Source: Verrucomicrobiota bacterium
GTDB taxonomy: Bacteria > Verrucomicrobiota > Verrucomicrobiia > Opitutales > UBA953
Reading direction: 5' to 3'
Length of the DNA: 64,000 nt
Assembly (NCBI GenBank): GCA_026397965.1
Contig: JAPLTU010000039.1
Location: 1 to 64,000 of the forward strand
The translations under genes were made by a program, and so were the position numbers. The notes below the pieces were generated by a model, which searched no databases, was not told the DNA's origin, and worked only from the letters and a program-made list of their open reading frames with translations. This document shows positions 1-64,000 of this stretch, in pieces; the stretch's first letter is position 1, and the number at the start of each line of letters is the position of its first letter.

Positions 1-1
1 C

Positions 2-187
2 GAAATCGCCACCCTGCTCCTCGACGCGGGCGCCGACCCTCTGGCGGATCAAGGCGGCTCGACGCCCGCTGATTTTGCGACACTCGCCGGCAAGACCGAG
101 ATCCTCGCCCTCCTGCAGGCCCGCCGCGACAACGCCGCCAAGCCGACCCGCTGGTTCAGTAAGCTGATCGGGTGGGTGCGGAGGTAG
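2..187 (+). CDS. Ankyrin-repeat protein, C-terminal fragment
   Basis: An open frame enters from the left edge and ends at TAG 185-187, giving 61 residues. The stretch beginning EIATLLLDAGADP, followed by GGSTPADFA and TEILALLQARR, has the helix-turn-helix pattern of about one and a half ankyrin repeats. The tail ends in a basic, tryptophan-containing segment (TRWFSKLIGWVRR). Ankyrin repeats mediate protein-protein contacts, so the partner and role cannot be told from this fragment. The stop codon lies inside the left edge of a palindromic repeat (184 onward), so the repeat directly abuts the gene end. Confidence 0.75.
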   Translation, partial: EIATLLLDAGADPLADQGGSTPADFATLAGKTEILALLQARRDNAAKPTRWFSKLIGWVRR

Positions 188-330
188 GGGCGCGACTGCG
201 TCGCGTCCGTTCATCAGTGAGAGGTGAGAACGCCAACTATCATCAATTCGTAGACTGACCGACGAACGGACGCCACGCAGTGGCGCCCCTACCCATTCCC
301 CGCGGGCGTGACGTAGCCACGCCGCTACCC
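184..330. repeat. Cluster of three palindromic repeats between genes
   Basis: Unit 1 (184-214) contains a hairpin reading GCGCGACTGCGTCGCG after GTAGGG. Unit 2 (261-292) is the same sequence inverted, with CGCCACGCAGTGGCG: one base changed in each arm so that pairing is kept. Unit 3 (304-330) has GGCGTG and CACGCC arms ending in GCTACCC. Units 1 and 2 could also pair with each other across 46 bases. A fourth, looser stem follows at about 333-347. Related units occur at 1102-1198 and 6065-6146. The rest of this 228-base gap shows only a C/T-rich leader before serB. Confidence 0.75.
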
Positions 331-415
331 TCGTCCGCCCTGCGGCGGCCTATACTCCATACTCTCACACTCCGCCCTTTCTTGACCTTATCGGCGGTGC
401 CCTTTGTAGTTCCCC

Positions 416-1057
416 GTGGCCACGAAGCTCCTTCTTCTCGACTGCGACTCGACTCTCTCGTCGATCGAGGGAGTCGACGAGCTCGGGCGGTTGCGCGGGA
501 CCGCCATCTTTAAGGCCGTAGAGGATATGACCAACGCGGCCATGAATGGCGGCACACCCATGGAGGAAATCTTCGCCCAGCGTTTGAATATGATCAAACC
601 GACGCTCGCCGAACTCCAAGCCATCGGCACCAAGTATATCGCCACGGTCGAGCCTACCGCCGTCGAAACGCTCGAAAAACTGCGCGCAGCAGGTTGGAAG
701 ATCGCCATCGTCAGCGGAGGTTTCACCCAAGCCATCATGCCCTTGGCCAAATTCCTGGGGGTCGCGCGGGTGGAGGCCGTGGTCCTAAAATTCAATGAAG
801 ACGGGACGTATGCCGGATTTGATGAGACCTGCCCGACTTCGAAATCAAAAGGCAAGAACATGATCGCCCGACGCCTACGCGCTGATTTCAAAGCCCAGAT
901 TGTCGTCATGGTCGGCGACGGCGCCAGCGACCTCGAAGTCAAAGGCGATGTCGACAAAGTCATTGGCTTCGGAAGGTACGTTGTTCGCCCCAAAGTCAAA
1001 GCCGGCGCGGATGTCTTCGTGATGTCATTGGCTGATTTGCCAGGAGTGCTGGAATAG
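416..1057 (+). CDS. serB: Phosphoserine phosphatase (HAD family)
   Basis: The product dephosphorylates O-phosphoserine, the last step of serine synthesis, in the cytoplasm. The 213-residue protein has the HAD motif I as DCDST at residues 9-13, with D9 the expected nucleophile and D11 the acid/base. The SerB-typical IEGVDEL follows, with its substrate-binding glutamate at 18. Motif II is VSGGF around S100, a lysine-rich stretch at 143-147 supplies motif III, and GDGASD (167-172) is motif IV. The length fits single-domain SerB without an ACT domain. The start is GTG; no other start lies close upstream in frame. It stands alone between two repeat clusters, so it is probably transcribed by itself. 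Confidence 0.9.
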   Translation: MATKLLLLDCDSTLSSIEGVDELGRLRGTAIFKAVEDMTNAAMNGGTPMEEIFAQRLNMIKPTLAELQAIGTKYIATVEPTAVETLEKLRAAGWKIAIVSGGFTQAIMPLAKFLGVARVEAVVLKFNEDGTYAGFDETCPTSKSKGKNMIARRLRADFKAQIVVMVGDGASDLEVKGDVDKVIGFGRYVVRPKVKAGADVFVMSLADLPGVLE

Positions 1058-1101
1058 GCAGAGATCACCTGTCGTGCAAAAGCGTTAAGGTAAGGCCTCC
1101 A

Positions 1102-1198
1102 GGTAGGGCTGACCGCCTCGGTCAGCCGCGGTTGAGCGCGGGCGCTCATCCCTACCCAAGACAATCGCAGCTAGGGCAGCACGCGGTGCTGCCGCTAC
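1102..1198. repeat. Palindromic repeats between serB and the ThuA-like gene
   Basis: The first unit (1102-1156) is bounded by GGTAGGG and CCCTACC. It holds two hairpins in series: GGCTGACCG...CGGTCAGCC (1108-1128) and TGAGCG...CGCTCA (1133-1148). The second unit (1172-1198) is TAGGG followed by GCAGCACGCGGTGCTGC and ending GCTACC. The second unit is almost identical to the one at 6112-6140. The same GTAGGG/CCCTAC border is seen in the cluster at 184-330. Confidence 0.75.
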
Positions 1199-1291
1199 CT
1201 TTGTTTCTTGGCCTTTCTTAACCCGCCCCATCCCTACCCCTATCCCTTTCTACACCTTTGCACTTTGGCACTTTGCACCCAAACTGCCGCC

Positions 1292-2098
1292 ATGCGTAGT
1301 CTCTTACCCTTATTCGTCGTCGCGGCCGTCTTTGCGGCCGACGCCCCAGTTCCAGCCGAAATCAAAGGCGTTCCACCTAAGCAACTGCGCGTCTTTATTC
1401 GCTCCGGACCTAAAACGCATAAGCCCGGCGATCACGATCATCCCGCCTTTCTCCGCGATTGGGTGCCGCTCTTAGTCGATCATGGCGCGACCGCGACCGG
1501 TAGTGAAATCTTCCCGACGGCTGAACAGTTGGCTCAAACCGACGTCGTGATCATCCACCGCCAAGGTGGGGGCGACTTCAAACCTGAAGAGCGCGAACGC
1601 ATCACCGCATTCACAAAAAATGGCGGCGGTCTCGTCGTGATCCATGCGGGCAGCGTCGCCAGCACTCCGGAGGGGACTGATTTCTACAAAGAACTCATCG
1701 GTGGCTCCTGGCGCCAGAAAGTGACCCGCTTCCGCGAAGGCCCCATGCAATTGGATTTCGTCGATAAGACGCACGTCATCACCGCGCGGATTGCGGATTT
1801 CAAGATGCAGGATGAGATTTATTACGAAATGGATCTGCGGAAGGACATCCACGTCCTTGCTACTTCGCCGACGCCTAAAAATATCGGCGACCGTTTCGAA
1901 GCGCAAACGCAGGCCTGGACCTATGAACAGGGTGCCTACCGGGCGTTCGTTTTCATCCCCGGCCATACCTATGTTAATTTCCAACGCAACGATGTCCGCA
2001 CCTTACTGCTCCGCGGTATCGCCTGGGCCGGGAAACATCCCCGCCCCGCAGATTTTTCCGATACGGTCGTATGCCCGCCGCCGCCGCCGATTAAGTAG
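1292..2098 (+). CDS. Secreted ThuA-like protein
   Basis: The 268-residue product starts MRSLLPLFVVAAVFAAD, a clean signal peptide with likely cleavage near residue 16, so it should act outside the inner membrane. The mature part matches the ThuA (trehalose utilisation) class-I glutamine-amidotransferase-like fold: KTHKPGDHDHPAF (41-53), TDVVIIHRQGGGDF (83-96) and GGGLVVIHAG (111-120), with a late PGHTYVNF. ThuA proteins are linked to sugar metabolism, often in Verrucomicrobia and Planctomycetes, but the reaction of most members is unknown. An in-frame ATG exists at 1208, but the 28 extra residues are low-complexity and would bury the signal peptide, so 1292 is chosen. The C-terminus ends in a proline run. 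Confidence 0.8.
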   Translation: MRSLLPLFVVAAVFAADAPVPAEIKGVPPKQLRVFIRSGPKTHKPGDHDHPAFLRDWVPLLVDHGATATGSEIFPTAEQLAQTDVVIIHRQGGGDFKPEERERITAFTKNGGGLVVIHAGSVASTPEGTDFYKELIGGSWRQKVTRFREGPMQLDFVDKTHVITARIADFKMQDEIYYEMDLRKDIHVLATSPTPKNIGDRFEAQTQAWTYEQGAYRAFVFIPGHTYVNFQRNDVRTLLLRGIAWAGKHPRPADFSDTVVCPPPPPIK

Positions 2099-2107
2099 AT
2101 TTCAGCC

Positions 2108-2629
2108 TCAGACGCCGAGCATTTCGCGAACCTTCGTCCGGCGATAACGGAAGATACGCTCAACCTTGCCTTTGACGAAGGGGTAAGCGACTTCACCGAG
2201 CGGCCAGAGCGGAAGTTTATAGAGGACTTCATCATCCATGCGCGTCTTGCCACCTTCGTCGGCGAAGGTGTGCGTGTGATGCCAGACCGCGTAAGGCCCC
2301 TTCAATTGTTCGTCGACGAACGCATAAGGCGGATCCCAATGCGTGATGCGGGTGCGCCAACCGAAAGGCACGCCGCTGAGCGTCAGGCGATAGTCGATCA
2401 ATGCACCCGTTGTCAGGACGATCGGCCGCGGAGTCAGGATTTTAAATTTTAATTCCGGCGGCGTGATCGCCTCGAGGTTCTCGGCCTTAGAGAAAAACTC
2501 GAAGACCTTTTCCAAAGGCAGCGGTGAAAGCGTACTCTCAAAGTGACGATGGACGCCGCGGGGGAGCGAGTGAGGCCTGGCGAGATGGTCGCGGCGGTGG
2601 GCGCGGATGACTTCGCTATAATCGGACAC
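2108..2629 (-). CDS. SRPBCC (START-like) ligand-binding family protein
   Basis: The 173-residue product resembles SRPBCC proteins once labelled cell-division inhibitors. It has HFESTLSPLPLEKVFEFFSKAENLEAITPPELKF near 28-62, then PRPIVLTTGALIDYRL, FGWRTRITHWDPPYAFVDEQ, and WHHTHTFADEGGKTRMDDEVLYKLPLWPLG. These are the family's usual strand and loop signatures. The fold makes a hydrophobic cavity; the ligand is not predictable. It is convergent with the ThuA-like gene, whose stop lies 9 bases away. No close functional neighbour is evident. Confidence 0.7.
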   Translation of the reverse strand: MSDYSEVIRAHRRDHLARPHSLPRGVHRHFESTLSPLPLEKVFEFFSKAENLEAITPPELKFKILTPRPIVLTTGALIDYRLTLSGVPFGWRTRITHWDPPYAFVDEQLKGPYAVWHHTHTFADEGGKTRMDDEVLYKLPLWPLGEVAYPFVKGKVERIFRYRRTKVREMLGV

Positions 2630-2751
2630 GGCGGTTTTGGGGACTCGGGCAGGCTGGCCTGACAGGGGCTGGGTGTCAAGGGACGCTCCAAGGAAAGGGC
2701 TTGCCGAACGGGCGGGGCGGGTTTCCCTTGGATGTCCCCCTTCCCGGTCAC

Positions 2752-3252
2752 ATGCCTAACTCACGTTCTCGCCGCCAAACCAAAGGCGCCTTTGGTAATA
2801 ACAAAGCTCGCCCCCTCGTCCGTGATTGGTCCGCACCTGCACCGGCCCCGACCGACACGACGCCTCGGGAGCCCAGCTTCGCCGATAAGCTGATCAATTA
2901 TTCTCAGCCCATCCTCGAACAGGCCGGCAACAATCATACCGCCGCCAAAGGCGCGATGAACGTGGCCATCCTGATCTGGAACGCAGCCATCGAAGGCGAC
3001 GCCAAGATCGCCGAAGCCAAAAAGAAGCTGGCCGCTCTCCCTGGTGCCACCGCCGAACAAGTCGAAGAACTCGTCACGACCATGGTCGCACGTAAGACCG
3101 AGCTCTATCCAGAGGAGAAACTCAGCGTCACAAACTTTATCCTCAAGTTCCCCCATCGTAAGGGCGCCCAATTCCGCGTTTCCGCCGTGAACATCAATCC
3201 CGAAGGCGTCAAGAAGTCGGACCTGTCGGACATGGTGAAAGTGACGGCCTAA
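2752..3252 (+). CDS. Hypothetical protein, 166 residues
   Basis: I do not recognise this protein. It starts with a basic, disordered-looking segment (MPNSRSRRQTKGAFGNN), followed by a proline-rich linker and a helical region from about 45 to 125 (SFADKLINYSQPILEQAG, AIEGDAKIAEAKKKLAALPG). It contains NFILKFPHRKGAQFRV and no membrane segment or signal peptide, so it is probably cytosolic. An in-frame start exists at 2701, but the stretch it adds (GRGGFPLDVPLPG) looks non-coding, so the ATG at 2752 is chosen. It lies 55 bases before the dihydroorotase gene on the same strand. Codon use matches the neighbours, so it is probably a real gene. Confidence 0.65.
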   Translation: MPNSRSRRQTKGAFGNNKARPLVRDWSAPAPAPTDTTPREPSFADKLINYSQPILEQAGNNHTAAKGAMNVAILIWNAAIEGDAKIAEAKKKLAALPGATAEQVEELVTTMVARKTELYPEEKLSVTNFILKFPHRKGAQFRVSAVNINPEGVKKSDLSDMVKVTA

Positions 3253-3307
3253 GACGCCTGTTTTCCCATTTGCGGTCGGGAGGCATTTAGATTGAGACTG
3301 TCTTTCC

Positions 3308-4654
3308 ATGGGCACCGTCGTCCTTCGCAATGCTGAACTCATCAACGAAGGCCGTCGCTTACGAGCCGACGTCCTCCTCCGCGATGGCCGCATCGAGCGT
3401 ATCGGCTCGCTACCAGCCGGCACCCAGGCCGACCAGGAATACGATTTGACGGGTAAGCTCCTGCTACCCGGTTTGATCGACGACCAGGTGCATTTTCGCG
3501 AACCGGGCCTGACCCACAAGGCCTGCATCGCCAGCGAAGCACGGGCCGCCGTGGCCGGAGGGGTGACGTCGTTCATGGAGATGCCCAATACGAGCCCGCC
3601 GGCGACCACGCTCGAGGAACTCGAGAAGAAGTATGCCATCGGTGCGGCCACCTCGACCGCCAACTACTCCTTCTTCTTCGGCGCCACCAACACCAACCTC
3701 GATAGCGTCAAACGCGTCGATGCCCGAAAAGTCTGCGGCGTAAAAGTCTTCATGGGTTCTTCGACGGGCGATATGCTGGTCGACGCCGCCGCCACCCTCG
3801 AAGGTATCTTCCGCCACTCGCCCACCCTGATCGCAACACACTGCGAGGACACGCCGATGATTAAATTGGCCGAGGCCGCTGCTAAAGCCAAGTGGGGGGA
3901 CGACGTCCCGGCCTCCGAACACGGTCGCATTCGCTCGGTCGAAGCCTGCTACGCCTCATCATCCATGGCCGCCGAGCTCGCCCGACGCCATGATGCACGT
4001 CTGCACATCTTACATATCACCACCGCAAAGGAACTCAGCCTCTTCAGCGCCGCGCCCTTGAAAGGGAAAAGACTGACCGCCGAAGCCTGCGTACACCATC
4101 TCTGGTTCGCCGAAGAAGATTACGCCCGGCTGGGCCATCAGATTAAATGCAACCCGGCAATCAAGACGTCCGCCGACCGCGCGGCCGTCCGCGCCGCCGT
4201 GGCGTCGGGCGTCATCGACGTCATCGCGACCGATCATGCCCCGCACACGCGCGAGGAGAAAGCCCAGACCTACTTCAAGGCTCCGTCTGGGCTGCCGCTC
4301 GTGCAACATTCGCTGGTGGTGCTGATGGACCTCGTCCAACAAGGCGAGTTCACGCTTGAGACCGCGGTCGAACGCGCCTGCCACGCCCCGGCGATCCTCT
4401 TTGGCGTCGAAAAACGCGGCTTCATCCGCGAAGGCTACTGGGCCGACCTCGTGGTCGTTAATCCCAAGAAACCCTACACCGTGAAGGCGGAGAATGTCCT
4501 TTATCAATGCGGCTGGTCGCCGCTCGAAGGCCACACCTTCAGTAGCTCAATCGAGCGCACGTTCGTCAACGGAGTCTGCGTCTTCGAGAACGGCCAGATG
4601 CGCGCCGACGCCCCGAAAGGCCAGCGCCTGACGTTTAACGGGAATGCGCGTTAG
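3308..4654 (+). CDS. pyrC: Dihydroorotase
   Basis: The 448-residue product closes carbamoyl-aspartate to dihydroorotate in pyrimidine synthesis. Motifs are PGLIDDQVHFREPGLTHK (54-71), SFMEMPNTSPP, KVFMGSSTG (the probable carboxylated lysine), a THCED metal motif, LHILHITTAKE and the C-terminal ATDHAPHTREEK with the catalytic aspartate. Where class I enzymes usually have DxHxH, this one has DDQVH, so the first histidine position is Gln60. I recall the same DDQVHFREPGLTHK form in Bacteroidetes dihydroorotases, so this is likely a family variant and not a defect. It is followed by an inverted-repeat region with no downstream partner. Confidence 0.88.
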   Translation: MGTVVLRNAELINEGRRLRADVLLRDGRIERIGSLPAGTQADQEYDLTGKLLLPGLIDDQVHFREPGLTHKACIASEARAAVAGGVTSFMEMPNTSPPATTLEELEKKYAIGAATSTANYSFFFGATNTNLDSVKRVDARKVCGVKVFMGSSTGDMLVDAAATLEGIFRHSPTLIATHCEDTPMIKLAEAAAKAKWGDDVPASEHGRIRSVEACYASSSMAAELARRHDARLHILHITTAKELSLFSAAPLKGKRLTAEACVHHLWFAEEDYARLGHQIKCNPAIKTSADRAAVRAAVASGVIDVIATDHAPHTREEKAQTYFKAPSGLPLVQHSLVVLMDLVQQGEFTLETAVERACHAPAILFGVEKRGFIREGYWADLVVVNPKKPYTVKAENVLYQCGWSPLEGHTFSSSIERTFVNGVCVFENGQMRADAPKGQRLTFNGNAR

Positions 4655-4671
4655 TAGGTAGCCCTTCGAGT

Positions 4672-4750
4672 AAAGGGAAACCGGAGACCAGATGATTGGC
4701 TGGGGTTATTAAATGCCCGCCGCAAATATCCCGGTCTCCGGTCTCCCCTT
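4672..4750. repeat. Inverted repeat pair, second intergenic repeat family
   Basis: The left arm (4672-4704) reads AAAGGGAAACCGGAGACC and continues to GATTGGCTGGGG. The right arm (about 4725-4750), read on the other strand, begins AAGGGGAGACCGGAGACC and continues CGGG. A third copy, AAGGGGAGACCGGAAACC followed by GGGAGGTTGGCTAGGG, lies at 6019-6052, after tgt. The arms could pair over about 17 bases around a 20-30 base AT-richer centre. No T-run follows, so this is not a typical terminator. The remaining leader up to 4857 is C/T-rich with no clear promoter. Confidence 0.6.
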
Positions 4751-4857
4751 GCGGTTCTTACTCCCTCGTCCCCGTGTCGCCTTGCCCATGCGCCCCCCTC
4801 GCGCCGCTCGGCGCGTTCCCCTTGCCACCTTCCCCGCTACCCCCCTAGTTTCCGACC

Positions 4858-6000
4858 GTGTTCACCCTTCTTAAGACCGATACGACGACGGCCGCGCGCC
4901 TCGGCGTACTCAAGACCCCCCACGGGGAGGTCCGCACGCCGGTCTTCATGCCGGTCGGCACCCAGGCGACAGTCAAGGGTCTCTCTCCCCAGCAAGTCGC
5001 CGAGACGGGCGCCCAGATCCTGCTCAGCAATACTTACCACTTAAACCTCCGCCCGGGTCGCGAAATCGTCCGCGCCGCCGGCGGTCTCCACAAGTTCATG
5101 CACTGGGATAAGCCGATTCTGACCGACAGCGGCGGCTTCCAGGTCTTCTCGCTGGCAAAGCTCCGTACCATCACCGACGCGGGCATCCATTTCAGCTCTC
5201 ACCTCGACGGTAACAAGCTGTTCCTCGACGTAAAGGACTGCTTCGATATCCAAGACGCCCTCGGGTCCGACATCGCGATGGTGCTCGATGAATGTCCGCC
5301 CTACCCGTGCGAGTACGCCGCGTGCGAAGTCGCGGTGAACCGTTCGATCCGCTGGGCCAAAGAGATGCTCCAGCTGGCCAAGGACAGCGGCTTCCTGGCC
5401 TCCGGCCGTCATCTCTTCTGCATCAACCAGGGCTCGGTCTTCGATGACCTGCGCATCCGTTGCGCCGAAGAACTCGGTGAACTCGATTTCCCCGGCCACG
5501 CCATCGGTGGCGTCAGCGTCGGCGAGCCCGAGGAGCACATGCTCCATCAGGTCGGCTTGGTCGCACCGCTCCTCCCCAAGAACAAGCCGCGTTACGTCAT
5601 GGGCGTCGGCACGCCACCCCAGTTGCTCCGCATGGTCGCGCTCGGCGCCGACATGTTCGACTGCACCATGCCCACCCGCATCGGTCGCCACGGCGGGGCG
5701 TTCACGCCCGACGGTCCGATTAGCGTGAAACATCTGCGCTACCGCGATGACCACCGTCCGCTCGTCGAAGGCATGGACAACTATACCTGCCGCCACTTCT
5801 CGCGCGCTTATCTGCGCCATCTGCATCACGCTGGCGAGCAGCTCGGCGGCACCTTACTCGCCCTGCACAATATCCACTTCCTGCAGGACCTCATGGCCCA
5901 AGCCCACGTGCACATCGCCGCCGGCGACTTCGCCTCCTGGTCCAAGGCCTGGTGCGAGCGTTACGAAGCCGGCGCCAAGGACGAGATACCGGCGGACTAG
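4858..6000 (+). CDS. tgt: tRNA-guanine (queuine) transglycosylase
   Basis: The 380-residue enzyme exchanges guanine 34 for the queuosine precursor in GUN-anticodon tRNAs. It has LTDSGGFQVFSL (89-99; D90 substrate-binding), GHAIGGVSVGE (213-223) and ADMFDCTMPTRIGRHG (264-279), with D268 the expected nucleophile. Length is typical for the bacterial enzyme. The zinc site is unusual: the family's C-x-C-x2-C then H maps to M306, N308, C311 and H337, so two of three cysteines are missing while FSRAYLRHL around them is intact. The start is GTG 4858, the first in-frame start; MFTLLKTD is a normal N-terminus. It is flanked on both sides by repeat elements. Confidence 0.92.
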   Translation: MFTLLKTDTTTAARLGVLKTPHGEVRTPVFMPVGTQATVKGLSPQQVAETGAQILLSNTYHLNLRPGREIVRAAGGLHKFMHWDKPILTDSGGFQVFSLAKLRTITDAGIHFSSHLDGNKLFLDVKDCFDIQDALGSDIAMVLDECPPYPCEYAACEVAVNRSIRWAKEMLQLAKDSGFLASGRHLFCINQGSVFDDLRIRCAEELGELDFPGHAIGGVSVGEPEEHMLHQVGLVAPLLPKNKPRYVMGVGTPPQLLRMVALGADMFDCTMPTRIGRHGGAFTPDGPISVKHLRYRDDHRPLVEGMDNYTCRHFSRAYLRHLHHAGEQLGGTLLALHNIHFLQDLMAQAHVHIAAGDFASWSKAWCERYEAGAKDEIPAD

Positions 6001-6018
6001 AGGCAGGCACTCCCAAGC

Positions 6019-6052
6019 AAGGGGAGACCGGAAACCGGGAGGTTGGCTAGGG
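6019..6052. repeat. Third copy of the GGAGACCGG intergenic repeat
   Basis: The segment reads AAGGGGAGACCGGAAACC then GGGAGGTTGGCTAGGG. It aligns over its length with the left arm at 4672-4704 and with the reverse complement of the right arm at 4725-4750. Together the three copies bracket tgt. No open frame or promoter explains the similarity. Confidence 0.55.
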
Positions 6053-6064
6053 CATCTTGCATCG

Positions 6065-6146
6065 AGGTAGGGTCACGACTGCGTCGTGACCTAGAGGCAC
6101 GCAGAGGAAAACTAGGGCAGCACGCGGTGCTGCCCCTACCTCGAGA
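6065..6146. repeat. Paired palindromic repeats after tgt
   Basis: Two hairpin units lie back to back: GTCACGACTGCGTCGTGAC (6072-6090), a perfect 8-base stem with a 3-base centre, and GGGCAGCACGCGGTGCTGCC (about 6115-6133). The outer borders TCGAGGTAGGG and CCCTACCTCGA are themselves inverted, so the block is symmetric at two levels. The second unit matches 1172-1198 nearly exactly. The following 40 bases contain AGCCCTGTCCC twice as a direct repeat. Confidence 0.75.
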
Positions 6147-6186
6147 CAAAAACACCAGCCCTGTCCCAAGCCCTAGCCCTGTCCCT

Positions 6187-6209
6187 CGCTTTAGTCGCAG
6201 ACTAAAGCG
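6187..6209 (-). terminator. Perfect hairpin at the end of the HesB-like gene
   Basis: CGCTTTAGTC and GACTAAAGCG form a perfect 10-base stem around GCA. The stem includes the stop codon of the minus-strand gene ending at 6202. On the minus strand the bases after it (AGGGACAGGG) are not T-rich, so intrinsic termination is only a guess; it may instead stabilise the mRNA end. Confidence 0.4.
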
Positions 6210-6570
6210 AAAAGCTTTCCCCGCAGGAACAGCTGGCCTTGGCGTTGGGGTTGGAGAACTTAAAGCCCCCACCGATCATCTTATCCGAATAATCCAACTG
6301 CGTACCCCGCAAATAGAGAGCCGACTTCGGATCAATCAAGACCTCGACCCCTGCCGTCCTGACCATGATGTCCGCCGCTTTGGCTTCACCGACGAAACGC
6401 ATCTTGTAGGACAGGCCATTGCAGCCGCCGCCGGAAATGGCGACCCGGAGCAAACTGCCTTGGGCTTCACGCAAAGCCAGTGCCTTCACTTTGACTCCCG
6501 CCGAGGCCGATAGCCGAATCAGACGCTCGTCGGCCACGCGTGGCGCAGGAGTAGTGTGGGCGGCATTCAT
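6202..6570 (-). CDS. HesB/IscA-type iron-sulfur carrier (A-type)
   Basis: The 122-residue product is an A-type carrier that delivers Fe-S clusters to apoproteins. The three family cysteines are present: one in ISGGGCNGLSYKM and two in the C-terminal ASCSCGESFSL. The middle has VLIDPKSALYLRGTQLDY, also typical. An upstream in-frame ATG (6642) would add 24 residues without family similarity, so ATG 6570 (MNAAHTTP) is chosen. No isc or suf genes are nearby, so whether it is IscA, ErpA or SufA cannot be decided. The gene points away from tRNA-Val. Confidence 0.85.
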   Translation of the reverse strand: MNAAHTTPAPRVADERLIRLSASAGVKVKALALREAQGSLLRVAISGGGCNGLSYKMRFVGEAKAADIMVRTAGVEVLIDPKSALYLRGTQLDYSDKMIGGGFKFSNPNAKASCSCGESFSL

Positions 6571-6676
6571 TTCTAGACATAATTGGGCAATCTGACGACA
6601 TGGCAAGCCCCTGAGGGAACCCAAATGAGGCTTGCCCGTCACCCTCCCCCCTCGGTTATGATACTACTTCGGATTA

Positions 6677-6750
6677 GGTCGCGTAGCTCAGTTGGTTAGA
6701 GCGCTACATTCACATTGTAGAAGTCACAGGTTCAAGTCCTGTCGCGACCA
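6677..6750 (+). tRNA. tRNA-Val (anticodon CAC)
   Basis: All four arms fold. The acceptor stem is GGTCGCG with CGCGACC (6677-6683, 6743-6749), the D arm is GCTC/GAGC, and the anticodon stem is CTACA/TGTAG with loop TTCACAT. This places CAC at 6711-6713, reading GUG codons. The T arm is ACAGG-TTCAAGT-CCTGT. The discriminator is A6750, and the following bases are CCC, so the CCA end is not encoded. Confidence 0.95.
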
Positions 6751-6819
6751 CCCGAATAATAGACCGTCCGCTCCAGCCGGGGCGGAGATCTGGCCTGAAG
6801 TCTGCGCCGCACCCTGGGG

Positions 6820-6846
6820 CGGACAAATTATTATTAACTATATAAT
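6820..6846 (+). promoter_or_regulatory. Possible promoter in an AT-rich patch
   Basis: An exact TATAAT box lies at 6841-6846. Fifteen bases upstream is CGGACA (6820-6825), a weak -35 match with short spacing. The surrounding 6824-6900 is strikingly AT-rich for this genome. It would drive the small gene at 6977. The rest of 6751-6976 shows no open frame I trust. Confidence 0.35.
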
Positions 6847-6976
6847 ATTACACTGTAAATGTCATTTAAGGGTTCCCGAAATCTCAGAATTAAATACAAA
6901 ATCGGTGTGTCGAAAAAGCACTTGCTCGCATCTGACCGCAGCTGCACCCCACCCCGTCTATTCGACTAACTTTCTC

Positions 6977-7336
6977 ATGAGCGAAGATTCTGACAAGAAC
7001 TCCGAAACCTTAGGCGACATTCTTAAACGCATTAGTAAAACTCACGACAAGCGGGGCAACTGCACCATCGCGTTGCGCACCGAGTTCTGGTTGCGACTCG
7101 GGGGCGAAAGCATGGACATCAGCCCGAGTAATTTCCATAACGCGCTCGCGCAATGGCTGACGAATGCCGGACTGGTGAACAAGGACAAGACCGCGGCCGT
7201 GGCTTCAGCGCTTTATTGCCTCGGCGTGATCAATTCCAACAATCTCTTCCAGAAGATCCATCAGGGGAAACTCGAATCGATGGGCATCGGTAAAAATGGC
7301 CGCCGGAGCAGCAAATCCCGCCAAAAAGTTAAATAA
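6977..7336 (+). CDS. Hypothetical protein, 119 residues
   Basis: I do not recognise this protein. It begins MSEDSDKNSETLGDILKRISK and continues with GNCTIALRTEFWLRLGGE, FHNALAQWLTNAGLVN and a strongly basic tail (GKNGRRSSKSRQKVK). The basic tail and helical middle could suit nucleic-acid binding, but that is only a guess. A longer in-frame start at 6692 would run through the tRNA and is rejected. It sits beside tRNA-Val with its own AT-rich upstream patch, a setting often seen for acquired genes, although its own base composition is only slightly lower in GC than its neighbours. Confidence 0.55.
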   Translation: MSEDSDKNSETLGDILKRISKTHDKRGNCTIALRTEFWLRLGGESMDISPSNFHNALAQWLTNAGLVNKDKTAAVASALYCLGVINSNNLFQKIHQGKLESMGIGKNGRRSSKSRQKVK

Positions 7337-7398
7337 TCTGAGCAGTCAGGGCACCGCAGACCCGTTGACAAACCGACGAGGCTCGGAATGCTGTGCCT

Positions 7399-8592
7399 AT
7401 GAGTCGGCAGCAACAAAGACGACAGCAGGAAGCAGCCCGGAGCCGCTCATTCCTCGAACGTCGCATGCAGGAAATACGCACGCGCTTGGGCTTAAAGGCC
7501 GATGCCGTCCCTTTGTCCGGCGAAGCCGCCTATGCGGAGACGGAAATCGGCCGCGCCCCGGGCGAGTTGCCAGCCGCCTCGCCGTTTGAGTCGACCGCCC
7601 CGACCAAGTTTCGGGTCATTTCCTATGATGAGACCAGTTGCAAGCTGGAGGAGTTTTCCGAACTGGATGCCATCGGTCGCTATGCCGGTAAACCGGGCAT
7701 GGTCTGGATCCAAGTCCAAGGTATCACGGACCCGCAAATCGTCCACATCGTCGGAGCCTTCTTTGACATCCCGATGCTGGCGCAGGAAGACATCCTGACC
7801 GTCACCTCGCGCCCAAAATTCGAAGAGCACGGCGAGAAACTTCTGGCCATCGCCCGTGCCGTGCGGATCGGCGTCGAAGAAGATACGCCACGCGGACAGC
7901 AGATTTCCATCGTCGCGGCGCAAAACTGGGTCATTTCCTTCCACGAAAACGATGAGAAAGTCTTCGAAGCCGTCGAGAAGCGTATCGCCGATAATAAGGG
8001 CAACATCCGCAAATGGCATGCTGGCTATCTCGTTTATTCGCTCCTCGATACGCTCGTCGATCGGTTACTTTACCAGACGGAAGAAATCGAAGACGCCACC
8101 ACCGAGCTGGAAGATTCCATCCTGAAGGGCACGGATAATTGGGATCTCAACGAAGTCTACCGCCTCAAGCGTATCGTCGTGCGCCTCAGCCGACTCGCCC
8201 AACCCCTGAAGGACATGGTCAGCGTGCTCGAACATTACGAGCACCCGCTGCTCCCGACCTCCCTAGACATGTTCTTGCGCGACTTGTATGACCACGCCAT
8301 CCGCGCCGCGGACCGCATCGAGCATGCGCGCATGATCCTCCAGGATCTGCAAGAGTATCACCATACCCAGCAAGAACGCCGGACCAACGAAGTGATCCGC
8401 ACCCTGACGGTAATGAGCTCGGTTTTCATTCCCCTAACTTTTCTGGTCGGCCTCTGGGGGATGAATTTTCAGTTCATGCCCGAAATCCATACCGAATGGG
8501 GCCACAAATATGGCTATTTCTTGGCCTTGGGGACGATGTCCCTGCTCGCGATTGGCATCATCCTCTGGATGAAGCGTAAGCGTTGGTGGTAA
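7399..8592 (+). CDS. corA: CorA-family magnesium/cobalt transporter
   Basis: The 397-residue product is a pentameric inner-membrane channel for divalent cations, chiefly Mg2+. Residues 1-270 form the cytoplasmic funnel (AFFDIPMLAQEDILTVTSRPKFEEHG, NWVISFHEND, long stalk helix with YRLKRIVVRLSR). The first membrane helix ends with the signature GMN at 354-356 (GLWGMNFQFMPE), and a second helix (YFLALGTMSLLAIGIIL) is followed by the basic tail KRKRWW. It has a Gln/Arg-rich N-terminus (MSRQQQRRQQEAARS). A GTG two codons upstream (7393) is an alternative start. It is convergent with priA, 6 bases apart. Confidence 0.93.
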   Translation: MSRQQQRRQQEAARSRSFLERRMQEIRTRLGLKADAVPLSGEAAYAETEIGRAPGELPAASPFESTAPTKFRVISYDETSCKLEEFSELDAIGRYAGKPGMVWIQVQGITDPQIVHIVGAFFDIPMLAQEDILTVTSRPKFEEHGEKLLAIARAVRIGVEEDTPRGQQISIVAAQNWVISFHENDEKVFEAVEKRIADNKGNIRKWHAGYLVYSLLDTLVDRLLYQTEEIEDATTELEDSILKGTDNWDLNEVYRLKRIVVRLSRLAQPLKDMVSVLEHYEHPLLPTSLDMFLRDLYDHAIRAADRIEHARMILQDLQEYHHTQQERRTNEVIRTLTVMSSVFIPLTFLVGLWGMNFQFMPEIHTEWGHKYGYFLALGTMSLLAIGIILWMKRKRWW

Positions 8593-8598
8593 GCCGCA

Positions 8599-10857
8599 TC
8601 AGGCGCAGTCTTGGGCGTCGACGTCGATAACGTCGATGACATCTTCCTCGCGCAGGAACTTCGCCCGCAAAGGCAGCAACGCCCCGAGAAAAGTTTTTAC
8701 GCCCGAGACGAGATACCAGATATGCAGACGGTGCTGGTCTTGGATTTTCTCGAACGGACACGGAGCCGGCCCGCGAATCTCGGCGACGCCAGGGTGCAGG
8801 CGTTCAAGTTCCTTGACCCAGGCTTCCGCCACGAAATGGACTTTCTCCGCGTTACGCCCGCGGAAAATATGCCGAATCAGATGCCGTTCGGGCGGGTAGC
8901 CAAATTCTGAACGCTTCCCTAATTCCGCGGCGGCAAAGCCTTGGAAATCCATCCGTTTGGCGAATTGGATCGGGTCCGAGGCAGGCTGAAAACTCTGCAC
9001 CACGACGACGCCCTCGAGCTGACCGCGACCGGCCCGGCCGGCCACCTGCGTCAGCAGTTGAAAAGTCCGCTCCGCGGCCCGGAAATCAGGTAACTGGAGC
9101 GACAAATCCGCGTCGATAATACCCACCAATGTCACGCGCGGAAAATCCAGCCCCTTGGCGATCATCTGTGTCCCCAGCAGCATGTCATATTTACCCGCCC
9201 GGAAATCGGAAAGCACCTGACGGAAAAGGTCTTTCTTCCCCATCGTATCGGCATCGATCCGGGCGACCTTGGCTCGCGGGAAAAGTTGTGCAATCGTTTC
9301 TTCAACTTTTTGCGTGCCATAGCCCTTCCAGCGCACCTTCGGCGAACGACACTGGGGGCAGACCACCGGCGCGCGTTCCTGGTGGTTGCAAAGGTGGCAG
9401 CGGGCCGTGTCGTTGGTGCGATGGAGTGTCAGCGAAACGCTGCAACGGGCGCACTGCACCGCTTCGCCACAATCAGGACAGACGAGCGAACGGGAATGCC
9501 CGCGCCGGTTAAGGAAAAGGATGGATTGTTCGCGCTTCTGGAGCCGTTCGCGGATACCCTCCACCAATTCGCGAGAAAGAATGTGCTGGCCCTTCGAGTG
9601 CAGAATCTCGCGGCGCATATCAATGATACGAAACGCTGGCATCGGGCGGTCATCCACCCGCTTTGGCATCGTATTGAGGACATAGCGGTCGGCCGTGGCG
9701 TTCTTCCAGGTCTCCAAGGAAGGAGTCGCCGAACCCAGCACGCAAGCGGCGCCCAGCAGCGAAGCCCGCATCACCGCGACATCGCGCCCGTGATACATCG
9801 GTGTTTCGCCCTGTTTAAACGAAGGCTCATGCTCCTCGTCGACGACGATGAGGCGAAGGTTCGGCAAGGGAGCGAAGACCGCGGAGCGGGCCCCGACGAC
9901 TACCCTCGCCTGCCCCAGCGACATCGCCATCCAGGCATCGAAACGTTCGCCCGCCGAAAGATGACTATGCCAGACGACGACCTTGGCTCCCAGGTCAGCC
10001 AACCGTGAGCGTAAACGACCCACCGTCTGGGGCGTCAGTGCCACTTCGGGAACGAGGAAAATTGCCGACCCCCCTTCGGCGATCACCTTACGGATCAAGG
10101 CGACGTAAACTTCCGTCTTACCCGAGCCGGTGACGCCATGCAAGAGATGCGCCCGGAAAGCCTTACTGTCCAGTGTTTCGGTCACCGAAGCGACGGCGGC
10201 CAACTGTTCCGGGTTGAGAATATGTCCAGCGGCGGCGACCGTTTCACCTTCGGAAAAAGGGTCATCGTAAGCCACGCGCCATTGCACGCTGGTTACTTCC
10301 TTAATCATCCCGGCGGCGATTAACGCTGCGACAGCGGAGGGCCCGATGCCTAAATCTGCTGCGATTTTCGCGCGGTCGGCGGGTTCGGCTTGGGCGGAAA
10401 GAAAGTCGATGAGCTGAGCTTGGCGGGGCGCTTTGCGACGCATCTTCGCTAAAGCCTCGGCTTCAGGCGGCGTGATCAAAGACAACATCCGACGGAGTAC
10501 CGGACGAACACCCTTACGCACGGCCGCGGGCAGAACCGTCTCCAGCACCGAGTTAAGCCCGCAACCGTAATATCCGGCCATCCACTCGGCGAGCTTGCAA
10601 CAATCGGGCGTCATCACGGGCTGCTCGTGCTCAAGCACGACGATACTCCGCAGCTTCGTACCCACCAAAGGTTCGGCAGGGTATTTCCAGACGACCCCCA
10701 GACTCACCCGGCCCCCTAAGGGTACGCGGACCAACTGGCCGACTTGCAGCGTGTCCTTAAGGGCCGCCGGCACGGAATACGAGTAGGCCCGAGCCCCGCC
10801 ATCAAAGGGAACCACCTCGGCGACGCCGGGTTCAGTCTCTCCAAACAAGTCAGGCAC
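8599..10857 (-). CDS. priA: Primosomal replication-restart helicase PriA
   Basis: The 752-residue protein is a 3'-to-5' DNA helicase that reloads the replisome at stalled forks. It has the N-terminal 3'-DNA-binding domain (FDGGARAYSYSVP, QLVRVPLGGR), Walker A HGVTGSGKTEVY (about 240-250), DEEHE as Walker B, the ATPSLETW motif and the helicase C domain ending with the VAGRAGRG motif. Between the helicase lobes are four CxxC pairs (CPDCG, CARCS, CHLCN, CPQCR) that bind two zinc ions. It is full length. It follows the membrane-protein gene on the minus strand after 68 bases, so it may be the last gene of the pheST-gatCAB run or have its own promoter. Confidence 0.95.
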   Translation of the reverse strand: MPDLFGETEPGVAEVVPFDGGARAYSYSVPAALKDTLQVGQLVRVPLGGRVSLGVVWKYPAEPLVGTKLRSIVVLEHEQPVMTPDCCKLAEWMAGYYGCGLNSVLETVLPAAVRKGVRPVLRRMLSLITPPEAEALAKMRRKAPRQAQLIDFLSAQAEPADRAKIAADLGIGPSAVAALIAAGMIKEVTSVQWRVAYDDPFSEGETVAAAGHILNPEQLAAVASVTETLDSKAFRAHLLHGVTGSGKTEVYVALIRKVIAEGGSAIFLVPEVALTPQTVGRLRSRLADLGAKVVVWHSHLSAGERFDAWMAMSLGQARVVVGARSAVFAPLPNLRLIVVDEEHEPSFKQGETPMYHGRDVAVMRASLLGAACVLGSATPSLETWKNATADRYVLNTMPKRVDDRPMPAFRIIDMRREILHSKGQHILSRELVEGIRERLQKREQSILFLNRRGHSRSLVCPDCGEAVQCARCSVSLTLHRTNDTARCHLCNHQERAPVVCPQCRSPKVRWKGYGTQKVEETIAQLFPRAKVARIDADTMGKKDLFRQVLSDFRAGKYDMLLGTQMIAKGLDFPRVTLVGIIDADLSLQLPDFRAAERTFQLLTQVAGRAGRGQLEGVVVVQSFQPASDPIQFAKRMDFQGFAAAELGKRSEFGYPPERHLIRHIFRGRNAEKVHFVAEAWVKELERLHPGVAEIRGPAPCPFEKIQDQHRLHIWYLVSGVKTFLGALLPLRAKFLREEDVIDVIDVDAQDCA

Positions 10858-10925
10858 GTGGGTGAGGTTCGCCTAACGCGACCAAGGTTTCAAGCGAGGG
10901 ATGGCCAGCGGGCAAGAAATCCGGC

Positions 10926-11630
10926 TCAAGCATGGACGTCGGTAATCGGGACGCCCGAGTGGGCCGCAATCCGGGCACACATCAGTGCCCAGAAACAACC
11001 GATACAATTAGCCACGACCAATTGGAGGTCGGTCGGCATGTTGTAAAATATGAGCGCACCCGGGAACCAGACAAAATAGTTCGTCAATAAGTTCGGAAAG
11101 ACCAAGCGACGATACCACCCCGGGCCCATCGCCCGGCGAAGGCGGGCCGTATCCCAACCGCAATCTTTCCAGAGATGCGAAATCGCATTAAAGGGTGCAC
11201 CGATTAAAATCGTGAAGCCCACCATATCTACGGACACCTTCAATAGAACCGTACGCAAATTGGCCTCATCACCGAACCAGATTGCCTGCAGTTGATAGAA
11301 GTAGCTGACGAGCATCCCCATCGCGGCCCACCAGACCATGCTATGAACGAGGTCACCCAGGGGATGCGGCGGGCGCAAGCCGCGGAGGGCCATCCGAAAA
11401 ATCCAGGGAATAAGACCTGAGGTGATGGCGGTGCAAATCGCCGCAAACGCCATCGGGTTGGCCTTATTCAACGCGCCGACATGATTGAGTGCCGTCACGA
11501 CAAAAGGGACCTGATACCTGTAGGCGATGACCAGTCCGGCGGCGGCCAGTAGAATCACAACCAGCGGAATAGCGTTGTCGCGCGCGGCCTTGATGCCTGC
11601 GACCAGGGGCGAAGTTGAAACTTTGTTCAT
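10926..11630 (-). CDS. Integral membrane protein with an Mpv17/PMP22-like C-terminus
   Basis: The 234-residue product has four or more hydrophobic helices: IPLVVILLAAAGLVIAY (22-38), AFAAICTAITSGLIPWIF, MVWWAAMGMLVSYFYQL, and a C-terminal pair. The last part, NYFVWFPGALIFYNMP then LVVANCIGCFWALMC, looks like the signature of the mostly eukaryotic Mpv17/PMP22 family (tryptophan-proline, then a short loop, then a helix with N and W). This is inference from pattern only. The start overlaps the gatB stop by 4 bases, so it is translated with the gatCAB genes. Its job is unknown. Confidence 0.6.
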   Translation of the reverse strand: MNKVSTSPLVAGIKAARDNAIPLVVILLAAAGLVIAYRYQVPFVVTALNHVGALNKANPMAFAAICTAITSGLIPWIFRMALRGLRPPHPLGDLVHSMVWWAAMGMLVSYFYQLQAIWFGDEANLRTVLLKVSVDMVGFTILIGAPFNAISHLWKDCGWDTARLRRAMGPGWYRRLVFPNLLTNYFVWFPGALIFYNMPTDLQLVVANCIGCFWALMCARIAAHSGVPITDVHA

Positions 11631-13132
11631 CCGAGAAATTTGCGAAGAAGCTGATCGATGAGGACCGGGTTAGCCTTACCTTGCGTACGCTTCATGATGG
11701 GTCCCTTCAGGGCATTAATCGCTTTCTCGTTACCCGCGCGGTATTCGGCGATAGATTTAGCCACGGCGGGGTCAGCGATGACTTCTTGCACGATTTTCTC
11801 TAACTCACCCGTATCGCTATTCTGGCGAAGCCCTTTCGCATCCACGATGGCGAGCGCTTCTTGGCCCGTCTTAAACATTTCGGCGAAAACCTCTTTAGCT
11901 TGTTGCTTAGAAATGACGCCGTCGTCCGTGAGTTTCACCAGACCCGCCAACTGAACCGGCTTGATCGGACAGGAGGCCAGCGAAACCGCGGGGAGCACCT
12001 CGTCGGTAAGCGGGGCGCCAGCTCCGCCTGAGGCCGCAAGGTCGCGCAGTAGGTCATTCGTCACCCAGTTGGCGATGCCCTGGGGATTAGTGGGGTGAGC
12101 GGCGGCAGCCGCCTCAAACCATTCGGCAAGTTCGCGATTAACCACCAGCACGGAGGCCGCTGTAAAAGGCAGACCAAACTTTTCGACATAGCGCCTCTGA
12201 CGGTCGTAAAGATTTTCCGGAACAAGCTTTTGTAACCGGGCGACCGTTTCGCGCGAAATGCGTAACGTGGGAAGATCCGGATCAGGGAAATAACGGTAGT
12301 CGTGGGCATCTTCCTTATCCCGCAGGACATAACCGCGACTCAGCTCCGCATTCCAACCTCGGGTCTCCTGCGTGATGGAGCGACCGGCCTCTAACTCGCG
12401 AATCTGACGGGCAGTCTCGTAGATGACCGTATCGCGGACGCTGGAAATGGAATTCAAATTCTTGGTCTCGGTCCGGGTGCCGAGCTTCTCCGCACCACGG
12501 CGGCGAATAGACACGTTACAATCGCAACGGAGTTGACCTTTCTCCATATCACAATCCGCCACGCCCGCTTGGGTCAAAAGTGCGACCAACGAACGCAGGA
12601 AAGCTTCGGCCTCGGCGGCAGAACGAAGATCGGGCTCGGTGACGATTTCCAATAAAGGCACGCCGGCCCGATTATAATCGACGAGTGAGCCGCTGCCCGC
12701 GTGGCTGAGCTTACCCACATCTTCTTCAAGGTGCGCATGATGGATACGGATGAACTTGTGCTCGCCCATCACATTACGCGAAGCACCTGGCAGTTCGATT
12801 TCCACCTGTCCACCGACGACAACCGGAAAATCTTTCTGGGTAAGTTGATAGTTCTTCGGATTATCCGGGTAGAAATAATTTTTCCGATCCCAAGCGCATT
12901 GTTCAGGTACCGATGAGCCAACGACCAGGCCGAACAGGATGGATTTCTCGACCGCTTCGCGATTCACGACCGGCAAAGTACCCGGAAGCCCTAACACGAC
13001 CGGGTCAACTTGCTCGTTGGGCTCCTTGCCGAAACCCCACGGAGACGAGGCGAAAGCTTTCGCGCGGGTGTGGAGCTGCACGTGGACTTCGAGGCCGATG
13101 ACGACTTCCCAATCTGAAGGCGAAGAACTCAT
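11627..13132 (-). CDS. gatB: Asp/Glu-tRNA amidotransferase subunit B
   Basis: The 501-residue GatB kinase subunit phosphorylates mischarged Glu-tRNA-Gln or Asp-tRNA-Asn, using ATP. Seen here: VIGLEVHVQL near the N-terminus, DRKNYFYPDNPKNYQLTQ, RIHHAHLEEDVGK, DYNRAGVPLLEIVTEPD, ETKNLNS and DYRYFPDPDLP, all family hallmarks. The C-terminal YqeY-like tail ends GKANPVLIDQLLRKFL. The start overlaps the gatA stop (ATGA). Presence of the complete C-A-B set implies that the cell makes Gln-tRNA, Asn-tRNA or both by the indirect route. Confidence 0.96.
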   Translation of the reverse strand: MSSSPSDWEVVIGLEVHVQLHTRAKAFASSPWGFGKEPNEQVDPVVLGLPGTLPVVNREAVEKSILFGLVVGSSVPEQCAWDRKNYFYPDNPKNYQLTQKDFPVVVGGQVEIELPGASRNVMGEHKFIRIHHAHLEEDVGKLSHAGSGSLVDYNRAGVPLLEIVTEPDLRSAAEAEAFLRSLVALLTQAGVADCDMEKGQLRCDCNVSIRRRGAEKLGTRTETKNLNSISSVRDTVIYETARQIRELEAGRSITQETRGWNAELSRGYVLRDKEDAHDYRYFPDPDLPTLRISRETVARLQKLVPENLYDRQRRYVEKFGLPFTAASVLVVNRELAEWFEAAAAAHPTNPQGIANWVTNDLLRDLAASGGAGAPLTDEVLPAVSLASCPIKPVQLAGLVKLTDDGVISKQQAKEVFAEMFKTGQEALAIVDAKGLRQNSDTGELEKIVQEVIADPAVAKSIAEYRAGNEKAINALKGPIMKRTQGKANPVLIDQLLRKFLG

Positions 13133-14586
13133 AGGGCGGCTTGCTGGTGGGCGAACCCGTGGGCGGCCTCAAAGAGACGGCCAGCAGCCAGAAGTTTGGC
13201 TTCGGAAAGCGGTGCTCCGACGAGATGGAAGCCGACGGGCAGATGTCCCGATTTGCCGCAAGGCAGAGAAATCGCCGGCAGCCCGGCGAGATTAGCGGGA
13301 ATCGTGAAAATATCCTCGAGATAGAGTTGCAGAGGATCGGCGGCCTTTTCGCCGACCTTAAAGGCGGGCGTCGGCACCGTCGGCGTCAGCAACACATCGA
13401 CCGTAGCCAAAGCCGCGAGGTATTCGGCCCGGATCTTCGAGCGAGCCCGGAGGGCTCGCATATAATAAGCGTCCGCGTAGCCCGCACTCAGCACGAAAGT
13501 CCCCAGCAAGATGCGGCGCTTCACTTCAGCACCAAAACCTTCGGAACGGCTAGTCGTCATCATTTCAACCGGCGTGCCAGCCGTGGCCGAACGGTGACCG
13601 TAACGAACGCCGTCGTAGCGACCGAGATTCGAGGAGGCTTCGGCCGTCGCCACGACATAATAAGTCGGCACGGCAAGATCTGCAGAAGGTAGTTCGACTT
13701 CGGAAATGGCGCATCCCTGCGAGCGATAGAATTCGATGGCGGCGGTGACGGCGGCGGCGACCTCGACTCCCACCCCCTTACCTAAAAAACCTTTGGGAAT
13801 ACCGATGCGAAGCTTCTTGGCATCGCCGGCCGGCGTCAGCGCACGATCGGCGGCGGCGAAACAGGTCATGTCGCGCGCGTCGGCGGAAGCCAACGCACAG
13901 AGGAGAAGCTCGCAGTCTTCGACGCTACGAGCCATCGGACCGATCTGGTCGAGCGACGAGGCGAAGGCCACGAGGCCGAAGCGAGAAATCAGTCCGTAGG
14001 TGGGCTTTAAGCCGACGACTCCGCAATGCGAGGCTGGCTGACGAATCGAGCCACCGGTATCGGAGCCCAAGGCTAGCGGGACGAGACCAGCGGCCAAGGC
14101 CGCGGCGCTGCCTCCCGAAGAACCGCCTGGAATACAGGCGAGGTCCCATGGGTTAAAAGTTTTTTGGATGGCAGAATTTTCCGTGGATGAGCCCATCGCA
14201 AATTCATCCATGTTGAGACGCCCGTAAAGAATCGCACCAGCCGCGCGCAGTCGATCGCTCACATGCGCATCGTAAGGCGAAACCAGCGAGGCGAGCATCT
14301 GGCTCGAACACGTCAACGGTTGGCCCTTGACCGCAATATTATCTTTGATGGCGACCGGAACACCTTCGAGCGGACCACGCCCCTGCCCTGCCTTGCGACG
14401 GACATCTGAGGCATCGGCCTGCGCGAGCACGTCTCCTTCATCAAGGTGCGTGAAGGCGCCGACTTTTTTATTCACCGCATGATAGCGTACGATGAGCGCC
14501 TCGCAGAGGGCCCGAGACGTCAGCGGGCCGGCGGCAAGACGACGACCGAGCTCGGCGGCGGAAAGCGTATGAAGCGGTTCGTCCAT
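13129..14586 (-). CDS. gatA: Asp/Glu-tRNA amidotransferase subunit A
   Basis: The 485-residue amidase subunit releases ammonia from glutamine and channels it to GatB. The Ser-cisSer-Lys triad is visible: K81 in VAIKDN, S156 in PGGSSGGSAAA and S180 in GSDTGGSIRQPA. The rest matches the amidase signature, including GLISRFGLVAFASSLDQIGPM and the C-terminal PVGFHLVGAP. Length is typical. It begins 2 bases after the gatC stop and overlaps gatB by 4 bases, so the three subunits are made from one message. Confidence 0.96.
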   Translation of the reverse strand: MDEPLHTLSAAELGRRLAAGPLTSRALCEALIVRYHAVNKKVGAFTHLDEGDVLAQADASDVRRKAGQGRGPLEGVPVAIKDNIAVKGQPLTCSSQMLASLVSPYDAHVSDRLRAAGAILYGRLNMDEFAMGSSTENSAIQKTFNPWDLACIPGGSSGGSAAALAAGLVPLALGSDTGGSIRQPASHCGVVGLKPTYGLISRFGLVAFASSLDQIGPMARSVEDCELLLCALASADARDMTCFAAADRALTPAGDAKKLRIGIPKGFLGKGVGVEVAAAVTAAIEFYRSQGCAISEVELPSADLAVPTYYVVATAEASSNLGRYDGVRYGHRSATAGTPVEMMTTSRSEGFGAEVKRRILLGTFVLSAGYADAYYMRALRARSKIRAEYLAALATVDVLLTPTVPTPAFKVGEKAADPLQLYLEDIFTIPANLAGLPAISLPCGKSGHLPVGFHLVGAPLSEAKLLAAGRLFEAAHGFAHQQAAL

Positions 14587-14588
14587 GG

Positions 14589-14879
14589 TTAGGCTTCGTC
14601 GTCCACGACGCGCGGGACGGAGATTTGCCCATCGCGTGAGGCGGGGGCGAGGCGGGTGACGGTTTCGGCGCCGAGGACTGGACCTGGCTCGTCGGAGCGC
14701 AGAGCTGATTCGGAAACTACCCGAGCCAGATCGATCGTCGCGGGCAGGTCAGCTTTAGCCAAGGCCTGAAAATGGCCCAGGATCTGATTAAGCTGCGACG
14801 AATAAAGTACCTTCTCCTCAGCCGTCAGATTCAGACGGGCGAGTTTTGCGAGATGATCGATGTCGAAACCTTCGGCCAT
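14589..14879 (-). CDS. gatC: Asp/Glu-tRNA amidotransferase subunit C
   Basis: The 96-residue GatC wraps around the GatA-GatB interface and stabilises the complex. It has the usual DHLAKLARLNLTAEEK near the N-terminus, QLNQILGHFQALAKAD, and the C-terminal LRSDEPGP. ATG 14879 (MAEGFDID) is chosen because it lies 5 bases after the pheT stop; the start at 14903 would add eight residues and overlap pheT. Confidence 0.9.
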   Translation of the reverse strand: MAEGFDIDHLAKLARLNLTAEEKVLYSSQLNQILGHFQALAKADLPATIDLARVVSESALRSDEPGPVLGAETVTRLAPASRDGQISVPRVVDDEA

Positions 14880-14884
14880 GGCGA

Positions 14885-17320
14885 TCAGCGACGAACGGTC
14901 CAACCGGCGCCCTTTTCAAGCGAAGCGATGACGACGCCCAGAGCTTGATTAGTCTCTTCGTCGGTGAGGGTGCGCGCGGCATGGCGCCAACGAATTTCAA
15001 AGGCCAGACTGCGGCATCCTTCCGGCAGCCCGACACCATTAAAGACGTCGAAACAGTTGACCGACTCGAGGGCGAACTCTTTGCCGGCGGCTTTACTGGC
15101 GCCTTGGCGGACCCGGCTCTCGACTTCGGCGGCCGCGATACCCACGGGGACGATCACGGCTACATCCTTGGTCACCGGCGGGAAAGAAGAGAAAGCCTCG
15201 TAGCGCGGGATCTTCCGGATTTCGGCGAATGCCGAACGCGGGAAGATGATTTCTCCGGCCACGACCGAACCCTTGATTCCGATCAGACGCGTCCAGCGTA
15301 GGTCAAGGATGCCACAGGCGCCTTCGGCGATCCGCCCGCGGTCCGCGAGGGCCGCGGCATGGTTGGTCTGCCAAAGACCACTCGATGCGGGACCGAAAGA
15401 AAGGCGGACGGCAGAGACGCCCGCAAGGGCGGCCACATCTTGGAGCAAGCGTTTGGCACGCAAGCCGTCAAAGGCTTCGCGCGATTTCCAAGAACGCACG
15501 ACGGGTTCAGCGAGAGCGGCAAAAGCCACGGAGATGAACTCGCGGACCGTGCCATCCGCCTGCGGACGAAAAACCGTCCCGACCTCGAAGAGGCCCTGCG
15601 GGTCGGCATGGACGGATAGATTGAGAGCGAGCGCACCAGCCAGCCCAGGTAATAGCGAAGCCCGCAGGTGCGTCTGATCCGCGGTCAGAGGATTATCCAA
15701 GGCAAGGGCTGCGGCCTTATCGGCGCCGAGCGTGCGTTCCAATTCAGCGGCATCACGCAAAGAGTAATGGCAACATTCGGTGAAACCAGCTCCCGCCAGA
15801 CGCGTCGAAACTTCGCGGGTAAAGACCGAAGACAAAGCATCCTCTTCGCCGGGCAACGGCGCGACCGGACGGCCGACGGGCACCTTATCGGTTCCGTAGA
15901 TTCGGATAAATTCCTCCACCAGATCGATGGGCCGCGTGACGTCGGAACGGAATGATGGGACAACGACCGAAAGACCGTGAGCACTCGGCTTGACCGTGAA
16001 CCCTAAGCGGGTGAAAGCTGCGATAATATCGGACTCAGCGATGGCGGTGCCTAGTTTGGCGGCGACGTACCCGGCAGGAAGTTCGATGGTGACATCAGCG
16101 CGAGGTGCCTGCCCGACCGCGACGGCGGGCCCGACAACTTGAGCACCCGCGTACTCGATAAGCAAGTCGGTGGCGAGACGCGAAGCCAGCTCGACGCCCG
16201 CAGGATCCACATCACGGGCAAAACGGTGAGAAGAATCCGTGGACACACCTAAGCGCCGGGCGACGCGGCGGATTTCACCAGGACGGAACCAAGCGGACTC
16301 CAAAAGAATATCCGTCGTCGTTGATGTCACGCCGGACTCGGCGCCACCCATTACGCCGGCGACAACCAACGGGCGTTCCGCATCGGCGATGACGCAGATG
16401 CCAGTCTCGAGCTTCACCTTCTTGCCGTCGAGCAGGACGATTTCTTCACCTTCGCGAGCGGGACGGGCTTCGATCCCTTCGCGCACCTGTTTAGCGTCGA
16501 AAGCATGCAAGGGCTGACCAACTTCGAGCAGCACCCAATTGGTGATATCGACGACATTATTAATCGGGCGGAGACCAGCGGCCTCGAGGTCGCGACGCAT
16601 CCATTCCGGACTCGGGCCGACTTTGACATTCCGCAAAGTGCGCAGAGTATAATAAGGACAGAATTCGGAAGACGAACGGACGAATTTAAATCCCTCCTGG
16701 GCAGAAGGCGCGGAGGCCAGTCCGGCGGCCGTCTTGATCGATAGTGGCTTAAGCTGCAGACCCAACGCGGCCGCGATATCACGGGCCAGGCCACGCAGGC
16801 CGAGACAATCTCCACGGTTTGGCGTTACGGAAATATCTAAGACCGTATCCGGCGCACCATAGAGTTGATTGAGCGGTGTACCGAGGGCTGGCTTGCGCGG
16901 GGGCAGGATCAGCAGACCGTCCTCGCCCTTACCTAAGCCCAGTTCTTCTGCCGAGCACATCATCCCCATCGAATCGACATCGCGAAGCTTGGAAACCTTG
17001 ATCTCAAAACCGCCAGGCATCAGCGTGCCGGGCAAAGCCACGGGCACTCGGTCACCGGCCTTGAAATTCTTGGCGCCGCAGACGATCTGGCGCGGAGCGC
17101 CCTCACCGACGTCGACCAGACAGACACTGAGCCGATCGGCCTTCGGGTGTTTTTCGAAAGAAAGAATTTCGCCTACCACCACGAGAGGCAATGGCGAGAG
17201 ACCAAAAGACTGGATTGATTCGACCTCAAGACCGAGCATCGGGAGGATATCCGCGAGACGTTCGGGCGTGACGCCGGCGAGTTCGACGTGACGAGCAAGA
17301 GCTTGGAGCGAAACTTTCAT
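14885..17320 (-). CDS. pheT: Phenylalanyl-tRNA synthetase beta subunit
   Basis: The 811-residue subunit forms the (alpha-beta)2 enzyme with PheS. The N-terminal tRNA-binding fold is seen at about 40-155 (FEKHPKADRLSVCLVD, QIVCGAKNFKAGD, MGMMCSAEELGLG), then the B3/B4 editing domain (PNRGDCLGLRGLARDIAA, NNVVDITNWVLLEVGQPLHAFD), B5 (RRVARRLGVSTDSSHRFARDVDP), the catalytic-like core, and a C-terminal FDX-ACB domain (FSSFPPVTKDVAVIV ... LTDEETNQALG). It starts 3 bases after the pheS stop. No T-box or Phe-rich leader peptide is visible upstream of pheS. Confidence 0.95.
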   Translation of the reverse strand: MKVSLQALARHVELAGVTPERLADILPMLGLEVESIQSFGLSPLPLVVVGEILSFEKHPKADRLSVCLVDVGEGAPRQIVCGAKNFKAGDRVPVALPGTLMPGGFEIKVSKLRDVDSMGMMCSAEELGLGKGEDGLLILPPRKPALGTPLNQLYGAPDTVLDISVTPNRGDCLGLRGLARDIAAALGLQLKPLSIKTAAGLASAPSAQEGFKFVRSSSEFCPYYTLRTLRNVKVGPSPEWMRRDLEAAGLRPINNVVDITNWVLLEVGQPLHAFDAKQVREGIEARPAREGEEIVLLDGKKVKLETGICVIADAERPLVVAGVMGGAESGVTSTTTDILLESAWFRPGEIRRVARRLGVSTDSSHRFARDVDPAGVELASRLATDLLIEYAGAQVVGPAVAVGQAPRADVTIELPAGYVAAKLGTAIAESDIIAAFTRLGFTVKPSAHGLSVVVPSFRSDVTRPIDLVEEFIRIYGTDKVPVGRPVAPLPGEEDALSSVFTREVSTRLAGAGFTECCHYSLRDAAELERTLGADKAAALALDNPLTADQTHLRASLLPGLAGALALNLSVHADPQGLFEVGTVFRPQADGTVREFISVAFAALAEPVVRSWKSREAFDGLRAKRLLQDVAALAGVSAVRLSFGPASSGLWQTNHAAALADRGRIAEGACGILDLRWTRLIGIKGSVVAGEIIFPRSAFAEIRKIPRYEAFSSFPPVTKDVAVIVPVGIAAAEVESRVRQGASKAAGKEFALESVNCFDVFNGVGLPEGCRSLAFEIRWRHAARTLTDEETNQALGVVIASLEKGAGWTVRR

Positions 17321-17323
17321 GGC

Positions 17324-18364
17324 TTAGGCGAACTGGCGCAGGAAGCGCGTATCGTTATTATAAAAAAGGCGGATATCATCGATGCCGTGGACCAGCATCG
17401 CGATGCGTTCCAGACCAAGACCGAAAGCGAGACCCGACCATTCGTTTGGATCCAAGCCACAGAGCTCGAGCACCTTCGGGTCGACGAGACCGCAGCCCAT
17501 GATTTCGAGCCAGCGATTGGAAAGACGACCGAGATTAGGTGAGCGCAGATCCATCTCGAAACTCGGCTCCGTAAAGGGGAAGAAAGAAGGACGGAGACGA
17601 ATCTCTGCCTCGGGGCCGAAAGTTTCCTTCACGAAGAAATCGAGGACGCCGCGGAGATCGGCCAGCGTCACGTTGCGATCAATCCAAAGACCTTCGACCT
17701 GATGGAAATTGGCCGAGTGGGTGGCGTCGACCGCATCGCGGCGGAAACAACGCCCGGGGGCGACGATCCGGAAAGGAGGTTTACGTGAAAGCATCGTGCG
17801 CACCTGGACGCTGGAGGTATGCGTACGAAGGAGGATCGCTTCCTCGCCTTTGCGCGGCGCATCGGCGGAGCGAAAAGATTTGGGGAGATAGAGCGTATCC
17901 TGCATATCCCGGGCTGGGTGATCGGCCGGCGTATTGAGGGCGTCGAAGCAATGCCACTCCGTTTCGACCTCGGGACCTTCGGCGACCGTGAAACCTAATT
18001 TGCGCAAGGTGCTGAGAATCTTTTCGCGGGTGCGGCTCAGCGGGTGCAGGGAGCCGGCGGGGGCGTCCGGACTGGGCAACGTCGAATCGAGGGGCGCACC
18101 CAAGGCGCCGGCGATTTCGGACTCTTCGATTTTAACCTGCAGGGTCGCGAGCAATTCTTCGACGGCTTTCTTGGCTTCGTTGATGAGCTTACCGACCACG
18201 GGCCGATCTTCTTTCGAAAGCGTCGCCAGGCCTTTCATCACCTGAGTCAAGGAACCGTTCGGACCGACGACCCGGGCCTTGAACGCTTCCATCTCCGCGC
18301 GGGTCGAAACGCCGGAAGCCTCTTGGGTCGCGGCGGCGACGAGTTGGACGAGCTGCTGCTGCAT
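17324..18364 (-). CDS. pheS: Phenylalanyl-tRNA synthetase alpha subunit
   Basis: The 346-residue catalytic subunit charges tRNA-Phe. An N-terminal coiled-coil (1-85) is followed by the class II core: HPLSRTREKILSTLRKLGF, GPEVETEWHCFDALNTPADHPARDMQDT, LLRTHTSSVQVRTM, PGRCFRRD, THSANFHQVEGLWID, and the C-terminal FGLGLERIAMLVHGIDDIRLFYNNDTRFLRQF. ATG 18364 (MQQQLVQL) is chosen over 18409 because the upstream 15 residues fall in the terminator-proximal leader and lack family similarity. Confidence 0.95.
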   Translation of the reverse strand: MQQQLVQLVAAATQEASGVSTRAEMEAFKARVVGPNGSLTQVMKGLATLSKEDRPVVGKLINEAKKAVEELLATLQVKIEESEIAGALGAPLDSTLPSPDAPAGSLHPLSRTREKILSTLRKLGFTVAEGPEVETEWHCFDALNTPADHPARDMQDTLYLPKSFRSADAPRKGEEAILLRTHTSSVQVRTMLSRKPPFRIVAPGRCFRRDAVDATHSANFHQVEGLWIDRNVTLADLRGVLDFFVKETFGPEAEIRLRPSFFPFTEPSFEMDLRSPNLGRLSNRWLEIMGCGLVDPKVLELCGLDPNEWSGLAFGLGLERIAMLVHGIDDIRLFYNNDTRFLRQFA

Positions 18365-18410
18365 GGATAGATTTGTGTGTTGGCGGGGAAAGTCGGCAAG
18401 CGAAAGCACC

Positions 18411-18444
18411 CAGAAACAAAGAAGCCCCGGAGGGCCGGGGCTTC
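18411..18444 (-). terminator. Rho-independent terminator after rplT
   Basis: GAAGCCCCGG and CCGGGGCTTC pair perfectly around AGGG (18421-18444). On the minus strand the stem is followed by TTTGTTTCTG. It ends the rpmI-rplT message, with pheS starting 57 bases beyond the stem on the same strand. Confidence 0.85.
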
Positions 18445-18470
18445 GAAAGCGGGACGGATTAACCGTTAAC

Positions 18471-18827
18471 TCAGACGAGGGCGGCTTTGGCCTTGGTCAC
18501 GATGGCCTCGAAGGCCGGCATGTCGTGAATCGCCAGCTCGCTCAGATTCTTACGGTCCATGGTGATGTTAGCCTTTTTGAGGCCAGCAATCAGACGGCTG
18601 TAAGAGATACCGAGGGGACGGCAGGAAGCGTTCAGACGAACGATCCACAATTGGCGGAAGGTCGACTTATTCTTCCGCCGGTCGCGGTAAGCGAACTTCT
18701 GGGCGCGCTGGACGGCCTCGAGGGCGTAGACGTACAGGCGTGATTTATTTCCGAAATAGCCCTTAGCCGCTTTAATCATACGACGCTTGCGCGCCTTAGT
18801 GGCTGGACCGTTGGTTGCTCTAGGCAT
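18471..18827 (-). CDS. rplT: 50S ribosomal protein L20
   Basis: The 118-residue product binds 23S rRNA early in large-subunit assembly. It starts MPRATNGPATKARKRRMIKAAKGYFG and contains RDRRKNKSTFRQLWIVRLNA and YSRLIAGLKKANI, all L20 signatures. It is downstream of rpmI after an 85-base spacer in which I see nothing, and is closed by the hairpin at 18421-18444. infC is not upstream of it, unlike in most bacteria (see 19858). Confidence 0.96.
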   Translation of the reverse strand: MPRATNGPATKARKRRMIKAAKGYFGNKSRLYVYALEAVQRAQKFAYRDRRKNKSTFRQLWIVRLNASCRPLGISYSRLIAGLKKANITMDRKNLSELAIHDMPAFEAIVTKAKAALV

Positions 18828-18912
18828 GTTGGTATGTTGTGTTTATTGGGTTTAGATGGCCTGGGGGTCGCCTTAATGAACACCCGGTCGGCCAAAAATA
18901 GTAGCCGCCGCT

Positions 18913-19104
18913 TTATGCGAAAGGCATCGAAGCCAGCATGTTCTTCTCGAAGCCGGAGTCGACGCGCTTGGACTTATTGGCACGGCGACGTTGCTTGCGA
19001 GACTTGGAGCTCAGCAAGTGGCGTCCGTTAGGGGAGCGGCGCATCACTTTGCCGGTTCCGGTTACCTTGAAGCGCTTGGAGATGGACTTGCGGGTCTTTT
19101 GCAT
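18913..19104 (-). CDS. rpmI: 50S ribosomal protein L35
   Basis: The 63-residue, very basic protein starts MQKTRKSISKRFKVTGTGKVMRR and contains the family core HLLSSKSRKQRRR. ATG 19104 is chosen; a start 7 codons earlier (19125) would add residues without family match. It lies first in a two-gene unit with rplT. The 174 bases upstream hold a short palindrome at 19203-19221 and no promoter I can name with confidence. Confidence 0.95.
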   Translation of the reverse strand: MQKTRKSISKRFKVTGTGKVMRRSPNGRHLLSSKSRKQRRRANKSKRVDSGFEKNMLASMPFA

Positions 19105-19202
19105 GGCGGGAAAGGGTCGGAACAAAGGGACTCTGGGGTGACTTGTAAAGGGGAAAGGGCTGGCACAAGGCGTTGTTCGTACGATTCCTTTAATTCATGG
19201 CC

Positions 19203-19221
19203 CGGCTGAGTCGCTCAGCCG
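19203..19221. repeat. Isolated palindrome between rpmI and the peroxiredoxin gene
   Basis: CGGCTGAGTCGCTCAGCCG is a perfect 8-base stem with a 3-base centre. It resembles the arm sequence GGCTGACC...GGTCAGCC at 1108-1128 but lacks the GTAGGG border. A TTGACA at 19223-19228 follows immediately; no well-spaced -10 box is seen. It could be an operator in the divergent region, but nothing proves this. Confidence 0.4.
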
Positions 19222-19278
19222 TTTGACAAATGAGCAGATCCGCCTCCCCCTTAATCTCACCTTAAAACCTTTAAAAAC

Positions 19279-19755
19279 ATGATTTCATTAGGAAAAAAGC
19301 CGAATCTGAAGTTCAAAGTTCAAGCCCATCGAACCGGGAAAACAGAGGAAGTGCCCTTTGGCGAGCTAATCGAGGGGCCCACCCTTGTTTCGGTCTATAT
19401 GCGCAACAATACCTCCTCCTGTGACCTCCAGAACGCTGAGCTGGGTAAAAATATGCAAGCCATTGCCAAACAAGGATTTAAAATTATATCCGTCTCTCGA
19501 GACACTTGCACCTCTCATACAAAGTACGCCGCCAAGCACGGCTACAAGTTCGACCTGGTATCGGACCCCGAGGACCAGTTTGCCAAGGCCGTTGATGGCA
19601 TTGTGGAGAAGTCGATGTACGGTAAAAAGTATCTGGGCCCAGCGCGGGCCGCCTACCTCTTTGACGGCAAGGGCAAGCTGATTGCGATCGTCCCCAAAGT
19701 CGAAGCCGCGACCCATGGGCGACAGTTGCTTGAGGCGATGGCGGGCCTGAAATAA
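19279..19755 (+). CDS. Peroxiredoxin-like thiol protein (Bcp/AhpC-TSA family)
   Basis: The 158-residue product probably reduces hydroperoxides in the cytoplasm. The family's TxxC active site is kept as T45-S46-S47-C48, and the conserved arginine fits R123 in GPARAAYLFDG. SVSRDTCTSHTKYAAKHGYKFDLVSDPE (71-98) is typical of Bcp. C76 could serve as a resolving cysteine. The usual YPKDxTPGC is altered to VYMRNNTSSC, so the substrate may differ from classical Bcp. It stands between divergent rpmI and infC. Confidence 0.75.
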   Translation: MISLGKKPNLKFKVQAHRTGKTEEVPFGELIEGPTLVSVYMRNNTSSCDLQNAELGKNMQAIAKQGFKIISVSRDTCTSHTKYAAKHGYKFDLVSDPEDQFAKAVDGIVEKSMYGKKYLGPARAAYLFDGKGKLIAIVPKVEAATHGRQLLEAMAGLK

Positions 19756-19857
19756 AATCCGGCACGAGCCTAAGGAAAAGCACTCGTGATAATCGGTGCT
19801 TGAACCAAGGCCGTGAAACAAAGAGTTTTATAGGCGAGACACATCTGAAGTTAACTA

Positions 19858-20529
19858 ATGCCTACGCCCTACCGCCCTAACAGTCCCCGGCCCAAACCTA
19901 ATAAGTCGGCCCCACCCCGCGGGAACTTCCGCAAAGAAGACAAAGGCCCTAAGCGCAACGATCGCATCCGTGCGACCGAAGTCCGTGTGATTTCACCGAA
20001 GGGTGACATGCTGGGCGTCATGCAGACGGCACGCGCCATCGAGCTCGCCCGCGAGCTCGGCGTCGACCTTATCGAAATCGCGGCCACCGCGGTGCCGCCG
20101 GTCTGCAAATTGATGGAGTACGGCAAGTACCTTTACGAAGAGGCCAAGAAACATAAGCACCAGAAGGCCACGACGAAGGTGAAGGAAGTAAAACTCCGTC
20201 CACGTATCGACGTCCATGACCTGATGATCAAGGTGCGCCGGGCCGAAAACTTCCTCTACCACGGCCATAAAGTTAAACTTCTTTTGCAGTATCGCTATCG
20301 CGAGCTTGAGCATCCGGAAATCGGCGTCGACACGATCACCCGGGCCATCAACGAACTGTCGCACATCTGCACCCGGGACAACGAGCCCAAGCGCAGCGGC
20401 CGAGCAATCGTCGTCGGCCTCACCCCCGTCCAGCAGAATAAACGTAAACTCGTGCACAATGAAATGCCCGGAGATGAAGACGGCGAAGATGATTCTTCGG
20501 TGGATAACGGCGAGAACGACGCGGAATAA
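19858..20529 (+). CDS. infC: Translation initiation factor IF-3
   Basis: The 223-residue factor binds the 30S subunit and proofreads start-codon pairing. The N-domain contains NDRIRATEVRVISPKGDMLGVM and EIAATAVPPVCKLMEYGKY; the C-domain has KEVKLRPRIDVHDLMIKVRRAENFL and GHKVKLLLQYRYRELEHPEIG. It carries a basic Pro/Lys-rich N-terminal extension of about 30 residues and an acidic tail (GDEDGEDDSS). The start is ATG, not the rare AUU or AUC that gives E. coli infC its self-control. It does not precede rpmI-rplT; these lie divergently, with a peroxiredoxin gene between. Confidence 0.95.
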   Translation: MPTPYRPNSPRPKPNKSAPPRGNFRKEDKGPKRNDRIRATEVRVISPKGDMLGVMQTARAIELARELGVDLIEIAATAVPPVCKLMEYGKYLYEEAKKHKHQKATTKVKEVKLRPRIDVHDLMIKVRRAENFLYHGHKVKLLLQYRYRELEHPEIGVDTITRAINELSHICTRDNEPKRSGRAIVVGLTPVQQNKRKLVHNEMPGDEDGEDDSSVDNGENDAE

Positions 20530-20533
20530 TTTT

Positions 20534-21514
20534 GTGCGACACCTGGTCGCCAAACTATTGAGCAGCGCTACCCTCTTATGCTTTTGCGCCGGGGCGGCCC
20601 GGGCGGCGAGCGGTGACATTTATCTCGGCGATTCCTTGCGCCAACTTGGCCTTCACGAATTAGAGCAAAAGAAAGGCGACCCCGCCGAAGCCGAGCGCCA
20701 TGGGGCCAAAGGCGGCATCGGGCTCTACGCCGAGAGGAACCGCGACTACCTTTGGGTCGATGGCATCAAGTTATACCTGAACGAAACCGTCGGCCTGGCG
20801 CACGGCAAACTCACCGTCTCGCGATTGGATTATGAAAAGATCTTGGTCCCGCTCTATTGGAAACTACCCACCCCGATGCCCGGCGCGAAGCGGATCATCA
20901 TCGACCCAGGACACGGAGGCAAAGACCCTGGCAAACAGAACGCTGCGCTCAACTACAACGAAAAAGCTGCGACGCTCGATACCGCCATCCGCCTAAAACT
21001 CATTCTCGATAAGCTCGGCTTCGAAGTCATCTTAACCCGCGAAAAAGATGTCGCAATCGAACTCGATCAGCGCGCGCCCATCGCTATCAAAAATAAAGCC
21101 GACCTTTTCGTGAGTCTTCATTACAACGGCGGAGCCAAAGGAGATACGAACAGTTCCGGGATCGAGACCTATTGCCTCAGCCCGGCCGGCCAACATTCGA
21201 CCAACGCCGCCCGAGGCAAAGCAGATACTTCCACGGAGGCCGGCAATCGCTTCGACGCCTGTAACCTGCAACTGGCCTGGAGCATCCAGCGCAGAATCAT
21301 CGCCGGTACTGGCGCCGAAGACCGGGGAGTTCGGCGGGCTCGTTTCGCCGTCCTCCGGACGCTCAATTGCCCTGGCGTGCTGGTCGAGGGCGGGTTCATT
21401 TCGAGCAAAAGCGAAGGGGCGCAGATCGCCAATCCGGCCTATCGTCAAAAAATCGCTGAAGCGGTGGCGGCAGGAATCAGCGACTACGCGCAACGGCTTC
21501 AGAGCAAACAGTAG
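20534..21514 (+). CDS. Secreted N-acetylmuramoyl-L-alanine amidase (Amidase_3)
   Basis: The 326-residue enzyme cuts the amide bond between MurNAc and the peptide stem of peptidoglycan, for example during cell separation. GTG 20534, 4 bases after the infC stop, gives a signal peptide MRHLVAKLLSSATLLCFCAGAARA. The mature part has a region of unknown role (25-115), then the zinc amidase domain: H127 in IDPGHGGKDPG, E143 in NYNEK, H196 in SLHYNG and the catalytic E285 in LVEGGFIS. In-frame sequence upstream belongs to infC in another frame, so the earlier ATG (20306) is rejected. The tight spacing suggests co-transcription with infC. Confidence 0.88.
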   Translation: MRHLVAKLLSSATLLCFCAGAARAASGDIYLGDSLRQLGLHELEQKKGDPAEAERHGAKGGIGLYAERNRDYLWVDGIKLYLNETVGLAHGKLTVSRLDYEKILVPLYWKLPTPMPGAKRIIIDPGHGGKDPGKQNAALNYNEKAATLDTAIRLKLILDKLGFEVILTREKDVAIELDQRAPIAIKNKADLFVSLHYNGGAKGDTNSSGIETYCLSPAGQHSTNAARGKADTSTEAGNRFDACNLQLAWSIQRRIIAGTGAEDRGVRRARFAVLRTLNCPGVLVEGGFISSKSEGAQIANPAYRQKIAEAVAAGISDYAQRLQSKQ

Positions 21515-21516
21515 TC

Positions 21517-21742
21517 TTTTAGGCCTAAAATAGCCAAAATAAGTAAAGCGGCCGAAGCCGAAAGTCCTTCCGGTCTAATTTCTGCCTATAATCGGCTTGC
21601 CAGCCCCCCTGTCGAACGGTTCGTTCAATCTTCCTTTCGGCCCTCTGGCACCTGTCAGCGGACTCTCCTTAGGGAAAACAACAACCACAACCAAACCCTG
21701 GAACCGTCGCTCGCGACGACCAGGAGAAACAGTCAAAACACA
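21517..21742 (+). promoter_or_regulatory. Leader region of rpsA
   Basis: The 228-base gap before rpsA holds several signals. TTTTAGGCCTAAAA (21517-21530) is a perfect palindrome 2 bases after the amidase stop. An exact TATAAT lies at 21587-21592, though no good -35 box is 16-18 bases upstream. The leader has a GAACG/CGTTC hairpin near 21614 and CGTCGC/GCGACG near 21710. AGGAG is at 21722-21726, 16 bases before the ATG, longer than the usual spacing. S1 genes often repress their own translation through structured leaders, so this leader could do the same. Confidence 0.45.
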
Positions 21743-23461
<1,719 letters not shown>

Positions 23462-23485
23462 GATCCTTCTTAGTCCAACGAATCA

Positions 23486-23512
23486 GACCCCGGGTAACCG
23501 GGGTCTTTTTTT
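23486..23512 (+). terminator. Rho-independent terminator after rpsA
   Basis: GACCCCGG and CCGGGGTC pair around GTAA, followed by seven T residues. It lies 25 bases after the rpsA stop. Confidence 0.92.
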
Positions 23513-23547
23513 GTACCCATAGGCCTCGTACCGCCTATCGTGCAGGC

Positions 23548-24993
23548 ATGGTTCCTTTCCAGGGATACGGTCGTCTGACTCGCAGCTCGACGCTGGCGCT
23601 ACTAACGACCGTGGTCGTACTGATCGCGGAATGGACCCAGCTCATTTCCGCCGGGGCGATGACAGCGCTGCGCACCGGCTGCCAAGTCTACGTGCTGCTG
23701 CGCATTATGCGGGCCCGCGTCTCCCCAGCCTATCTGCTGCTTTGGGGGCCGCTGGCATACTTCTGCCCAGTGCTCACCGCATTGATCATCTACCTCTTTG
23801 GCGGCAGGAAACATTCGTCGCTGGCGGATGCAAAAAAAGAAGTGAACCGGGTGGCATGGCGGCTGAGCGAAGAGCCAGATTTCGGGGGCAATAACTTCCG
23901 CCTCCTCGGCGATCGTCATGGGCGCGACACCCTTGAAGCCTTACGGACTCAGATTCGCGGCGCTCAAAAGCGAATTTATATTTCGACTTATATCCTGAGC
24001 AACGACGCCGTCGGGCGCGAAATCGTGAGTCTCCTCACCGCCCGCGCCAAGGCTGGCGTCGAAGTGCGCCTCTTGGTCGACGCCATCGGAAGTTGGGGCA
24101 TACCGCTGACACTCTGTCGGCCACTCCATCGCGCCGGCGGACAAATCGCCCGCTTTAACCCCGCGCTACCCATGCGCGGCAAAGGATCGGCGAATTGGCG
24201 TAACCATCGCAAGATCGCGGTGTTTGACGGCACGACCGCTATCATCGGCGGACAGAACCTCGGCCTGAAGTACATGGGGGAATCCCCTTCGAATCGACGC
24301 TTCCGCGATTGCTCATTCAGCATCGAAGGCCCGACGGCCGCTTCGATCGAACGCATCTTTATCGCTGATTGGTGCCAAGCGTCGGACGAACCTCCGATGA
24401 ATTTTGCGACCCAGCTGCGCGAACGACCACGCCCCGTCGGCCAAGCCCGGGTCGCCATCATCGCCTCGGGACCTGATTGCGAACAGGATCCGCTTTGGGA
24501 TGCCTACGTCCAGTTATTTTCGAACTGTAAGCGTTCGATCACTATCGTCACGCCTTACTTCGTGCCGGACCGCGTGCTCTTCTCCCTGCTCGTCACCGCC
24601 GCCCAAGCCGGCCGCCACGTGCGGATCATGGTGCCTCGCCGATCAGACCATCGGCTGCTCGATCTCGCCCGACGTTGGTACCTGCGGACGTTACGCGACG
24701 CGGGGGCTGATATTTTATTTTTTAAGCCGGATGTCTTACACGCGAAACTTGTCATCGTCGATGACGCACACCTGGTCGTCGGTTCAGCCAACCTCGACAT
24801 GCGCTCGCTATTCTTGAATTATGAAATCGGCGCCGTGGTCCGTGACCCAGCGGCGATCGAGACCGTCAATGCCCTCATTAATTCATGGGAGGTCGAATCG
24901 TCCCATTACTCGGAAGACCTTTATCGCCAAAGCCGGACGTGGCTGGGGCGCACGGTGGAAAATATCTCCAAGGTCCTGGCCCCTTGGCTTTGA
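23548..24993 (+). CDS. cls: Cardiolipin synthase (phospholipase D family)
   Basis: The 481-residue membrane enzyme joins two phosphatidylglycerols to make cardiolipin. Two N-terminal membrane helices (about 15-33 and 62-84) are followed by two PLD domains, each with an HKD motif: NHRKIAVFD (H220) and LHAKLVIVD (H398), both followed by the typical GGQN or GSANLDMRS. Length matches Cls (480-490). The stop is directly followed by the metX stop on the other strand, with no gap, so the two genes share their 3' ends. Confidence 0.92.
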   Translation: MVPFQGYGRLTRSSTLALLTTVVVLIAEWTQLISAGAMTALRTGCQVYVLLRIMRARVSPAYLLLWGPLAYFCPVLTALIIYLFGGRKHSSLADAKKEVNRVAWRLSEEPDFGGNNFRLLGDRHGRDTLEALRTQIRGAQKRIYISTYILSNDAVGREIVSLLTARAKAGVEVRLLVDAIGSWGIPLTLCRPLHRAGGQIARFNPALPMRGKGSANWRNHRKIAVFDGTTAIIGGQNLGLKYMGESPSNRRFRDCSFSIEGPTAASIERIFIADWCQASDEPPMNFATQLRERPRPVGQARVAIIASGPDCEQDPLWDAYVQLFSNCKRSITIVTPYFVPDRVLFSLLVTAAQAGRHVRIMVPRRSDHRLLDLARRWYLRTLRDAGADILFFKPDVLHAKLVIVDDAHLVVGSANLDMRSLFLNYEIGAVVRDPAAIETVNALINSWEVESSHYSEDLYRQSRTWLGRTVENISKVLAPWL

Positions 24994-26121
24994 TTAACCC
25001 AGGAAGGCGTGGAGACGAACGGTCAACCCGGTATCGGGAAGCAAGAAGCCATCGTGGCCGGCATCCGTGATCACCTCATGATAAGCCGCGTTGACGCCGA
25101 CGGCGGTCGCGGCGGCGAGAAGCATCCGCAGTTCGCTGGTGGGATAGAGCCAATCGCTCGAGAAACCGATAGCGAGCACGTCCGGACCGTGGGCGCAGAA
25201 CAGCGCGCCCGCAGCGGCCCGGGCCGTCATATCAAAGCGATCGACCGCCCGGGTAATCCGTAGCCAACTATTGGCATCAAAGCGCTTCACGAAAGACTGC
25301 CCTTGATGTTCGAGGTAGCTTTCGACCTGCCAGAAGACGGGATTATTGGGCTGGGCGCCGAGCACACGGGCCCGGCCGAATTTCTGCTCAAAAGAAGCGG
25401 AAGAAAGGTAACTGATATGAGCGAGCCTCCGGCCCACCGCCAGACCTGAGACGGGCCCTTCCCCGGGGGCGTAATGGCCGCCGCGATAATTCGGATCCGT
25501 CTCCACGCAGGCACGCGAAACCGCGTTCAAGGCTATCGCCATCGGCGATTGACTTAAGCCTGCCGCCAACACGGCGATGCGACCCACCTCGGCGGAATAG
25601 TCTGCACACCAGATTAATGCCTGCATGCCGCCCATTGAACCGCCGACCACTGCATGCAGTTTCTTGATGCCAAGTTGCTGGATGACCAAGCGTTGGGCTC
25701 GGACGATATCGCCCAAGGTGATTTCCGGGAAAAAACCGCCGTAGGCCTTACCCGTGCGCGGATCGATGGAAATCGGCCCAGTCGAACCCTGACAACCACC
25801 GATGCAATTAATGCCGATGACGAAAAAACGGTCGGTATCGATGGCTTTGCCTGGGCCGACAAAACAATCCCACCATCCGGGCTTCGTATCATCTGGAAGA
25901 TAACGGCCCGCCACGTGGTGATCCCCGCTCAGGGCATGAGGTACTAAGATCGCATTGGATTTATCGGGCAGCAAAGTCCCGTAGGTTTCGTAACGAAGGT
26001 TGAGGGAGGGCAATTCACCACCCAACTCCAATGGAAAGGTATCGGCCGACTTAAAATCGGCGTAGGCCACCGGGCAGAGTTCACGGCGTGGGGCCGAAGG
26101 CTTGGCAGAACAGTCGGACAT
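24994..26121 (-). CDS. metX: Homoserine O-acetyltransferase (MetX family)
   Basis: The 375-residue alpha/beta hydrolase transfers an acyl group from acyl-CoA to homoserine, entering methionine synthesis. Motifs: NAILVPHALSGDHHVAGRY (57-74), GINCIGGCQGSTGP, the nucleophile elbow VGGSMGGMQA with S162, SDWLYPTSELR, and the C-terminal ITDAGHDGFLL with the catalytic histidine. The enzyme could use succinyl-CoA instead; sequence alone does not decide. ATG 26121 is chosen over 26211, since the longer form would run into the divergent Fur gene. No SAM riboswitch is seen in the 88-base leader. thrB and thrC, which share the homoserine branch point, lie far away at 57632-59897. Confidence 0.92.
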   Translation of the reverse strand: MSDCSAKPSAPRRELCPVAYADFKSADTFPLELGGELPSLNLRYETYGTLLPDKSNAILVPHALSGDHHVAGRYLPDDTKPGWWDCFVGPGKAIDTDRFFVIGINCIGGCQGSTGPISIDPRTGKAYGGFFPEITLGDIVRAQRLVIQQLGIKKLHAVVGGSMGGMQALIWCADYSAEVGRIAVLAAGLSQSPMAIALNAVSRACVETDPNYRGGHYAPGEGPVSGLAVGRRLAHISYLSSASFEQKFGRARVLGAQPNNPVFWQVESYLEHQGQSFVKRFDANSWLRITRAVDRFDMTARAAAGALFCAHGPDVLAIGFSSDWLYPTSELRMLLAAATAVGVNAAYHEVITDAGHDGFLLPDTGLTVRLHAFLG

Positions 26122-26209
26122 GGACGTAAGACAGCCAAACCAGACCCGGACGGGAGGCAAGTGGCCATTCGGTGTTGCCACGTCATAAACGCCCCCAAGC
26201 CTGTAGCCC

Positions 26210-26686
26210 ATGACCCAAGGTCACCGCCACGAAGATGGCTGCTGCGGAGAAGGCCCCCATACCCGCATCGAAGCAGCTGTCGGCCGCATGAAGGAGAAAT
26301 CCCTTCGTGTGACGACCCCTCGTCTAGCCATGCTCAAGGTCCTCGCGGAAGCCAAGGGCCCTCTTAGCGCCGAAGAAATCCACTCTTCGGCAGGCGATGG
26401 CGCCCTCGACCTTGTCACGGTCTATCGTGGCCTCGAAGCCCTCGATGAGGCGGGCATCGTCCAACGGCATCCCCTGGAAAGGGGTCGTAGCCTTTATGCC
26501 CTCATCGCGGCCGGTCACCACCATCACCATATCATCTGCCGACGTTGTGGCCGCATCGATCGACTTCCGGGCTGTGACACCTCGCGTCTCGAAAGCGCGG
26601 CTCGCAGCAGCGGCTTCTCCGACCTTACTCACATCATGGAAATCTACGGCATCTGCCCCACCTGCAACCTAACCGCTCATGCCTAA
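26210..26686 (+). CDS. Fur-family metal-responsive repressor (possibly Zur)
   Basis: The 158-residue regulator has a winged helix ([45 protein letters not shown]) and the C-terminal dimer domain with a metal site [14 protein letters not shown] and a second CxxC, CPTC, near the end. The two CxxC pairs are the structural zinc site. The N-terminus [17 protein letters not shown] adds an unusual His/Cys-rich patch of about 20 residues. The lack of the typical Fur HDH pattern and the His run suggest Zur, but iron or peroxide sensing is not excluded. ATG 26210 is used; M27 is an alternative. Its end overlaps the next gene by 8 bases. Confidence 0.85.
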
Positions 26687-28205
26687 CTTTCCCCGGACGG
26701 CTTTCATCCTCGGTGCCGGACTCGGCACCCGCCTTCGGCCACTCACCGAAAATTGCCCCAAACCTTTACTCCCCCTCGCTGGCAAGCCCATGGTAATGCA
26801 AGCGATGGATCGCCTCATCGCGGCGGGCACGCGGAGGTTCATCATCAACACCCACCATTGCCCAGCGGCCTGGAAATCCGCTTTTCCTACCAACACCTAT
26901 GCCGGTGCCGAAGTGAAATTCGTCTTTGAACCGACGCTACTCGAGACAGGCGGAGGCTTGGCCAACATCGCGTCGCTCTTGGCCGAGGATGAGAGCGATT
27001 TGGTCATCTGGAATGGAGATATCTTATCGAGCTGTAATGTCAGCGAAGCCTACGCCCACCACCAAGGAGATGGGGCTGAAGCCACCTTGGTCGTGCGGGC
27101 GCAAGGGCCTAACTGTAACGTCCGCGTGACCGACGAAGGCAGGGTCACCGACTTACGCGATCGGCTTGGGAAAACCGACCGCGCCTATCAGTACACCGGC
27201 ATCTGCATCGTGACCCGAGCTTTTGCTCAAGGTATTCCGGCTACCATCGAATCCATCGTCGAACACTTTTTACGCAAGATTCCCGGCCAGCCTGATAGCA
27301 TCCAAGCTTATTTGGATTCATCGCCTCAATGGCACGATCTCGGGACCATCGAAGAATACAACACCATCAAGGCCCAACTTGAAAAACCGGTACGGGGCGC
27401 GTTAACACCGGCCGAAGCCGCCGCCCATCTCGGTTACAGTTTGGTTGACGGAGGCAAAATGCTCAAGGGCGGTTCGGGACGTAAATTTCATCGCATCGCG
27501 AATGCGGCCGGCAAAGAAGCTATTCTTTGCGTGTACGATGACAGCCGCCCGGAAAATCTGATCTACGGCAGCATCGCGCACGCCTTGCTCGGCCAAGCCG
27601 CCGTCAACGTCCCAACCGTCATCGCCGAAGACCATGATCGCGGAATCCTTCTCCTTGAAGACCTTGGCTCGGATGACCTTTGGTCGCTGACCCAAGGGCC
27701 AGGCTTCCCGTGGTCCGCCTTTGGCTCTGCCATCGAACAAGTCGTCAAAATCCACCAGCTCGGGCTCGAAGCCGCCACCAACGCGGGCATCACGCTCATG
27801 GAGCCCTTCTCCCCGTCCCTTTATCAATGGGAGCGGCAATACTTTCAAGATAACGTCTTGGCTGGAAAGAAATTCGACCGGAGCGTCCTCCCGGAAATGG
27901 AATCGCTGGCCCGGGAACTCCTCGGCCAGCCGGCGGTCGCCGTCCACCGTGACTTCCAATCGCAGAACATCCTGGTCCGCGCTGACGCGGCTTGGCTTAT
28001 CGATTTCCAAGGTATGCGCAAAGGTTGCGCCTTCTATGACTTCGCCTCGCTCGCCTATGACCCTTATCTTACCCGCAAAGACATGGATCTCTGGCGGGTC
28101 GAAATCGAGGACCATGCGCGCGAAGCTTCGGACTGGAAAGGTTCGCGAGATGAATTCACGCACCTCCTGCACGTAGCGGCGACACAACGCCTGCTGCAGG
28201 CCTGA
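26679..28205 (+). CDS. MurU-AmgK fusion for cell-wall sugar recycling, apparently truncated
   Basis: The 508-residue product joins two enzymes. Residues 1-235 are a sugar-1-phosphate nucleotidyltransferase ([13 protein letters not shown] at 12-24, [17 protein letters not shown] with D114), most like MurU. Residues 240-508 are an APH-like sugar kinase ([11 protein letters not shown] at 263-273, VHRDFQSQN with H423, LIDFQGMR with D442), most like AmgK. In Pseudomonas, AmgK phosphorylates MurNAc and MurU makes UDP-MurNAc from two separate genes; here one protein could do both, with domain order reversed. The frame ends at TGA 28203-28205 right after QRLLQA, and the next 53 codons in frame look like the missing kinase C-terminus (see 28206). 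It overlaps the Fur-family gene. Confidence 0.8.
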
Positions 28206-28367
28206 GGCGCCTACGGATTCCTCGGGAATAAGAAGGGCAGCCCGGAATACTTGGCGCACATGCCACAGGGCTTACATAACCTTGCCATCGCCGCCAGCCT
28301 GTGTGGCCGCCGGAGATTGGCAGGATTGGCGTGCGACCTGGAATATAGCTTAACGGTTACCCGTTAA
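28206..28367 (+). other. Apparent coding tail of the MurU-AmgK gene after an in-frame TGA
   Basis: Reading on in the same frame past TGA 28203-28205 gives GAYGFLGNKKGSPEYLAHMP and then QGLHNLAIAA before TAA at 28365-28367. From memory, APH-like kinases of this group end with a GAYGFLG...LxxIPxALxNL pattern directly after a QRLxQA helix, so this looks like true C-terminus. The open frame continues past 28300, but residues after about 28310 look less conserved. TGA serves as a normal stop in other genes here (for example cls), so code change is unlikely; mutation, a sequence error or readthrough are the options. Confidence 0.6.
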
Positions 28368-29859
28368 CCTTCTCATCCAAGAAACGTACCAATTCGTCTT
28401 CGGTCATCCGCACCTGAGCCAGCGTATCGCGGTCGCGGACCGTCACACCGGCGTCTTTCTCGATGGTCTCAAAATCGATGGTGATGCCATAAGGCGTGCC
28501 AATTTCGTCTTGGCGACGGTAGCGACGGCCGATGGCACCGGCGGAATCGTAAAAGACATTAAACCGCTTCTTAAGCCGGCGATACAAGGCTTCGGCCCGC
28601 TCGACGAGCTCCGGCTTATTCTTAACGAGCGGGAAAATCGCGGCCTTAAAAGGCGCGACCCGCGGAGGCAGGCGCAAGACCACGCGCTTTTCACCTTCGA
28701 TCTCATCTTCATGATAGGCGGTGGTGAGCAAAGCCAAGAAGACCCGGTCGACCCCGACCGACGGCTCGATCACATGGGGAATGAATCGGGACTTAGCCAT
28801 TTCATCGAACCAATCAAGCTTCTGGCCTGAGACGGTGCTGTGCTGGGTTAAGTCGAAATCGCCGCGAGCCGCGACGCCTTGCAGCTCTTGGACGCCGAAA
28901 GGAAACTCGAACATGATATCAGTCGTCCCCTTCGAATAGTGGGCCAACTTTTCCTTAGGGTGCGGGTAAAGGGACAGCTTCGCCCGCGGAATGCCGATCG
29001 ACTCGAACCATGCCAGACAGCCTTCGATCCAATCTTTGTGAGCGACTTCCCAGTCCGCCGATGGGGAGATGAAATATTCGATTTCCATCTGTTCGAACTC
29101 GCGTGAACGGAAGATGAAATTACGCGGGTTAATCTCATTGCGGAAAGCCTTCCCAATTTGGGCGATACCGAATGGTACCTTCACCCGGCCCGTATCGACA
29201 ACATTCTTGAAATTGATAAAAATCCCTTGCGCGGTTTCGGGACGTAAGAAAGCGATGGCCGAAGCATCCTGCATCGCGCCCACATAGGTCTGGAACATCA
29301 TGTTGAACGAGCGGGGAGGCGTGAGCGAGCCCGGCTTACCAGTCGCCGGCGAAGGCACGAGGGCGTGCTCTTCCGGCTTAGCCTCGGTATAATCTTTCAG
29401 CACCAGAGGCTCAAGCGCCCCTTGTTTGGCTAACTTACGTTTCATATCATGGGCCATCTCTTCGGCCTTGGCCTGCATACCGTCATCTTCGAGGACGGAA
29501 ACGTAACCGATCGTCTCGCCGCCCACGCGCACGGGGGCGAAGAAAAGTTGGTCCGCCCGGTAACGCATCTTGGACTCCTTACAATCGACTAACGGGTCGG
29601 TGAAATTCTCGATATGGCCGGAGGCCTTCCAAGTCGTCGGGTGATGGATGATACTGGAATCTAAGCCTACGATATCATCGCGGCGATGGACGAAATCCTG
29701 CCACCAGGCCTGTTTGATATTATTCTTCAATTCGACGCCCAAGGGGCCGTAATCAAAAAAACCGTTAAACCCTCCGTAGATATCCGAGGAAGGAAAGACG
29801 AACCCGCGGCGCTTGCACAGGTTGATGATGGATTCCATCTTGTCGGTCGGGTCAGCCAT
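28357..29859 (-). CDS. glyS: Glycyl-tRNA synthetase (single-chain class II type)
   Basis: The 500-residue enzyme is the dimeric, eukaryote-like form and not the alpha2-beta2 bacterial form. It starts [30 protein letters not shown] and has [82 protein letters not shown] and the C-terminal anticodon-binding region [15 protein letters not shown]. It ends the minus-strand run scpB-pheA-mlaD-glyS. A short TTAACGG/CCGTTAA hairpin (28350-28367) spans its stop codon but lacks a T-run. No T-box leader is present. Confidence 0.95.
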
Positions 29860-29910
29860 AGGAGGGCTTCACCTATCCCCTTTCAGACGGTCCGCCGCAA
29901 GCCTGTTCCC

Positions 29911-30846
29911 TCAGCGAGGGAGCGGCTCCGTGGTCAAACGGCGAGCTTTCTTCGACCAAGCCTGAGCCAATTCTGAAATCGACTTAAAGACTCCCGTGAC
30001 CTCGGCAGCAGATTCCGTCATCTTGGCCTTCGACCCCTCCAAGGAAGCCGAAAAGGAGGCCATCGCCGCCCCGGCATCGGCCAAACGGACCTGCAGGAGT
30101 GCAAGGGATTCCCCATCCATGGCGCGGTCAGCCGCTTCGACCGACTGACGTAAGCGGGCGCAAGCGATTTGCAGTTCGGCCGCCTTGGCCCCCAGCGTTT
30201 CGGGGGCGGTTGCTTCGGCGATGGCTAAAGTTTTTTTCACCAAGACCGCCGAAAACTGGGCCGCATGCTCGGGGTTTGATTTCGGGAAATAATTATCCAG
30301 CTCGCGTTCCATACCTTCGGCGATCTGCGCAAAGTCGCGGCGCGAAACCCAATCCAACTCTTTAACTATACGTTCCATCGCACCGTGCATCGTGCCACCC
30401 AGAGGGGCGATTTCATTGCGGTCCAGGAGTGCGGGCGGCGGCGCGGTCGCATCCCACACCAACTCGACTTGCAATAATCCAGAGGCCGGATTCACCGACA
30501 CCAAGCGGACGCGCAAGCCCCGCTCGACCTCGGTATGCAATTGATCGCCCCGCAACCGATCGGCAAAGCCTCGGTCTTCGAGCGTGGCGGGATCGAGCGT
30601 GAGATTGACCTCGGGTAGCAACCTTCCCTCCGCATCCAAACGCAATCCTAACGAAACCACTTGGCCGACCACGACGCCCTTGACGCGGACGGGCGTGCCA
30701 GTGGAAATGCCTTCGACCGAAAAAGTTGGGCGAAAGACCACGCTGACCAAAGGGGCGGACCACGCGGACCACCAGGCCCAAATCGAAGCCCCCACGGTGA
30801 CGGCGAGCACCGTGATGATGACGCCACCTAGGGCGCGGCGACTCAT
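29911..30846 (-). CDS. MlaD-like MCE-domain lipid transport protein
   Basis: The 311-residue product has an N-terminal membrane helix (about 6-27), then one MCE domain (PLVSVVFRPTFSVEGISTGTPVRVKGVVVGQVVSL, about 30-65 onward) and a long helical tail. MCE proteins form hexameric rings that pass phospholipids between membranes. No ABC permease (MlaE) or ATPase (MlaF) gene is in the window, so its partners must lie elsewhere. ATG 30846 overlaps the pheA stop (ATGA); the longer frame up to 30939 is pheA in another frame and is rejected. Confidence 0.8.
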   Translation of the reverse strand: MSRRALGGVIITVLAVTVGASIWAWWSAWSAPLVSVVFRPTFSVEGISTGTPVRVKGVVVGQVVSLGLRLDAEGRLLPEVNLTLDPATLEDRGFADRLRGDQLHTEVERGLRVRLVSVNPASGLLQVELVWDATAPPPALLDRNEIAPLGGTMHGAMERIVKELDWVSRRDFAQIAEGMERELDNYFPKSNPEHAAQFSAVLVKKTLAIAEATAPETLGAKAAELQIACARLRQSVEAADRAMDGESLALLQVRLADAGAAMASFSASLEGSKAKMTESAAEVTGVFKSISELAQAWSKKARRLTTEPLPR

Positions 30847-31910
30847 CCGGCTGATTGCGGGTAGCTGCCCAGCCACTTGACGACTTCGCAGCGGCCTTTC
30901 AATTCCGTGACGGCGGCTTGCACCGCCGGAGAGTCCCAATGCCCTGGGAAATCAATGAAGAATTGGTACTCCCAGGCCTGCCGACGACTTGGCCGAGATT
31001 CGATCCGGATCAGATTGATGCCGCGGTCTGAAAAAGCACTAAGCGCTCCCTGCAATGAGCCAGGCTCATGTTTCAAAGTCAGCACCACGCTTGTCACTTC
31101 CGGCGTCTCACCTGGCGGATTGGCACCTTGGCCGATGATGAAGAAGCGGGTCGCGTTATCGCGGCGATCTTGGATTCCACGAGCGAGGATAGGCACTCCG
31201 CGAGACTCCGCGGCGGAAGCAGAAGCCACGGCCGCCTGACCTTTGGGTTCGTGGGCGACTTTCTCTACCGCCGCCGCCGTGCTATCCGTCTCCACCAGGA
31301 CCGCATTCGGCAGATGACGTGCGAGCCAGCCGCGGCATTGCGCCAAGGCGATATCCTTAGACAGGACGTGGGTGATATCGGCTAAGGTGCCATGACCGAC
31401 CAGGCATTGCTCGACCGAAAGGGTCACCTGCGCGACCACCTTTAGTTCGGATTCAGCCAAAAGATCGAGTGAATGACTGACCACTCCCTCGGTAGAGTTC
31501 TCAACTGGAACGACGCCGTAAGTCGCCTCGCCGGATTCAACGGCGGCAAAAATATCCGCGATGGTACGCAAGGGCAGCGACGGAACGCTGGAGCCAAACG
31601 CCCTGACTTCGGCTTGTTGCGTGAAAGAGCCTTCGGGGCCGAGGTAGGCCACTGGCTTGGCCATCTGGGCCCCAATGGAGAGCGAGATGATTTCGCGGTA
31701 AATCGCCCGCAAACCTGAGGCCGGGATTCCCGGAGCGGCTTCGGTCAAAGAGCGGAGCAGCTGCTCTTCGCGTTGCGGAGAATAGACGGCCGCACCGGTT
31801 TTTTGCTTAGCTTCACCGATAGCCTTAGCGACATGCAACCGCTGCCCGATGAGCTGCAAAATCTCCCGGTCGATACGATCGACCTCCCGACGATGATTTT
31901 CCAAACTCAT
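30843..31910 (-). CDS. pheA: Chorismate mutase / prephenate dehydratase (P-protein)
   Basis: The 355-residue bifunctional enzyme carries chorismate to phenylpyruvate on the way to phenylalanine. Residues 1-88 are an AroQ mutase domain (VDRIDREILQLIGQRLHVAKAIGEAK). Residues about 90-270 are the dehydratase (VAYLGPEGSFTQQAEV, GVVPVENSTEGVV, RDNATRFFIIG). The ACT domain follows (KHEPGSLQGALSAFSDRGINLIRIESRPSRR), whose ESRP motif is where phenylalanine binds and inhibits. ATG 31910 overlaps the scpB stop (ATGA). Confidence 0.94.
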   Translation of the reverse strand: MSLENHRREVDRIDREILQLIGQRLHVAKAIGEAKQKTGAAVYSPQREEQLLRSLTEAAPGIPASGLRAIYREIISLSIGAQMAKPVAYLGPEGSFTQQAEVRAFGSSVPSLPLRTIADIFAAVESGEATYGVVPVENSTEGVVSHSLDLLAESELKVVAQVTLSVEQCLVGHGTLADITHVLSKDIALAQCRGWLARHLPNAVLVETDSTAAAVEKVAHEPKGQAAVASASAAESRGVPILARGIQDRRDNATRFFIIGQGANPPGETPEVTSVVLTLKHEPGSLQGALSAFSDRGINLIRIESRPSRRQAWEYQFFIDFPGHWDSPAVQAAVTELKGRCEVVKWLGSYPQSAG

Positions 31911-32674
31911 GCGACGGGGGGCGGAGGTTCTTCGGTGGCGACCGCCGCCGAGGATTGATCGTCCAAAGGCAAGCCCATCTCGGCATCGCCGACATTGACC
32001 GGCGTGGTGGCTCGCGTAATCCATTCCGAAATCTGGGCGGGAGACAGCACGTCCGACGCAGGCAATTCGCCTAAAGAACGCAAGCCGGTGAAATCAAGGA
32101 AATGATCGGTGGTGCCATATTGAATCGGACGTCCAGGAAGTTCGGCCCGGCCCGTCACGGCGACCAGCTCGAGTTCTAAAAGTCGCGTCAAAGCACTGTC
32201 GATCGAAACGCCGCGAATCGCCTCCATCTCGGAACGCGTCACCGGCTGGCGATAAGCCACGATGGAAAGCGTTTCGAGCGCCGCCGGACTTAGACGTTGC
32301 GGACGAGGTTCCCCACGAAGCAGACGCACCCAATCGGCGTAGGCGGGAGAGATCACCAAGCGAAAGCCTTCGGGACCCTGCAAGATGCGGCAGGAATCGT
32401 TAGCCTCGCGCATCTCGACCTCCAAAGCGTCGACAGCCTCGCGAATCTGAGTTGCCGTCAGCAAAGTAGGCACTTGGTCGATGATGTCCTGGATGATCTC
32501 CTGGACGGGAGCAACTGAGGCCGGTTCCGCCTGGCCCTCGGGACGCTCTTCGGGATTAATCGGGGCCGCTTGGGCGTGGTACCGGTGCACGACCTTCTGG
32601 ATGTCCTTGATGGACACCGCCTCCGAGGTCGAGAACAGGAGCGCCTTGATAATTTTCTTAAGATTGAATTCCAC
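31907..32674 (-). CDS. scpB: Chromosome segregation protein ScpB
   Basis: The 255-residue product is the winged-helix partner of the SMC-ScpA complex that organises and separates chromosomes. Signatures are IKALLFSTSEAVSIKDI at the N-terminus, FRLVISPAYADWVRLL, LSPAALETLSIVAYRQPVTRSEMEAIRGV and GRAELPGRPIQYGTTDHFLDFTGLRSLGELP. A 35-residue acidic Pro/Ala insertion lies at 36-70 and the tail is Pro/Glu-rich. The start is GTG 32674. scpA is not in the window. It is the first gene of the scpB-pheA-mlaD-glyS run. Confidence 0.92.
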   Translation of the reverse strand: MEFNLKKIIKALLFSTSEAVSIKDIQKVVHRYHAQAAPINPEERPEGQAEPASVAPVQEIIQDIIDQVPTLLTATQIREAVDALEVEMREANDSCRILQGPEGFRLVISPAYADWVRLLRGEPRPQRLSPAALETLSIVAYRQPVTRSEMEAIRGVSIDSALTRLLELELVAVTGRAELPGRPIQYGTTDHFLDFTGLRSLGELPASDVLSPAQISEWITRATTPVNVGDAEMGLPLDDQSSAAVATEEPPPPVA

Positions 32675-32787
32675 GGGAAGGAGGTTTTTAAATCGGGTTG
32701 TCGGCAGGGTAAGTGCGGCTCAATGTCCGCTCCCTCCCCTTTTATTAGGGGGCAATAACCGACTGACAACCGCAGACTTTCCCACCC

Positions 32788-34476
32788 ATGACCGACGCCC
32801 ATTCCACCCGCCACCACTCAGCCATCGTTGTCGACGGCCCCGACCGCGCACCCAGCCGAGCGATGCTGCGGGCCGTAGGCTTCACCGATGCGGACTTTCA
32901 TAAGCCCATCGTGGGGATTGCCTCGACGTGGTCGATGGTCACCCCGTGCAATATGCACATCGATCGCCTGGCCACCCAAGCGGCCAAGGGGGCCGACGAA
33001 GCGGGCGGCAAGGCCATCATCTTTTGCACCATCACGGTCTCGGACGGCATTTCCATGGGCACCCCGGGCATGCGTTATTCGCTCGTCTCCCGCGAGATCA
33101 TCGCGGACTCCGTCGAAGCCGTGACCAGCGCCGAAGGCTTCGATGGGCTGGTCACCATCGGCGGCTGCGATAAAAATATGCCGGGCTGCGTCATGGCCAT
33201 GGCTCGGCTTAATCGCCCCTCCGTCTTTGTGTACGGCGGAACCATCGTACCAGGACTGCATCGCGGACAATCCGCCGATATCGTTACCGTTTTCGAAGCC
33301 GTCGGAAAATATGCCGGCAAGCAAATCGGCGAGGCTGAGCTCAAGGAAATCGAAACCTGCTCCATCCCTGGAGAAGGTTCGTGCGGGGGGATGTATACCG
33401 CGAACACGATGGCCTCCGCGATCGAAGCCCTCGGCCTTAGCCTGCCGGACAGTTCCGCGCAGCTCGCTAACTCCAAAGATAAACTAGCCGATTGCGAACG
33501 CGCCGGCAAAGCCGTCTTGGAATTGCTCAAACGCAACATCCGCCCTTCCGACATCCTCTCCACGGCGGCGTTTGAAAATGCCATCACCGTCGTCATCGCC
33601 TTAGGCGGATCGACCAACGCCGTCTTGCATCTGATCGCGATGGCTCACTCGGCCGGCATCAAACTAACCCTTGAAGACTTTGAACGCGTTGGGCGCAAAG
33701 TACCGGTCTTGGCCGACCTCAAGCCCAGCGGCAAATATAACATGGCACACTTCGTGCGGATTGGCGGCCTGCAGCCCCTATTAAAAATGCTGCTCGATGC
33801 CGGACTGCTGCACGGACACTGCATGACTGTCACCGGTAAAACTGTCGCCGAAAATCTGGCGAACGTCGGGAGTTATGCGCCAGACCAAGACGTCGTCCGC
33901 CCCTTATCGAACCCGATTAAAGCCAACAGCCATCTCCGCATCTTGCGCGGTAACCTCGCGCCGGAAGGCTCGGTCGCCAAAATCTCCGGCAAAGAAGGAA
34001 ATAATTTCGCCGGCAAGGCCATCGTCTACGAATCCGAAGAAGCTTCCTTGCGGGGTATTCTTGATGGAGAAGTTAAAGACGGCCACGTCATCGTCATCCG
34101 CAACGAAGGCCCTAAGGGCGGACCTGGCATGCGCGAGATGCTTGGACCCACTAGTGCCGTCATGGGCAAGGGACTGGGCAAAACGGTGGCGCTGATCACG
34201 GATGGACGATTCTCGGGCGGAAGCCATGGCTTCGTCGTCGGACACATCACACCGGAAGCGGCCGTCGGCGGCGTGCTCGCAATCGTCCAGAACGGCGATA
34301 GCATCGTCATCGACGCGGAGAAGAATGAGATCAACCTCATCGTACCGGCGGATGAAATCGCCCGACGCCTGCAGGCCTGGAAAGTATCCCCACCCAAAGA
34401 AACGCGGGGGGCTTTAGCCAAGTATGCCAAACTCGTTTCCTCAGCCTCGGACGGCGCGATTACGGACGCTGATTAA
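32788..34476 (+). CDS. ilvD: Dihydroxy-acid dehydratase
   Basis: The 562-residue Fe-S enzyme dehydrates dihydroxy acids in isoleucine and valine synthesis, and in the pantothenate route. Cluster cysteines fit C54 (TPCNMHID), C127 (GGCDKNMPGC) and one in GEGSCGGMYTANTM. The C-terminal part has GGPGMREMLGPTSAVMGKGLG and ITDGRFSGGSHGFVVGHITPEA. It is complete. It is divergent from scpB across 113 bases, which include a CCCC/GGGG hairpin near 32740 but no clear promoter. Confidence 0.96.
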   Translation: MTDAHSTRHHSAIVVDGPDRAPSRAMLRAVGFTDADFHKPIVGIASTWSMVTPCNMHIDRLATQAAKGADEAGGKAIIFCTITVSDGISMGTPGMRYSLVSREIIADSVEAVTSAEGFDGLVTIGGCDKNMPGCVMAMARLNRPSVFVYGGTIVPGLHRGQSADIVTVFEAVGKYAGKQIGEAELKEIETCSIPGEGSCGGMYTANTMASAIEALGLSLPDSSAQLANSKDKLADCERAGKAVLELLKRNIRPSDILSTAAFENAITVVIALGGSTNAVLHLIAMAHSAGIKLTLEDFERVGRKVPVLADLKPSGKYNMAHFVRIGGLQPLLKMLLDAGLLHGHCMTVTGKTVAENLANVGSYAPDQDVVRPLSNPIKANSHLRILRGNLAPEGSVAKISGKEGNNFAGKAIVYESEEASLRGILDGEVKDGHVIVIRNEGPKGGPGMREMLGPTSAVMGKGLGKTVALITDGRFSGGSHGFVVGHITPEAAVGGVLAIVQNGDSIVIDAEKNEINLIVPADEIARRLQAWKVSPPKETRGALAKYAKLVSSASDGAITDAD

Positions 34477-34505
34477 GCGAAGCGTTTACCGATAACGATT
34501 TCCGC

Positions 34506-34545
34506 AAGGGGAAGGCCGAATGGGCCCTCCCCTTGTTTATTTGTA
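34506..34545 (+). terminator. Rho-independent terminator after ilvD
   Basis: AAGGGGAAGGCC (34506-34517) pairs with GGCCCTCCCCTT (34523-34534) with one mismatch around GAATG, followed by GTTTATTTGT. It begins 30 bases after the ilvD stop. Confidence 0.8.
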
Positions 34546-34586
34546 CCCTTTAAGCACCCTTCCAAGGTTGCCAATCGGGTCCCAAA

Positions 34587-36182
34587 GTGAGAAGATATTC
34601 TCCCGTGGATAATTCCTTCAACCAGTTTCGAAAGCATTTATTAAACTTCCCTCAGCATGGCTTCGCCATCGACTTCAGTCGTGCGCCGGCGCCCGTTGGC
34701 TTCGAAAATAAAATGGCCACCGCGATAGCCCAAGCCTTCACCGACATGGACGCCCTCGAAAAGGGGGCAATCGCGAACCCTGACGAGAAACGCCGGGTGG
34801 GTCATTACTGGATTCGCACGCCCGAACTTTCGCCCACGCCTGCGATCAGCACCGCCATCACTGAGGCCATCGAAGCCATCTTGGTATTCGCGCAGAAAAT
34901 CCACGCCGGTCAAATTCAAGGCACGCATGGCAGCTTCACGGATCTCCTTTGCGTCGGTATCGGTGGCTCTGCACTCGGCCCTCAATTCGTGGCTGATGCT
35001 TTAGGAAAAAAGATTGATAAACTTCGCGTTCATTTCATCGACAACACCGATCCGGACGGCATCGACCGGGTGATGGACGGGCTGGGAAATCGCCTGGGCA
35101 CGACCCTAGTCATCGTCACTTCAAAGTCGGGCAGCACTCCTGAGCCCCGTAACGGTCAAATCGAAGCCGCGTTGCGCTGGAAGCAGGCCAGCCTACCCTT
35201 TGCACGTCATGCGGTGGCGGTAACCGGCGAAGGCAGTCAGCTCGACCAAGTCGCGCTCAAAGACGGCTGGCTAGCACGCTTCCCCATGTGGGATTGGGTG
35301 GGCGGGCGCACTAGTGAGATAGGTCCGGTCGGGCTTTTGCCCGCAGCCCTTCAAGGCATAGACATTAAATCACTCATTGCAGGCGCCCGCACCATGGACG
35401 GCCTCACCCGCATCCCCGATGCGAGCAAAAATCCCGCGGCACAATTAGCCCTCGCCTGGCACCACCTCACCGAGGGACGCGGCAGCAAAGCCATGGTAGT
35501 CTTGCCGTACAAAGACCGTCTCGTGCTTTTTTCCCGCTACTTGCAGCAACTCGTGATGGAATCGATCGGCAAGGATTTGGACTTACAAGGTCGCAAAGTG
35601 AGCCAAGGTCTTACGGTCTACGGCAACAAAGGGTCCACTGACCAGCACGCCTATGTGCAACAATTGCGTGACGGTGTGAATAACTTTTTTGCTGTCTTTA
35701 TCGAGGTGCTCAAGGATCGAGACGGCCCAAGCGTCGAGGTTGATGCCGGTGTATCTTCAGGCGATTACCTTCAGGCCTTCTTCCTTGGAACGCGTGAAGC
35801 CCTTTCCGGTAACGGTCGACCGAGCATTACGCTCACAATTGAGCAGGTGGATGCCAAAACCGTGGGAATGCTCATCGCACTCTTTGAGCGTGCCGTCGGA
35901 CTCTACGCTAGCCTGTTGGGTATCAACGCCTACCACCAGCCTGGCGTTGAAGCCGGCAAGAAAGCCGCCGCCGATACGCTTAAGGTTAGAGCCCTAGCGC
36001 TCGCCGGACTCGAAAAAACTAAGGGGAAATGGGTTTCCACCGAGGCCCTCTGCAAGGAAATTGGACTTGTCGGGTCGGAGGAACTGGTGTTCAAAGTACT
36101 CCTGCATATTTCGGCCAACCCCGGGTCTGTATCAAAACAAGAAAACCCTGATCCAAGCCTGACCCTTTTTCGTCATTCTTAA
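34587..36182 (+). CDS. pgi: Glucose-6-phosphate isomerase
   Basis: The 531-residue enzyme interconverts glucose-6-phosphate and fructose-6-phosphate. It has GIGGSALGPQFVADAL (about 131-146), FIDNTDPDGIDRV, VTSKSGSTPEPRNG (the phosphate loop), WVGGRTSEIGPVGLLPA, GNKGSTDQHAYVQQL and HQPGVEAGKKAAAD. This is the form common in Cyanobacteria and Verrucomicrobia and differs somewhat from E. coli Pgi. The start is uncertain: GTG 34587 is used, and GTG 34605 (VDNSFNQF) is an equal alternative. Confidence 0.92.
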   Translation: MRRYSPVDNSFNQFRKHLLNFPQHGFAIDFSRAPAPVGFENKMATAIAQAFTDMDALEKGAIANPDEKRRVGHYWIRTPELSPTPAISTAITEAIEAILVFAQKIHAGQIQGTHGSFTDLLCVGIGGSALGPQFVADALGKKIDKLRVHFIDNTDPDGIDRVMDGLGNRLGTTLVIVTSKSGSTPEPRNGQIEAALRWKQASLPFARHAVAVTGEGSQLDQVALKDGWLARFPMWDWVGGRTSEIGPVGLLPAALQGIDIKSLIAGARTMDGLTRIPDASKNPAAQLALAWHHLTEGRGSKAMVVLPYKDRLVLFSRYLQQLVMESIGKDLDLQGRKVSQGLTVYGNKGSTDQHAYVQQLRDGVNNFFAVFIEVLKDRDGPSVEVDAGVSSGDYLQAFFLGTREALSGNGRPSITLTIEQVDAKTVGMLIALFERAVGLYASLLGINAYHQPGVEAGKKAAADTLKVRALALAGLEKTKGKWVSTEALCKEIGLVGSEELVFKVLLHISANPGSVSKQENPDPSLTLFRHS

Positions 36183-36213
36183 TTAATTCTCTTACCCCAA
36201 CTTCCCCTCCCCC

Positions 36214-37140
36214 ATGAATAAAAAGCTCAACACTTTCATTCGCATCATCGGCTTCGCTGCTGCCGGTGCCGCCCTCTTCTTCGCCTTTTCCCTGAAAGGT
36301 AAAATCACCGCGGCGACCGCGAGCACGGCCTGGACGACGCTCGACCCCGAAATCAAAGCCCCCGCGGATTACTCTTTACGCATGGCGCACCTAGGAGCCC
36401 CCTTGCAAGCCATCGTTAATGGCCAACGGAAGAAGTCCGAAGGCCTCGAAGGAAACGTCAAAGACCTGCAAGCCGATGTGGCCGATAAAAAGACCAAGAT
36501 CGAAGGCCTGACCGCTAATGTCACCACTCTGGAAGGCGAACGGGCCGAGCTCACCCGGAAGCGCGACGAAATTACTGGCCAACTGACCGAGGCTAACAGC
36601 AAGAAGGATTCCGCGGTCGCCGAACTCAGTTCCGCCAAGGAAGAACTCGTTAAGGAGAAAGAAAAAGCCGCTGGCCTGTTCACCAAAGAGCAGATGGAAG
36701 AAAACGCCACTAAGGCCGCCAAAGCTGAAGAAACCCGCGACCGCATCGTTCAAAAATACGTCCAACTCTACGGTTGGGCGGCGGGACGGAGCGAAACTCG
36801 CCCACCCTTCCCTCGCGATCCCCTCAATGAGGCTGCGCCCGAAACCGCGGTCGCTGGCGGTAGCGCCACGAGCGACGAAGGCATCCTGACCAAAATTATA
36901 GCGCTGGACCCCTCCACGGGACATATCGCCTTCTCCGTCGGAGATATCAACGGCGTGAAACCCGAAAGCCGTTTTGAAGTCTATCAAGATGGAAAGAAAA
37001 TCGGCGCCGTGAGCGTGCTGTCCGTCAAGACGGGCGTCACCTATGCGCAAATCCTGCCCGGGGGTGATTTGCTTAGAGGCATCTCCACCGGTGTCACCGT
37101 TAAATTGGTCTCTGGTGCAGGTAAACTCGCCAGCAACTAA
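36214..37140 (+). CDS. Membrane-anchored coiled-coil protein, unknown function
   Basis: The 308-residue product has one N-terminal membrane helix (IIGFAAAGAALFFAFSL, 11-27), a long heptad-rich region from about 70 to 170 (LEGNVKDLQADVADKKTKIEGL, LTRKRDEITGQLTEANSKKD), and a compact C-terminal domain from about 225 (ILTKIIALDPSTGHIAFSVGD, FEVYQDGKKIGAVSVLSVK). The C-terminal domain has the look of a small beta-barrel. Its topology suits a periplasmic scaffold. I do not recognise the family. The stop codon shares a base with the next start (TAATG), so it is translationally coupled to the small lipoprotein. Confidence 0.7.
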   Translation: MNKKLNTFIRIIGFAAAGAALFFAFSLKGKITAATASTAWTTLDPEIKAPADYSLRMAHLGAPLQAIVNGQRKKSEGLEGNVKDLQADVADKKTKIEGLTANVTTLEGERAELTRKRDEITGQLTEANSKKDSAVAELSSAKEELVKEKEKAAGLFTKEQMEENATKAAKAEETRDRIVQKYVQLYGWAAGRSETRPPFPRDPLNEAAPETAVAGGSATSDEGILTKIIALDPSTGHIAFSVGDINGVKPESRFEVYQDGKKIGAVSVLSVKTGVTYAQILPGGDLLRGISTGVTVKLVSGAGKLASN

Positions 37141-37307
37141 TGAGCGTTCGGCTCTTAGCTCTTCTTGCGATACTGACGGTCGTGATTGGCCTCAGCGGGT
37201 GTGAGACCACTGAGAAGCCATCTGATTCAATGCTCCCGCAGTCTCAGCCAGCGAGTTGGCAAGGCGGACTTCCGGGAATGAACACGCCAGGCTCAGGTTA
37301 CCGCTAA
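37140..37307 (+). CDS. Small predicted lipoprotein, 55 residues
   Basis: The frame starts in TAATG at the end of the coiled-coil gene and ends in TAATG at the start of rsmI. MSVRLLALLAILTVVIGLSGC is a lipoprotein signal with lipobox LSGC and modified C21. The mature part of 35 residues is Pro/Gly/Ser-rich and ends GGLPGMNTPGSGYR. Its position and coupling argue that it is a real gene. No function is known to me. Confidence 0.65.
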   Translation: MSVRLLALLAILTVVIGLSGCETTEKPSDSMLPQSQPASWQGGLPGMNTPGSGYR

Positions 37308-38035
37308 TGCCTGAAAAGACTGCAGGCGTCAGAGGCAATCCCCCTGGCTCGTCTGGCAGACTCTGGGTCGTAGCCACCCCGCTTGGTAACCTCGGAGACA
37401 TCACGCTTCGAGCTAAGGAAGCCATCGCCACCTGCGATTTGGTGGCCTGTGAAGACACCCGCGTGACGGGCGGTCTTCTCCGACACCTCTCCATTTCGAA
37501 GCCCATGCTGGCTTACCACGAGCATAATGAAAAAGAAGTGGCAGTCCAAATCGCCGATAAAATCGCAGGGGGAGCCAACATCGCATTAATCACCGACGCC
37601 GGAACTCCTGGCATTAGTGATCCGGGCTTTCGCGTGACACGCGAGTGCCGAAAGCGAGGCCTGACCGTCACCCCACTTCCTGGCCCTTGCGCCATCATTG
37701 CGCTCCTGTCCGCATCAGGCTTACCGACCAACGCCTTCCGTTTCATCGGCTTCCTGCCCCCTAAATCTGCCGCCCGCATGAGATTCCTTGAGTCAATCAA
37801 GACTGCAGATGAAACCGTGGTGCTCCACGAATCCTGCCACCGGATCAGCGACTTCCTTGACGAGATGCTGGAAGTCCTCGGTGCCGACCGCGTCGTCTGT
37901 GTCGGCCGCGAGCTCACCAAGCTCCATGAAACGATTCGCACCGCCCCGCTCCGCGAGCTAGTGCCCGCCCTCAAAGCCGGCTCGCTTAAAGGTGAGTTTA
38001 CCGTGGCTATCGCGCCGGCAGAGTTTGGGCTTTGA
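37307..38035 (+). CDS. rsmI: 16S rRNA (cytidine-1402 2'-O)-methyltransferase
   Basis: The 242-residue enzyme methylates C1402 in the decoding centre. Tetrapyrrole-methylase-fold signatures are GRLWVVATPLGNLGDIT (17-33), VACEDTRVTGGLL, AYHEHNE, LITDAGTPGISDPGFRVTREC and PLPGPCAIIALLSASGLPTN, followed by FIGFLPPKSAAR. It lacks the short C-terminal domain of some homologues. ATG 37307 is chosen because it lies in TAATG with the lipoprotein gene; an upstream in-frame ATG at 37256 would overlap that gene by 52 bases. Confidence 0.92.
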   Translation: MPEKTAGVRGNPPGSSGRLWVVATPLGNLGDITLRAKEAIATCDLVACEDTRVTGGLLRHLSISKPMLAYHEHNEKEVAVQIADKIAGGANIALITDAGTPGISDPGFRVTRECRKRGLTVTPLPGPCAIIALLSASGLPTNAFRFIGFLPPKSAARMRFLESIKTADETVVLHESCHRISDFLDEMLEVLGADRVVCVGRELTKLHETIRTAPLRELVPALKAGSLKGEFTVAIAPAEFGL

Positions 38036-38084
38036 GCGTATCGCGGGTTGACCAATCATCCCCTTCGCCTGCATCCTCTGAATA

Positions 38085-38747
38085 ATGGCGGGTTTCGACG
38101 ACAGTCTGGTCCGCGAATATTTCGAGATGAACGGCTTTTTTGTGCGCCAGTCTCGCAAATACGCCGTGCAATCAAGGCGGAAGCGGGCCGACGAAGAAGG
38201 AGACCTCTTGGTCATCAACCCCACCCCGCGTCGCGGAGCTGAACTACCTTTCCAACTTTTTAGTTCCGACCTAGCCGGGCTCACCACCGCCGGTCCATCG
38301 GCCAGTAGGCGAGCGGGTCGCGGTCGACCGGCCGCATCCCGAACGCCCGCTCCCAGACGCCCGCATAGGCGAGTTGAAAATCAAGCAGCACGCCGTCGCA
38401 GTCGAGCGCAATCAGGGGTCGTCCGCAAAGAGGCCGTGGAAGCCGCCCGCGATGCCTTTGCCGACCTGACGCCCCGCGAAGGCCAATCCCTATCCAAAAT
38501 TCTCATCCTGCCCGGCATCCCCGCGCAAGAGCCTCAACGCACCGAAAGCATCACCCTACTTCGGGAAAGCGGCGTAGATCATGTTCTGACGTTTCGAACT
38601 ATCCTTGAAAATCTGGTTCAAGCCGTGGAATCGAATCAAAGTTACGCGAAGTCCGACACGTTACAGTTGCTTCGGCTTCTGCGGCTCTACGATATGGTGA
38701 AAGCCGCCCAACTGGAATTATTCGGCACCAACCCGCCCGCCAAGTGA
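38085..38747 (+). CDS. Hypothetical protein with a foreign antisense insert
   Basis: The 220-residue frame has two ordinary-looking ends. The N-terminal part (1-67) begins MAGFDDSLVREYFEMNGFFVRQSRKY and runs to FQLFSSDLAGLTT; the C-terminal part (from about 112, VVRKEAVEAARDAF to QLELF near the end) looks like a conserved verrucomicrobial family of unknown function. Residues about 68-111 are an Arg/Ala/Pro-rich string (SASRRAGRGRPAASRTP) unlike either end. On the opposite strand the same bases encode a clear HAD phosphatase N-terminus (see 38284-38418). The gene therefore seems to be a chimera that has stayed in frame. It overlaps lpxA by 4 bases (GTGA). The protein may be non-functional. Confidence 0.6.
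   Translation: MAGFDDSLVREYFEMNGFFVRQSRKYAVQSRRKRADEEGDLLVINPTPRRGAELPFQLFSSDLAGLTTAGPSASRRAGRGRPAASRTPAPRRPHRRVENQAARRRSRAQSGVVRKEAVEAARDAFADLTPREGQSLSKILILPGIPAQEPQRTESITLLRESGVDHVLTFRTILENLVQAVESNQSYAKSDTLQLLRLLRLYDMVKAAQLELFGTNPPAK
38284..38418 (-). pseudogene. Antisense fragment of a HAD-family phosphatase gene
   Basis: Read on the minus strand, 38418 down to 38284 encodes PLIALDCDGVLLDFQLAYAG and then VWERAFGMRP, DPLAYWPMDRRW, ending at TGA 38283-38281. DCDGVLLD is the HAD motif I and the string resembles, from memory, proteobacterial HAD phosphatases. Only about 45 residues are present, with no start codon and no later HAD motifs. It lies entirely inside the sense gene 38085-38747 and replaces what should be the middle of that protein. 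It is either a recombination product or an assembly chimera. Confidence 0.65.
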
Positions 38748-39523
38748 TTCACCCCTCCGCCCAAATCGACCGCACGGTCGAACTCGCACCCGGCGTCACC
38801 ATCGGTCCTTTTGCCATCATCGAGGCCGGAGTCCGGCTCGGCCAAGGCTGCTCCATCTCCGCGCATGCCATCGTTAAACGCGGTACGGTGTTGGGCGACG
38901 GAGTAAAGGTAGATCATTTTGCGGTCGTCGGCGGGGATCCGCAGGATCTCGCTTTTGATGCGCAAATCATTTCCCGCGTTGAAGTCGGGGCACGCACCGT
39001 AATCCGTGAGCATGTCACCATCCACCGCGCAACCCAAGCCGACCAAGCCACTATCATCGGCCCAGACGGATTCCTCATGGCCGGAAGCCATGTCGCCCAT
39101 GACTGCAGCTTAGGCAAAGCGGTGATTCTCGCCAATGGCTGCATGCTCGGTGGACACGTCCAAGTCGGCGACGGCGCTTTCATCAGCGGCGGAGTGGCCG
39201 TGCATCAATTCTGCCGAATAGGAGCCGGCTCGCTCACTTCTGGAAACGCCGTGATCACCGAAGACGTCCCCCCGCAGGCCCTCGCCCATGGACGTAACGA
39301 ACTTGCGGGGTTAAATTTAATTGGCCTGCGCCGCCGAGCCATCAGCGCCGCCTGCATCTCGGAGCTTAAACGGGCCTATCATCAGGTTTATTCGCCAGGG
39401 ACCACCTGCACCACCCAAGCGCAACTGGCCATCGACAGCGGAGAGTATCAATCGCCCGAAGCTTTGGCTTTCTTGCACTTCTTCCTCGGTGGCAAACGTG
39501 GACGTTTTGCCTCTCCCGTATGA
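38744..39523 (+). CDS. lpxA: UDP-N-acetylglucosamine acyltransferase
   Basis: The 259-residue enzyme adds the first acyl chain to UDP-GlcNAc in lipid A synthesis, showing that this organism makes lipopolysaccharide. The left-handed beta-helix hexapeptides run from residue 1 to about 185 (IHPSAQIDRTVELAPGVTIGPFAIIE). VGGDPQDLAFD, REHVTIHRATQ and the catalytic HVAHDCSLG follow, as do GGVAVHQFCRIG and LNLIGLRRRAIS. The start is GTG 38744, overlapping the previous stop. The end overlaps pdxA (ATGA). lpxB, lpxC and lpxD are not in the window. Confidence 0.95.
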   Translation: MIHPSAQIDRTVELAPGVTIGPFAIIEAGVRLGQGCSISAHAIVKRGTVLGDGVKVDHFAVVGGDPQDLAFDAQIISRVEVGARTVIREHVTIHRATQADQATIIGPDGFLMAGSHVAHDCSLGKAVILANGCMLGGHVQVGDGAFISGGVAVHQFCRIGAGSLTSGNAVITEDVPPQALAHGRNELAGLNLIGLRRRAISAACISELKRAYHQVYSPGTTCTTQAQLAIDSGEYQSPEALAFLHFFLGGKRGRFASPV

Positions 39524-40425
39524 ATAAGAAACCGCTAGCGATCACTTGCGGTGACCCCGCGGGCGTCGGCCCTGAACTCATCACAAAATGGCTAAGGAGC
39601 CACCCTGAGGACGCAAAAGACATCATTCCCATCGGCCCGGCGGAATGGATCGAACAACTTGGTATCAGTGGCATCGTCGTCGGGGCTGATCATTTTAGTA
39701 TCGTCCCAGGGAAACCTACGCCCGAAGGCCATCGCCTGGCACTCGCAGCGATGGAAGCCGCCGCCCAGGGGGCGTCAGAAGGCCGTTTTGGCGGCGTTAT
39801 TTCTGGCCCAATTAACAAGAAAGGATTTTCCGAGGTAGGCTATCCCTTTCCCGGCCAAACCGAATTTTTTGCAGCTCGCTGGACAGGCGAACCGATTATG
39901 GCCTTTGCCGGCGGAAGAATGACCGTCGGCTTAGTCACTTGGCATCTGCCACTCCGCTCCGTCGCTAGCGCGATAACGCCCGCAGCCATTCGACGGACCA
40001 TCCTTGCGCTGATTGGTTTGCGCAAAAAAATGGGGGACAACCATCCGCGCATCGCCGTCTGCGGACTTAATCCGCATGCTGGCGAAGGGGGCATACTCGG
40101 AACCGAAGACGATGACATCATTCGTCCCGTCATTAAACAGCTTGGCGCCGAAGGGAATAATGTCAGCGGCCCCCTTCCTGGCGACACAGTCTTTCACCGC
40201 CACCTCGAAGGCGAATTCGATGCGGTCGTCGCGATGTACCATGATCAAGGGTTAGCACCGCTAAAGACCGTCGATTTCGCAAGCGCCGCAAACCTGACGC
40301 TCGGCCTGCCCTTTATCCGCACCAGCCCAGATCACGGCACGGCCTATGAAATCGCTGGGCGCGATTCGGCTGACGTCGGAAGTCTCGCCTCGGCCATCCG
40401 TCTCGCCCAAGTTCTTTCGGCCTGA
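39520..40425 (+). CDS. pdxA: 4-hydroxythreonine-4-phosphate dehydrogenase
   Basis: The 301-residue enzyme acts in the DXP-dependent route to pyridoxal phosphate. Signatures: ITCGDPAGVGPELI (8-21), GVISGPINKKGF, YPFPGQTEFFA, the metal-site histidine in TWHLPLRSV, GLNPHAGEGG, AMYHDQGLAPLK (second metal histidine), IRTSPDHGTAYEIAG. All expected motifs are kept. It overlaps lpxA upstream and shares a base with the next start (TGATG). Confidence 0.94.
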   Translation: MNKKPLAITCGDPAGVGPELITKWLRSHPEDAKDIIPIGPAEWIEQLGISGIVVGADHFSIVPGKPTPEGHRLALAAMEAAAQGASEGRFGGVISGPINKKGFSEVGYPFPGQTEFFAARWTGEPIMAFAGGRMTVGLVTWHLPLRSVASAITPAAIRRTILALIGLRKKMGDNHPRIAVCGLNPHAGEGGILGTEDDDIIRPVIKQLGAEGNNVSGPLPGDTVFHRHLEGEFDAVVAMYHDQGLAPLKTVDFASAANLTLGLPFIRTSPDHGTAYEIAGRDSADVGSLASAIRLAQVLSA

Positions 40426-41216
40426 TGCGGGTTTTGATTTTTATTATCGGATGGGGTCTGGCTATTTGGGCACCCGCCGCCGAAATGCGCATCGCTAGTT
40501 TCAGCCCCGGAGCGACCCAGACGATCATCGACCTCGGTGGCGGCGACCAAATCGTGGCCGCGACCCGCTGGTGTCCGCTGCCATCCGCCCACCCGGCCCA
40601 AAGAAGTTGCGATATTTTTCTGCCCGACCTTGAATCGTTGCAGAAACTGCGACCGACTTTGGTCATATTACCACGCATGGCCAATCCGCTCTGGGCAGAG
40701 AAATGCCGCTCCGCCGGACTTGCCACCTTGATACTAAATCCCGAAAGTCCGACCGCTGTCGTCCAAGATATTCGGGCCATCAGTTTGGCACTCCATCAAG
40801 CTGGCAAGGCAGAAAAAATCTGCGGACGCATGGCGGTACCGGCTTCCGTCCCGCATAAGACGATTATTGTTATTTGGGACGGCGTGATGGCTGGACCGGA
40901 CGCCTACCTCGCCGGCATCTTGGCCGCCGGAGGATTCAAGTCAGCCTTACCGACGGGGACCTGGTTAAAGTTCGACTGGGAAATGATCGCCCAAGCCCAA
41001 CCGCATGTCGTGCTTTGGATTGATAATGCCGCAGCCGACCGACCGATCATCGCATCCCAAAGCCAGTTAAATGAGATGATGCAAATCCCTGTCGTTAATA
41101 AACTTAAATGCGTTAAAGCTGGAAAGGTTTTTGAGACTTCGGCGGGCAGCCACTGGCTGCCGGGTAGCGGTTTAGTCAACACCCTCCCAGGGTTGCGGAA
41201 ACTTAACCTTAATTAA
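40425..41216 (+). CDS. Periplasmic metal-chelate binding protein (BtuF-like)
   Basis: The 263-residue product has a signal peptide (MRVLIFIIGWGLAIWAPAA) and a class III periplasmic-binding fold: MRIASFSPGATQTIIDLGGGDQIVAATRWC, LESLQKLRPTLVIL, and VNTLPGLRKL at the end. Such proteins hand cobalamin or iron-siderophores to an ABC importer. No permease or ATPase is adjacent. It lies directly after pdxA, an odd place for an importer part. Cobalamin is the closer match, but the ligand is uncertain. Confidence 0.78.
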   Translation: MRVLIFIIGWGLAIWAPAAEMRIASFSPGATQTIIDLGGGDQIVAATRWCPLPSAHPAQRSCDIFLPDLESLQKLRPTLVILPRMANPLWAEKCRSAGLATLILNPESPTAVVQDIRAISLALHQAGKAEKICGRMAVPASVPHKTIIVIWDGVMAGPDAYLAGILAAGGFKSALPTGTWLKFDWEMIAQAQPHVVLWIDNAAADRPIIASQSQLNEMMQIPVVNKLKCVKAGKVFETSAGSHWLPGSGLVNTLPGLRKLNLN

Positions 41217-41291
41217 AGGTAAACGTAACGAGTAAAAGCATGGGGCTAGTTGACAGCGCGACCGAATGAATCATCTTTAAATTCCACACCT

Positions 41292-41588
41292 ATGAAATCC
41301 AAGTTCCTGAAATTCCTCACCCTCAGCTGCGGCGCCCTCGCCCTCTCAGTCGCTGTCGTCAGCGCCGACGAAGTCAAAAAAGACGGCGAGAAGTGCCCAA
41401 ACTGCCCAGATGAAAAGCCGAAGGCTTCCATTGAGCAATTCGGCGTCATCGCCCATTGCGGTAAGTGCGACAAAAAAGATGCGCCTGCAGCACCAGCCAC
41501 CGCACCAGTAGCTCCTGCCACCCAAGAAGAAAAGAAGGACGGCGAAAAGAAGTGCCCAAACTGCCCGGACGAAAAGCCTAAGGCCTAA
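41292..41588 (+). CDS. Small secreted protein with repeated CPNC motifs
   Basis: The 98-residue product has a signal peptide ending near VVSADE (about residue 25). The mature 73 residues contain the unit KKDGEK(K)CPNCPDEKPKA twice, about 50 residues apart, with one further CGKC between them and a Pro/Ala linker. The DNA of the two units is near-identical (about 41376-41427 and 41530-41587), pointing to recent duplication. Three CxxC motifs in a secreted protein suggest metal binding or redox activity, but I know no matching family. ATG 41292 is chosen; an earlier in-frame start would bury the signal peptide. It ends at a terminator. Confidence 0.75.
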   Translation: MKSKFLKFLTLSCGALALSVAVVSADEVKKDGEKCPNCPDEKPKASIEQFGVIAHCGKCDKKDAPAAPATAPVAPATQEEKKDGEKKCPNCPDEKPKA

Positions 41589-41617
41589 GTTAAGTCTTTC
41601 ATCGGACTCTCCACCAA

Positions 41618-41645
41618 GGGCTCACTTCACGGTGAGTCCTTTTTT
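41618..41645 (+). terminator. Rho-independent terminator after the CPNC-repeat gene
   Basis: GGGCTCAC (41618-41625) pairs with GTGAGTCC (41632-41639, one G:T) around a 6-base loop, followed by a T-run. Confidence 0.85.
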
Positions 41646-41653
41646 GTGCCGTT

Positions 41654-42205
41654 TCAAAATCGGAGAAGTAATTCCTGCCTTACAAAAGCAGGGAAATCCT
41701 CGTGTATCACCACTCCGCTCGCATGCGCAAAAACTTCGTCCACCAGCTCCAGCGGCTTCCCGCTGCGCACCGCACAAGCGTTGATCGAAGCGTTGATTCC
41801 GGCCTCCCAATCCGAGCGCCGGTCGCCGATCATCCACGACCTACTGAGATCCAAGGAATGCTTTGCGGCCATTTCCTGAATAAATCTCGGGCTAGGCTTA
41901 CGATAAAGGGAAGGCTCATCGGGGCCTTCGGGTGCGGCTTTGATTTCCAAAATACCTGGGGCCGGCAAATTAAGTAATTCCAGCATCTTGCGATTACAGG
42001 CTTCATAAGCTTCCCAAGTAAAAAAGCCCCGATTAATGCCGCTCTGATTGGTGAGGATGAATAAACGGTAATCGGCCCGTAGGCAGGCCTCTAGGGCTTC
42101 TTTTACCCCCATTATAAGCTCAATTTGATCCACCCGGCAGGTATGGTGATGGTCACGAATCAAGTTCCCGTCACGATCAAGAAATAAGGCAGGGTGGCCG
42201 GACAT
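41654..42205 (-). CDS. HAD phosphatase of the GmhB / histidinol-phosphatase type
   Basis: The 183-residue protein has LFLDRDGNLI (8-17; D10 nucleophile), LTNQSGINRGFFT, YRKPSPRFIQEM and WMIGDRRSDWEAG. This is the pattern of D-glycero-manno-heptose bisphosphate phosphatase (GmhB), which builds LPS heptose. GmhB normally has a zinc loop with CxH and CxC cysteines before RKP; here that stretch (APEGPDEPSLYRKP) has none, so the zinc site is gone and the substrate may differ. ATG 42205 is chosen over 42295 because MSGHPALFLDRDG is a normal GmhB start. Confidence 0.72.
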   Translation of the reverse strand: MSGHPALFLDRDGNLIRDHHHTCRVDQIELIMGVKEALEACLRADYRLFILTNQSGINRGFFTWEAYEACNRKMLELLNLPAPGILEIKAAPEGPDEPSLYRKPSPRFIQEMAAKHSLDLSRSWMIGDRRSDWEAGINASINACAVRSGKPLELVDEVFAHASGVVIHEDFPAFVRQELLLRF

Positions 42206-42309
42206 GGGCCTAATCCAAAGAAACTGACAACTAAGAGCAAGGGAATGGAAAGGGGGCTTGACCGAGGGGGGTTGAGGGGTAGAACCAACCCTCAACCCAG
42301 CGTAGAACC

Positions 42310-42489
42310 ATGGCCAACCCGAAACGCAAACAGTCCAAACGCCGCAGCCGTCTTCGTCGGGGCGCTAACCAATTCCGTGCTCCCAAGCTCGTTCGCGACA
42401 CCGAATCTGGTGCGCTACGTCGCTCGCATCGTGTTGACCCCACCACGGGCAAGTACCGTGGTCGCCAGGTCCTCGACGCCAGCGCCTAA
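42310..42489 (+). CDS. rpmF: 50S ribosomal protein L32
   Basis: The 59-residue protein begins MANPKRKQSKRRSRLRRGAN and contains HRVDPTTGKYRGRQVL, the L32 signature. It has no cysteines, so it is the zinc-free form. It lies 27 bases before plsX, an order (rpmF-plsX-fabH) conserved in many bacteria that ties ribosome and fatty-acid synthesis. The YceD-like gene often found upstream is absent. Confidence 0.95.
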   Translation: MANPKRKQSKRRSRLRRGANQFRAPKLVRDTESGALRRSHRVDPTTGKYRGRQVLDASA

Positions 42490-42516
42490 GTTGGTTTACG
42501 GGCCTTGCCCGCAGCC

Positions 42517-43587
42517 ATGAGCGAAGCCACTCTGAAGAAAGGCCACCGGATTGCTCTCGACTGCATGGGCGGCGATCTTGGCCCTTCGGAAGCCGTGGCC
42601 GCCGCCGCCCTCGCCCTTAGAGAAGGTGTCATCGGTCCTGACGACACCCTAGTGCTGGTCGGCAACGAAGATAATTTGCGCCTCTTGGCGATGGAGCACC
42701 GTAATCTAAAATCGCCCCGCGTCATCTTTAAGCATGCGCCCACCATCGTGGGCCCCGAAGACGCGCCCATGACGGTCCTGAAATCTAAGCGCGATTCATC
42801 GATGGTGATTGCCCTTGAATTACTTAAAGTGGGAGAAGTTGATGCCGTAGTTTCGACGGGTAACACCAAGGCCCTCGTTGCCGCCGGAACAATCAAAGTC
42901 CGGACCATGGAAGGCGCCGAGCGCCCCGCCTTGGCGGCAATTATGCCCCGCCGGGAGGGTCACTTCGTCCTGCTCGACGTCGGGGCCAATCCCGAAGCGA
43001 CGCCGGAACACTTGGTGCATAATGCCGTCCTTGGTTCGATTTACGCCCAAAGCTCCCTGGGCATTGCCCATCCGCGCATCGGTCTTCTGACCGTTGGAAC
43101 GGAAGAAGGCAAAGGCGGCGCCCGCATCAACCGTACCCACAACCTTTTGAAGGCCATGGGCACGAGCATCAATTATATCGGGCCGGTCGAAGGTTTCGAC
43201 ATGTTTGGCGATGCGTGCGACGTCGTCGTCACCGACGGCTTTACAGGCAATGTCATTCTAAAGACCTTAGAGGGTTTGGTCTACATGCTCCGCGAACTGG
43301 TCGGCAATAAAGTCATGCGTAATCCGGTCTACATGGCCGGAGGTATTGCCATGTTCCCCTTGGTCCGAGAATTAAAAGGTAAACTTAAACCAGAGCGCTA
43401 TGGCGGAGCCCCCCTGCTCGGACTTAACGGCTTGGTCATGAAGGCCCACGGCTCCAGTAACCGTCAGGGCATTGTCAGCGCCATCCGCCTCGGCCTTGAA
43501 GCCCTGGGTCATGGGGCCGGGAAACAGATGCAAACGGCTCTCGCAGAGGCAAATAGGGTGATTTCGGCCACCCCTGAGGAAGTCTGA
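42517..43587 (+). CDS. plsX: Phosphate acyltransferase PlsX
   Basis: The 356-residue enzyme makes acyl-phosphate from acyl-ACP, starting phospholipid synthesis. Signatures: HRIALDCMGGDLGPSEAV, RDSSMVIALELLKVGEVDAVVSTGNTKALVAAG, ERPALAAIMP, VLLDVGANPEATPEHLV, GLLTVGTEEGKGG, VVVTDGFTGNVILKTLEG, GGAPLLGLNGLVMKAHGSS. ATG 42517 (MSEATLKKG) is chosen over a TTG at 42505. Confidence 0.95.
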   Translation: MSEATLKKGHRIALDCMGGDLGPSEAVAAAALALREGVIGPDDTLVLVGNEDNLRLLAMEHRNLKSPRVIFKHAPTIVGPEDAPMTVLKSKRDSSMVIALELLKVGEVDAVVSTGNTKALVAAGTIKVRTMEGAERPALAAIMPRREGHFVLLDVGANPEATPEHLVHNAVLGSIYAQSSLGIAHPRIGLLTVGTEEGKGGARINRTHNLLKAMGTSINYIGPVEGFDMFGDACDVVVTDGFTGNVILKTLEGLVYMLRELVGNKVMRNPVYMAGGIAMFPLVRELKGKLKPERYGGAPLLGLNGLVMKAHGSSNRQGIVSAIRLGLEALGHGAGKQMQTALAEANRVISATPEEV

Positions 43588-43635
43588 GGTTTTAGTGTTT
43601 CCTTTCCCGCCTTCGGGTCTTACCTCAAGTCCTCG

Positions 43636-44649
43636 ATGAACAGCGCCGAGCTTTCCGTCTTTATCAGGGCTATCGGCGTGCACGCACCCGAGCGAAAACT
43701 CACCAACGCGGAACTTTCGCTCATGGTGGAAACCTCCGATGATTGGATCAAAAGCCGGTCAGGTATCTCGGAACGACGGATTGCCGGGCCGGGCGAAAAC
43801 CCTTCTGACATGGGAGCCAAAGCTGCGGCCAAAGCTTTGGAGCGCGCCGGACTCAAAGCCGAAGATATCGATCTCCTCATCGTCGCCACGATGACACCCG
43901 ACGTCCCCTTCCCGTCCACCGCGTGCCTCCTTCAGGCCAAGCTGGGGCTTCGCCGCGACATTCCCTGCTTTGATATTTCAGCAGCTTGTTCGGGCTTTGT
44001 TTATGCGCTCCAAGTCGGCACTGATATGATGCGATCCGGAGCCTATCGCCACGTCCTTGTCATCGGGGCTGAAAAATTATCGAGCGTCGTAGACTGGCAA
44101 GACCGGACGACCTGCGTGCTTTTTGGGGATGGCGCCGGGGCTGCCATTCTGGAAGCCACCAACGTCAAAAGAGTTGGTATTCTCGGTAATGTTCTGGGTG
44201 CCGACGGCACAAACGCCGAACTGCTTCATTGCGTGGCGGGCGGCTCAGCGAGCCCGGCTAGCGCGGAAACGTTACGCGACGGAAAACATTTCCTGCGGAT
44301 GAATGGCAAAGAAGTCTTTCGCCTCGCCGTCCGGGTGATGGCCGAGTCTTGCGAGCGCGTCCTGGCCAAATGCGGCGTCGACTCCGACCAAGTGGCATGG
44401 TTCATTCCCCACCAAGCCAATATTCGCATCGTTGAAGCCGTTGCAAATCAGCTTAACGTGGGCATGGAGCGATTCCCCTTCAACCTCGACCGCTACGGCA
44501 ATACATCAGCGGCTTCGATTCCCCTCGCCCTGGAAGAAGCTTGGCGTGATGGTAAGATTAAACACGGCGACCTTGTTCTCTTGGTTGCTTTCGGTGCGGG
44601 CCTCACCTGGGGCGCAACTCTCCTTCGCTGGCATGAACCTACTCTCTAA
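43636..44649 (+). CDS. fabH: 3-oxoacyl-ACP synthase III
   Basis: The 337-residue enzyme condenses acetyl-CoA with malonyl-ACP to start fatty-acid chains. The Cys-His-Asn triad is seen as C118 (SAACSGF), H259 (PHQANIR) and N289 (YGNTSAAS). DDWIKSRSGISERRIAG near the N-terminus and GAGLTWGATLLRW at the end are typical. It follows plsX by 48 bases and overlaps the next gene by 17 bases. Confidence 0.95.
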   Translation: MNSAELSVFIRAIGVHAPERKLTNAELSLMVETSDDWIKSRSGISERRIAGPGENPSDMGAKAAAKALERAGLKAEDIDLLIVATMTPDVPFPSTACLLQAKLGLRRDIPCFDISAACSGFVYALQVGTDMMRSGAYRHVLVIGAEKLSSVVDWQDRTTCVLFGDGAGAAILEATNVKRVGILGNVLGADGTNAELLHCVAGGSASPASAETLRDGKHFLRMNGKEVFRLAVRVMAESCERVLAKCGVDSDQVAWFIPHQANIRIVEAVANQLNVGMERFPFNLDRYGNTSAASIPLALEEAWRDGKIKHGDLVLLVAFGAGLTWGATLLRWHEPTL

Positions 44650-45754
44650 AACCTTTTATTCTGCCGCTCTCTTGCTGGCTGCCTCCGCCTCGGCGGAATT
44701 CACCCGTCAAGACGGACACTGGCAAGTCAAGGCAGGCACGACCCCCGAAATCACCCCGGCGGAGCGGCTAACCGTCGTCTTAATCGCGATGGACATAGCT
44801 TCCAGCGCGAATGATGCCGGCGAACAAAGCGCCGCCCTCAAGTCGTGGGTCTTAGTCGCAGAAGCCAATCACGGCAATCCCGCCGAAGCCTTGGCCATGC
44901 TCGAACAGGCTCGTATCTACACGCAGCAAGGCCGCTTTGAAATGGCAACCGAACTCATCGACGCCATCTACGCCCGTCATTCAAGTTTTTCGAAATTCCA
45001 GGAAGCCGTCCAACTGCAATTCGAAATCGCCAATCGGATTGGAAGCGGCGAGCGACGTTACTTAGGGGGCTGGTTCCCATGGTTTAAGGACCCCGCAAGC
45101 GCCCTCACTTATTGGCAGAAAACTTTACGGCTGGCGCCGAACGGACCGCTGGCCGACCAGTCATTGATCAAGAGCGCCCGTCTTGCCATCGAACTCGAGA
45201 TAGACTCCAAAGCCGAAGAAGCCCTCGAACGCCTGGTCAGCGATTATCCGTCCTCGAAATTCTTACCCGAAGCCCTCGAAGCATTGGCCAAAATACGTGC
45301 GCATGAATCCATGGGGGCTGATTGGGATCAGGCCTCCACGATCGAAGCGGCCGACCATTGGCGCACGCTGGCAGATCAGTTTCCCAACGATAAGCGGACG
45401 AAACAAGCACCCGAACAAATCCGCCTGCTTCGTGATCGTGCCGCCCGCGCTCGACTTAATTTAGCCAAATTTTATTGGCTCAAACATAATAACCCGGAAG
45501 CGGCCAAGCTCATGGCTAATTCTTGCCTAAGTCTAGCCCCCGAATCCCAAGCCGCCAAAGAGGCCGAAGCGCTCTTGGCCGAGATCCAAAAGAACCCGAC
45601 CCCGCCAAAGACCATCGCCGACCGACTCTTGGGCACCTACCCAAGACCACGTATGGCCAACGAAGCAACCCCGACCACCATCAGTAGCGACCTTGATTCC
45701 TTAGGCTTTAAAAAAGAAACCCCCCGAACTGCCACCGAAACCGAACGTCGATGA
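44633..45754 (+). CDS. Secreted TPR protein, BamD-like
   Basis: The 373-residue product has a signal peptide (MNLLSKTFYSAALLLAASASA) and tetratricopeptide repeats: EALAMLEQARIYTQQGRFEMATELID, YWQKTLRLAPNGPLADQSLIKSARLAIEL, EEALERLVSDYPSSKFLPEALEALAKI, ARLNLAKFYWLKHNNPEAAKLM. The repeat spacing and the SxFLPEA-type linkers resemble BamD/YfiO of the outer-membrane beta-barrel assembly machine, but no lipobox cysteine is present at the cleavage site. The gene sits just before an LptE-like gene, which supports a role in outer-membrane assembly. ATG 44633 lies inside fabH; longer frames are shadows of fabH. Confidence 0.65.
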   Translation: MNLLSKTFYSAALLLAASASAEFTRQDGHWQVKAGTTPEITPAERLTVVLIAMDIASSANDAGEQSAALKSWVLVAEANHGNPAEALAMLEQARIYTQQGRFEMATELIDAIYARHSSFSKFQEAVQLQFEIANRIGSGERRYLGGWFPWFKDPASALTYWQKTLRLAPNGPLADQSLIKSARLAIELEIDSKAEEALERLVSDYPSSKFLPEALEALAKIRAHESMGADWDQASTIEAADHWRTLADQFPNDKRTKQAPEQIRLLRDRAARARLNLAKFYWLKHNNPEAAKLMANSCLSLAPESQAAKEAEALLAEIQKNPTPPKTIADRLLGTYPRPRMANEATPTTISSDLDSLGFKKETPRTATETERR

Positions 45755-46239
45755 TGCCGCGCTGGCTCTTCATTCTTAGCTGGGGATTGCTCACGGCGTG
45801 TTCTTCATACCAGCTGGGCGGACCAAAGCCACCGTTCACGCGCATCGAAGTCGCACCCGTTCGTAATTCGACCTCCCGCCCTGGAACCCACGCGGTCTTG
45901 CAAGAGAAACTCTTGGAGGCGCTCTCGGGCGACCCTCGCATCAAAATCGGCCCAGGCCAAGCCGTCCTCACCACCGAAGTCTTGAACTATAAACGCGAAG
46001 GCCAGACCGCCAACTCCACGGACGCCTTCCTCATCTCAACCTACCGGGTGACTTTCATCGTGCGCTGCACTTTGACCACGGAGGGCGGAAAGCGCGTGCT
46101 CTTTAAAGACCGAGATTTCTCCGCGGCCGTAACTTTTCAACCGAAGGGCGATTCTACCGCCGAAGAGCTTAGCTTAGGCCCTTCGCTCTTTGCGGATATT
46201 GCGGCCCAAATCAGAGAAGCCGCCACCACGGCCTGGTAA
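45751..46239 (+). CDS. lptE: LptE-like LPS-assembly lipoprotein
   Basis: The 162-residue product has a lipoprotein signal (MMPRWLFILSWGLLTAC, modified C17) followed by SSYQLGGPKPPFTRIEVAPVRNSTSRPG, the hallmark start of LptE (DUF3567/LptE superfamily), and a C-terminal helix. LptE plugs the LptD barrel that inserts LPS into the outer membrane. LptD is not in the window. It overlaps the previous stop (ATGATG) and is 2 bases before rpe. The gene symbol is by similarity. Confidence 0.72.
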   Translation: MMPRWLFILSWGLLTACSSYQLGGPKPPFTRIEVAPVRNSTSRPGTHAVLQEKLLEALSGDPRIKIGPGQAVLTTEVLNYKREGQTANSTDAFLISTYRVTFIVRCTLTTEGGKRVLFKDRDFSAAVTFQPKGDSTAEELSLGPSLFADIAAQIREAATTAW

Positions 46240-46241
46240 TC

Positions 46242-46892
46242 ATGAACGCCCCCGTCGTCGCCCCCTCCTTACTCGCCGCTAATCACGGCGAATTTCTGCA
46301 AGGACTGCGCACGATTGAGGCGGCCGAGCTTGCTTGGGTTCACCTCGATATCATGGACGGACACTTTGTGCCCAATATCAGCTTCGGCCCTCAAGTCGTC
46401 GCGGACCTTCGACCTCAATCGAAATTATTCTTCGATGTGCACCTGATGCTCACGAACCCCGATCGCTTCGTGGACGCTTTTGTCAAAGCCGGGGCTAATC
46501 GCCTAACCGTTCACGTGGAGGCCGATCACGATGTGGCCAAGACGATTGCGGCGATCAAAAACGCCGGCCTCTCCGCAGGCATAGCCATGAATCCCGACGC
46601 CGACCCTCGGCGCTTACTGCCCTACCTCGATTCCGTTGACCTTGTGCTTTGCATGACGGTATTCCCGGGCTTCGGCGGACAGGCCTTCATTCCCGCCGCC
46701 CTCGAGAGCATTAAATTCCTTGATCTCGAGCGACGTCAGCGAGGCTTAAATTATCGCCTCGAAGTCGATGGCGGAATCAACGCGACCACCGGTAAGCAGT
46801 GTCGAGACGCGGGTGCAGACACCTTGGTCGCAGGTACGGCTTTCTTCAAGGCGGCGGATTGCAAGGCTTTCGCGTCGTCCCTGTCAGCCTAA
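46242..46892 (+). CDS. rpe: Ribulose-phosphate 3-epimerase
   Basis: The 216-residue TIM-barrel enzyme interconverts ribulose-5-phosphate and xylulose-5-phosphate in the pentose-phosphate pathway. Seen: APSLLAANHGEF, VHLDIMDGHFVPNISFGP (metal histidine and catalytic aspartate), DVHLMLTNPDRF, GIAMNPDADPRRLLPYLD, VLCMTVFPGFGGQAF, LEVDGGINATT (second catalytic aspartate) and VAGTAFF. It ends overlapping the rlmN stop (CTAA), so the two genes converge with a 4-base overlap. Confidence 0.95.
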   Translation: MNAPVVAPSLLAANHGEFLQGLRTIEAAELAWVHLDIMDGHFVPNISFGPQVVADLRPQSKLFFDVHLMLTNPDRFVDAFVKAGANRLTVHVEADHDVAKTIAAIKNAGLSAGIAMNPDADPRRLLPYLDSVDLVLCMTVFPGFGGQAFIPAALESIKFLDLERRQRGLNYRLEVDGGINATTGKQCRDAGADTLVAGTAFFKAADCKAFASSLSA

Positions 46893-48025
46893 GCCGCAGC
46901 GGGGGGCGGCGGTCCGTTCCGGACGGCTTCTTTCTCCTTTTGCAGGCGCAACTGGCCGCAGGCGGCATCGATATCATGCCCTTTTTCCCGGCGTAAAGTC
47001 GCCGTGACGCCCAAAGCTCGGAGCTCCTTCACAAAGCGGTCTTGGCGCGTCAAGGAGGGGCGCACCCAAGGCAGTCCCTCGACTTTGTTATACGGAATCA
47101 AGTTTACGTGGGCATGTAACTCACGGGCAATCACGGCTAATTTCCGAGCCTGTTCCAGCATGTCGTTAATGTCTTCGATCAAAATAAATTCGAGCGTGAG
47201 CATCCGACCGTGCTTCCGTGCGAAAGCCTTGGCGGCTGGCACCAATTCCTCCAACGGATATTTTTTGTTCACTGGCATAATCTTTTCCCGGACCTCGTTC
47301 GTCGCGCCGTGCAGACTGATCGCGAGACGAAAACCCTCGGGCTCTTCCGCGAGTTTAAGAATCTTAGGCACGACCCCCGAAGTCGAAATAGTCACGCGGC
47401 GTGCGCCAAAACCGAAACCCCAGGCCGCATTCACGATGCGCAAAGCGGCCATCAGGTTATCGTAATTCGCCAAGGGCTCGCCCATGCCCATGACCACGAT
47501 GTTATCAAAGGATGCTAACCCTTCCGCGGCCCTTGCTGGATCCGCTTGATCTTCGATGCGACAGACCTGAACAAGCTGCGAAACGATTTCGCCTACGGAG
47601 AGATCTCGTTTCCAACCGTCTAAGCCTGATGCGCAAAACTTGCAGCCATAGGCGCAACCCACCTGGGTGGAAATGCAGATGGTTCGCCGGGACTTATCCT
47701 GGCCTACCCCCTCCATGGGCGCCCGGATGATGACGGTCTCGATGAGCGATCCGTCGCGAAGGCGTTGCAGCAGCTTTTGGGTCACGTCCAAAGCCGTTTG
47801 GCGCCCCAAAACCTCTGTGGCCTCAAAATCATAGTTTTCTGCCAACCAGGCCCTTAAATTAGCTGGTAAATTGGTCATTTTATCCGCTTTTTCAGCCCGA
47901 CGGGGGTAAATCCACTCAAATACCTGAGCCGCTCGGTACCGGGGGTGCCCGCCCTCGACCAATCGTACCCCCAGAGTCTCTGGGGTTTCACCGTGAATTG
48001 AGGGCTTTTCGGGCTTAAATGCCAT
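46889..48025 (-). CDS. rlmN: Dual-specificity rRNA/tRNA adenine C2 methyltransferase RlmN
   Basis: The 378-residue radical-SAM enzyme methylates A2503 of 23S rRNA and A37 of some tRNAs. The cluster motif CAYGCKFC provides C124, C128 and C131; the methyl-carrying cysteine fits C356 (DAACGQLR). ISTSGVVPKILKLAEEP, LAISLHGATNEVREKIMPVNKKYPLEEL and LIPYNKVEG are family hallmarks. ATG 48025 (MAFKPEKP) is chosen; the longer frame up to 48184 would overlap the divergent greA gene. Confidence 0.94.
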   Translation of the reverse strand: MAFKPEKPSIHGETPETLGVRLVEGGHPRYRAAQVFEWIYPRRAEKADKMTNLPANLRAWLAENYDFEATEVLGRQTALDVTQKLLQRLRDGSLIETVIIRAPMEGVGQDKSRRTICISTQVGCAYGCKFCASGLDGWKRDLSVGEIVSQLVQVCRIEDQADPARAAEGLASFDNIVVMGMGEPLANYDNLMAALRIVNAAWGFGFGARRVTISTSGVVPKILKLAEEPEGFRLAISLHGATNEVREKIMPVNKKYPLEELVPAAKAFARKHGRMLTLEFILIEDINDMLEQARKLAVIARELHAHVNLIPYNKVEGLPWVRPSLTRQDRFVKELRALGVTATLRREKGHDIDAACGQLRLQKEKEAVRNGPPPPAAA

Positions 48026-48125
48026 GTGTGAGTGTCGAGGTTCGGACTTAAGGTCGGTAGACCCCAAAGCCCTCAGCCTTCCTGCTTGCAAGTGAGAATT
48101 GTTATCCCCAAAACCAATTTTTGCA

Positions 48126-50096
48126 ATGAGCAACAAGGTCCCTAACCCACAAGGTGGTAAAATTAACTCTCTGCAGGCCGCCATTGACAGGGTAGCAACG
48201 GGTCAGCCCGCCTTCTGCCTTCACCAGGCCTGGGGTATCGGCGTCATCCGCGCCTACGACGAAGCTGCCAAACGCTTCACGGTCGACTTCCCGGAGCAGA
48301 ATAAAAAAGCCCACGCGATGGACGCCGCTTTCTTCCTCGGTAAAATTGAGATTATTAACCCAAATGGTGCCGTAGCATCGGCTTACGCTGACGACACTAA
48401 GGAAAAAATCGCCGGAATGGTCGCCAATGACCCCGCCGGAATCGTCAAGGCACTCCTCGACGAGAGCCCAGCAGGAACCAGCTCTTCTTATGCCCTAGAA
48501 GCCAACCTCGAGCGCGTCCACTTCGCATCCCTCCCTGCCGGCAAGGACCGTGCGGCTGCCTTCAAAGCTTGGTGGACCAAGGCACGTGCCGTCCTGCGCA
48601 AGGATCGCGCGGTCCTCGTTCCCGAACGCAAAGGAGGGCTCTACGCCCTTCTCGTCGCTCCTCAGGACGTTGGCGAAGATCTCTTCGCTCAGTACGAAGG
48701 TGCCCCTAATCTTGAACGTAAATTAGCCCTCCTCGAAGAACTCGCTGACAGCACTACGTCCGAAACCCGCTCAGCTGCCAACGAAGCCAACCTAGCCAAG
48801 GTTTCTTCTGACCTCGCCAAGGCCGTGAATGCCCTGAGCAGCGCTCGTCGTCGCGATAATTTACCGGTGATTCTCTGCGGTATCTGGAACCGAGATAAAT
48901 TCTTCCGTCCGGCCGTCGAAACCGTTGAAACCGTCAGCCCAACGGCCTCCGACGTCATCGCCCTTTGCTCTGAAAGTGACTTGGCGCTCATCGCGCTTAA
49001 CATCCCGCACACGACCGAGAAAATTCGTAGCCTGCTTGACCTCGTCCGCGCGCACCACGGCGACAACTGGGCTGATTGCGCTTTCGACCTGCTGCGCAAT
49101 CGCGACATCGGGACCACCAAGAGCGGTTCGGCTAAATTAGTCTCCGAATGCATCGCTTATCTCTGCGACCAAGAACTTTCCGCCCAAGTGGCTAATCGTT
49201 TCGCCCAGTGGCTCGATACCCGCGAACTACGTGCTCCGGTCATCATCTGGGTCATCAAAAATCGCACCTCGAAGAAGTATGCGGATATCGTCAGCCGCCT
49301 CATCAATCCATCGTTGCTCGGCGCCATTCTCTCATCCGTCGACACTGAATCCCTCGAGTCAAATTCTACCGCCCGCATCCCGCTGGCAAATGAACTGATC
49401 AAGGATCGCGAACTGATCGCCGACATCTTGGCACCGGCCAACGGCCCGAAGACCGATAGCGAAACAATCTTCGACCTAACGCGCACCATGCTGAGCAGCC
49501 AAGGGTTCGACCAGATGACCAAGAAGGCTTTACTGTCACGCTTAGCGAAAATCGATCCACACGTCCAACGTCTGGCGCAATCAAAGCACACCGACACCGA
49601 GGCCGAAGAAAAAGAACTCGTCGTCTCCAATGCCAGCAAAGAAGAGAAAGAGCGCGAGCTTGAGGATATCGTCAAAGTCCGCCTGCCCGCCATTAAGGAA
49701 GCCATCCAGATCGCCAAGGAGCACGGCGACCTTAAGGAGAATTCCGAGTACAAGATGGCCCGCCAAGATCATGACACCCTCGCCGCCCGTCGCGCCGAAC
49801 TTGACTCCGTCCTGAAGAAGGCCCGCATCACCGATTTCAAAGAAGCCAAGACTGACTCAATCAGCATCGGCTCAACCGTCACCTTCCTGCGCGGGTCCGA
49901 CCAAGTCCAGATCACCTACGATATTCTCGGAGCCTGGGACGGTAAACCGGAAGAGAATATCCTTTCGTACATTTCCCCGCTGGCAAAGCAGTTCCTGAAC
50001 CACAAGCCGGGCGAGACGTTCGTCACCAACATCAACGGTAAGGCTGAAACGTGGAACGTTATCACGATCACTCGCTGGATTGATAAGCGTAAATAA
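48126..50096 (+). CDS. greA: GreA-type transcription elongation factor with long N-terminal extension
   Basis: Only the last 150 of 656 residues are a normal GreA. There is a coiled coil (RELEDIVKVRLPAIKEAIQIAKEHGDLKENSEYKMARQ) with the acidic tip DLKENSEY at about 535-542, then an FKBP-like domain from about 580 (SISIGSTVTFLRGSDQVQITYDILG ... PGETFVTNINGKAETWNVI). GreA releases backtracked RNA polymerase by stimulating transcript cleavage. The N-terminal 500 residues are helical and unlike any Gre domain I know; Chlamydia GreA is also about 700 residues, so this may be a PVC-superphylum feature. ATG 48126 is used. A strong terminator follows at 50118. Confidence 0.85.
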   Translation: MSNKVPNPQGGKINSLQAAIDRVATGQPAFCLHQAWGIGVIRAYDEAAKRFTVDFPEQNKKAHAMDAAFFLGKIEIINPNGAVASAYADDTKEKIAGMVANDPAGIVKALLDESPAGTSSSYALEANLERVHFASLPAGKDRAAAFKAWWTKARAVLRKDRAVLVPERKGGLYALLVAPQDVGEDLFAQYEGAPNLERKLALLEELADSTTSETRSAANEANLAKVSSDLAKAVNALSSARRRDNLPVILCGIWNRDKFFRPAVETVETVSPTASDVIALCSESDLALIALNIPHTTEKIRSLLDLVRAHHGDNWADCAFDLLRNRDIGTTKSGSAKLVSECIAYLCDQELSAQVANRFAQWLDTRELRAPVIIWVIKNRTSKKYADIVSRLINPSLLGAILSSVDTESLESNSTARIPLANELIKDRELIADILAPANGPKTDSETIFDLTRTMLSSQGFDQMTKKALLSRLAKIDPHVQRLAQSKHTDTEAEEKELVVSNASKEEKERELEDIVKVRLPAIKEAIQIAKEHGDLKENSEYKMARQDHDTLAARRAELDSVLKKARITDFKEAKTDSISIGSTVTFLRGSDQVQITYDILGAWDGKPEENILSYISPLAKQFLNHKPGETFVTNINGKAETWNVITITRWIDKRK

Positions 50097-50117
50097 GCCA
50101 TCTAAAGCACCCTCGAA

Positions 50118-50146
50118 GAAGCCCCGGAAACGGGGCTTCCTCTTTT
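50118..50146 (+). terminator. Rho-independent terminator after greA
   Basis: GAAGCCCCG (50118-50126) pairs with CGGGGCTTC (50131-50139) around GAAA, followed by CTCTTTT. The stem arms nearly match the rplT terminator at 18421-18444. Confidence 0.88.
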
Positions 50147-50179
50147 GACACCCCGCCCATTCGCCTCTAATCAATCCCT

Positions 50180-51118
50180 ATGCCAACCCCTTGGGAGTCT
50201 CTCCGGCTACTCGCCGACCCCACCCGGGCTAGGATTTTATTTCTCTTAAACCGAGGCGAACTGGCCGTAAGCGAGCTTCAGGAAATTCTCGGCATGCGTC
50301 AGTCGCGCATCTCGACGCACCTTTCGCTCCTTCGTAAAGCCGGCCTCGCCGACGACCGCCGAGATGGGAAAAATTCTTATTACTCACTCGCGCGCAATCT
50401 TCCGGCGGGCGTGACCCAACTCATTGAGGCCGCTATCGCCGCTACGGCTGAAGACCTCGAAACCGCCGCCGACCAACGCTCCCTTCAACGGATCATCCAA
50501 AAGCGGCGGCAAAAAGCGGAACGACATTTCAACCTGGTAGCGGATCGGCTCGGCCGCAACTACTGCCCAGGGAGATCCTGGGAGGCTATCGGTCAGATGC
50601 TTCTCTTGCTCGCACCGCGCGTAAAGATCGCCGACCTCGGTGCCGGCGACGGCACCCTATCCCGACTGCTCGCACGTCGGGCCGAAAGCGTTCATTGTAT
50701 CGATAATTCCCCCCGCATGGTCCAGCTAGGCCGGGCCTTGGCGAAAAAGGAACATCTTAACAATCTTACCTACATCCTTGGCGATATCGAGAAGGTCCCC
50801 TTGGCCAATCGAAGCGTCGATCTCGCGCTACTCAGTCAAGCCCTGCATCACGCCGATAATCCCAGAAAAGCCTTAAGCGAAGCCTACCGGATTCTTAAAC
50901 CGGGCGGCAGGCTCCTCGTACTCGATCTCCGTGCCCACCGTTTTGAAAAAGCTCGTGAACTCTATGCGGACCGCTGGTTAGGATTCAAAGCAAACGACCT
51001 TCATGACTGGCTGGAAACCGCGGGGTTCCAGCACTCGGAGGTACGCGTGGTGGCCAAAGAGCCCAAAGAGCCAGGGTTTGAGACCTTACTCGCCTCGGGC
51101 CAAAAAGCTGGTCGGTGA
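50180..51118 (+). CDS. ArsR-type regulator fused to a SAM-dependent methyltransferase
   Basis: The 312-residue product joins a winged helix (10-72: LLADPTRARILFLLNRGELAVSELQEIL, SRISTHLSLLRKAGL) to a class I methyltransferase (from about 130: IADLGAGDGTLSRLL at 150-163, SVHCIDNSPRMVQLGRALA, LALLSQALHHADNPRKALSEAYRILKPGGRLLVLDL). Such fusions exist in several phyla; a role in sensing SAM or SAH, or methylating a small molecule, has been suggested but is unproven. The ArsR part has no obvious metal-binding cysteines, with only C129 and C174 in the protein. It stands alone after the greA terminator. Confidence 0.85.
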   Translation: MPTPWESLRLLADPTRARILFLLNRGELAVSELQEILGMRQSRISTHLSLLRKAGLADDRRDGKNSYYSLARNLPAGVTQLIEAAIAATAEDLETAADQRSLQRIIQKRRQKAERHFNLVADRLGRNYCPGRSWEAIGQMLLLLAPRVKIADLGAGDGTLSRLLARRAESVHCIDNSPRMVQLGRALAKKEHLNNLTYILGDIEKVPLANRSVDLALLSQALHHADNPRKALSEAYRILKPGGRLLVLDLRAHRFEKARELYADRWLGFKANDLHDWLETAGFQHSEVRVVAKEPKEPGFETLLASGQKAGR

Positions 51119-51188
51119 GCAAGCAAGCTATCCATTGTTTCGAGTTAGTAACAAACGCCAATTAGGGGGTAGTCCCCTCCATAAGGGC

Positions 51189-51217
51189 TTGGCAATTGGG
51201 CATCGATTGGCTAATTT
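51189..51217 (+). promoter_or_regulatory. Possible promoter of the TPR-ExbBD unit
   Basis: TTGGCA (51189-51194) and TAATTT (51212-51217) are spaced by exactly 17 bases, a fair sigma-70 match with an AT-rich tail. AGGAG at 51234-51238 is 18 bases before ATG 51257, longer than usual. The start site would lie near 51225. GGGG/CCCC hairpin bases precede it near 51166. Confidence 0.45.
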
Positions 51218-51256
51218 TATTTTCCACCCCAAGAGGAGTTAGCGCTCCCCAAACTG

Positions 51257-54200
51257 ATGGCAACCCACGAGTCTCGAATCTATAAGTTGGCAAAAGCTTC
51301 CCTTCTTGCCGTCCTCCTCGCTGCCTCCCCCATGCCTGGTGATTTGCGGGCCCAAGCGGCCGCCGCCGCGATCAATAAAGAGTCCAAGGAAGACCCCTTG
51401 TCTGTCTTATTCAAAAAAGCCGAACTGAACTTTGATCAAAAGAAATACAAGGACGCTTTGGCCGATTACGTCGAACTCGAAAAAAAAGCGACCAACGTTG
51501 AAGATAAACTCAAAGCGGTGGTCATCTTCCGAAAAGCCACCTGTTACTTTCTCATCAAGGATTGGTCTAAGACCGAAATCGAGCTTACTAATTTCCTCAC
51601 GAAATACCCCAAAGGAACCGACGACTTTTTTGATAGCGATAATCGGCGCGGGCTGGCGGAACTTACGTTGATTGAAGTCCTTTCCAATCAAGCCAAGTGG
51701 GATGCGGCCCTCCAACGTCTCGAAAAAATCCGTTCGAATACCTTGGCTCGGCCTGAAGATCGCGTCAACGCCTACGCGCTCTCCGCCAAGCTCGTCCTCG
51801 ACCGCGTTAAGTCGGCCCCGGAAGCTGATAAAAAAGCAGCTTACGGCCAAGCCGTTGCCTTACTCAAACAGGCCACCTCAGAAGGCGTCAATACTCCCGA
51901 ACGCAAAGAGGCCGGATTCAAACTGGTCGAAATTTACACTAAACTCGGCCTCGTCAAAGACGCCGATCAGCTCAAAGCCGAAATCGACGCTAAGAGCAGC
52001 GGCTCTCCGGCCGATATCGTCCGTTCCAACTTCCAGCGCCTCAGCATCGGCGATGTCCGCTTCGCTTCCGCCGAAGCCACCGTCGACGAAAACGCCCAAC
52101 CCGAAGCCTACCGACAGGCACTCAATAATTACCAAGGGACGCTCCGGCGGGCGACCCTCACTCGCGCGCTTCTCAAAGCGGTCGAAACCAAGCAAGGCGA
52201 CCTTGATAACATTATCAAAAGCAACCCAAAGCCTAACGACGAAACGAAGGCAAAAATCGAAATGGTACGCCAAGACTTGGACCAATTCAAAAAAATCGAG
52301 GCGGAATTTAATGCCAACAAAGATTACGACGCTTTCATTTCTTACCGCATCGGACTTTGCCTGCTCGAGTTGAACCGCCCCTGGGAAGCCTTCGTAGCCT
52401 TCCGCGATATTTTTGATAATAACCCTGAGTTTTCTCGGATCGCCGGTACCTATTATTACTACATCGTTGCCCTTCGGCGCACCGGACGAAACGTCGAAGC
52501 CCAAGCCAAGTGCAAGGAGTTCCTAGGTAAATTCCCGAAGGCCGATGAAAACTCGGCCATCGGCATGATCTTGGGCGAAATCTCCCAGGACTCCGAAGAT
52601 TTCAAAGAAGCCATCACCCACTACCGATGGGTGAAGGATAACGTAAAAAACCTCAGCGCGGACGCGGCGATGGAAATCGATTTCCGGATCGCTTGCTGCC
52701 ACTTCGCGATGGTGGACTGGAATGACGCCCGCGTTGCGTTTGAAAAGTTTCTCAAGCAGTACCCGCAATCACCCGTCACCCAGCAGGTGCTGTACATGAA
52801 TGCGCTGTGCTGGTTCTACCAAGGAAAGTTCAAGGAGACCAAGGCTGCCTTCGACACTTACGAGAAAGAGTACCCGCGCGGTCAATTCCTTCCCGACGTC
52901 CGGTACCGTCAAGCGATTGTCAAATTCGGCAGCACCCCCCCCGAGACCAGCGAAACCCTGCGTCTTTGCAACGAGTGGCTGAAGGAATTCGCCGTCATGA
53001 AAACGGATGAGGTTATCAACCAGCTGCCCGAAGTCCACACGCTGATCGGTGACACCTACATCCGTTTGGCCGACCAACTCACCGAGGCGATTCGCTTGGC
53101 CGACCTCGATATCCGTAACTCCGATTCGACTTCCGGAAAAACCTCCGCAGCGGCGAACAAAGCTAAACTTGAAAAGCAGAAGAACGATGTCACCGGCAAA
53201 GCGGTTGATGCCTATGTCGCCGCGGCCCGGACCGGCCGCACCAACGCCTCGGCGCTGGAATTCGTTCTGCGCGAACTAGGCAAGATGCTTCCCGGGCGCG
53301 GCGAACACCAACGGATGCGCGACCTGTACAAGGAAATCTACGACTGGAATCATAACGACCCCAAGGCGATGACCTACCTGTTTGACGTCATCAAGTCGAC
53401 CGAGCGCATGGGGGATAAGATCGAATTCAGCCAACGTACCGAACAGACCACCAAAAATTACAGCGCCAAGCTGGCCGCCGCCCGTAAGACCGTCAACGAC
53501 CTTGAGCGCAACTCGGGCACCCCCGAAGCGGTCGCGGCCGCCAAGGAAGCAGTCGCTAAACTCTCCGCCCAACTGGCCGCCGAACTCGACACTATCGAAA
53601 AAGAGCGTCAAATAAGCATCACCCAAGCCAAAACGGACGCACTCAAAATACTTTCCAATTCCGTCACGGAAAGCATCAACGACCGCCGCCAAGAAGGTGC
53701 CGAGAAACTCATCATCTTCCTGACCGAGAAAATCGCCAAGAAAGTGAAGCGGGTTAAGCCTGGCACAAAGCCCGACCCCGCGGCGTATTCCGTGGATAAT
53801 GCCGAAGTGGAACTGAAAAAATTACTTCGCCTCGAAGAAAATCGAGACTCCCTCATTGCCCAAGCCCGCGGCTTCTTCGCCCTCGGTCAACTTGCCCTTA
53901 ACACGCGTAACCCCGGAAAGGCCGCTGAGTATTATGAGAAAATCGCCACAAGTTACAAAGCCGAAGAACTGAGCCCCACCATCATCGCCGTCGTCGGCGA
54001 TCACCTGCTCACAAAAGGGGAACTGACCAAGGCCGCCAGCTACTTCGACTATATCCGCGAACACAGCCGCTCCACGGACTATGCTGATTACGGCTTCGCC
54101 GGTTCCGGTGAAATCTTGCTTCGCCAAAAAAAGTTCAAGCAGGCCGCCGAGCTCTGCCAGGAAGCCATCGACAACAATATCCTCATGTCAAAAGAGCGGG

Positions 54201-54577
54201 AAATCCTTTTCGTGCACGGCCGCGCTTTGGTTGAACTAGGACAATATGTCGCCGCCAAAAAGACCCTCGAAGACATCGCCAAGACTAAGGAATGGAGAGG
54301 CGAAACCACGGCAGGCTGCCTCTACTGGCTCGGCCAGATGGAAGAGCGTCAAGGCCATGACGCCGAAGCGGTAGCCTATTATCGTCGCTGCTGGATGGCC
54401 TGGAAGAAATATGAAGTTTGGTCCTCCAAGGCCTACCTTTCGGCGGCGAAGATTCTCGGAAATAAGATGGGGCAGAAACCCGAAGCCAAAGCGGTACTCG
54501 TTGAAATGCTCAGCAATGAGCGGATCAAGGCGACCCCGGAAGCCAACGAAGCCAAAGAACTCACCCTTAACTTCTAA
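51257..54577 (+). CDS. Large periplasmic TPR protein linked to an ExbB-ExbD unit
   Basis: The 1106-residue product has an N-terminal secretion signal (hydrophobic 15-25, likely cleavage near the LRAQA site) and tetratricopeptide-like repeats over most of its length: LFKKAELNFDQKKYKDALADYVELEKKA, LQRLEKIRSNTLARPEDRV, MEIDFRIACCHFAMVDWNDARVAFEKFLKQYP, GQLALNTRNPGKAAEYYEKI. A charged coiled-coil stretch lies at about 735-800. It begins a five-gene, same-strand unit with 342-residue protein, ExbB, ExbD and ExbD. Repeats of this kind bind other proteins, so it may be a scaffold or a load for the motor. I know of no characterised homologue. Confidence 0.75.
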   Translation: MATHESRIYKLAKASLLAVLLAASPMPGDLRAQAAAAAINKESKEDPLSVLFKKAELNFDQKKYKDALADYVELEKKATNVEDKLKAVVIFRKATCYFLIKDWSKTEIELTNFLTKYPKGTDDFFDSDNRRGLAELTLIEVLSNQAKWDAALQRLEKIRSNTLARPEDRVNAYALSAKLVLDRVKSAPEADKKAAYGQAVALLKQATSEGVNTPERKEAGFKLVEIYTKLGLVKDADQLKAEIDAKSSGSPADIVRSNFQRLSIGDVRFASAEATVDENAQPEAYRQALNNYQGTLRRATLTRALLKAVETKQGDLDNIIKSNPKPNDETKAKIEMVRQDLDQFKKIEAEFNANKDYDAFISYRIGLCLLELNRPWEAFVAFRDIFDNNPEFSRIAGTYYYYIVALRRTGRNVEAQAKCKEFLGKFPKADENSAIGMILGEISQDSEDFKEAITHYRWVKDNVKNLSADAAMEIDFRIACCHFAMVDWNDARVAFEKFLKQYPQSPVTQQVLYMNALCWFYQGKFKETKAAFDTYEKEYPRGQFLPDVRYRQAIVKFGSTPPETSETLRLCNEWLKEFAVMKTDEVINQLPEVHTLIGDTYIRLADQLTEAIRLADLDIRNSDSTSGKTSAAANKAKLEKQKNDVTGKAVDAYVAAARTGRTNASALEFVLRELGKMLPGRGEHQRMRDLYKEIYDWNHNDPKAMTYLFDVIKSTERMGDKIEFSQRTEQTTKNYSAKLAAARKTVNDLERNSGTPEAVAAAKEAVAKLSAQLAAELDTIEKERQISITQAKTDALKILSNSVTESINDRRQEGAEKLIIFLTEKIAKKVKRVKPGTKPDPAAYSVDNAEVELKKLLRLEENRDSLIAQARGFFALGQLALNTRNPGKAAEYYEKIATSYKAEELSPTIIAVVGDHLLTKGELTKAASYFDYIREHSRSTDYADYGFAGSGEILLRQKKFKQAAELCQEAIDNNILMSKEREILFVHGRALVELGQYVAAKKTLEDIAKTKEWRGETTAGCLYWLGQMEERQGHDAEAVAYYRRCWMAWKKYEVWSSKAYLSAAKILGNKMGQKPEAKAVLVEMLSNERIKATPEANEAKELTLNF

Positions 54578-54581
54578 TCCC

Positions 54582-55610
54582 ATGACCCCTTTCGTCCGCA
54601 TCGTTCTGGCGCTTGCCGCCCTTAGCCAACTACCTTCGGCCTCTGGGCAAGTTTTTATTTTTAAATCAAACGAACGCTGGGAAATCAATGATCCCTTCAA
54701 GATGGATCGGACTGCTTTGTCGCCCAAACAATTGGTAGACGCCAAAAAAGGCCTCATCAACCCCGTCAACGGGACCGTTGAACGCACTAACTTCATCAGC
54801 GGCGCTGAAATCAGGGCGAGTAAAAAACTCGTTGATGTCCTCGGCATCATCTGGCCCCTACCCGAGCGCCTCATCGAGGCTCAGAATAACATCAATCGCG
54901 GCGAGCCGGGCAAAGCCCTGGATAACATCGAAGCCGTCATCAAATTATTCGAACCTCTGAAGACGATTCCAGGCAGCTGGTGGGCGAAGGCCACCATGCT
55001 TAAGTTGGACGCCCTTGACCGGCTCGAGAACGAAGCCGCCATCGGCTCCTTTTTGGACAACCTGGAAAAGGACGAAAGTGCCAAACTCCCCGAACTCGCC
55101 ATCAAAATCCAGCTGGCCCGACTGATGCAGCGTGCCCGGAAAGGCGACCATGAAGCCGTGATCAAGGAAGCTACCGACCTGATTCCAAAGATGGATGACC
55201 CCGACCTGCTCGCGCGTTTACATATCGTCAAAGCCAACTCCTTGCTGGCCACCAAGAAATATGAATTGGCGATGAACGTCTATCTGCGGGTTCCGGTCTT
55301 TTACGGTGCTCAGCTTGAACACGTCCCCAAAGCCCTCCTTGGCGCCGCCCGTGCCTTCCGCGGTATGGACGCTCCGGCGACCCGGGAGCAGAAACTCGAA
55401 GAGGTTTCCAACCGCTACCTTCGCGACATCATCACGACCTACCCTGTCTCCAAAGAAGCAGAAGAAGCTAAGAAACTCCTGCCTAAAGAAGACCGCGTTA
55501 AAGCCGAAGCTGAGCAAAAGAAACTGGCAACGGCGGCCGCACTCCCCGAAGGAGCCGTGATGGCCAAGCCCAAGGTCAAAGCCGAAGACGATCAGTCCGG
55601 CAACAAGTGA
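54582..55610 (+). CDS. Secreted helical-repeat protein, second gene of the ExbBD unit
   Basis: The 342-residue product begins with a signal peptide (MTPFVRIVLALAALSQLPSASG). The mature part is helical with TPR-like spacing (LIEAQNNINRGEPGKALDNIEAVIKLFEPL, KYELAMNVYLRVPVFYG) and ends in a charged, Lys/Ala-rich tail (KKLLPKEDRVKAEAEQKK). I do not recognise the family. It begins 4 bases after the TPR gene and precedes exbB by 55 bases. ATG 54582 is chosen because longer frames overlap the TPR gene. Confidence 0.68.
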   Translation: MTPFVRIVLALAALSQLPSASGQVFIFKSNERWEINDPFKMDRTALSPKQLVDAKKGLINPVNGTVERTNFISGAEIRASKKLVDVLGIIWPLPERLIEAQNNINRGEPGKALDNIEAVIKLFEPLKTIPGSWWAKATMLKLDALDRLENEAAIGSFLDNLEKDESAKLPELAIKIQLARLMQRARKGDHEAVIKEATDLIPKMDDPDLLARLHIVKANSLLATKKYELAMNVYLRVPVFYGAQLEHVPKALLGAARAFRGMDAPATREQKLEEVSNRYLRDIITTYPVSKEAEEAKKLLPKEDRVKAEAEQKKLATAAALPEGAVMAKPKVKAEDDQSGNK

Positions 55611-55665
55611 GTCCTTGCCCCTTTCCAAAACCCAAACTAAATATCCACAACCCACTCAGGTCCCT

Positions 55666-56475
55666 ATGAAGCTGAAACTCCGCCTCCCCTTAATCACTTC
55701 GCTCTTCCTCGGACTTGCGACCGCCAACATGTTCGCGCAAGCCGCGGCGGCCGCTCCCGCCGCCCCCAACCACTTTGACAAGTCCTTGCTGGATCTCTTC
55801 ATCGAAGGCGGCTGGGTCATGTACCCTATCACGATTTGCTCGGTTCTCATGATCTGGTTCATCGTCGATGGCTTCATTAAAACCAGCACCGCCAAGCTTT
55901 ACCCTGCTGACCACGTCAAAGAGCTCCGCACCCTCTTCAAGAAAGGCGATTATGTCGGTGCTCACGCTTTTGCCAAAGCCGCTGATTCACCGGTCGCCCA
56001 GGTCATCCGCGCCGGAGTGTCCCTCTCCCCCGAAGGAAAAACCATGACCGAAGAGGCCATCATTTCGGAAATCACCCGCATCCAGGCCGAACTCAAAGGA
56101 CGTGCCTCCTACCTCTCCGTTATCGGCGTCTGTACGCCGATGATGGGCCTAACCGGTACGGTGACTGGCATGATGAAGGCCTTCCAAAAGCTTGCCACTA
56201 CGGGCGCGGGCGATCCCTCCTCCCTCTCCGGCGCCATCGGCGAAGTGCTCGTCGCAACGGCTTCCGGTCTGTTCATCGCTATTCCGGCCTTCATCGCTTA
56301 CTACCTACTAACGAACCGCATCAATAAAGGCGTCCACGATATCGGCGAAATTGCCAGCGGCCTCTTCCGCTCCTACCCCTACGATGAGATCGCTGGTCGG
56401 CGCGTCGGTGATGATGAAATCTACGCCTCCAAGCCAGATTGGAATGCCTCCCCCGCTCCTGCGGAGAAGGCCTAA
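55666..56475 (+). CDS. exbB: MotA/TolQ/ExbB-family proton channel
   Basis: The 269-residue protein begins with a signal-like segment (MKLKLRLPLITSLFLGLATANMFAQ) and an Ala/Pro linker, then has three membrane helices: about 47-70 (GGWVMYPITICSVLMIWFIVDGF), 160-182 (IGVCTPMMGLTGTVTGMM) and 197-222 (AIGEVLVATASGLFIAIPAFIAYYLL). The second and third have the GLxGTVxGM and ExLVATAxGLxxAIPA signatures of TolQ/ExbB. It forms the stator pore with ExbD. Whether it drives TonB, Tol or a new load is unclear; no TonB, TolA, TolB or Pal is in the window. Confidence 0.88.
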   Translation: MKLKLRLPLITSLFLGLATANMFAQAAAAAPAAPNHFDKSLLDLFIEGGWVMYPITICSVLMIWFIVDGFIKTSTAKLYPADHVKELRTLFKKGDYVGAHAFAKAADSPVAQVIRAGVSLSPEGKTMTEEAIISEITRIQAELKGRASYLSVIGVCTPMMGLTGTVTGMMKAFQKLATTGAGDPSSLSGAIGEVLVATASGLFIAIPAFIAYYLLTNRINKGVHDIGEIASGLFRSYPYDEIAGRRVGDDEIYASKPDWNASPAPAEKA

Positions 56476-56500
56476 TCACCTCCAACCCGACTAAACGACC

Positions 56501-56941
56501 ATGGCAGGCGGAGGAGGAGGCGGGGAAGGCGAACCAGAATTCCAAGTAGCACCGATGATCGATGTGCTGCTGGTCTTGCTCATCTTCTTTATGTCCATCA
56601 CTTCCTCTCAGGTGCTCAAGGTCGACAAGAACATCAAGCTGCCGGTCGCCTCTCACGGCATCAAACGGGATGACAAAGCAACCGCTGGACTGATCAACAT
56701 TTCGTGGGACGCGTCCACCGGACAGGCCAGGTATAAGCTCGATGACCGCGAACTGGACGCTAACGATAAAGATGGCATCGCCAAGGAACTGGCCGCCCGC
56801 AAAGGCACCAACGAAAAATATCGTCTCCTCATTCGCGCCGACCGCGAATGCCACGCTAAATATATTTCTAAAGCCCTCGAATGGGGCGCCGAAGCCGGAA
56901 TCGATAATATCGCCTTCTCCGGTCTGAACCACGAAGAATAA
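56501..56941 (+). CDS. exbD: ExbD/TolR-family protein, first copy
   Basis: The 146-residue protein has a Gly-rich N-terminus, one membrane helix beginning FQVAPMIDVLLVLLIFFM with the essential aspartate D21, and a periplasmic domain. It is the plug and force-bearing partner of ExbB. It differs from the second copy over most of the periplasmic part, so they are not a recent duplication. It starts 25 bases after exbB and ends 2 bases before the second exbD. Confidence 0.85.
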   Translation: MAGGGGGGEGEPEFQVAPMIDVLLVLLIFFMSITSSQVLKVDKNIKLPVASHGIKRDDKATAGLINISWDASTGQARYKLDDRELDANDKDGIAKELAARKGTNEKYRLLIRADRECHAKYISKALEWGAEAGIDNIAFSGLNHEE

Positions 56942-56943
56942 TC

Positions 56944-57387
56944 ATGCGTCAACTCGCCCCCCAACCCGACGCTAGCACCGGCTTCCAGATTGCACCGATG
57001 ATCGATGTCGTCTTCGTCATCATGCTCTTTTTCATGGTGATGGCAGGCGCGATCAAAGTAGAGCATGAGCTGAAAACCACCCTCCCCGGCAACGCCGAGA
57101 CCGCCAAGGAAACCGAAATGCCCGATGAGATTAATATCGGCATCTCGGAAAGTGGCGAGGTCACCCTTAACGATGATCCAGTCGGTAACGCCCAAGACAA
57201 AGAATTGAAAAGCCTTTACACCCAGATGGTCGTGATGAAAAAGGCTGCCGAGCAGGCAAAAACGAAACTTCTCATCACCGTCCAAGCCGAAGAAACCGCC
57301 CGCTATGATCGGGTGATAAACGTCCTCGACGTCCTCGCCCTCGCCGAGGTTTCCAACGTGACGTTTGCGGTTGCTGACACGGAATAA
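56944..57387 (+). CDS. exbD: ExbD/TolR-family protein, second copy
   Basis: The 147-residue protein has the same layout: N-terminal QPDASTGFQIAPMIDVVFVIMLFFMVM with aspartate D21 in the helix, then a periplasmic domain of different sequence (EINIGISESGEVTLNDDPVGN ... YDRVINVLDVLALAEVSNVTFAVAD). Two different ExbD proteins with one ExbB suggest a heteromeric complex. It ends the unit, with a terminator at 57413. Confidence 0.85.
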   Translation: MRQLAPQPDASTGFQIAPMIDVVFVIMLFFMVMAGAIKVEHELKTTLPGNAETAKETEMPDEINIGISESGEVTLNDDPVGNAQDKELKSLYTQMVVMKKAAEQAKTKLLITVQAEETARYDRVINVLDVLALAEVSNVTFAVADTE

Positions 57388-57412
57388 CCGCTTTTCTTAG
57401 CTCTGGCCCCTA

Positions 57413-57440
57413 AACCGCCCGCCGGCGGTTTTTTTGTTTT
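57413..57440 (+). terminator. Rho-independent terminator after the ExbBD unit
   Basis: AACCGCC (57413-57419) pairs with GGCGGTT (57424-57430), followed by a long T-run (TTTTTGTTTT). It lies 25 bases past the second exbD stop. Confidence 0.9.
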
Positions 57441-57482
57441 GTGGATTTGCAAACCCTAACCTCATCGGCTCATGATGCCGCC

Positions 57483-57620
57483 ATGAAGTTCTCTCTCCTG
57501 CTAATCGCCGCCACGCTTGGCCTCTCCGGCTGCATCATCGTCTTTGAGCAGCCCAAAGACCCCAAGCCAGCCGTCCCATCTAAGGCAGAAACCGCCAAAG
57601 CCGACGCTAGCGCAAAGTAA
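57483..57620 (+). CDS. Small predicted lipoprotein, 45 residues
   Basis: MKFSLLLIAATLGLSGC is a full lipoprotein signal with lipobox LSGC and modified C17. The mature 29 residues are Lys/Ala/Pro-rich (EQPKDPKPAVPSKAETAK). It is shorter than ordinary gene-finder cut-offs. It stands alone after a terminator and converges with thrC. Its role is unknown. Confidence 0.6.
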   Translation: MKFSLLLIAATLGLSGCIIVFEQPKDPKPAVPSKAETAKADASAK

Positions 57621-57631
57621 GCACCTGAAGC

Positions 57632-58963
57632 TTAGGCGAAGCCGGCTTCCGACTCTAAGACGGCGCGAACGCTTTCGTAATCATTACCCAGCAGACGTGG
57701 TGCGGGCTTAGGCAACTCAAACGGGAAAGTCGAAGCGTTGCGAGTGCCGAAGGCCGCTTCCAGGACGTCAGGGAATTTCGCCGGGTGCGCGGTACCGAAG
57801 ACGATTACGCGATCAAGGGCGCTTGGGGACTGACGCAGTAAATCCTCCGCGGCTTTCCAGCCGACCGCGGTATGAGGGCAAAGGATATAGCCACAGGTGT
57901 CGCGGACCCGTCGCATGGCCTCAAGGGTTGAGACATCGTCGACGGTGACCGCAGAAACAGCCGGACCGCCTTCACGCCAAGCCAAGAGACGACCAAGGTT
58001 ATTAGGGTCGCCGATGTCCATGGCGTTGGAAGCGGTGGTACTTGAACGCCGAGCCTTATACTGTCCGGTGGCAAAAAGCTCGGGCAGCGGTGAATTAACG
58101 TTCGTCGCCGCCACCAAAGCGTCCACCTGCAAGCCCATCCGACGCGCCAGCTGCACCGCCCCGACATTACCCAGATTGCCAGAGGGAACCACGATGCCCA
58201 TTTTTGCGCCAGAAGGTAGCAAGCGCTTCGCATGGAAGGCGAAAGGCAATTGCGCGATGAGGCGAACAGGATTGATCGAATTAGCCGTTAGTAAAGGCCG
58301 GCGGCGACGTAAAACCTCATCCGCCAAAGCGCGCTTCACCATCGCCTGACAATCATCAAAAGTACCGTCAATCGACAAGGCGACCACCCCGGGACGCGCT
58401 CGAGCGATCTGAGATTCCTGGACGCCGCTGACCCCGATTCGAGGATAGAGCACCACCGCGCGGACACCTGACACGCCGGCACAGGCTTCGGCCACCGCCG
58501 CTCCCGTATCGCCCGAGGTCGCCGCCAATACGGTCAACTGGTTGAATTCATTGCCCAAAACGCGAGCGGTGACTCTGACCAACAAGCGGACCGCAAAGTC
58601 TTTGAAGGCCGCCGACGGGCCGTGAAAAAGTTCGAGGACGCCGATTTTTTCGGAACGGGAGCCGCGTAATTTTTCCGGAAAAATCAGCGGTACCGGAAAG
58701 TCGAAAGCCTCCTGGCAAAGTTCATGTAAAACCTGCGATCCAAGCTCTTCGGCGAAGTAAGGCGCCACGACCGCTTCGGCTAATTCCGCATAAGTCGTCC
58801 CGCGATGACCTTCCATGAAACCAGCTGGTAGCTGCGGGATATGGGTCGGGACCCAAAGCCCACCCTTGGCGGGAACCGCCGAAAGCAGGACGTCTCTTAG
58901 GCCCCCCCGACAGGTCGCATCAGCCGTCGAGACAAACGCTAATTTAGGACTCGGAGATGACAT
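57632..58963 (-). CDS. thrC: Threonine synthase
   Basis: The 443-residue PLP enzyme turns phosphohomoserine into threonine. The PLP lysine fits K121 in FHGPSAAFKDFAV; LAATSGDTGAAVAEA and IVVPSGNLGNVGA are the cofactor-phosphate and substrate motifs. The N-terminus has RGGLRDVLLSAVPAKGGLWVP. Its start overlaps thrB by 20 bases on the same strand, so the two are co-translated. Confidence 0.95.
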   Translation of the reverse strand: MSSPSPKLAFVSTADATCRGGLRDVLLSAVPAKGGLWVPTHIPQLPAGFMEGHRGTTYAELAEAVVAPYFAEELGSQVLHELCQEAFDFPVPLIFPEKLRGSRSEKIGVLELFHGPSAAFKDFAVRLLVRVTARVLGNEFNQLTVLAATSGDTGAAVAEACAGVSGVRAVVLYPRIGVSGVQESQIARARPGVVALSIDGTFDDCQAMVKRALADEVLRRRRPLLTANSINPVRLIAQLPFAFHAKRLLPSGAKMGIVVPSGNLGNVGAVQLARRMGLQVDALVAATNVNSPLPELFATGQYKARRSSTTASNAMDIGDPNNLGRLLAWREGGPAVSAVTVDDVSTLEAMRRVRDTCGYILCPHTAVGWKAAEDLLRQSPSALDRVIVFGTAHPAKFPDVLEAAFGTRNASTFPFELPKPAPRLLGNDYESVRAVLESEAGFA

Positions 58964-59897
58964 GGACGCCCTTGGGATTAATACGCGAAACGTATTGGGT
59001 AGCCTTGATCGGAACGGAAGAAAATACTTCGGCCACTGCCGCCGCTACCTTGCGCGCGACGGCCTCGCCTTCGCATAAAGCAAACACGCTCGGCCCGGCT
59101 CCAGAAATAGAAAACCCTAAGGCGCCGGCCGACAGCGCGGCCTGTTTGGCCCGATAAAATTCTGGAATAAGGCGCTGACGATGCGGTTCCGCGATCAGGT
59201 CGACGAGCGAACGGCCGATGAGGGCGTAATCGCTTTGGAAGAATCCGCAAAGCAAGCCGCCAAGGTTACCGCACTGCTGGGTAGAAGTTTCGAGCTGGAT
59301 TTGACGCGGCATGATTTCGCGCGCGACCTTGGTCAGAACGACAATATCCGGATGCACCACGGCGGCCCAAAGATTCTCTGGGATTGGCACGTTCATCACG
59401 TCAAGCTCGGCATTCGAACGGATGAGCGTGATACCTCCCAAAAGACAGGGTCCGACATTATCGGCATGCCAGGCGCCATCGGCGGCCGCTTCACCGGCGA
59501 CGACGAACGGCAAGAGCTGTCGGCGCGTAAGCGGGTCACCTAAGAGCCGATTAACTACAAAAGCTCCGCCCACCGCGCTCGCCGCGCTCGAACCCAAACC
59601 GCTACCGAAAGGCATCTTTTTATGAATCTCCATCTCGATACCCACCTCACTCTTTCCCAGGTGCCGGAGCAGGGCGTGCGCAGCGACGCCAGCGGTATTC
59701 AGTTTTGAGTCTAAAGGCAGCCGGCCATCGTCTCCGGTAATCTTGCCAATGGTCAGACCCGGCTTGGCGGAGAAACGTGCGATGATTTCGTCGCCCGGCA
59801 GATCGATGGCAAAGCCCAAGACATCAAAGCCGCAGGCGACATTGGCCACGGTGGCGGGCGAAAAGACCCTGACTTCTTTGATCGGCTTGGTGGACAT
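58944..59897 (-). CDS. thrB: Homoserine kinase
   Basis: The 317-residue GHMP kinase phosphorylates homoserine for threonine synthesis. VRVFSPATVANVACGFDVLGFAID (N-terminal), MPFGSGLGSSAASAVGGAFVVN (the ATP loop) and FSISGAGPSVFALCEG are family signatures. ATG 59897 (MSTKPIKE) is chosen; the 18 extra residues upstream lack similarity. It is divergent from nadE across 83 bases with no Thr-rich leader or riboswitch visible. Confidence 0.94.
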   Translation of the reverse strand: MSTKPIKEVRVFSPATVANVACGFDVLGFAIDLPGDEIIARFSAKPGLTIGKITGDDGRLPLDSKLNTAGVAAHALLRHLGKSEVGIEMEIHKKMPFGSGLGSSAASAVGGAFVVNRLLGDPLTRRQLLPFVVAGEAAADGAWHADNVGPCLLGGITLIRSNAELDVMNVPIPENLWAAVVHPDIVVLTKVAREIMPRQIQLETSTQQCGNLGGLLCGFFQSDYALIGRSLVDLIAEPHRQRLIPEFYRAKQAALSAGALGFSISGAGPSVFALCEGEAVARKVAAAVAEVFSSVPIKATQYVSRINPKGVHVISES

Positions 59898-59980
59898 AAG
59901 ACCCCAGTAGAGGGGATTAAAGACCTTTCGGGTTGCCTCCCTAAGGGTCAACGGTGAACATAACTGATACCGAGCCTTAA

Positions 59981-61924
59981 ATGCCGAACCGCATCCACCA
60001 GAACGGTTTTGTGACCGTGGCGGCCGCCTCCCCGGCCCTGCGACTGGCTGACCCTTTGGCTAATGCCACCCTCGTCTCCCAGGCGATGGAAAAGGCCGCA
60101 CTCGAGGGGGCCGAGATCGTCGTGCTGCCCGAGTTATGCCTCACCGGCTATAGTTGTGGCGACCTCTTCGGCCAGCGCACCCTCCTTAACGGTGCCCTGA
60201 AGGCCCTTGGGCAGGTAGCCGAGACCACCGGCAGGTTGGGCCTAAGCGCCATGGTCGGACTGCCCCTCGAAGTCGCTGGACGACTCTTCAACGTGGCTGT
60301 CTTTCTTTCCCACGGCAAAATCCTAGGCGTCGTCCCCAAGACTCACCTACCGAACACCGGGGAATTTTACGAACAACGTTGGTTCGCCTCGGCCCGGGTC
60401 GCCCCCGTCCAAGAGATCGAACTCCTCGGACGAAGCGTCCCATTTGGCACCGACCTTTTATTCAAAGCCACGGACATGCCGGAATGCGTCGTGGGCATTG
60501 AAATCTGCGAAGACCTGTGGGCCGTCGAACCCCCCAGCGGCGCCCAAGCCCTCGCCGGCGCCACCCTTCTCTGCAATCTTTCGGCCAGCGATGAGCTCTT
60601 AGCCAAAGCCGCTTATCGCCGCGACCTCGTCCGTTCGCAATCCGCCCGCTGTCTCGCCGCTTATATTTACGCTGCGGCTGGAGCCGGAGAATCCAGCACG
60701 GATGTTGTTTATAGCGGACATGGTCTCATCGCCGAGAACGGCGTCGTCCTTGGCGAATCGGAACGGTTCCGCTTCGACCTAGCCTTACTTGTTTCGCAGG
60801 TGGACGTGGATCGACTTAATGCCGATCGCCGTCGAAACAGCACGTTTTTCGGGACTCCTGCCACGCTCAAACCTCGCGTCTTAGGCTTTGAACTCGGCAC
60901 TCCCGTCGGCCAGACGCCCAAACTGCGTCGTCGGTTCAGCCAACACCCCTTCGTTCCCACTGACACGCATCGCCGCGACGAAAACTGTCAGGAGATTTTT
61001 GCCATCCAATCCACCGGACTCGCCCGCCGCCTCCGTCACACGGGCGCCAAGTATGCGGTGATCGGTGTCTCGGGCGGCCTCGACTCGACCCTCGCCCTCT
61101 TGGTCTTGCAAGAAGCCTTTGGCCGCTTGGGCCTCGATCGTAAAGGCATCATCGGACTGACGATGCCCGGCCCGGGCACCACCGCCCGCACCCGCGTCAA
61201 TGCCATGAGGTTGATGGAAACCCTGGGCATCACTGCTCGCGAAATCCCGATCAATGACGCTGTCGAACAGCACCTGCGAGATATCCGTCATCCCGCTGGG
61301 AAGCACGACGTAACGTTTGAAAACGCCCAAGCTCGCGAACGTACCCAGATCCTCATGGACACGGCGAACCAGGTTGGAGGATTTGTTGTCGGGACCGGCG
61401 ACCTTTCCGAAGCGGCGCTGGGCTGGTGCACTTTTAACGCGGACCACATTTCGATGTACCACGTGAACATCGGCGTACCCAAAACCCTCGTCCGCCACCT
61501 GGTCTCGTGGGCCGCGCACGCCCGCCATGTCGGGAACGAGCGATCCATCCTCGAAGATATTGTTAATACGCCCATCAGCCCCGAACTGCTTCCGCCCGGC
61601 GCCGATGGTGAAATCGCCCAGCAAACCGAGGCCCTCGTTGGCCCCTACGAACTCCACGACTTCTTCCTTTATCACGTGGTCCGTAACGGCTTCCGCCCCT
61701 CTAAGGTCCTCTGGATCGCGGAACATGCGTTCGCGGGTAAATATGACCAGACCGAGATTCGCCATTGGCTCCGCTCTTTCCTGACCCGCTTCTTCAGCCA
61801 GCAATATAAGCGGTCCGTGATGCCAGACGGCCCCAAAGTCGGCTCCGTGGCCCTCTCGCCTCGCGGCGACTGGAGAATGCCCTCGGACGCCGAAGCGACA
61901 GCGTGGCTTGCCGAACTGGGCTAA
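59981..61924 (+). CDS. nadE: Glutamine-dependent NAD+ synthetase
   Basis: The 647-residue enzyme makes NAD+ from deamido-NAD+ using glutamine as nitrogen source. The N-terminal nitrilase-like glutaminase has its Glu-Lys-Cys triad at E51 (PELCLTGY), K120 (PKTHLPN) and C176 (IEICEDLW). The C-terminal synthetase has the PP-loop [14 protein letters not shown] at about 363-375, then [12 protein letters not shown]. This is the long form also found in Mycobacterium. It is complete. Confidence 0.95.
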
Positions 61925-61942
61925 GCCTGCTTGATTAGCCGG

Positions 61943-63409
61943 GTGAACGATCCTGTGCACAATCATCCCGCCGCCACTCAGGCACTCATCGCGAAACTTG
62001 GACCCGAAAAGGTCCGGACCGACGAAGCAACCTGCTTCGCCGCTTCGTTCGACAACATGCGCCTTTCTTTCATGCCCGAAGCGGTCATTCGCCCGGGAGA
62101 AGAAGATGATATCGGGATCGTCTTAAAGTTGGCCAACGCGCACCGCGTCCCGGTCACCGTCCGCGGCCGAGGCACCGGCAATACCGGCGCCAGCTCTCCC
62201 ATCAAAGGCGGCTGGGTCATCCACCTCGACCATTGGGATAAAATCGAGATCGACCCGATCTCAGCGATGGCAACCGTCCAGCCCGGAGCCATCACGGCAA
62301 AAATCAATGACCTTGCAGCTCCGTTCGGTCTCTTCTTTCCGCCCGATCCCTCGTCACTCAAATATTGCAGTATCGGAGGTAATATCGCCACCAATGCCGG
62401 CGGTTTACGCGCGGCCAAATACGGCGTTGTCCGCGACCACGTCTATGCGCTGGAAGGCTTTTTACCCACGGGTGAAAAAGTCCGCTGGGCCGCTCCGCTC
62501 CGAAAATTCGTGAGCGGCATCAATATCCGCGACCTTTGGATCGGCTCGGAAGGCACCCTGGGCATCATCACCAAAGCCGTGCTTAAGCTGGTTAATAAGC
62601 CCTTAGCCCGACGCACGTTCCTGCTCGCCTGTCTTACGGATGAAGGCGCCCTCGAAGCGGCGGCGGAACTAATGGGCCTCCGCATCAACCCTTCCGTATT
62701 CGAGTTCCTCGACACGCAAACGGTGGAAGCGGCCGAAAAAATGCGAGCCCGGCGGGTCTTTGCGACCGAAGAATTAAAGGGTAATCCCGCGACCCACGCC
62801 CTTCTACTTGTAGAAATCGACGGGCACCCCGCCGCCCTCGCTGACGACGCCATCAAAGTTCGAGCATGGATTAACCGCCACGCCGTCGCTTTCCGCGAAA
62901 CCGAAATCGAAAGCGAAGCCGAAGCCTTATGGGATATTCGTCGGACTTGCTCGCAGGCGATGTACTCCTTGGGTAATGCGAAACTCAACGAAGACATCGT
63001 CGTGCCGTTCAAGAGTTATGTCGCCCTCATCCGCTACACCCGTGAAGTGCGCGACCGGACCGGGTTGGCCACGCCCACCTTTGGACATGCCGCCGATGGC
63101 AATTTCCACGTCCACATCATGTACAATCGGGACAATCCCGAACACTGCCGTCTGGCCGAAAAAGCAATCCATGAGGTCATGCAGAAAGTCGTCGAACTCG
63201 GCGGCGCCATTACCGGCGAACACGGTATCGGCATCGCCAAATCGCCTTTCCTTTCCCTGCAACACACGCCCGCGGAGATCCAAGCGATGCGCGCCATCAA
63301 GCTCGCCCTTGACCCCAATGGCATCCTGGCTCCGGGACAGATTTTCGAACCGCTGAACGTCTGGGATTATCGCCCCGTCAAAGTCACGCTGGCTTGGGAT
63401 AAACACTGA
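61943..63409 (+). CDS. FAD-linked oxidase, glycolate/D-lactate dehydrogenase type
   Basis: The 488-residue flavoprotein has the PCMH-type FAD domain (VTVRGRGTGNTGASSPIKGGWVI, IGGNIATNAGGLRAAKYGVVRDHV, WIGSEGTLGIITKAVLKL) and the C-terminal FAD_oxidase domain (FGHAADGNFHVHIMYN, GGAITGEHGIGIAKSPFL, LDPNGILAPGQIF). It resembles GlcD, which oxidises glycolate, but D-lactate or other 2-hydroxy acids are possible. No glcE or glcF is seen. GTG 61943 is chosen over TTG 61931; both are plausible. Confidence 0.85.
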   Translation: MNDPVHNHPAATQALIAKLGPEKVRTDEATCFAASFDNMRLSFMPEAVIRPGEEDDIGIVLKLANAHRVPVTVRGRGTGNTGASSPIKGGWVIHLDHWDKIEIDPISAMATVQPGAITAKINDLAAPFGLFFPPDPSSLKYCSIGGNIATNAGGLRAAKYGVVRDHVYALEGFLPTGEKVRWAAPLRKFVSGINIRDLWIGSEGTLGIITKAVLKLVNKPLARRTFLLACLTDEGALEAAAELMGLRINPSVFEFLDTQTVEAAEKMRARRVFATEELKGNPATHALLLVEIDGHPAALADDAIKVRAWINRHAVAFRETEIESEAEALWDIRRTCSQAMYSLGNAKLNEDIVVPFKSYVALIRYTREVRDRTGLATPTFGHAADGNFHVHIMYNRDNPEHCRLAEKAIHEVMQKVVELGGAITGEHGIGIAKSPFLSLQHTPAEIQAMRAIKLALDPNGILAPGQIFEPLNVWDYRPVKVTLAWDKH

Positions 63410-63414
63410 TTTAA

Positions 63415-64000
63415 ATGTCCAAAACTGTCGCTGTCTTTGATTGGGACGGAGTCGTCATTGACTCATCCGTAGCCCATGAACGCTCTTGGGAAGTCCTCGC
63501 CGTGGCCGAACATCTCACGCTCCCCTCCGATCACTTCATCCGCGGTTTCGGTAAACGGAATGAATTCATCATCCCGGAAATCCTGGGTTGGTCGAGAGAT
63601 CCGGCGGAAATCAAAAGGCTCTCCGATAAGAAAGAAGACCTGTATCGGGAAATCGCCCGCCAAGGAAATGTCCGCCTCTTGCCGGGCGTGCGCGAACTGA
63701 CGGCGGCGCTGGGCCAAGCCGGGATTCGATGCGTCATCGGCACCTCCACGCATAAGGCTAATCTCGAACTTTCTTTCGAGTTGTTCGGCATCGGACATTT
63801 GTTCGACGGCGCGATCAGCAGCGAAGATGTCACCCGCGGCAAGCCCGACCCTGAAGTCTTTCTCAAAGCTTGCGCTCTGGGCGCAGGCGAACCGGCTTCG
63901 TCTTTCGTTTTTGAAGACTCGTTCTCCGGAATTCAAGCCGGCCTCGCCGGAGGATTCATCACCGTGGCGCTGGCGACGACCCACACGCGAGCCCAGCTTG
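63415..64000 (+). CDS. HAD-family phosphatase, cut by the window end
   Basis: The frame starts at ATG 63415, 5 bases after the previous stop, and runs off the right edge after 195 residues. VFDWDGVVIDSS (7-18, D9 nucleophile), GTSTHKANLELSFELFG, GKPDPEVFLKAC and FEDSFSGIQAGLAGGFITV are the beta-phosphoglucomutase/phosphoglycolate phosphatase pattern. Next to a glycolate-oxidase-like gene, phosphoglycolate phosphatase is an attractive role, but this is inferred from context only. Confidence 0.8.
   Translation, partial: MSKTVAVFDWDGVVIDSSVAHERSWEVLAVAEHLTLPSDHFIRGFGKRNEFIIPEILGWSRDPAEIKRLSDKKEDLYREIARQGNVRLLPGVRELTAALGQAGIRCVIGTSTHKANLELSFELFGIGHLFDGAISSEDVTRGKPDPEVFLKACALGAGEPASSFVFEDSFSGIQAGLAGGFITVALATTHTRAQL

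Follow-up and report, generated by a model that had tools for sequence, protein, structure and literature searches.

A Verrucomicrobiota proton motor with putative dedicated TPR subunits and its probable TonB-topology transducers encoded elsewhere in the genome

The window analysed here, a stretch of 64,000 nucleotides from a Verrucomicrobiota bacterium, encodes an ExbB-ExbD proton motor together with two periplasmic TPR proteins. The explanation that best fits the evidence as a whole, and on balance a probable one, is an armless motor driving separately encoded transducers of TonB topology. The pairing of motor with transducers is the firmer part of this explanation and is considered likely, while the part that concerns uptake, in which the machine would bring in glycans together with a type IV pilus, is tentative.

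The operon consists of five open reading frames on the + strand, as the earlier note had described. The first encodes a TPR protein of 1106 aa (51257-54577) with TPR repeats in Pfam, predicted to be exported via an N-terminal hydrophobic stretch. It is followed by G2 (54582-55610), a periplasmic protein of 342 aa from its ATG with a signal peptide, and by an ExbB/TolQ-type proton channel subunit (55666-56475; 269 aa from ATG) with a signal-like N-terminus and a MotA_ExbB domain (92.7 bits, E 1.9e-26; Pfam cut-off 22.9). A TTG at 55615 is a possible alternative start for ExbB. ExbD1 (56501-56941, 146 aa) carries its transmembrane Asp in the motif APMIDV, and ExbD2 (56944-57387, 147 aa) has the same Asp motif; their ExbD domains score 58.9 bits (E 6.9e-16) and 73.0 bits (E 3e-20), respectively, against a Pfam cut-off of 25.4. 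A terminator scan placed a stem-loop followed by a T run at about 57412-57431 on the + strand, in support of a terminator proposed at 57413-57440, and beyond it lies a convergent threonine synthase gene. The putative promoter at 51189-51217 (+ strand; TTGGCA, 17 nt, TAATTT) fared worse: it is a weak match at 8/12 positions, below the thresholds of the promoter scan and absent from its list.

Predicted structures give the two TPR proteins a simple architecture. The model of the long protein (mean pLDDT 85.8) contains about 48 TPR-type helices and, after the N-terminal stretch, nothing else. G2 had been taken for a helical protein, which is true of its TPR helices but not of a small beta region that precedes them in the model (residues 23-90). 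Foldseek searches with the long protein, and Foldseek and VIA-align searches with G2, returned generic TPR proteins only, from which no family could be assigned. Outside Akkermansia, no description of G2 was met in the portions of the literature available to our search.

The unit is strongly conserved. The order TPR-G2-ExbB-ExbD-ExbD recurs in 77 of 80 related loci, and the remaining three reflect contig edges or ORF-calling artefacts; in a separate collection of 20 fetched loci from the same genus, every one has all five parts. The motor is also present in Prosthecobacter, a culturable relative. Long ExbB reading frames in two loci (L041, 545 aa; L222, 607 aa) were considered as G2-ExbB fusions and rejected, their N-terminal parts resembling out-of-frame read-through. 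The ExbB motif GL-GTV-GM and the Asp of both ExbD1 and ExbD2 occur in all 80 loci. We take this transmembrane Asp to be proton-binding, and assume the roles generally ascribed to it and to the ExbB GT motif. In a tree of 46 ExbD rows from four locus types, ExbD1 and ExbD2 each fall on their own side of one branch in 94% of bootstrap trees. The two ExbD proteins that the earlier note had called different are thus separate paralogues and, judged by sequence, an anciently distinct pair, older than the split from the Mul1 motor discussed below.

The arm that the operon lacks is probably encoded elsewhere. Among the ORFs and Pfam matches of the operon there is no TonB_C, TolA or Pal, as had been observed, and no TolB; however, some 18 kb past the operon, beyond the window, the genome has a transducer gene adjoined by a tandem partner, and in relatives such a gene directly follows ExbD2. 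Each of these proteins spans the membrane once, by a helix that carries an S-x-x-x-H motif; a conserved stretch follows, then a head that may be vWA-like, PA14-like or an alpha/alpha toroid. Their cytosolic parts also vary, with Pro-rich repeats in some and a Ser/Thr kinase, added in two relatives, in others; no earlier description of such kinase fusions, which occur in Spartobacteria, was met in the available parts of the literature searched. A transducer gene stands immediately 3′ of ExbD2 in 8 of the 80 loci and in 13 of 21 relatives for which both positions are listed, spanning six families. Transducers were recognised in 31 of 33 genomes bearing the motor (the exceptions being G132 and G373) and in 78 of 354 without it, a contrast whose Fisher value is overstated by the non-independence of kin genomes. 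The 78 genomes imply that transducers serve other ExbB types too.

In the window's own family, motor and transducer are adjacent in none of the six genomes with both positions listed. A transducer profile matched the window's genome in two places at E<=1, the second gene being on contig 11, and matched neither its TonB (C39) nor its TolA-like gene (C3). In an alignment of 12 transducers from the family (A7), two of them from this genome, the His of S-x-x-x-H is invariant across both head types. Unlinked PA14-like heads from the genus are homologous to operon-linked ones from Spartobacteria (hhalign E 2.1e-43). The genome's own heads are candidate vWA-like domains on the strength of a D-x-S-x-S motif and an Asp, invariant in 6/6; they reached E 0.17 at best in Pfam, found nothing in a PDB sequence search and showed no significant similarity to vWA heads of other orders (hhalign E 0.028). 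In all six fetched loci the transducer pair lies beside type IV pilus genes (PilB-PilT-PilB-PilC). Away from the pilus locus, transducer neighbours (a sulfatase, a gamma-glutamyltranspeptidase, an aminotransferase and others) share no theme.

Known motors of the ExbB-ExbD type have a 5:2 stoichiometry. By extension, an ExbB pentamer would surround the ExbD1-ExbD2 pair, and both TPR proteins would be dedicated subunits that attach to it from the periplasm. Having no arm of its own, the motor would hand force on through the transducers, each docking by its S-x-x-x-H helix; after this come the conserved stretch, a linker rich in Gly and an interchangeable head in the periplasm. Genomes of the window's family carry several unlinked transducers, and these would use the same motor. 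Its probable job would be trans-envelope work on large molecules, most plausibly glycan uptake with a type IV pilus.

The earlier note had instead proposed that the TPR protein receives the proton-driven force. Direct loading by ExbB-ExbD, with the transducers belonging to other motors, would agree with the retention of TPR and G2 as the sole partners kept in every family (77/80 loci) and with the lack of an adjoining transducer in the window's family. Against it stand the transducer genes directly behind ExbD2 of this very motor type in the 13 relatives, the homology between unlinked and linked heads, and a predicted fold that offers only TPR-type helices past the N-terminal stretch. Because TonB-topology transducers exist both in relatives and in the window's own genome, the TPR protein is more likely a dedicated motor subunit than the sole load, and the loading proposal is retained as an unlikely one. 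Even less probable is an ordinary Ton energiser serving the lone TonB_C protein on contig 39. That protein indeed adjoins no ExbB, and TonB-dependent receptor plugs occur in 9 of 12 searched genomes of the genus, but this genome itself has no Plug match and encodes three further ExbB-like proteins, of which two have an ExbD as neighbour. The operon's ExbB also stands apart from these in the tree, where they sit on long branches, and relatives pair the motor with another transducer family. More broadly, the unit shares 5:2-type motor subunits and transducer topology with Ton and Tol-Pal, and differs in lacking a TonB_C or TolA domain, TolB and Pal in the operon, in its other heads and in its extra TPR subunits; the genome's OmpA/Pal-like match is on contig 1. 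As had been described, this is one conserved unit that differs from both Ton and Tol, its motor parts being standard and its periplasmic subunits not. A moving motor that powers motility on surfaces or outer-membrane transport, in the manner of the Myxococcus gliding system AglRQS/Glt, is quite improbable as well. The available parts of two accounts describe one TolQ-like and two TolR-like subunits, with TPRs in several Glt partners (PMC3169522, PMC9389320), and this shared make-up is the sole point in favour.

A closer comparison is with MUL1 of Akkermansia, a locus required for mucin accumulation inside the cell according to reviews and citing papers. MUL1 likewise has an ExbB, the ancient ExbD pair, a long TPR protein and a G2 homologue, Mul1B. 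Eight of ten fetched Mul1-type loci hold the five parts in the permuted order ExbB-ExbD-ExbD-TPR-Mul1B. G2 matches the Mul1B model (NCBIfam NF052542) at 25.8 bits and in a profile-profile comparison at E 4.5e-17. A glycan uptake machine of MUL1 type, in which environmental glycans replace mucin and pili bring the polymer in, is accordingly a possibility, though a rather doubtful one. The pilus genes beside the transducers would suit it, as would the fluorescent fucoidan accumulated by aquatic Akkermansiaceae and the dependence of uptake on mul genes in A. muciniphila (PMC13174399). However, G2 falls short of the 75-bit Mul1B cut-off, a threshold that 33 of 387 genomes exceed, every one of them from family f23, and the Akkermansia-like genus g50 has no transducer among the matches listed. 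Gene order differs, and the two types form separate clades in the ExbB tree. Four genomes (G358, G320, G267, G306) hold both, which rules out strict orthology; on their sequences the window motor and the Akkermansia-type Mul1 motor are paralogues. Neighbours of Mul1 loci, compared with PDB sequences, yielded RNase E only in one search and nothing in another. The earlier note had regarded TPR and ExbBD genes lying apart in relatives as evidence against a single system. Within the window's motor type they stay together; separation is seen in part of the Mul1 type, where two of the ten fetched loci have TPR and Mul1B but no adjoining ExbB/ExbD, and in a locus of another family (L038).

The closest published counterpart is a cluster of the PVC group comprising a TPR gene, TolQ, two TolR and a vWA transducer (Mol Biol Evol 2025, PMC12204202). 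As far as its account is available, it agrees in having one TolQ-like subunit, a pair of heterologous TolR proteins and a transducer of TonB topology whose SHLS-type helix bears a conserved His. The available part makes no mention of a second periplasmic TPR protein corresponding to G2, of PA14-like or toroid heads and kinase fusions, or of pilus-adjoining unlinked transducers and a tie to MUL1. That cluster has a downstream transducer gene, whereas the window operon has none and its transducers are unlinked in the genome. With this cluster in print and the Mul1 motor a paralogue, the suggestion of an undescribed envelope system was only partly right.

The link to glycan uptake is drawn by analogy from the paralogous Mul1 locus and the neighbouring pilus genes, and so stays tentative. 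To our knowledge, mucin uptake by Akkermansia is the sole case of whole-polymer import in Verrucomicrobiota with genetics. The full ExbB-ExbD-ExbD-TPR-Mul1B unit is present in five of seven fetched loci from other genera of f23. We infer that f23 and g50 correspond to Akkermansiaceae and Akkermansia, in which case these loci conflict with a report that MUL1 synteny is absent in aquatic Akkermansiaceae, read there as a mucin-specific adaptation (PMC13174399, 2026). A wider reading, which we put forward as speculative, is that one motor may be a general engine for plug-in arms that share a docking helix and neck and exchange heads and cytosolic parts, the window's family using it with a type IV pilus to move large glycans through the outer membrane. 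A kinase-fused transducer would tie envelope force to signalling. Placing MUL1 in an older motor family yields partners that can be tested in free-living relatives, namely G2, the ExbD pair, the transducers and pili. If the general-engine reading is true, MUL1 would be one specialised offshoot of a machine that is older and spread across the phylum, rather than an invention of the gut.

The operon (51257-57387, + strand) lies in the window, bases 1-64000 of contig 15 of a 2.18-Mb genome of 89 contigs, which is 96.5% complete. All five ORFs of the unit proposed in an earlier note are present, and Pfam recognizes TPR repeats, MotA_ExbB and, twice, ExbD. The terminator proposed after the operon is plausible; the promoter proposed upstream is a weak match and is absent from the promoter scan listing. 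Directly upstream lies a methyltransferase fused to an ArsR-type DNA-binding domain (50180-51118, +), and many loci of the same genus carry a 312-aa ORF at the equivalent position. A small lipoprotein-like ORF (57484-57621, +) lies immediately past the terminator. The closest named loci are Opitutae MAGs with 97% ExbB identity, of lake origin according to their isolate names.

All 37 same-genus genomes searched have the TPR protein, some of them in fragments, and the complete five-part set is present in all 20 loci fetched from the genus. A scan of named bacterial genomes for ExbB gave 327 candidates and from these 302 relatives. The earlier note had proposed a survey of gene order, and TPR-G2-ExbB-ExbD-ExbD, where G2 is a second periplasmic TPR protein, was recovered in 77 of the best 80 of these 302, a set selected by ExbB to which stand-alone TPR genes are invisible. 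The exceptions are two loci truncated by contig ends (L151, L222) and one with an unrecognized G2 slot (L194). Among the taxa that the 80 titles name are Opitutae, Spartobacteria, Terrimicrobiaceae, Prosthecobacter and Puniceicoccales; the public MAG titles of L169, L171 and L204 (Akkermansia muciniphila, Polynucleobacter) are at odds with the loci in those records. Among 15 distant loci from a TPR-based search, the unit is intact in L039, L042, L043, L047, L048 and L051; it is disrupted, or recognized only in part, in L038, L040, L041, L044, L045, L046, L049, L050 and L052.

The GL-GTV-GM motif of ExbB and the Asp motif of both ExbDs are present in 80/80 loci. ExbD1 and ExbD2 of one locus share 27% identity; across loci, identity is 70% for ExbD1 and 65% for ExbD2. 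A tree was built from 46 ExbDs of window-type, Akkermansia-like, other-order and other-class loci; one change separates ExbD1 from ExbD2 in 94% of bootstrap trees, and the pair therefore predates the split of these locus types. A fixed ExbD1-ExbD2 heterodimer would fit this age. The three other ExbBs of the window's own genome fall outside in the ExbB tree, on long branches. On contig 56 of this genome, a second TPR protein of 963 aa (L007:2180-5071, +) overlaps by 4 bases the gene of a divergent, 213-aa ExbB-like protein (L007:5068-5709, +), and the pair is flanked by genes for aspartokinase and undecaprenyl diphosphate synthase; no ExbD was recognized nearby.

G2 is related to Mul1B, a protein of the Akkermansia mucin utilization locus MUL1. 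It scores 25.8 bits against the NCBIfam model, below the cut-off of 75; profile-profile comparison matches it to Mul1B proteins of family f23 (E 4.5e-17) and to the second protein of other-order loci (E 5.2e-12). The G2 model comprises a small beta region followed by TPR helices (mean pLDDT 81) and that of the TPR protein is all helical (mean pLDDT 86); fold searches with both returned generic TPR matches only. Among 387 genomes of the phylum, 33 have a Mul1B that exceeds the cut-off, every one of them in f23. Eight of ten fetched Mul1-type loci read ExbB-ExbD-ExbD-TPR-Mul1B and two hold TPR-Mul1B alone; the Akkermansia-like genus g50 has the full unit in all three of its fetched loci (L129, L130, L135), and other f23 genera have it in 5/7. 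Four genomes (G358, G320, G267, G306) have both Mul1B over cut-off and a window-type motor, and in G358 the two units adjoin. The two motors are paralogous branches. A 2026 paper states that aquatic Akkermansiaceae lack MUL1 synteny (PMC13174399). We infer, partly from the NCBIfam name, that g50 is Akkermansia; if so, the f23 loci would speak against that absence.

Other lineages have a transducer gene next after ExbD2, whose product has one transmembrane helix (S-x-x-x-H), a conserved stretch behind it and a C-terminal head. The motif His is present in 10 of the 11 N-terminal parts aligned. A transducer profile finds this gene directly after ExbD2 in 8/80 loci. Of the 28 loci that do not belong to the Opitutae block (L198-L226 without L218), another 8 have a contig end less than 500 bases from ExbD2. 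In the window's own genome it matches C15:76660-77019 (E 3e-15) and C11:8913-9257 (E 9e-12). Nothing else matches at E<=1, and thus the profile misses TonB on C39 and a TolA-like protein on C3. The first gene (about C15:75808-77121) lies 18 kb beyond the operon on the opposite strand and adjoins a tandem partner of 361 aa. The tonB gene of contig 39 (L127:5948-6571, +) stands alone near recA and a DD-carboxypeptidase gene; a search of the genome for a TonB-dependent receptor plug found none. Across the 387 genomes, a window-type motor (200 bits or more) is present in 33, a transducer (E<=1e-6) in 109 and both in 31 (Fisher p 9e-17, uncorrected for phylogeny). Both positions are listed for 21 genomes; in 13 of these, from six families, the transducer shares the motor's strand and lies no more than 2.4 kb downstream, as it does in 0/6 listed genomes of the window's family.

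The 12 aligned transducers of this family have heads of two types and share a conserved first half and an invariant His; the C-terminal residue is arginine in 11/12. The first head type has an invariant D-x-S-x-S and Asp (6/6) and, by motif only, appears vWA-like; both profile-found transducers of the window's genome bear it. The second is PA14-like (weak Pfam matches) and homologous to the head of operon-linked Spartobacteria transducers (hhalign E 2.1e-43). PA14-like heads also occur in two fusions of a Ser/Thr kinase to a TonB-topology transducer directly after ExbD2 (L200:3174-5549, + and L222:2887-5211, +), whose N-terminal kinases match PF00069 (E 6.8e-43 and 3.6e-41). In L198 and L220 this kinase likewise stands at the start of a gene that the contig end truncates. 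A toroid-like head with SQHop cyclase matches is found in Prosthecobacter L205 and in G358 (L141). Long repeats resembling GYPPQMPGYPPGYP form the cytosolic start of the L205 transducer (9765-11849, +) and of those of L204, L208, L211, L212 and L225; many contigs stop at or near this Prosthecobacter-type gene.

A PVC cluster of TPR, TolQ-like and two TolR-like proteins with a vWA transducer bearing a conserved His is already published (PMC12204202). Our literature search found no prior description of G2 or its tie to Mul1B, of exchangeable transducer heads or kinase fusions, or of unlinked transducers beside pilus genes. Such genes, PilB-PilT-PilB-PilC, precede the transducer pair in 6/6 loci fetched around the first transducer from two genera of the window's family (L238, L240-L244); the Pil names come from Pfam T2SSE/T2SSF matches in L238 plus gene lengths. 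A membrane protein and ApbE follow the pair; L244, truncated at its end, has an insertion. Mucin uptake by A. muciniphila is linked both to MUL1 and to the pilus locus MUL2 (PMC13174399). From this link, our best guess is that the window-type system would function as a joint pilus-motor uptake machine.
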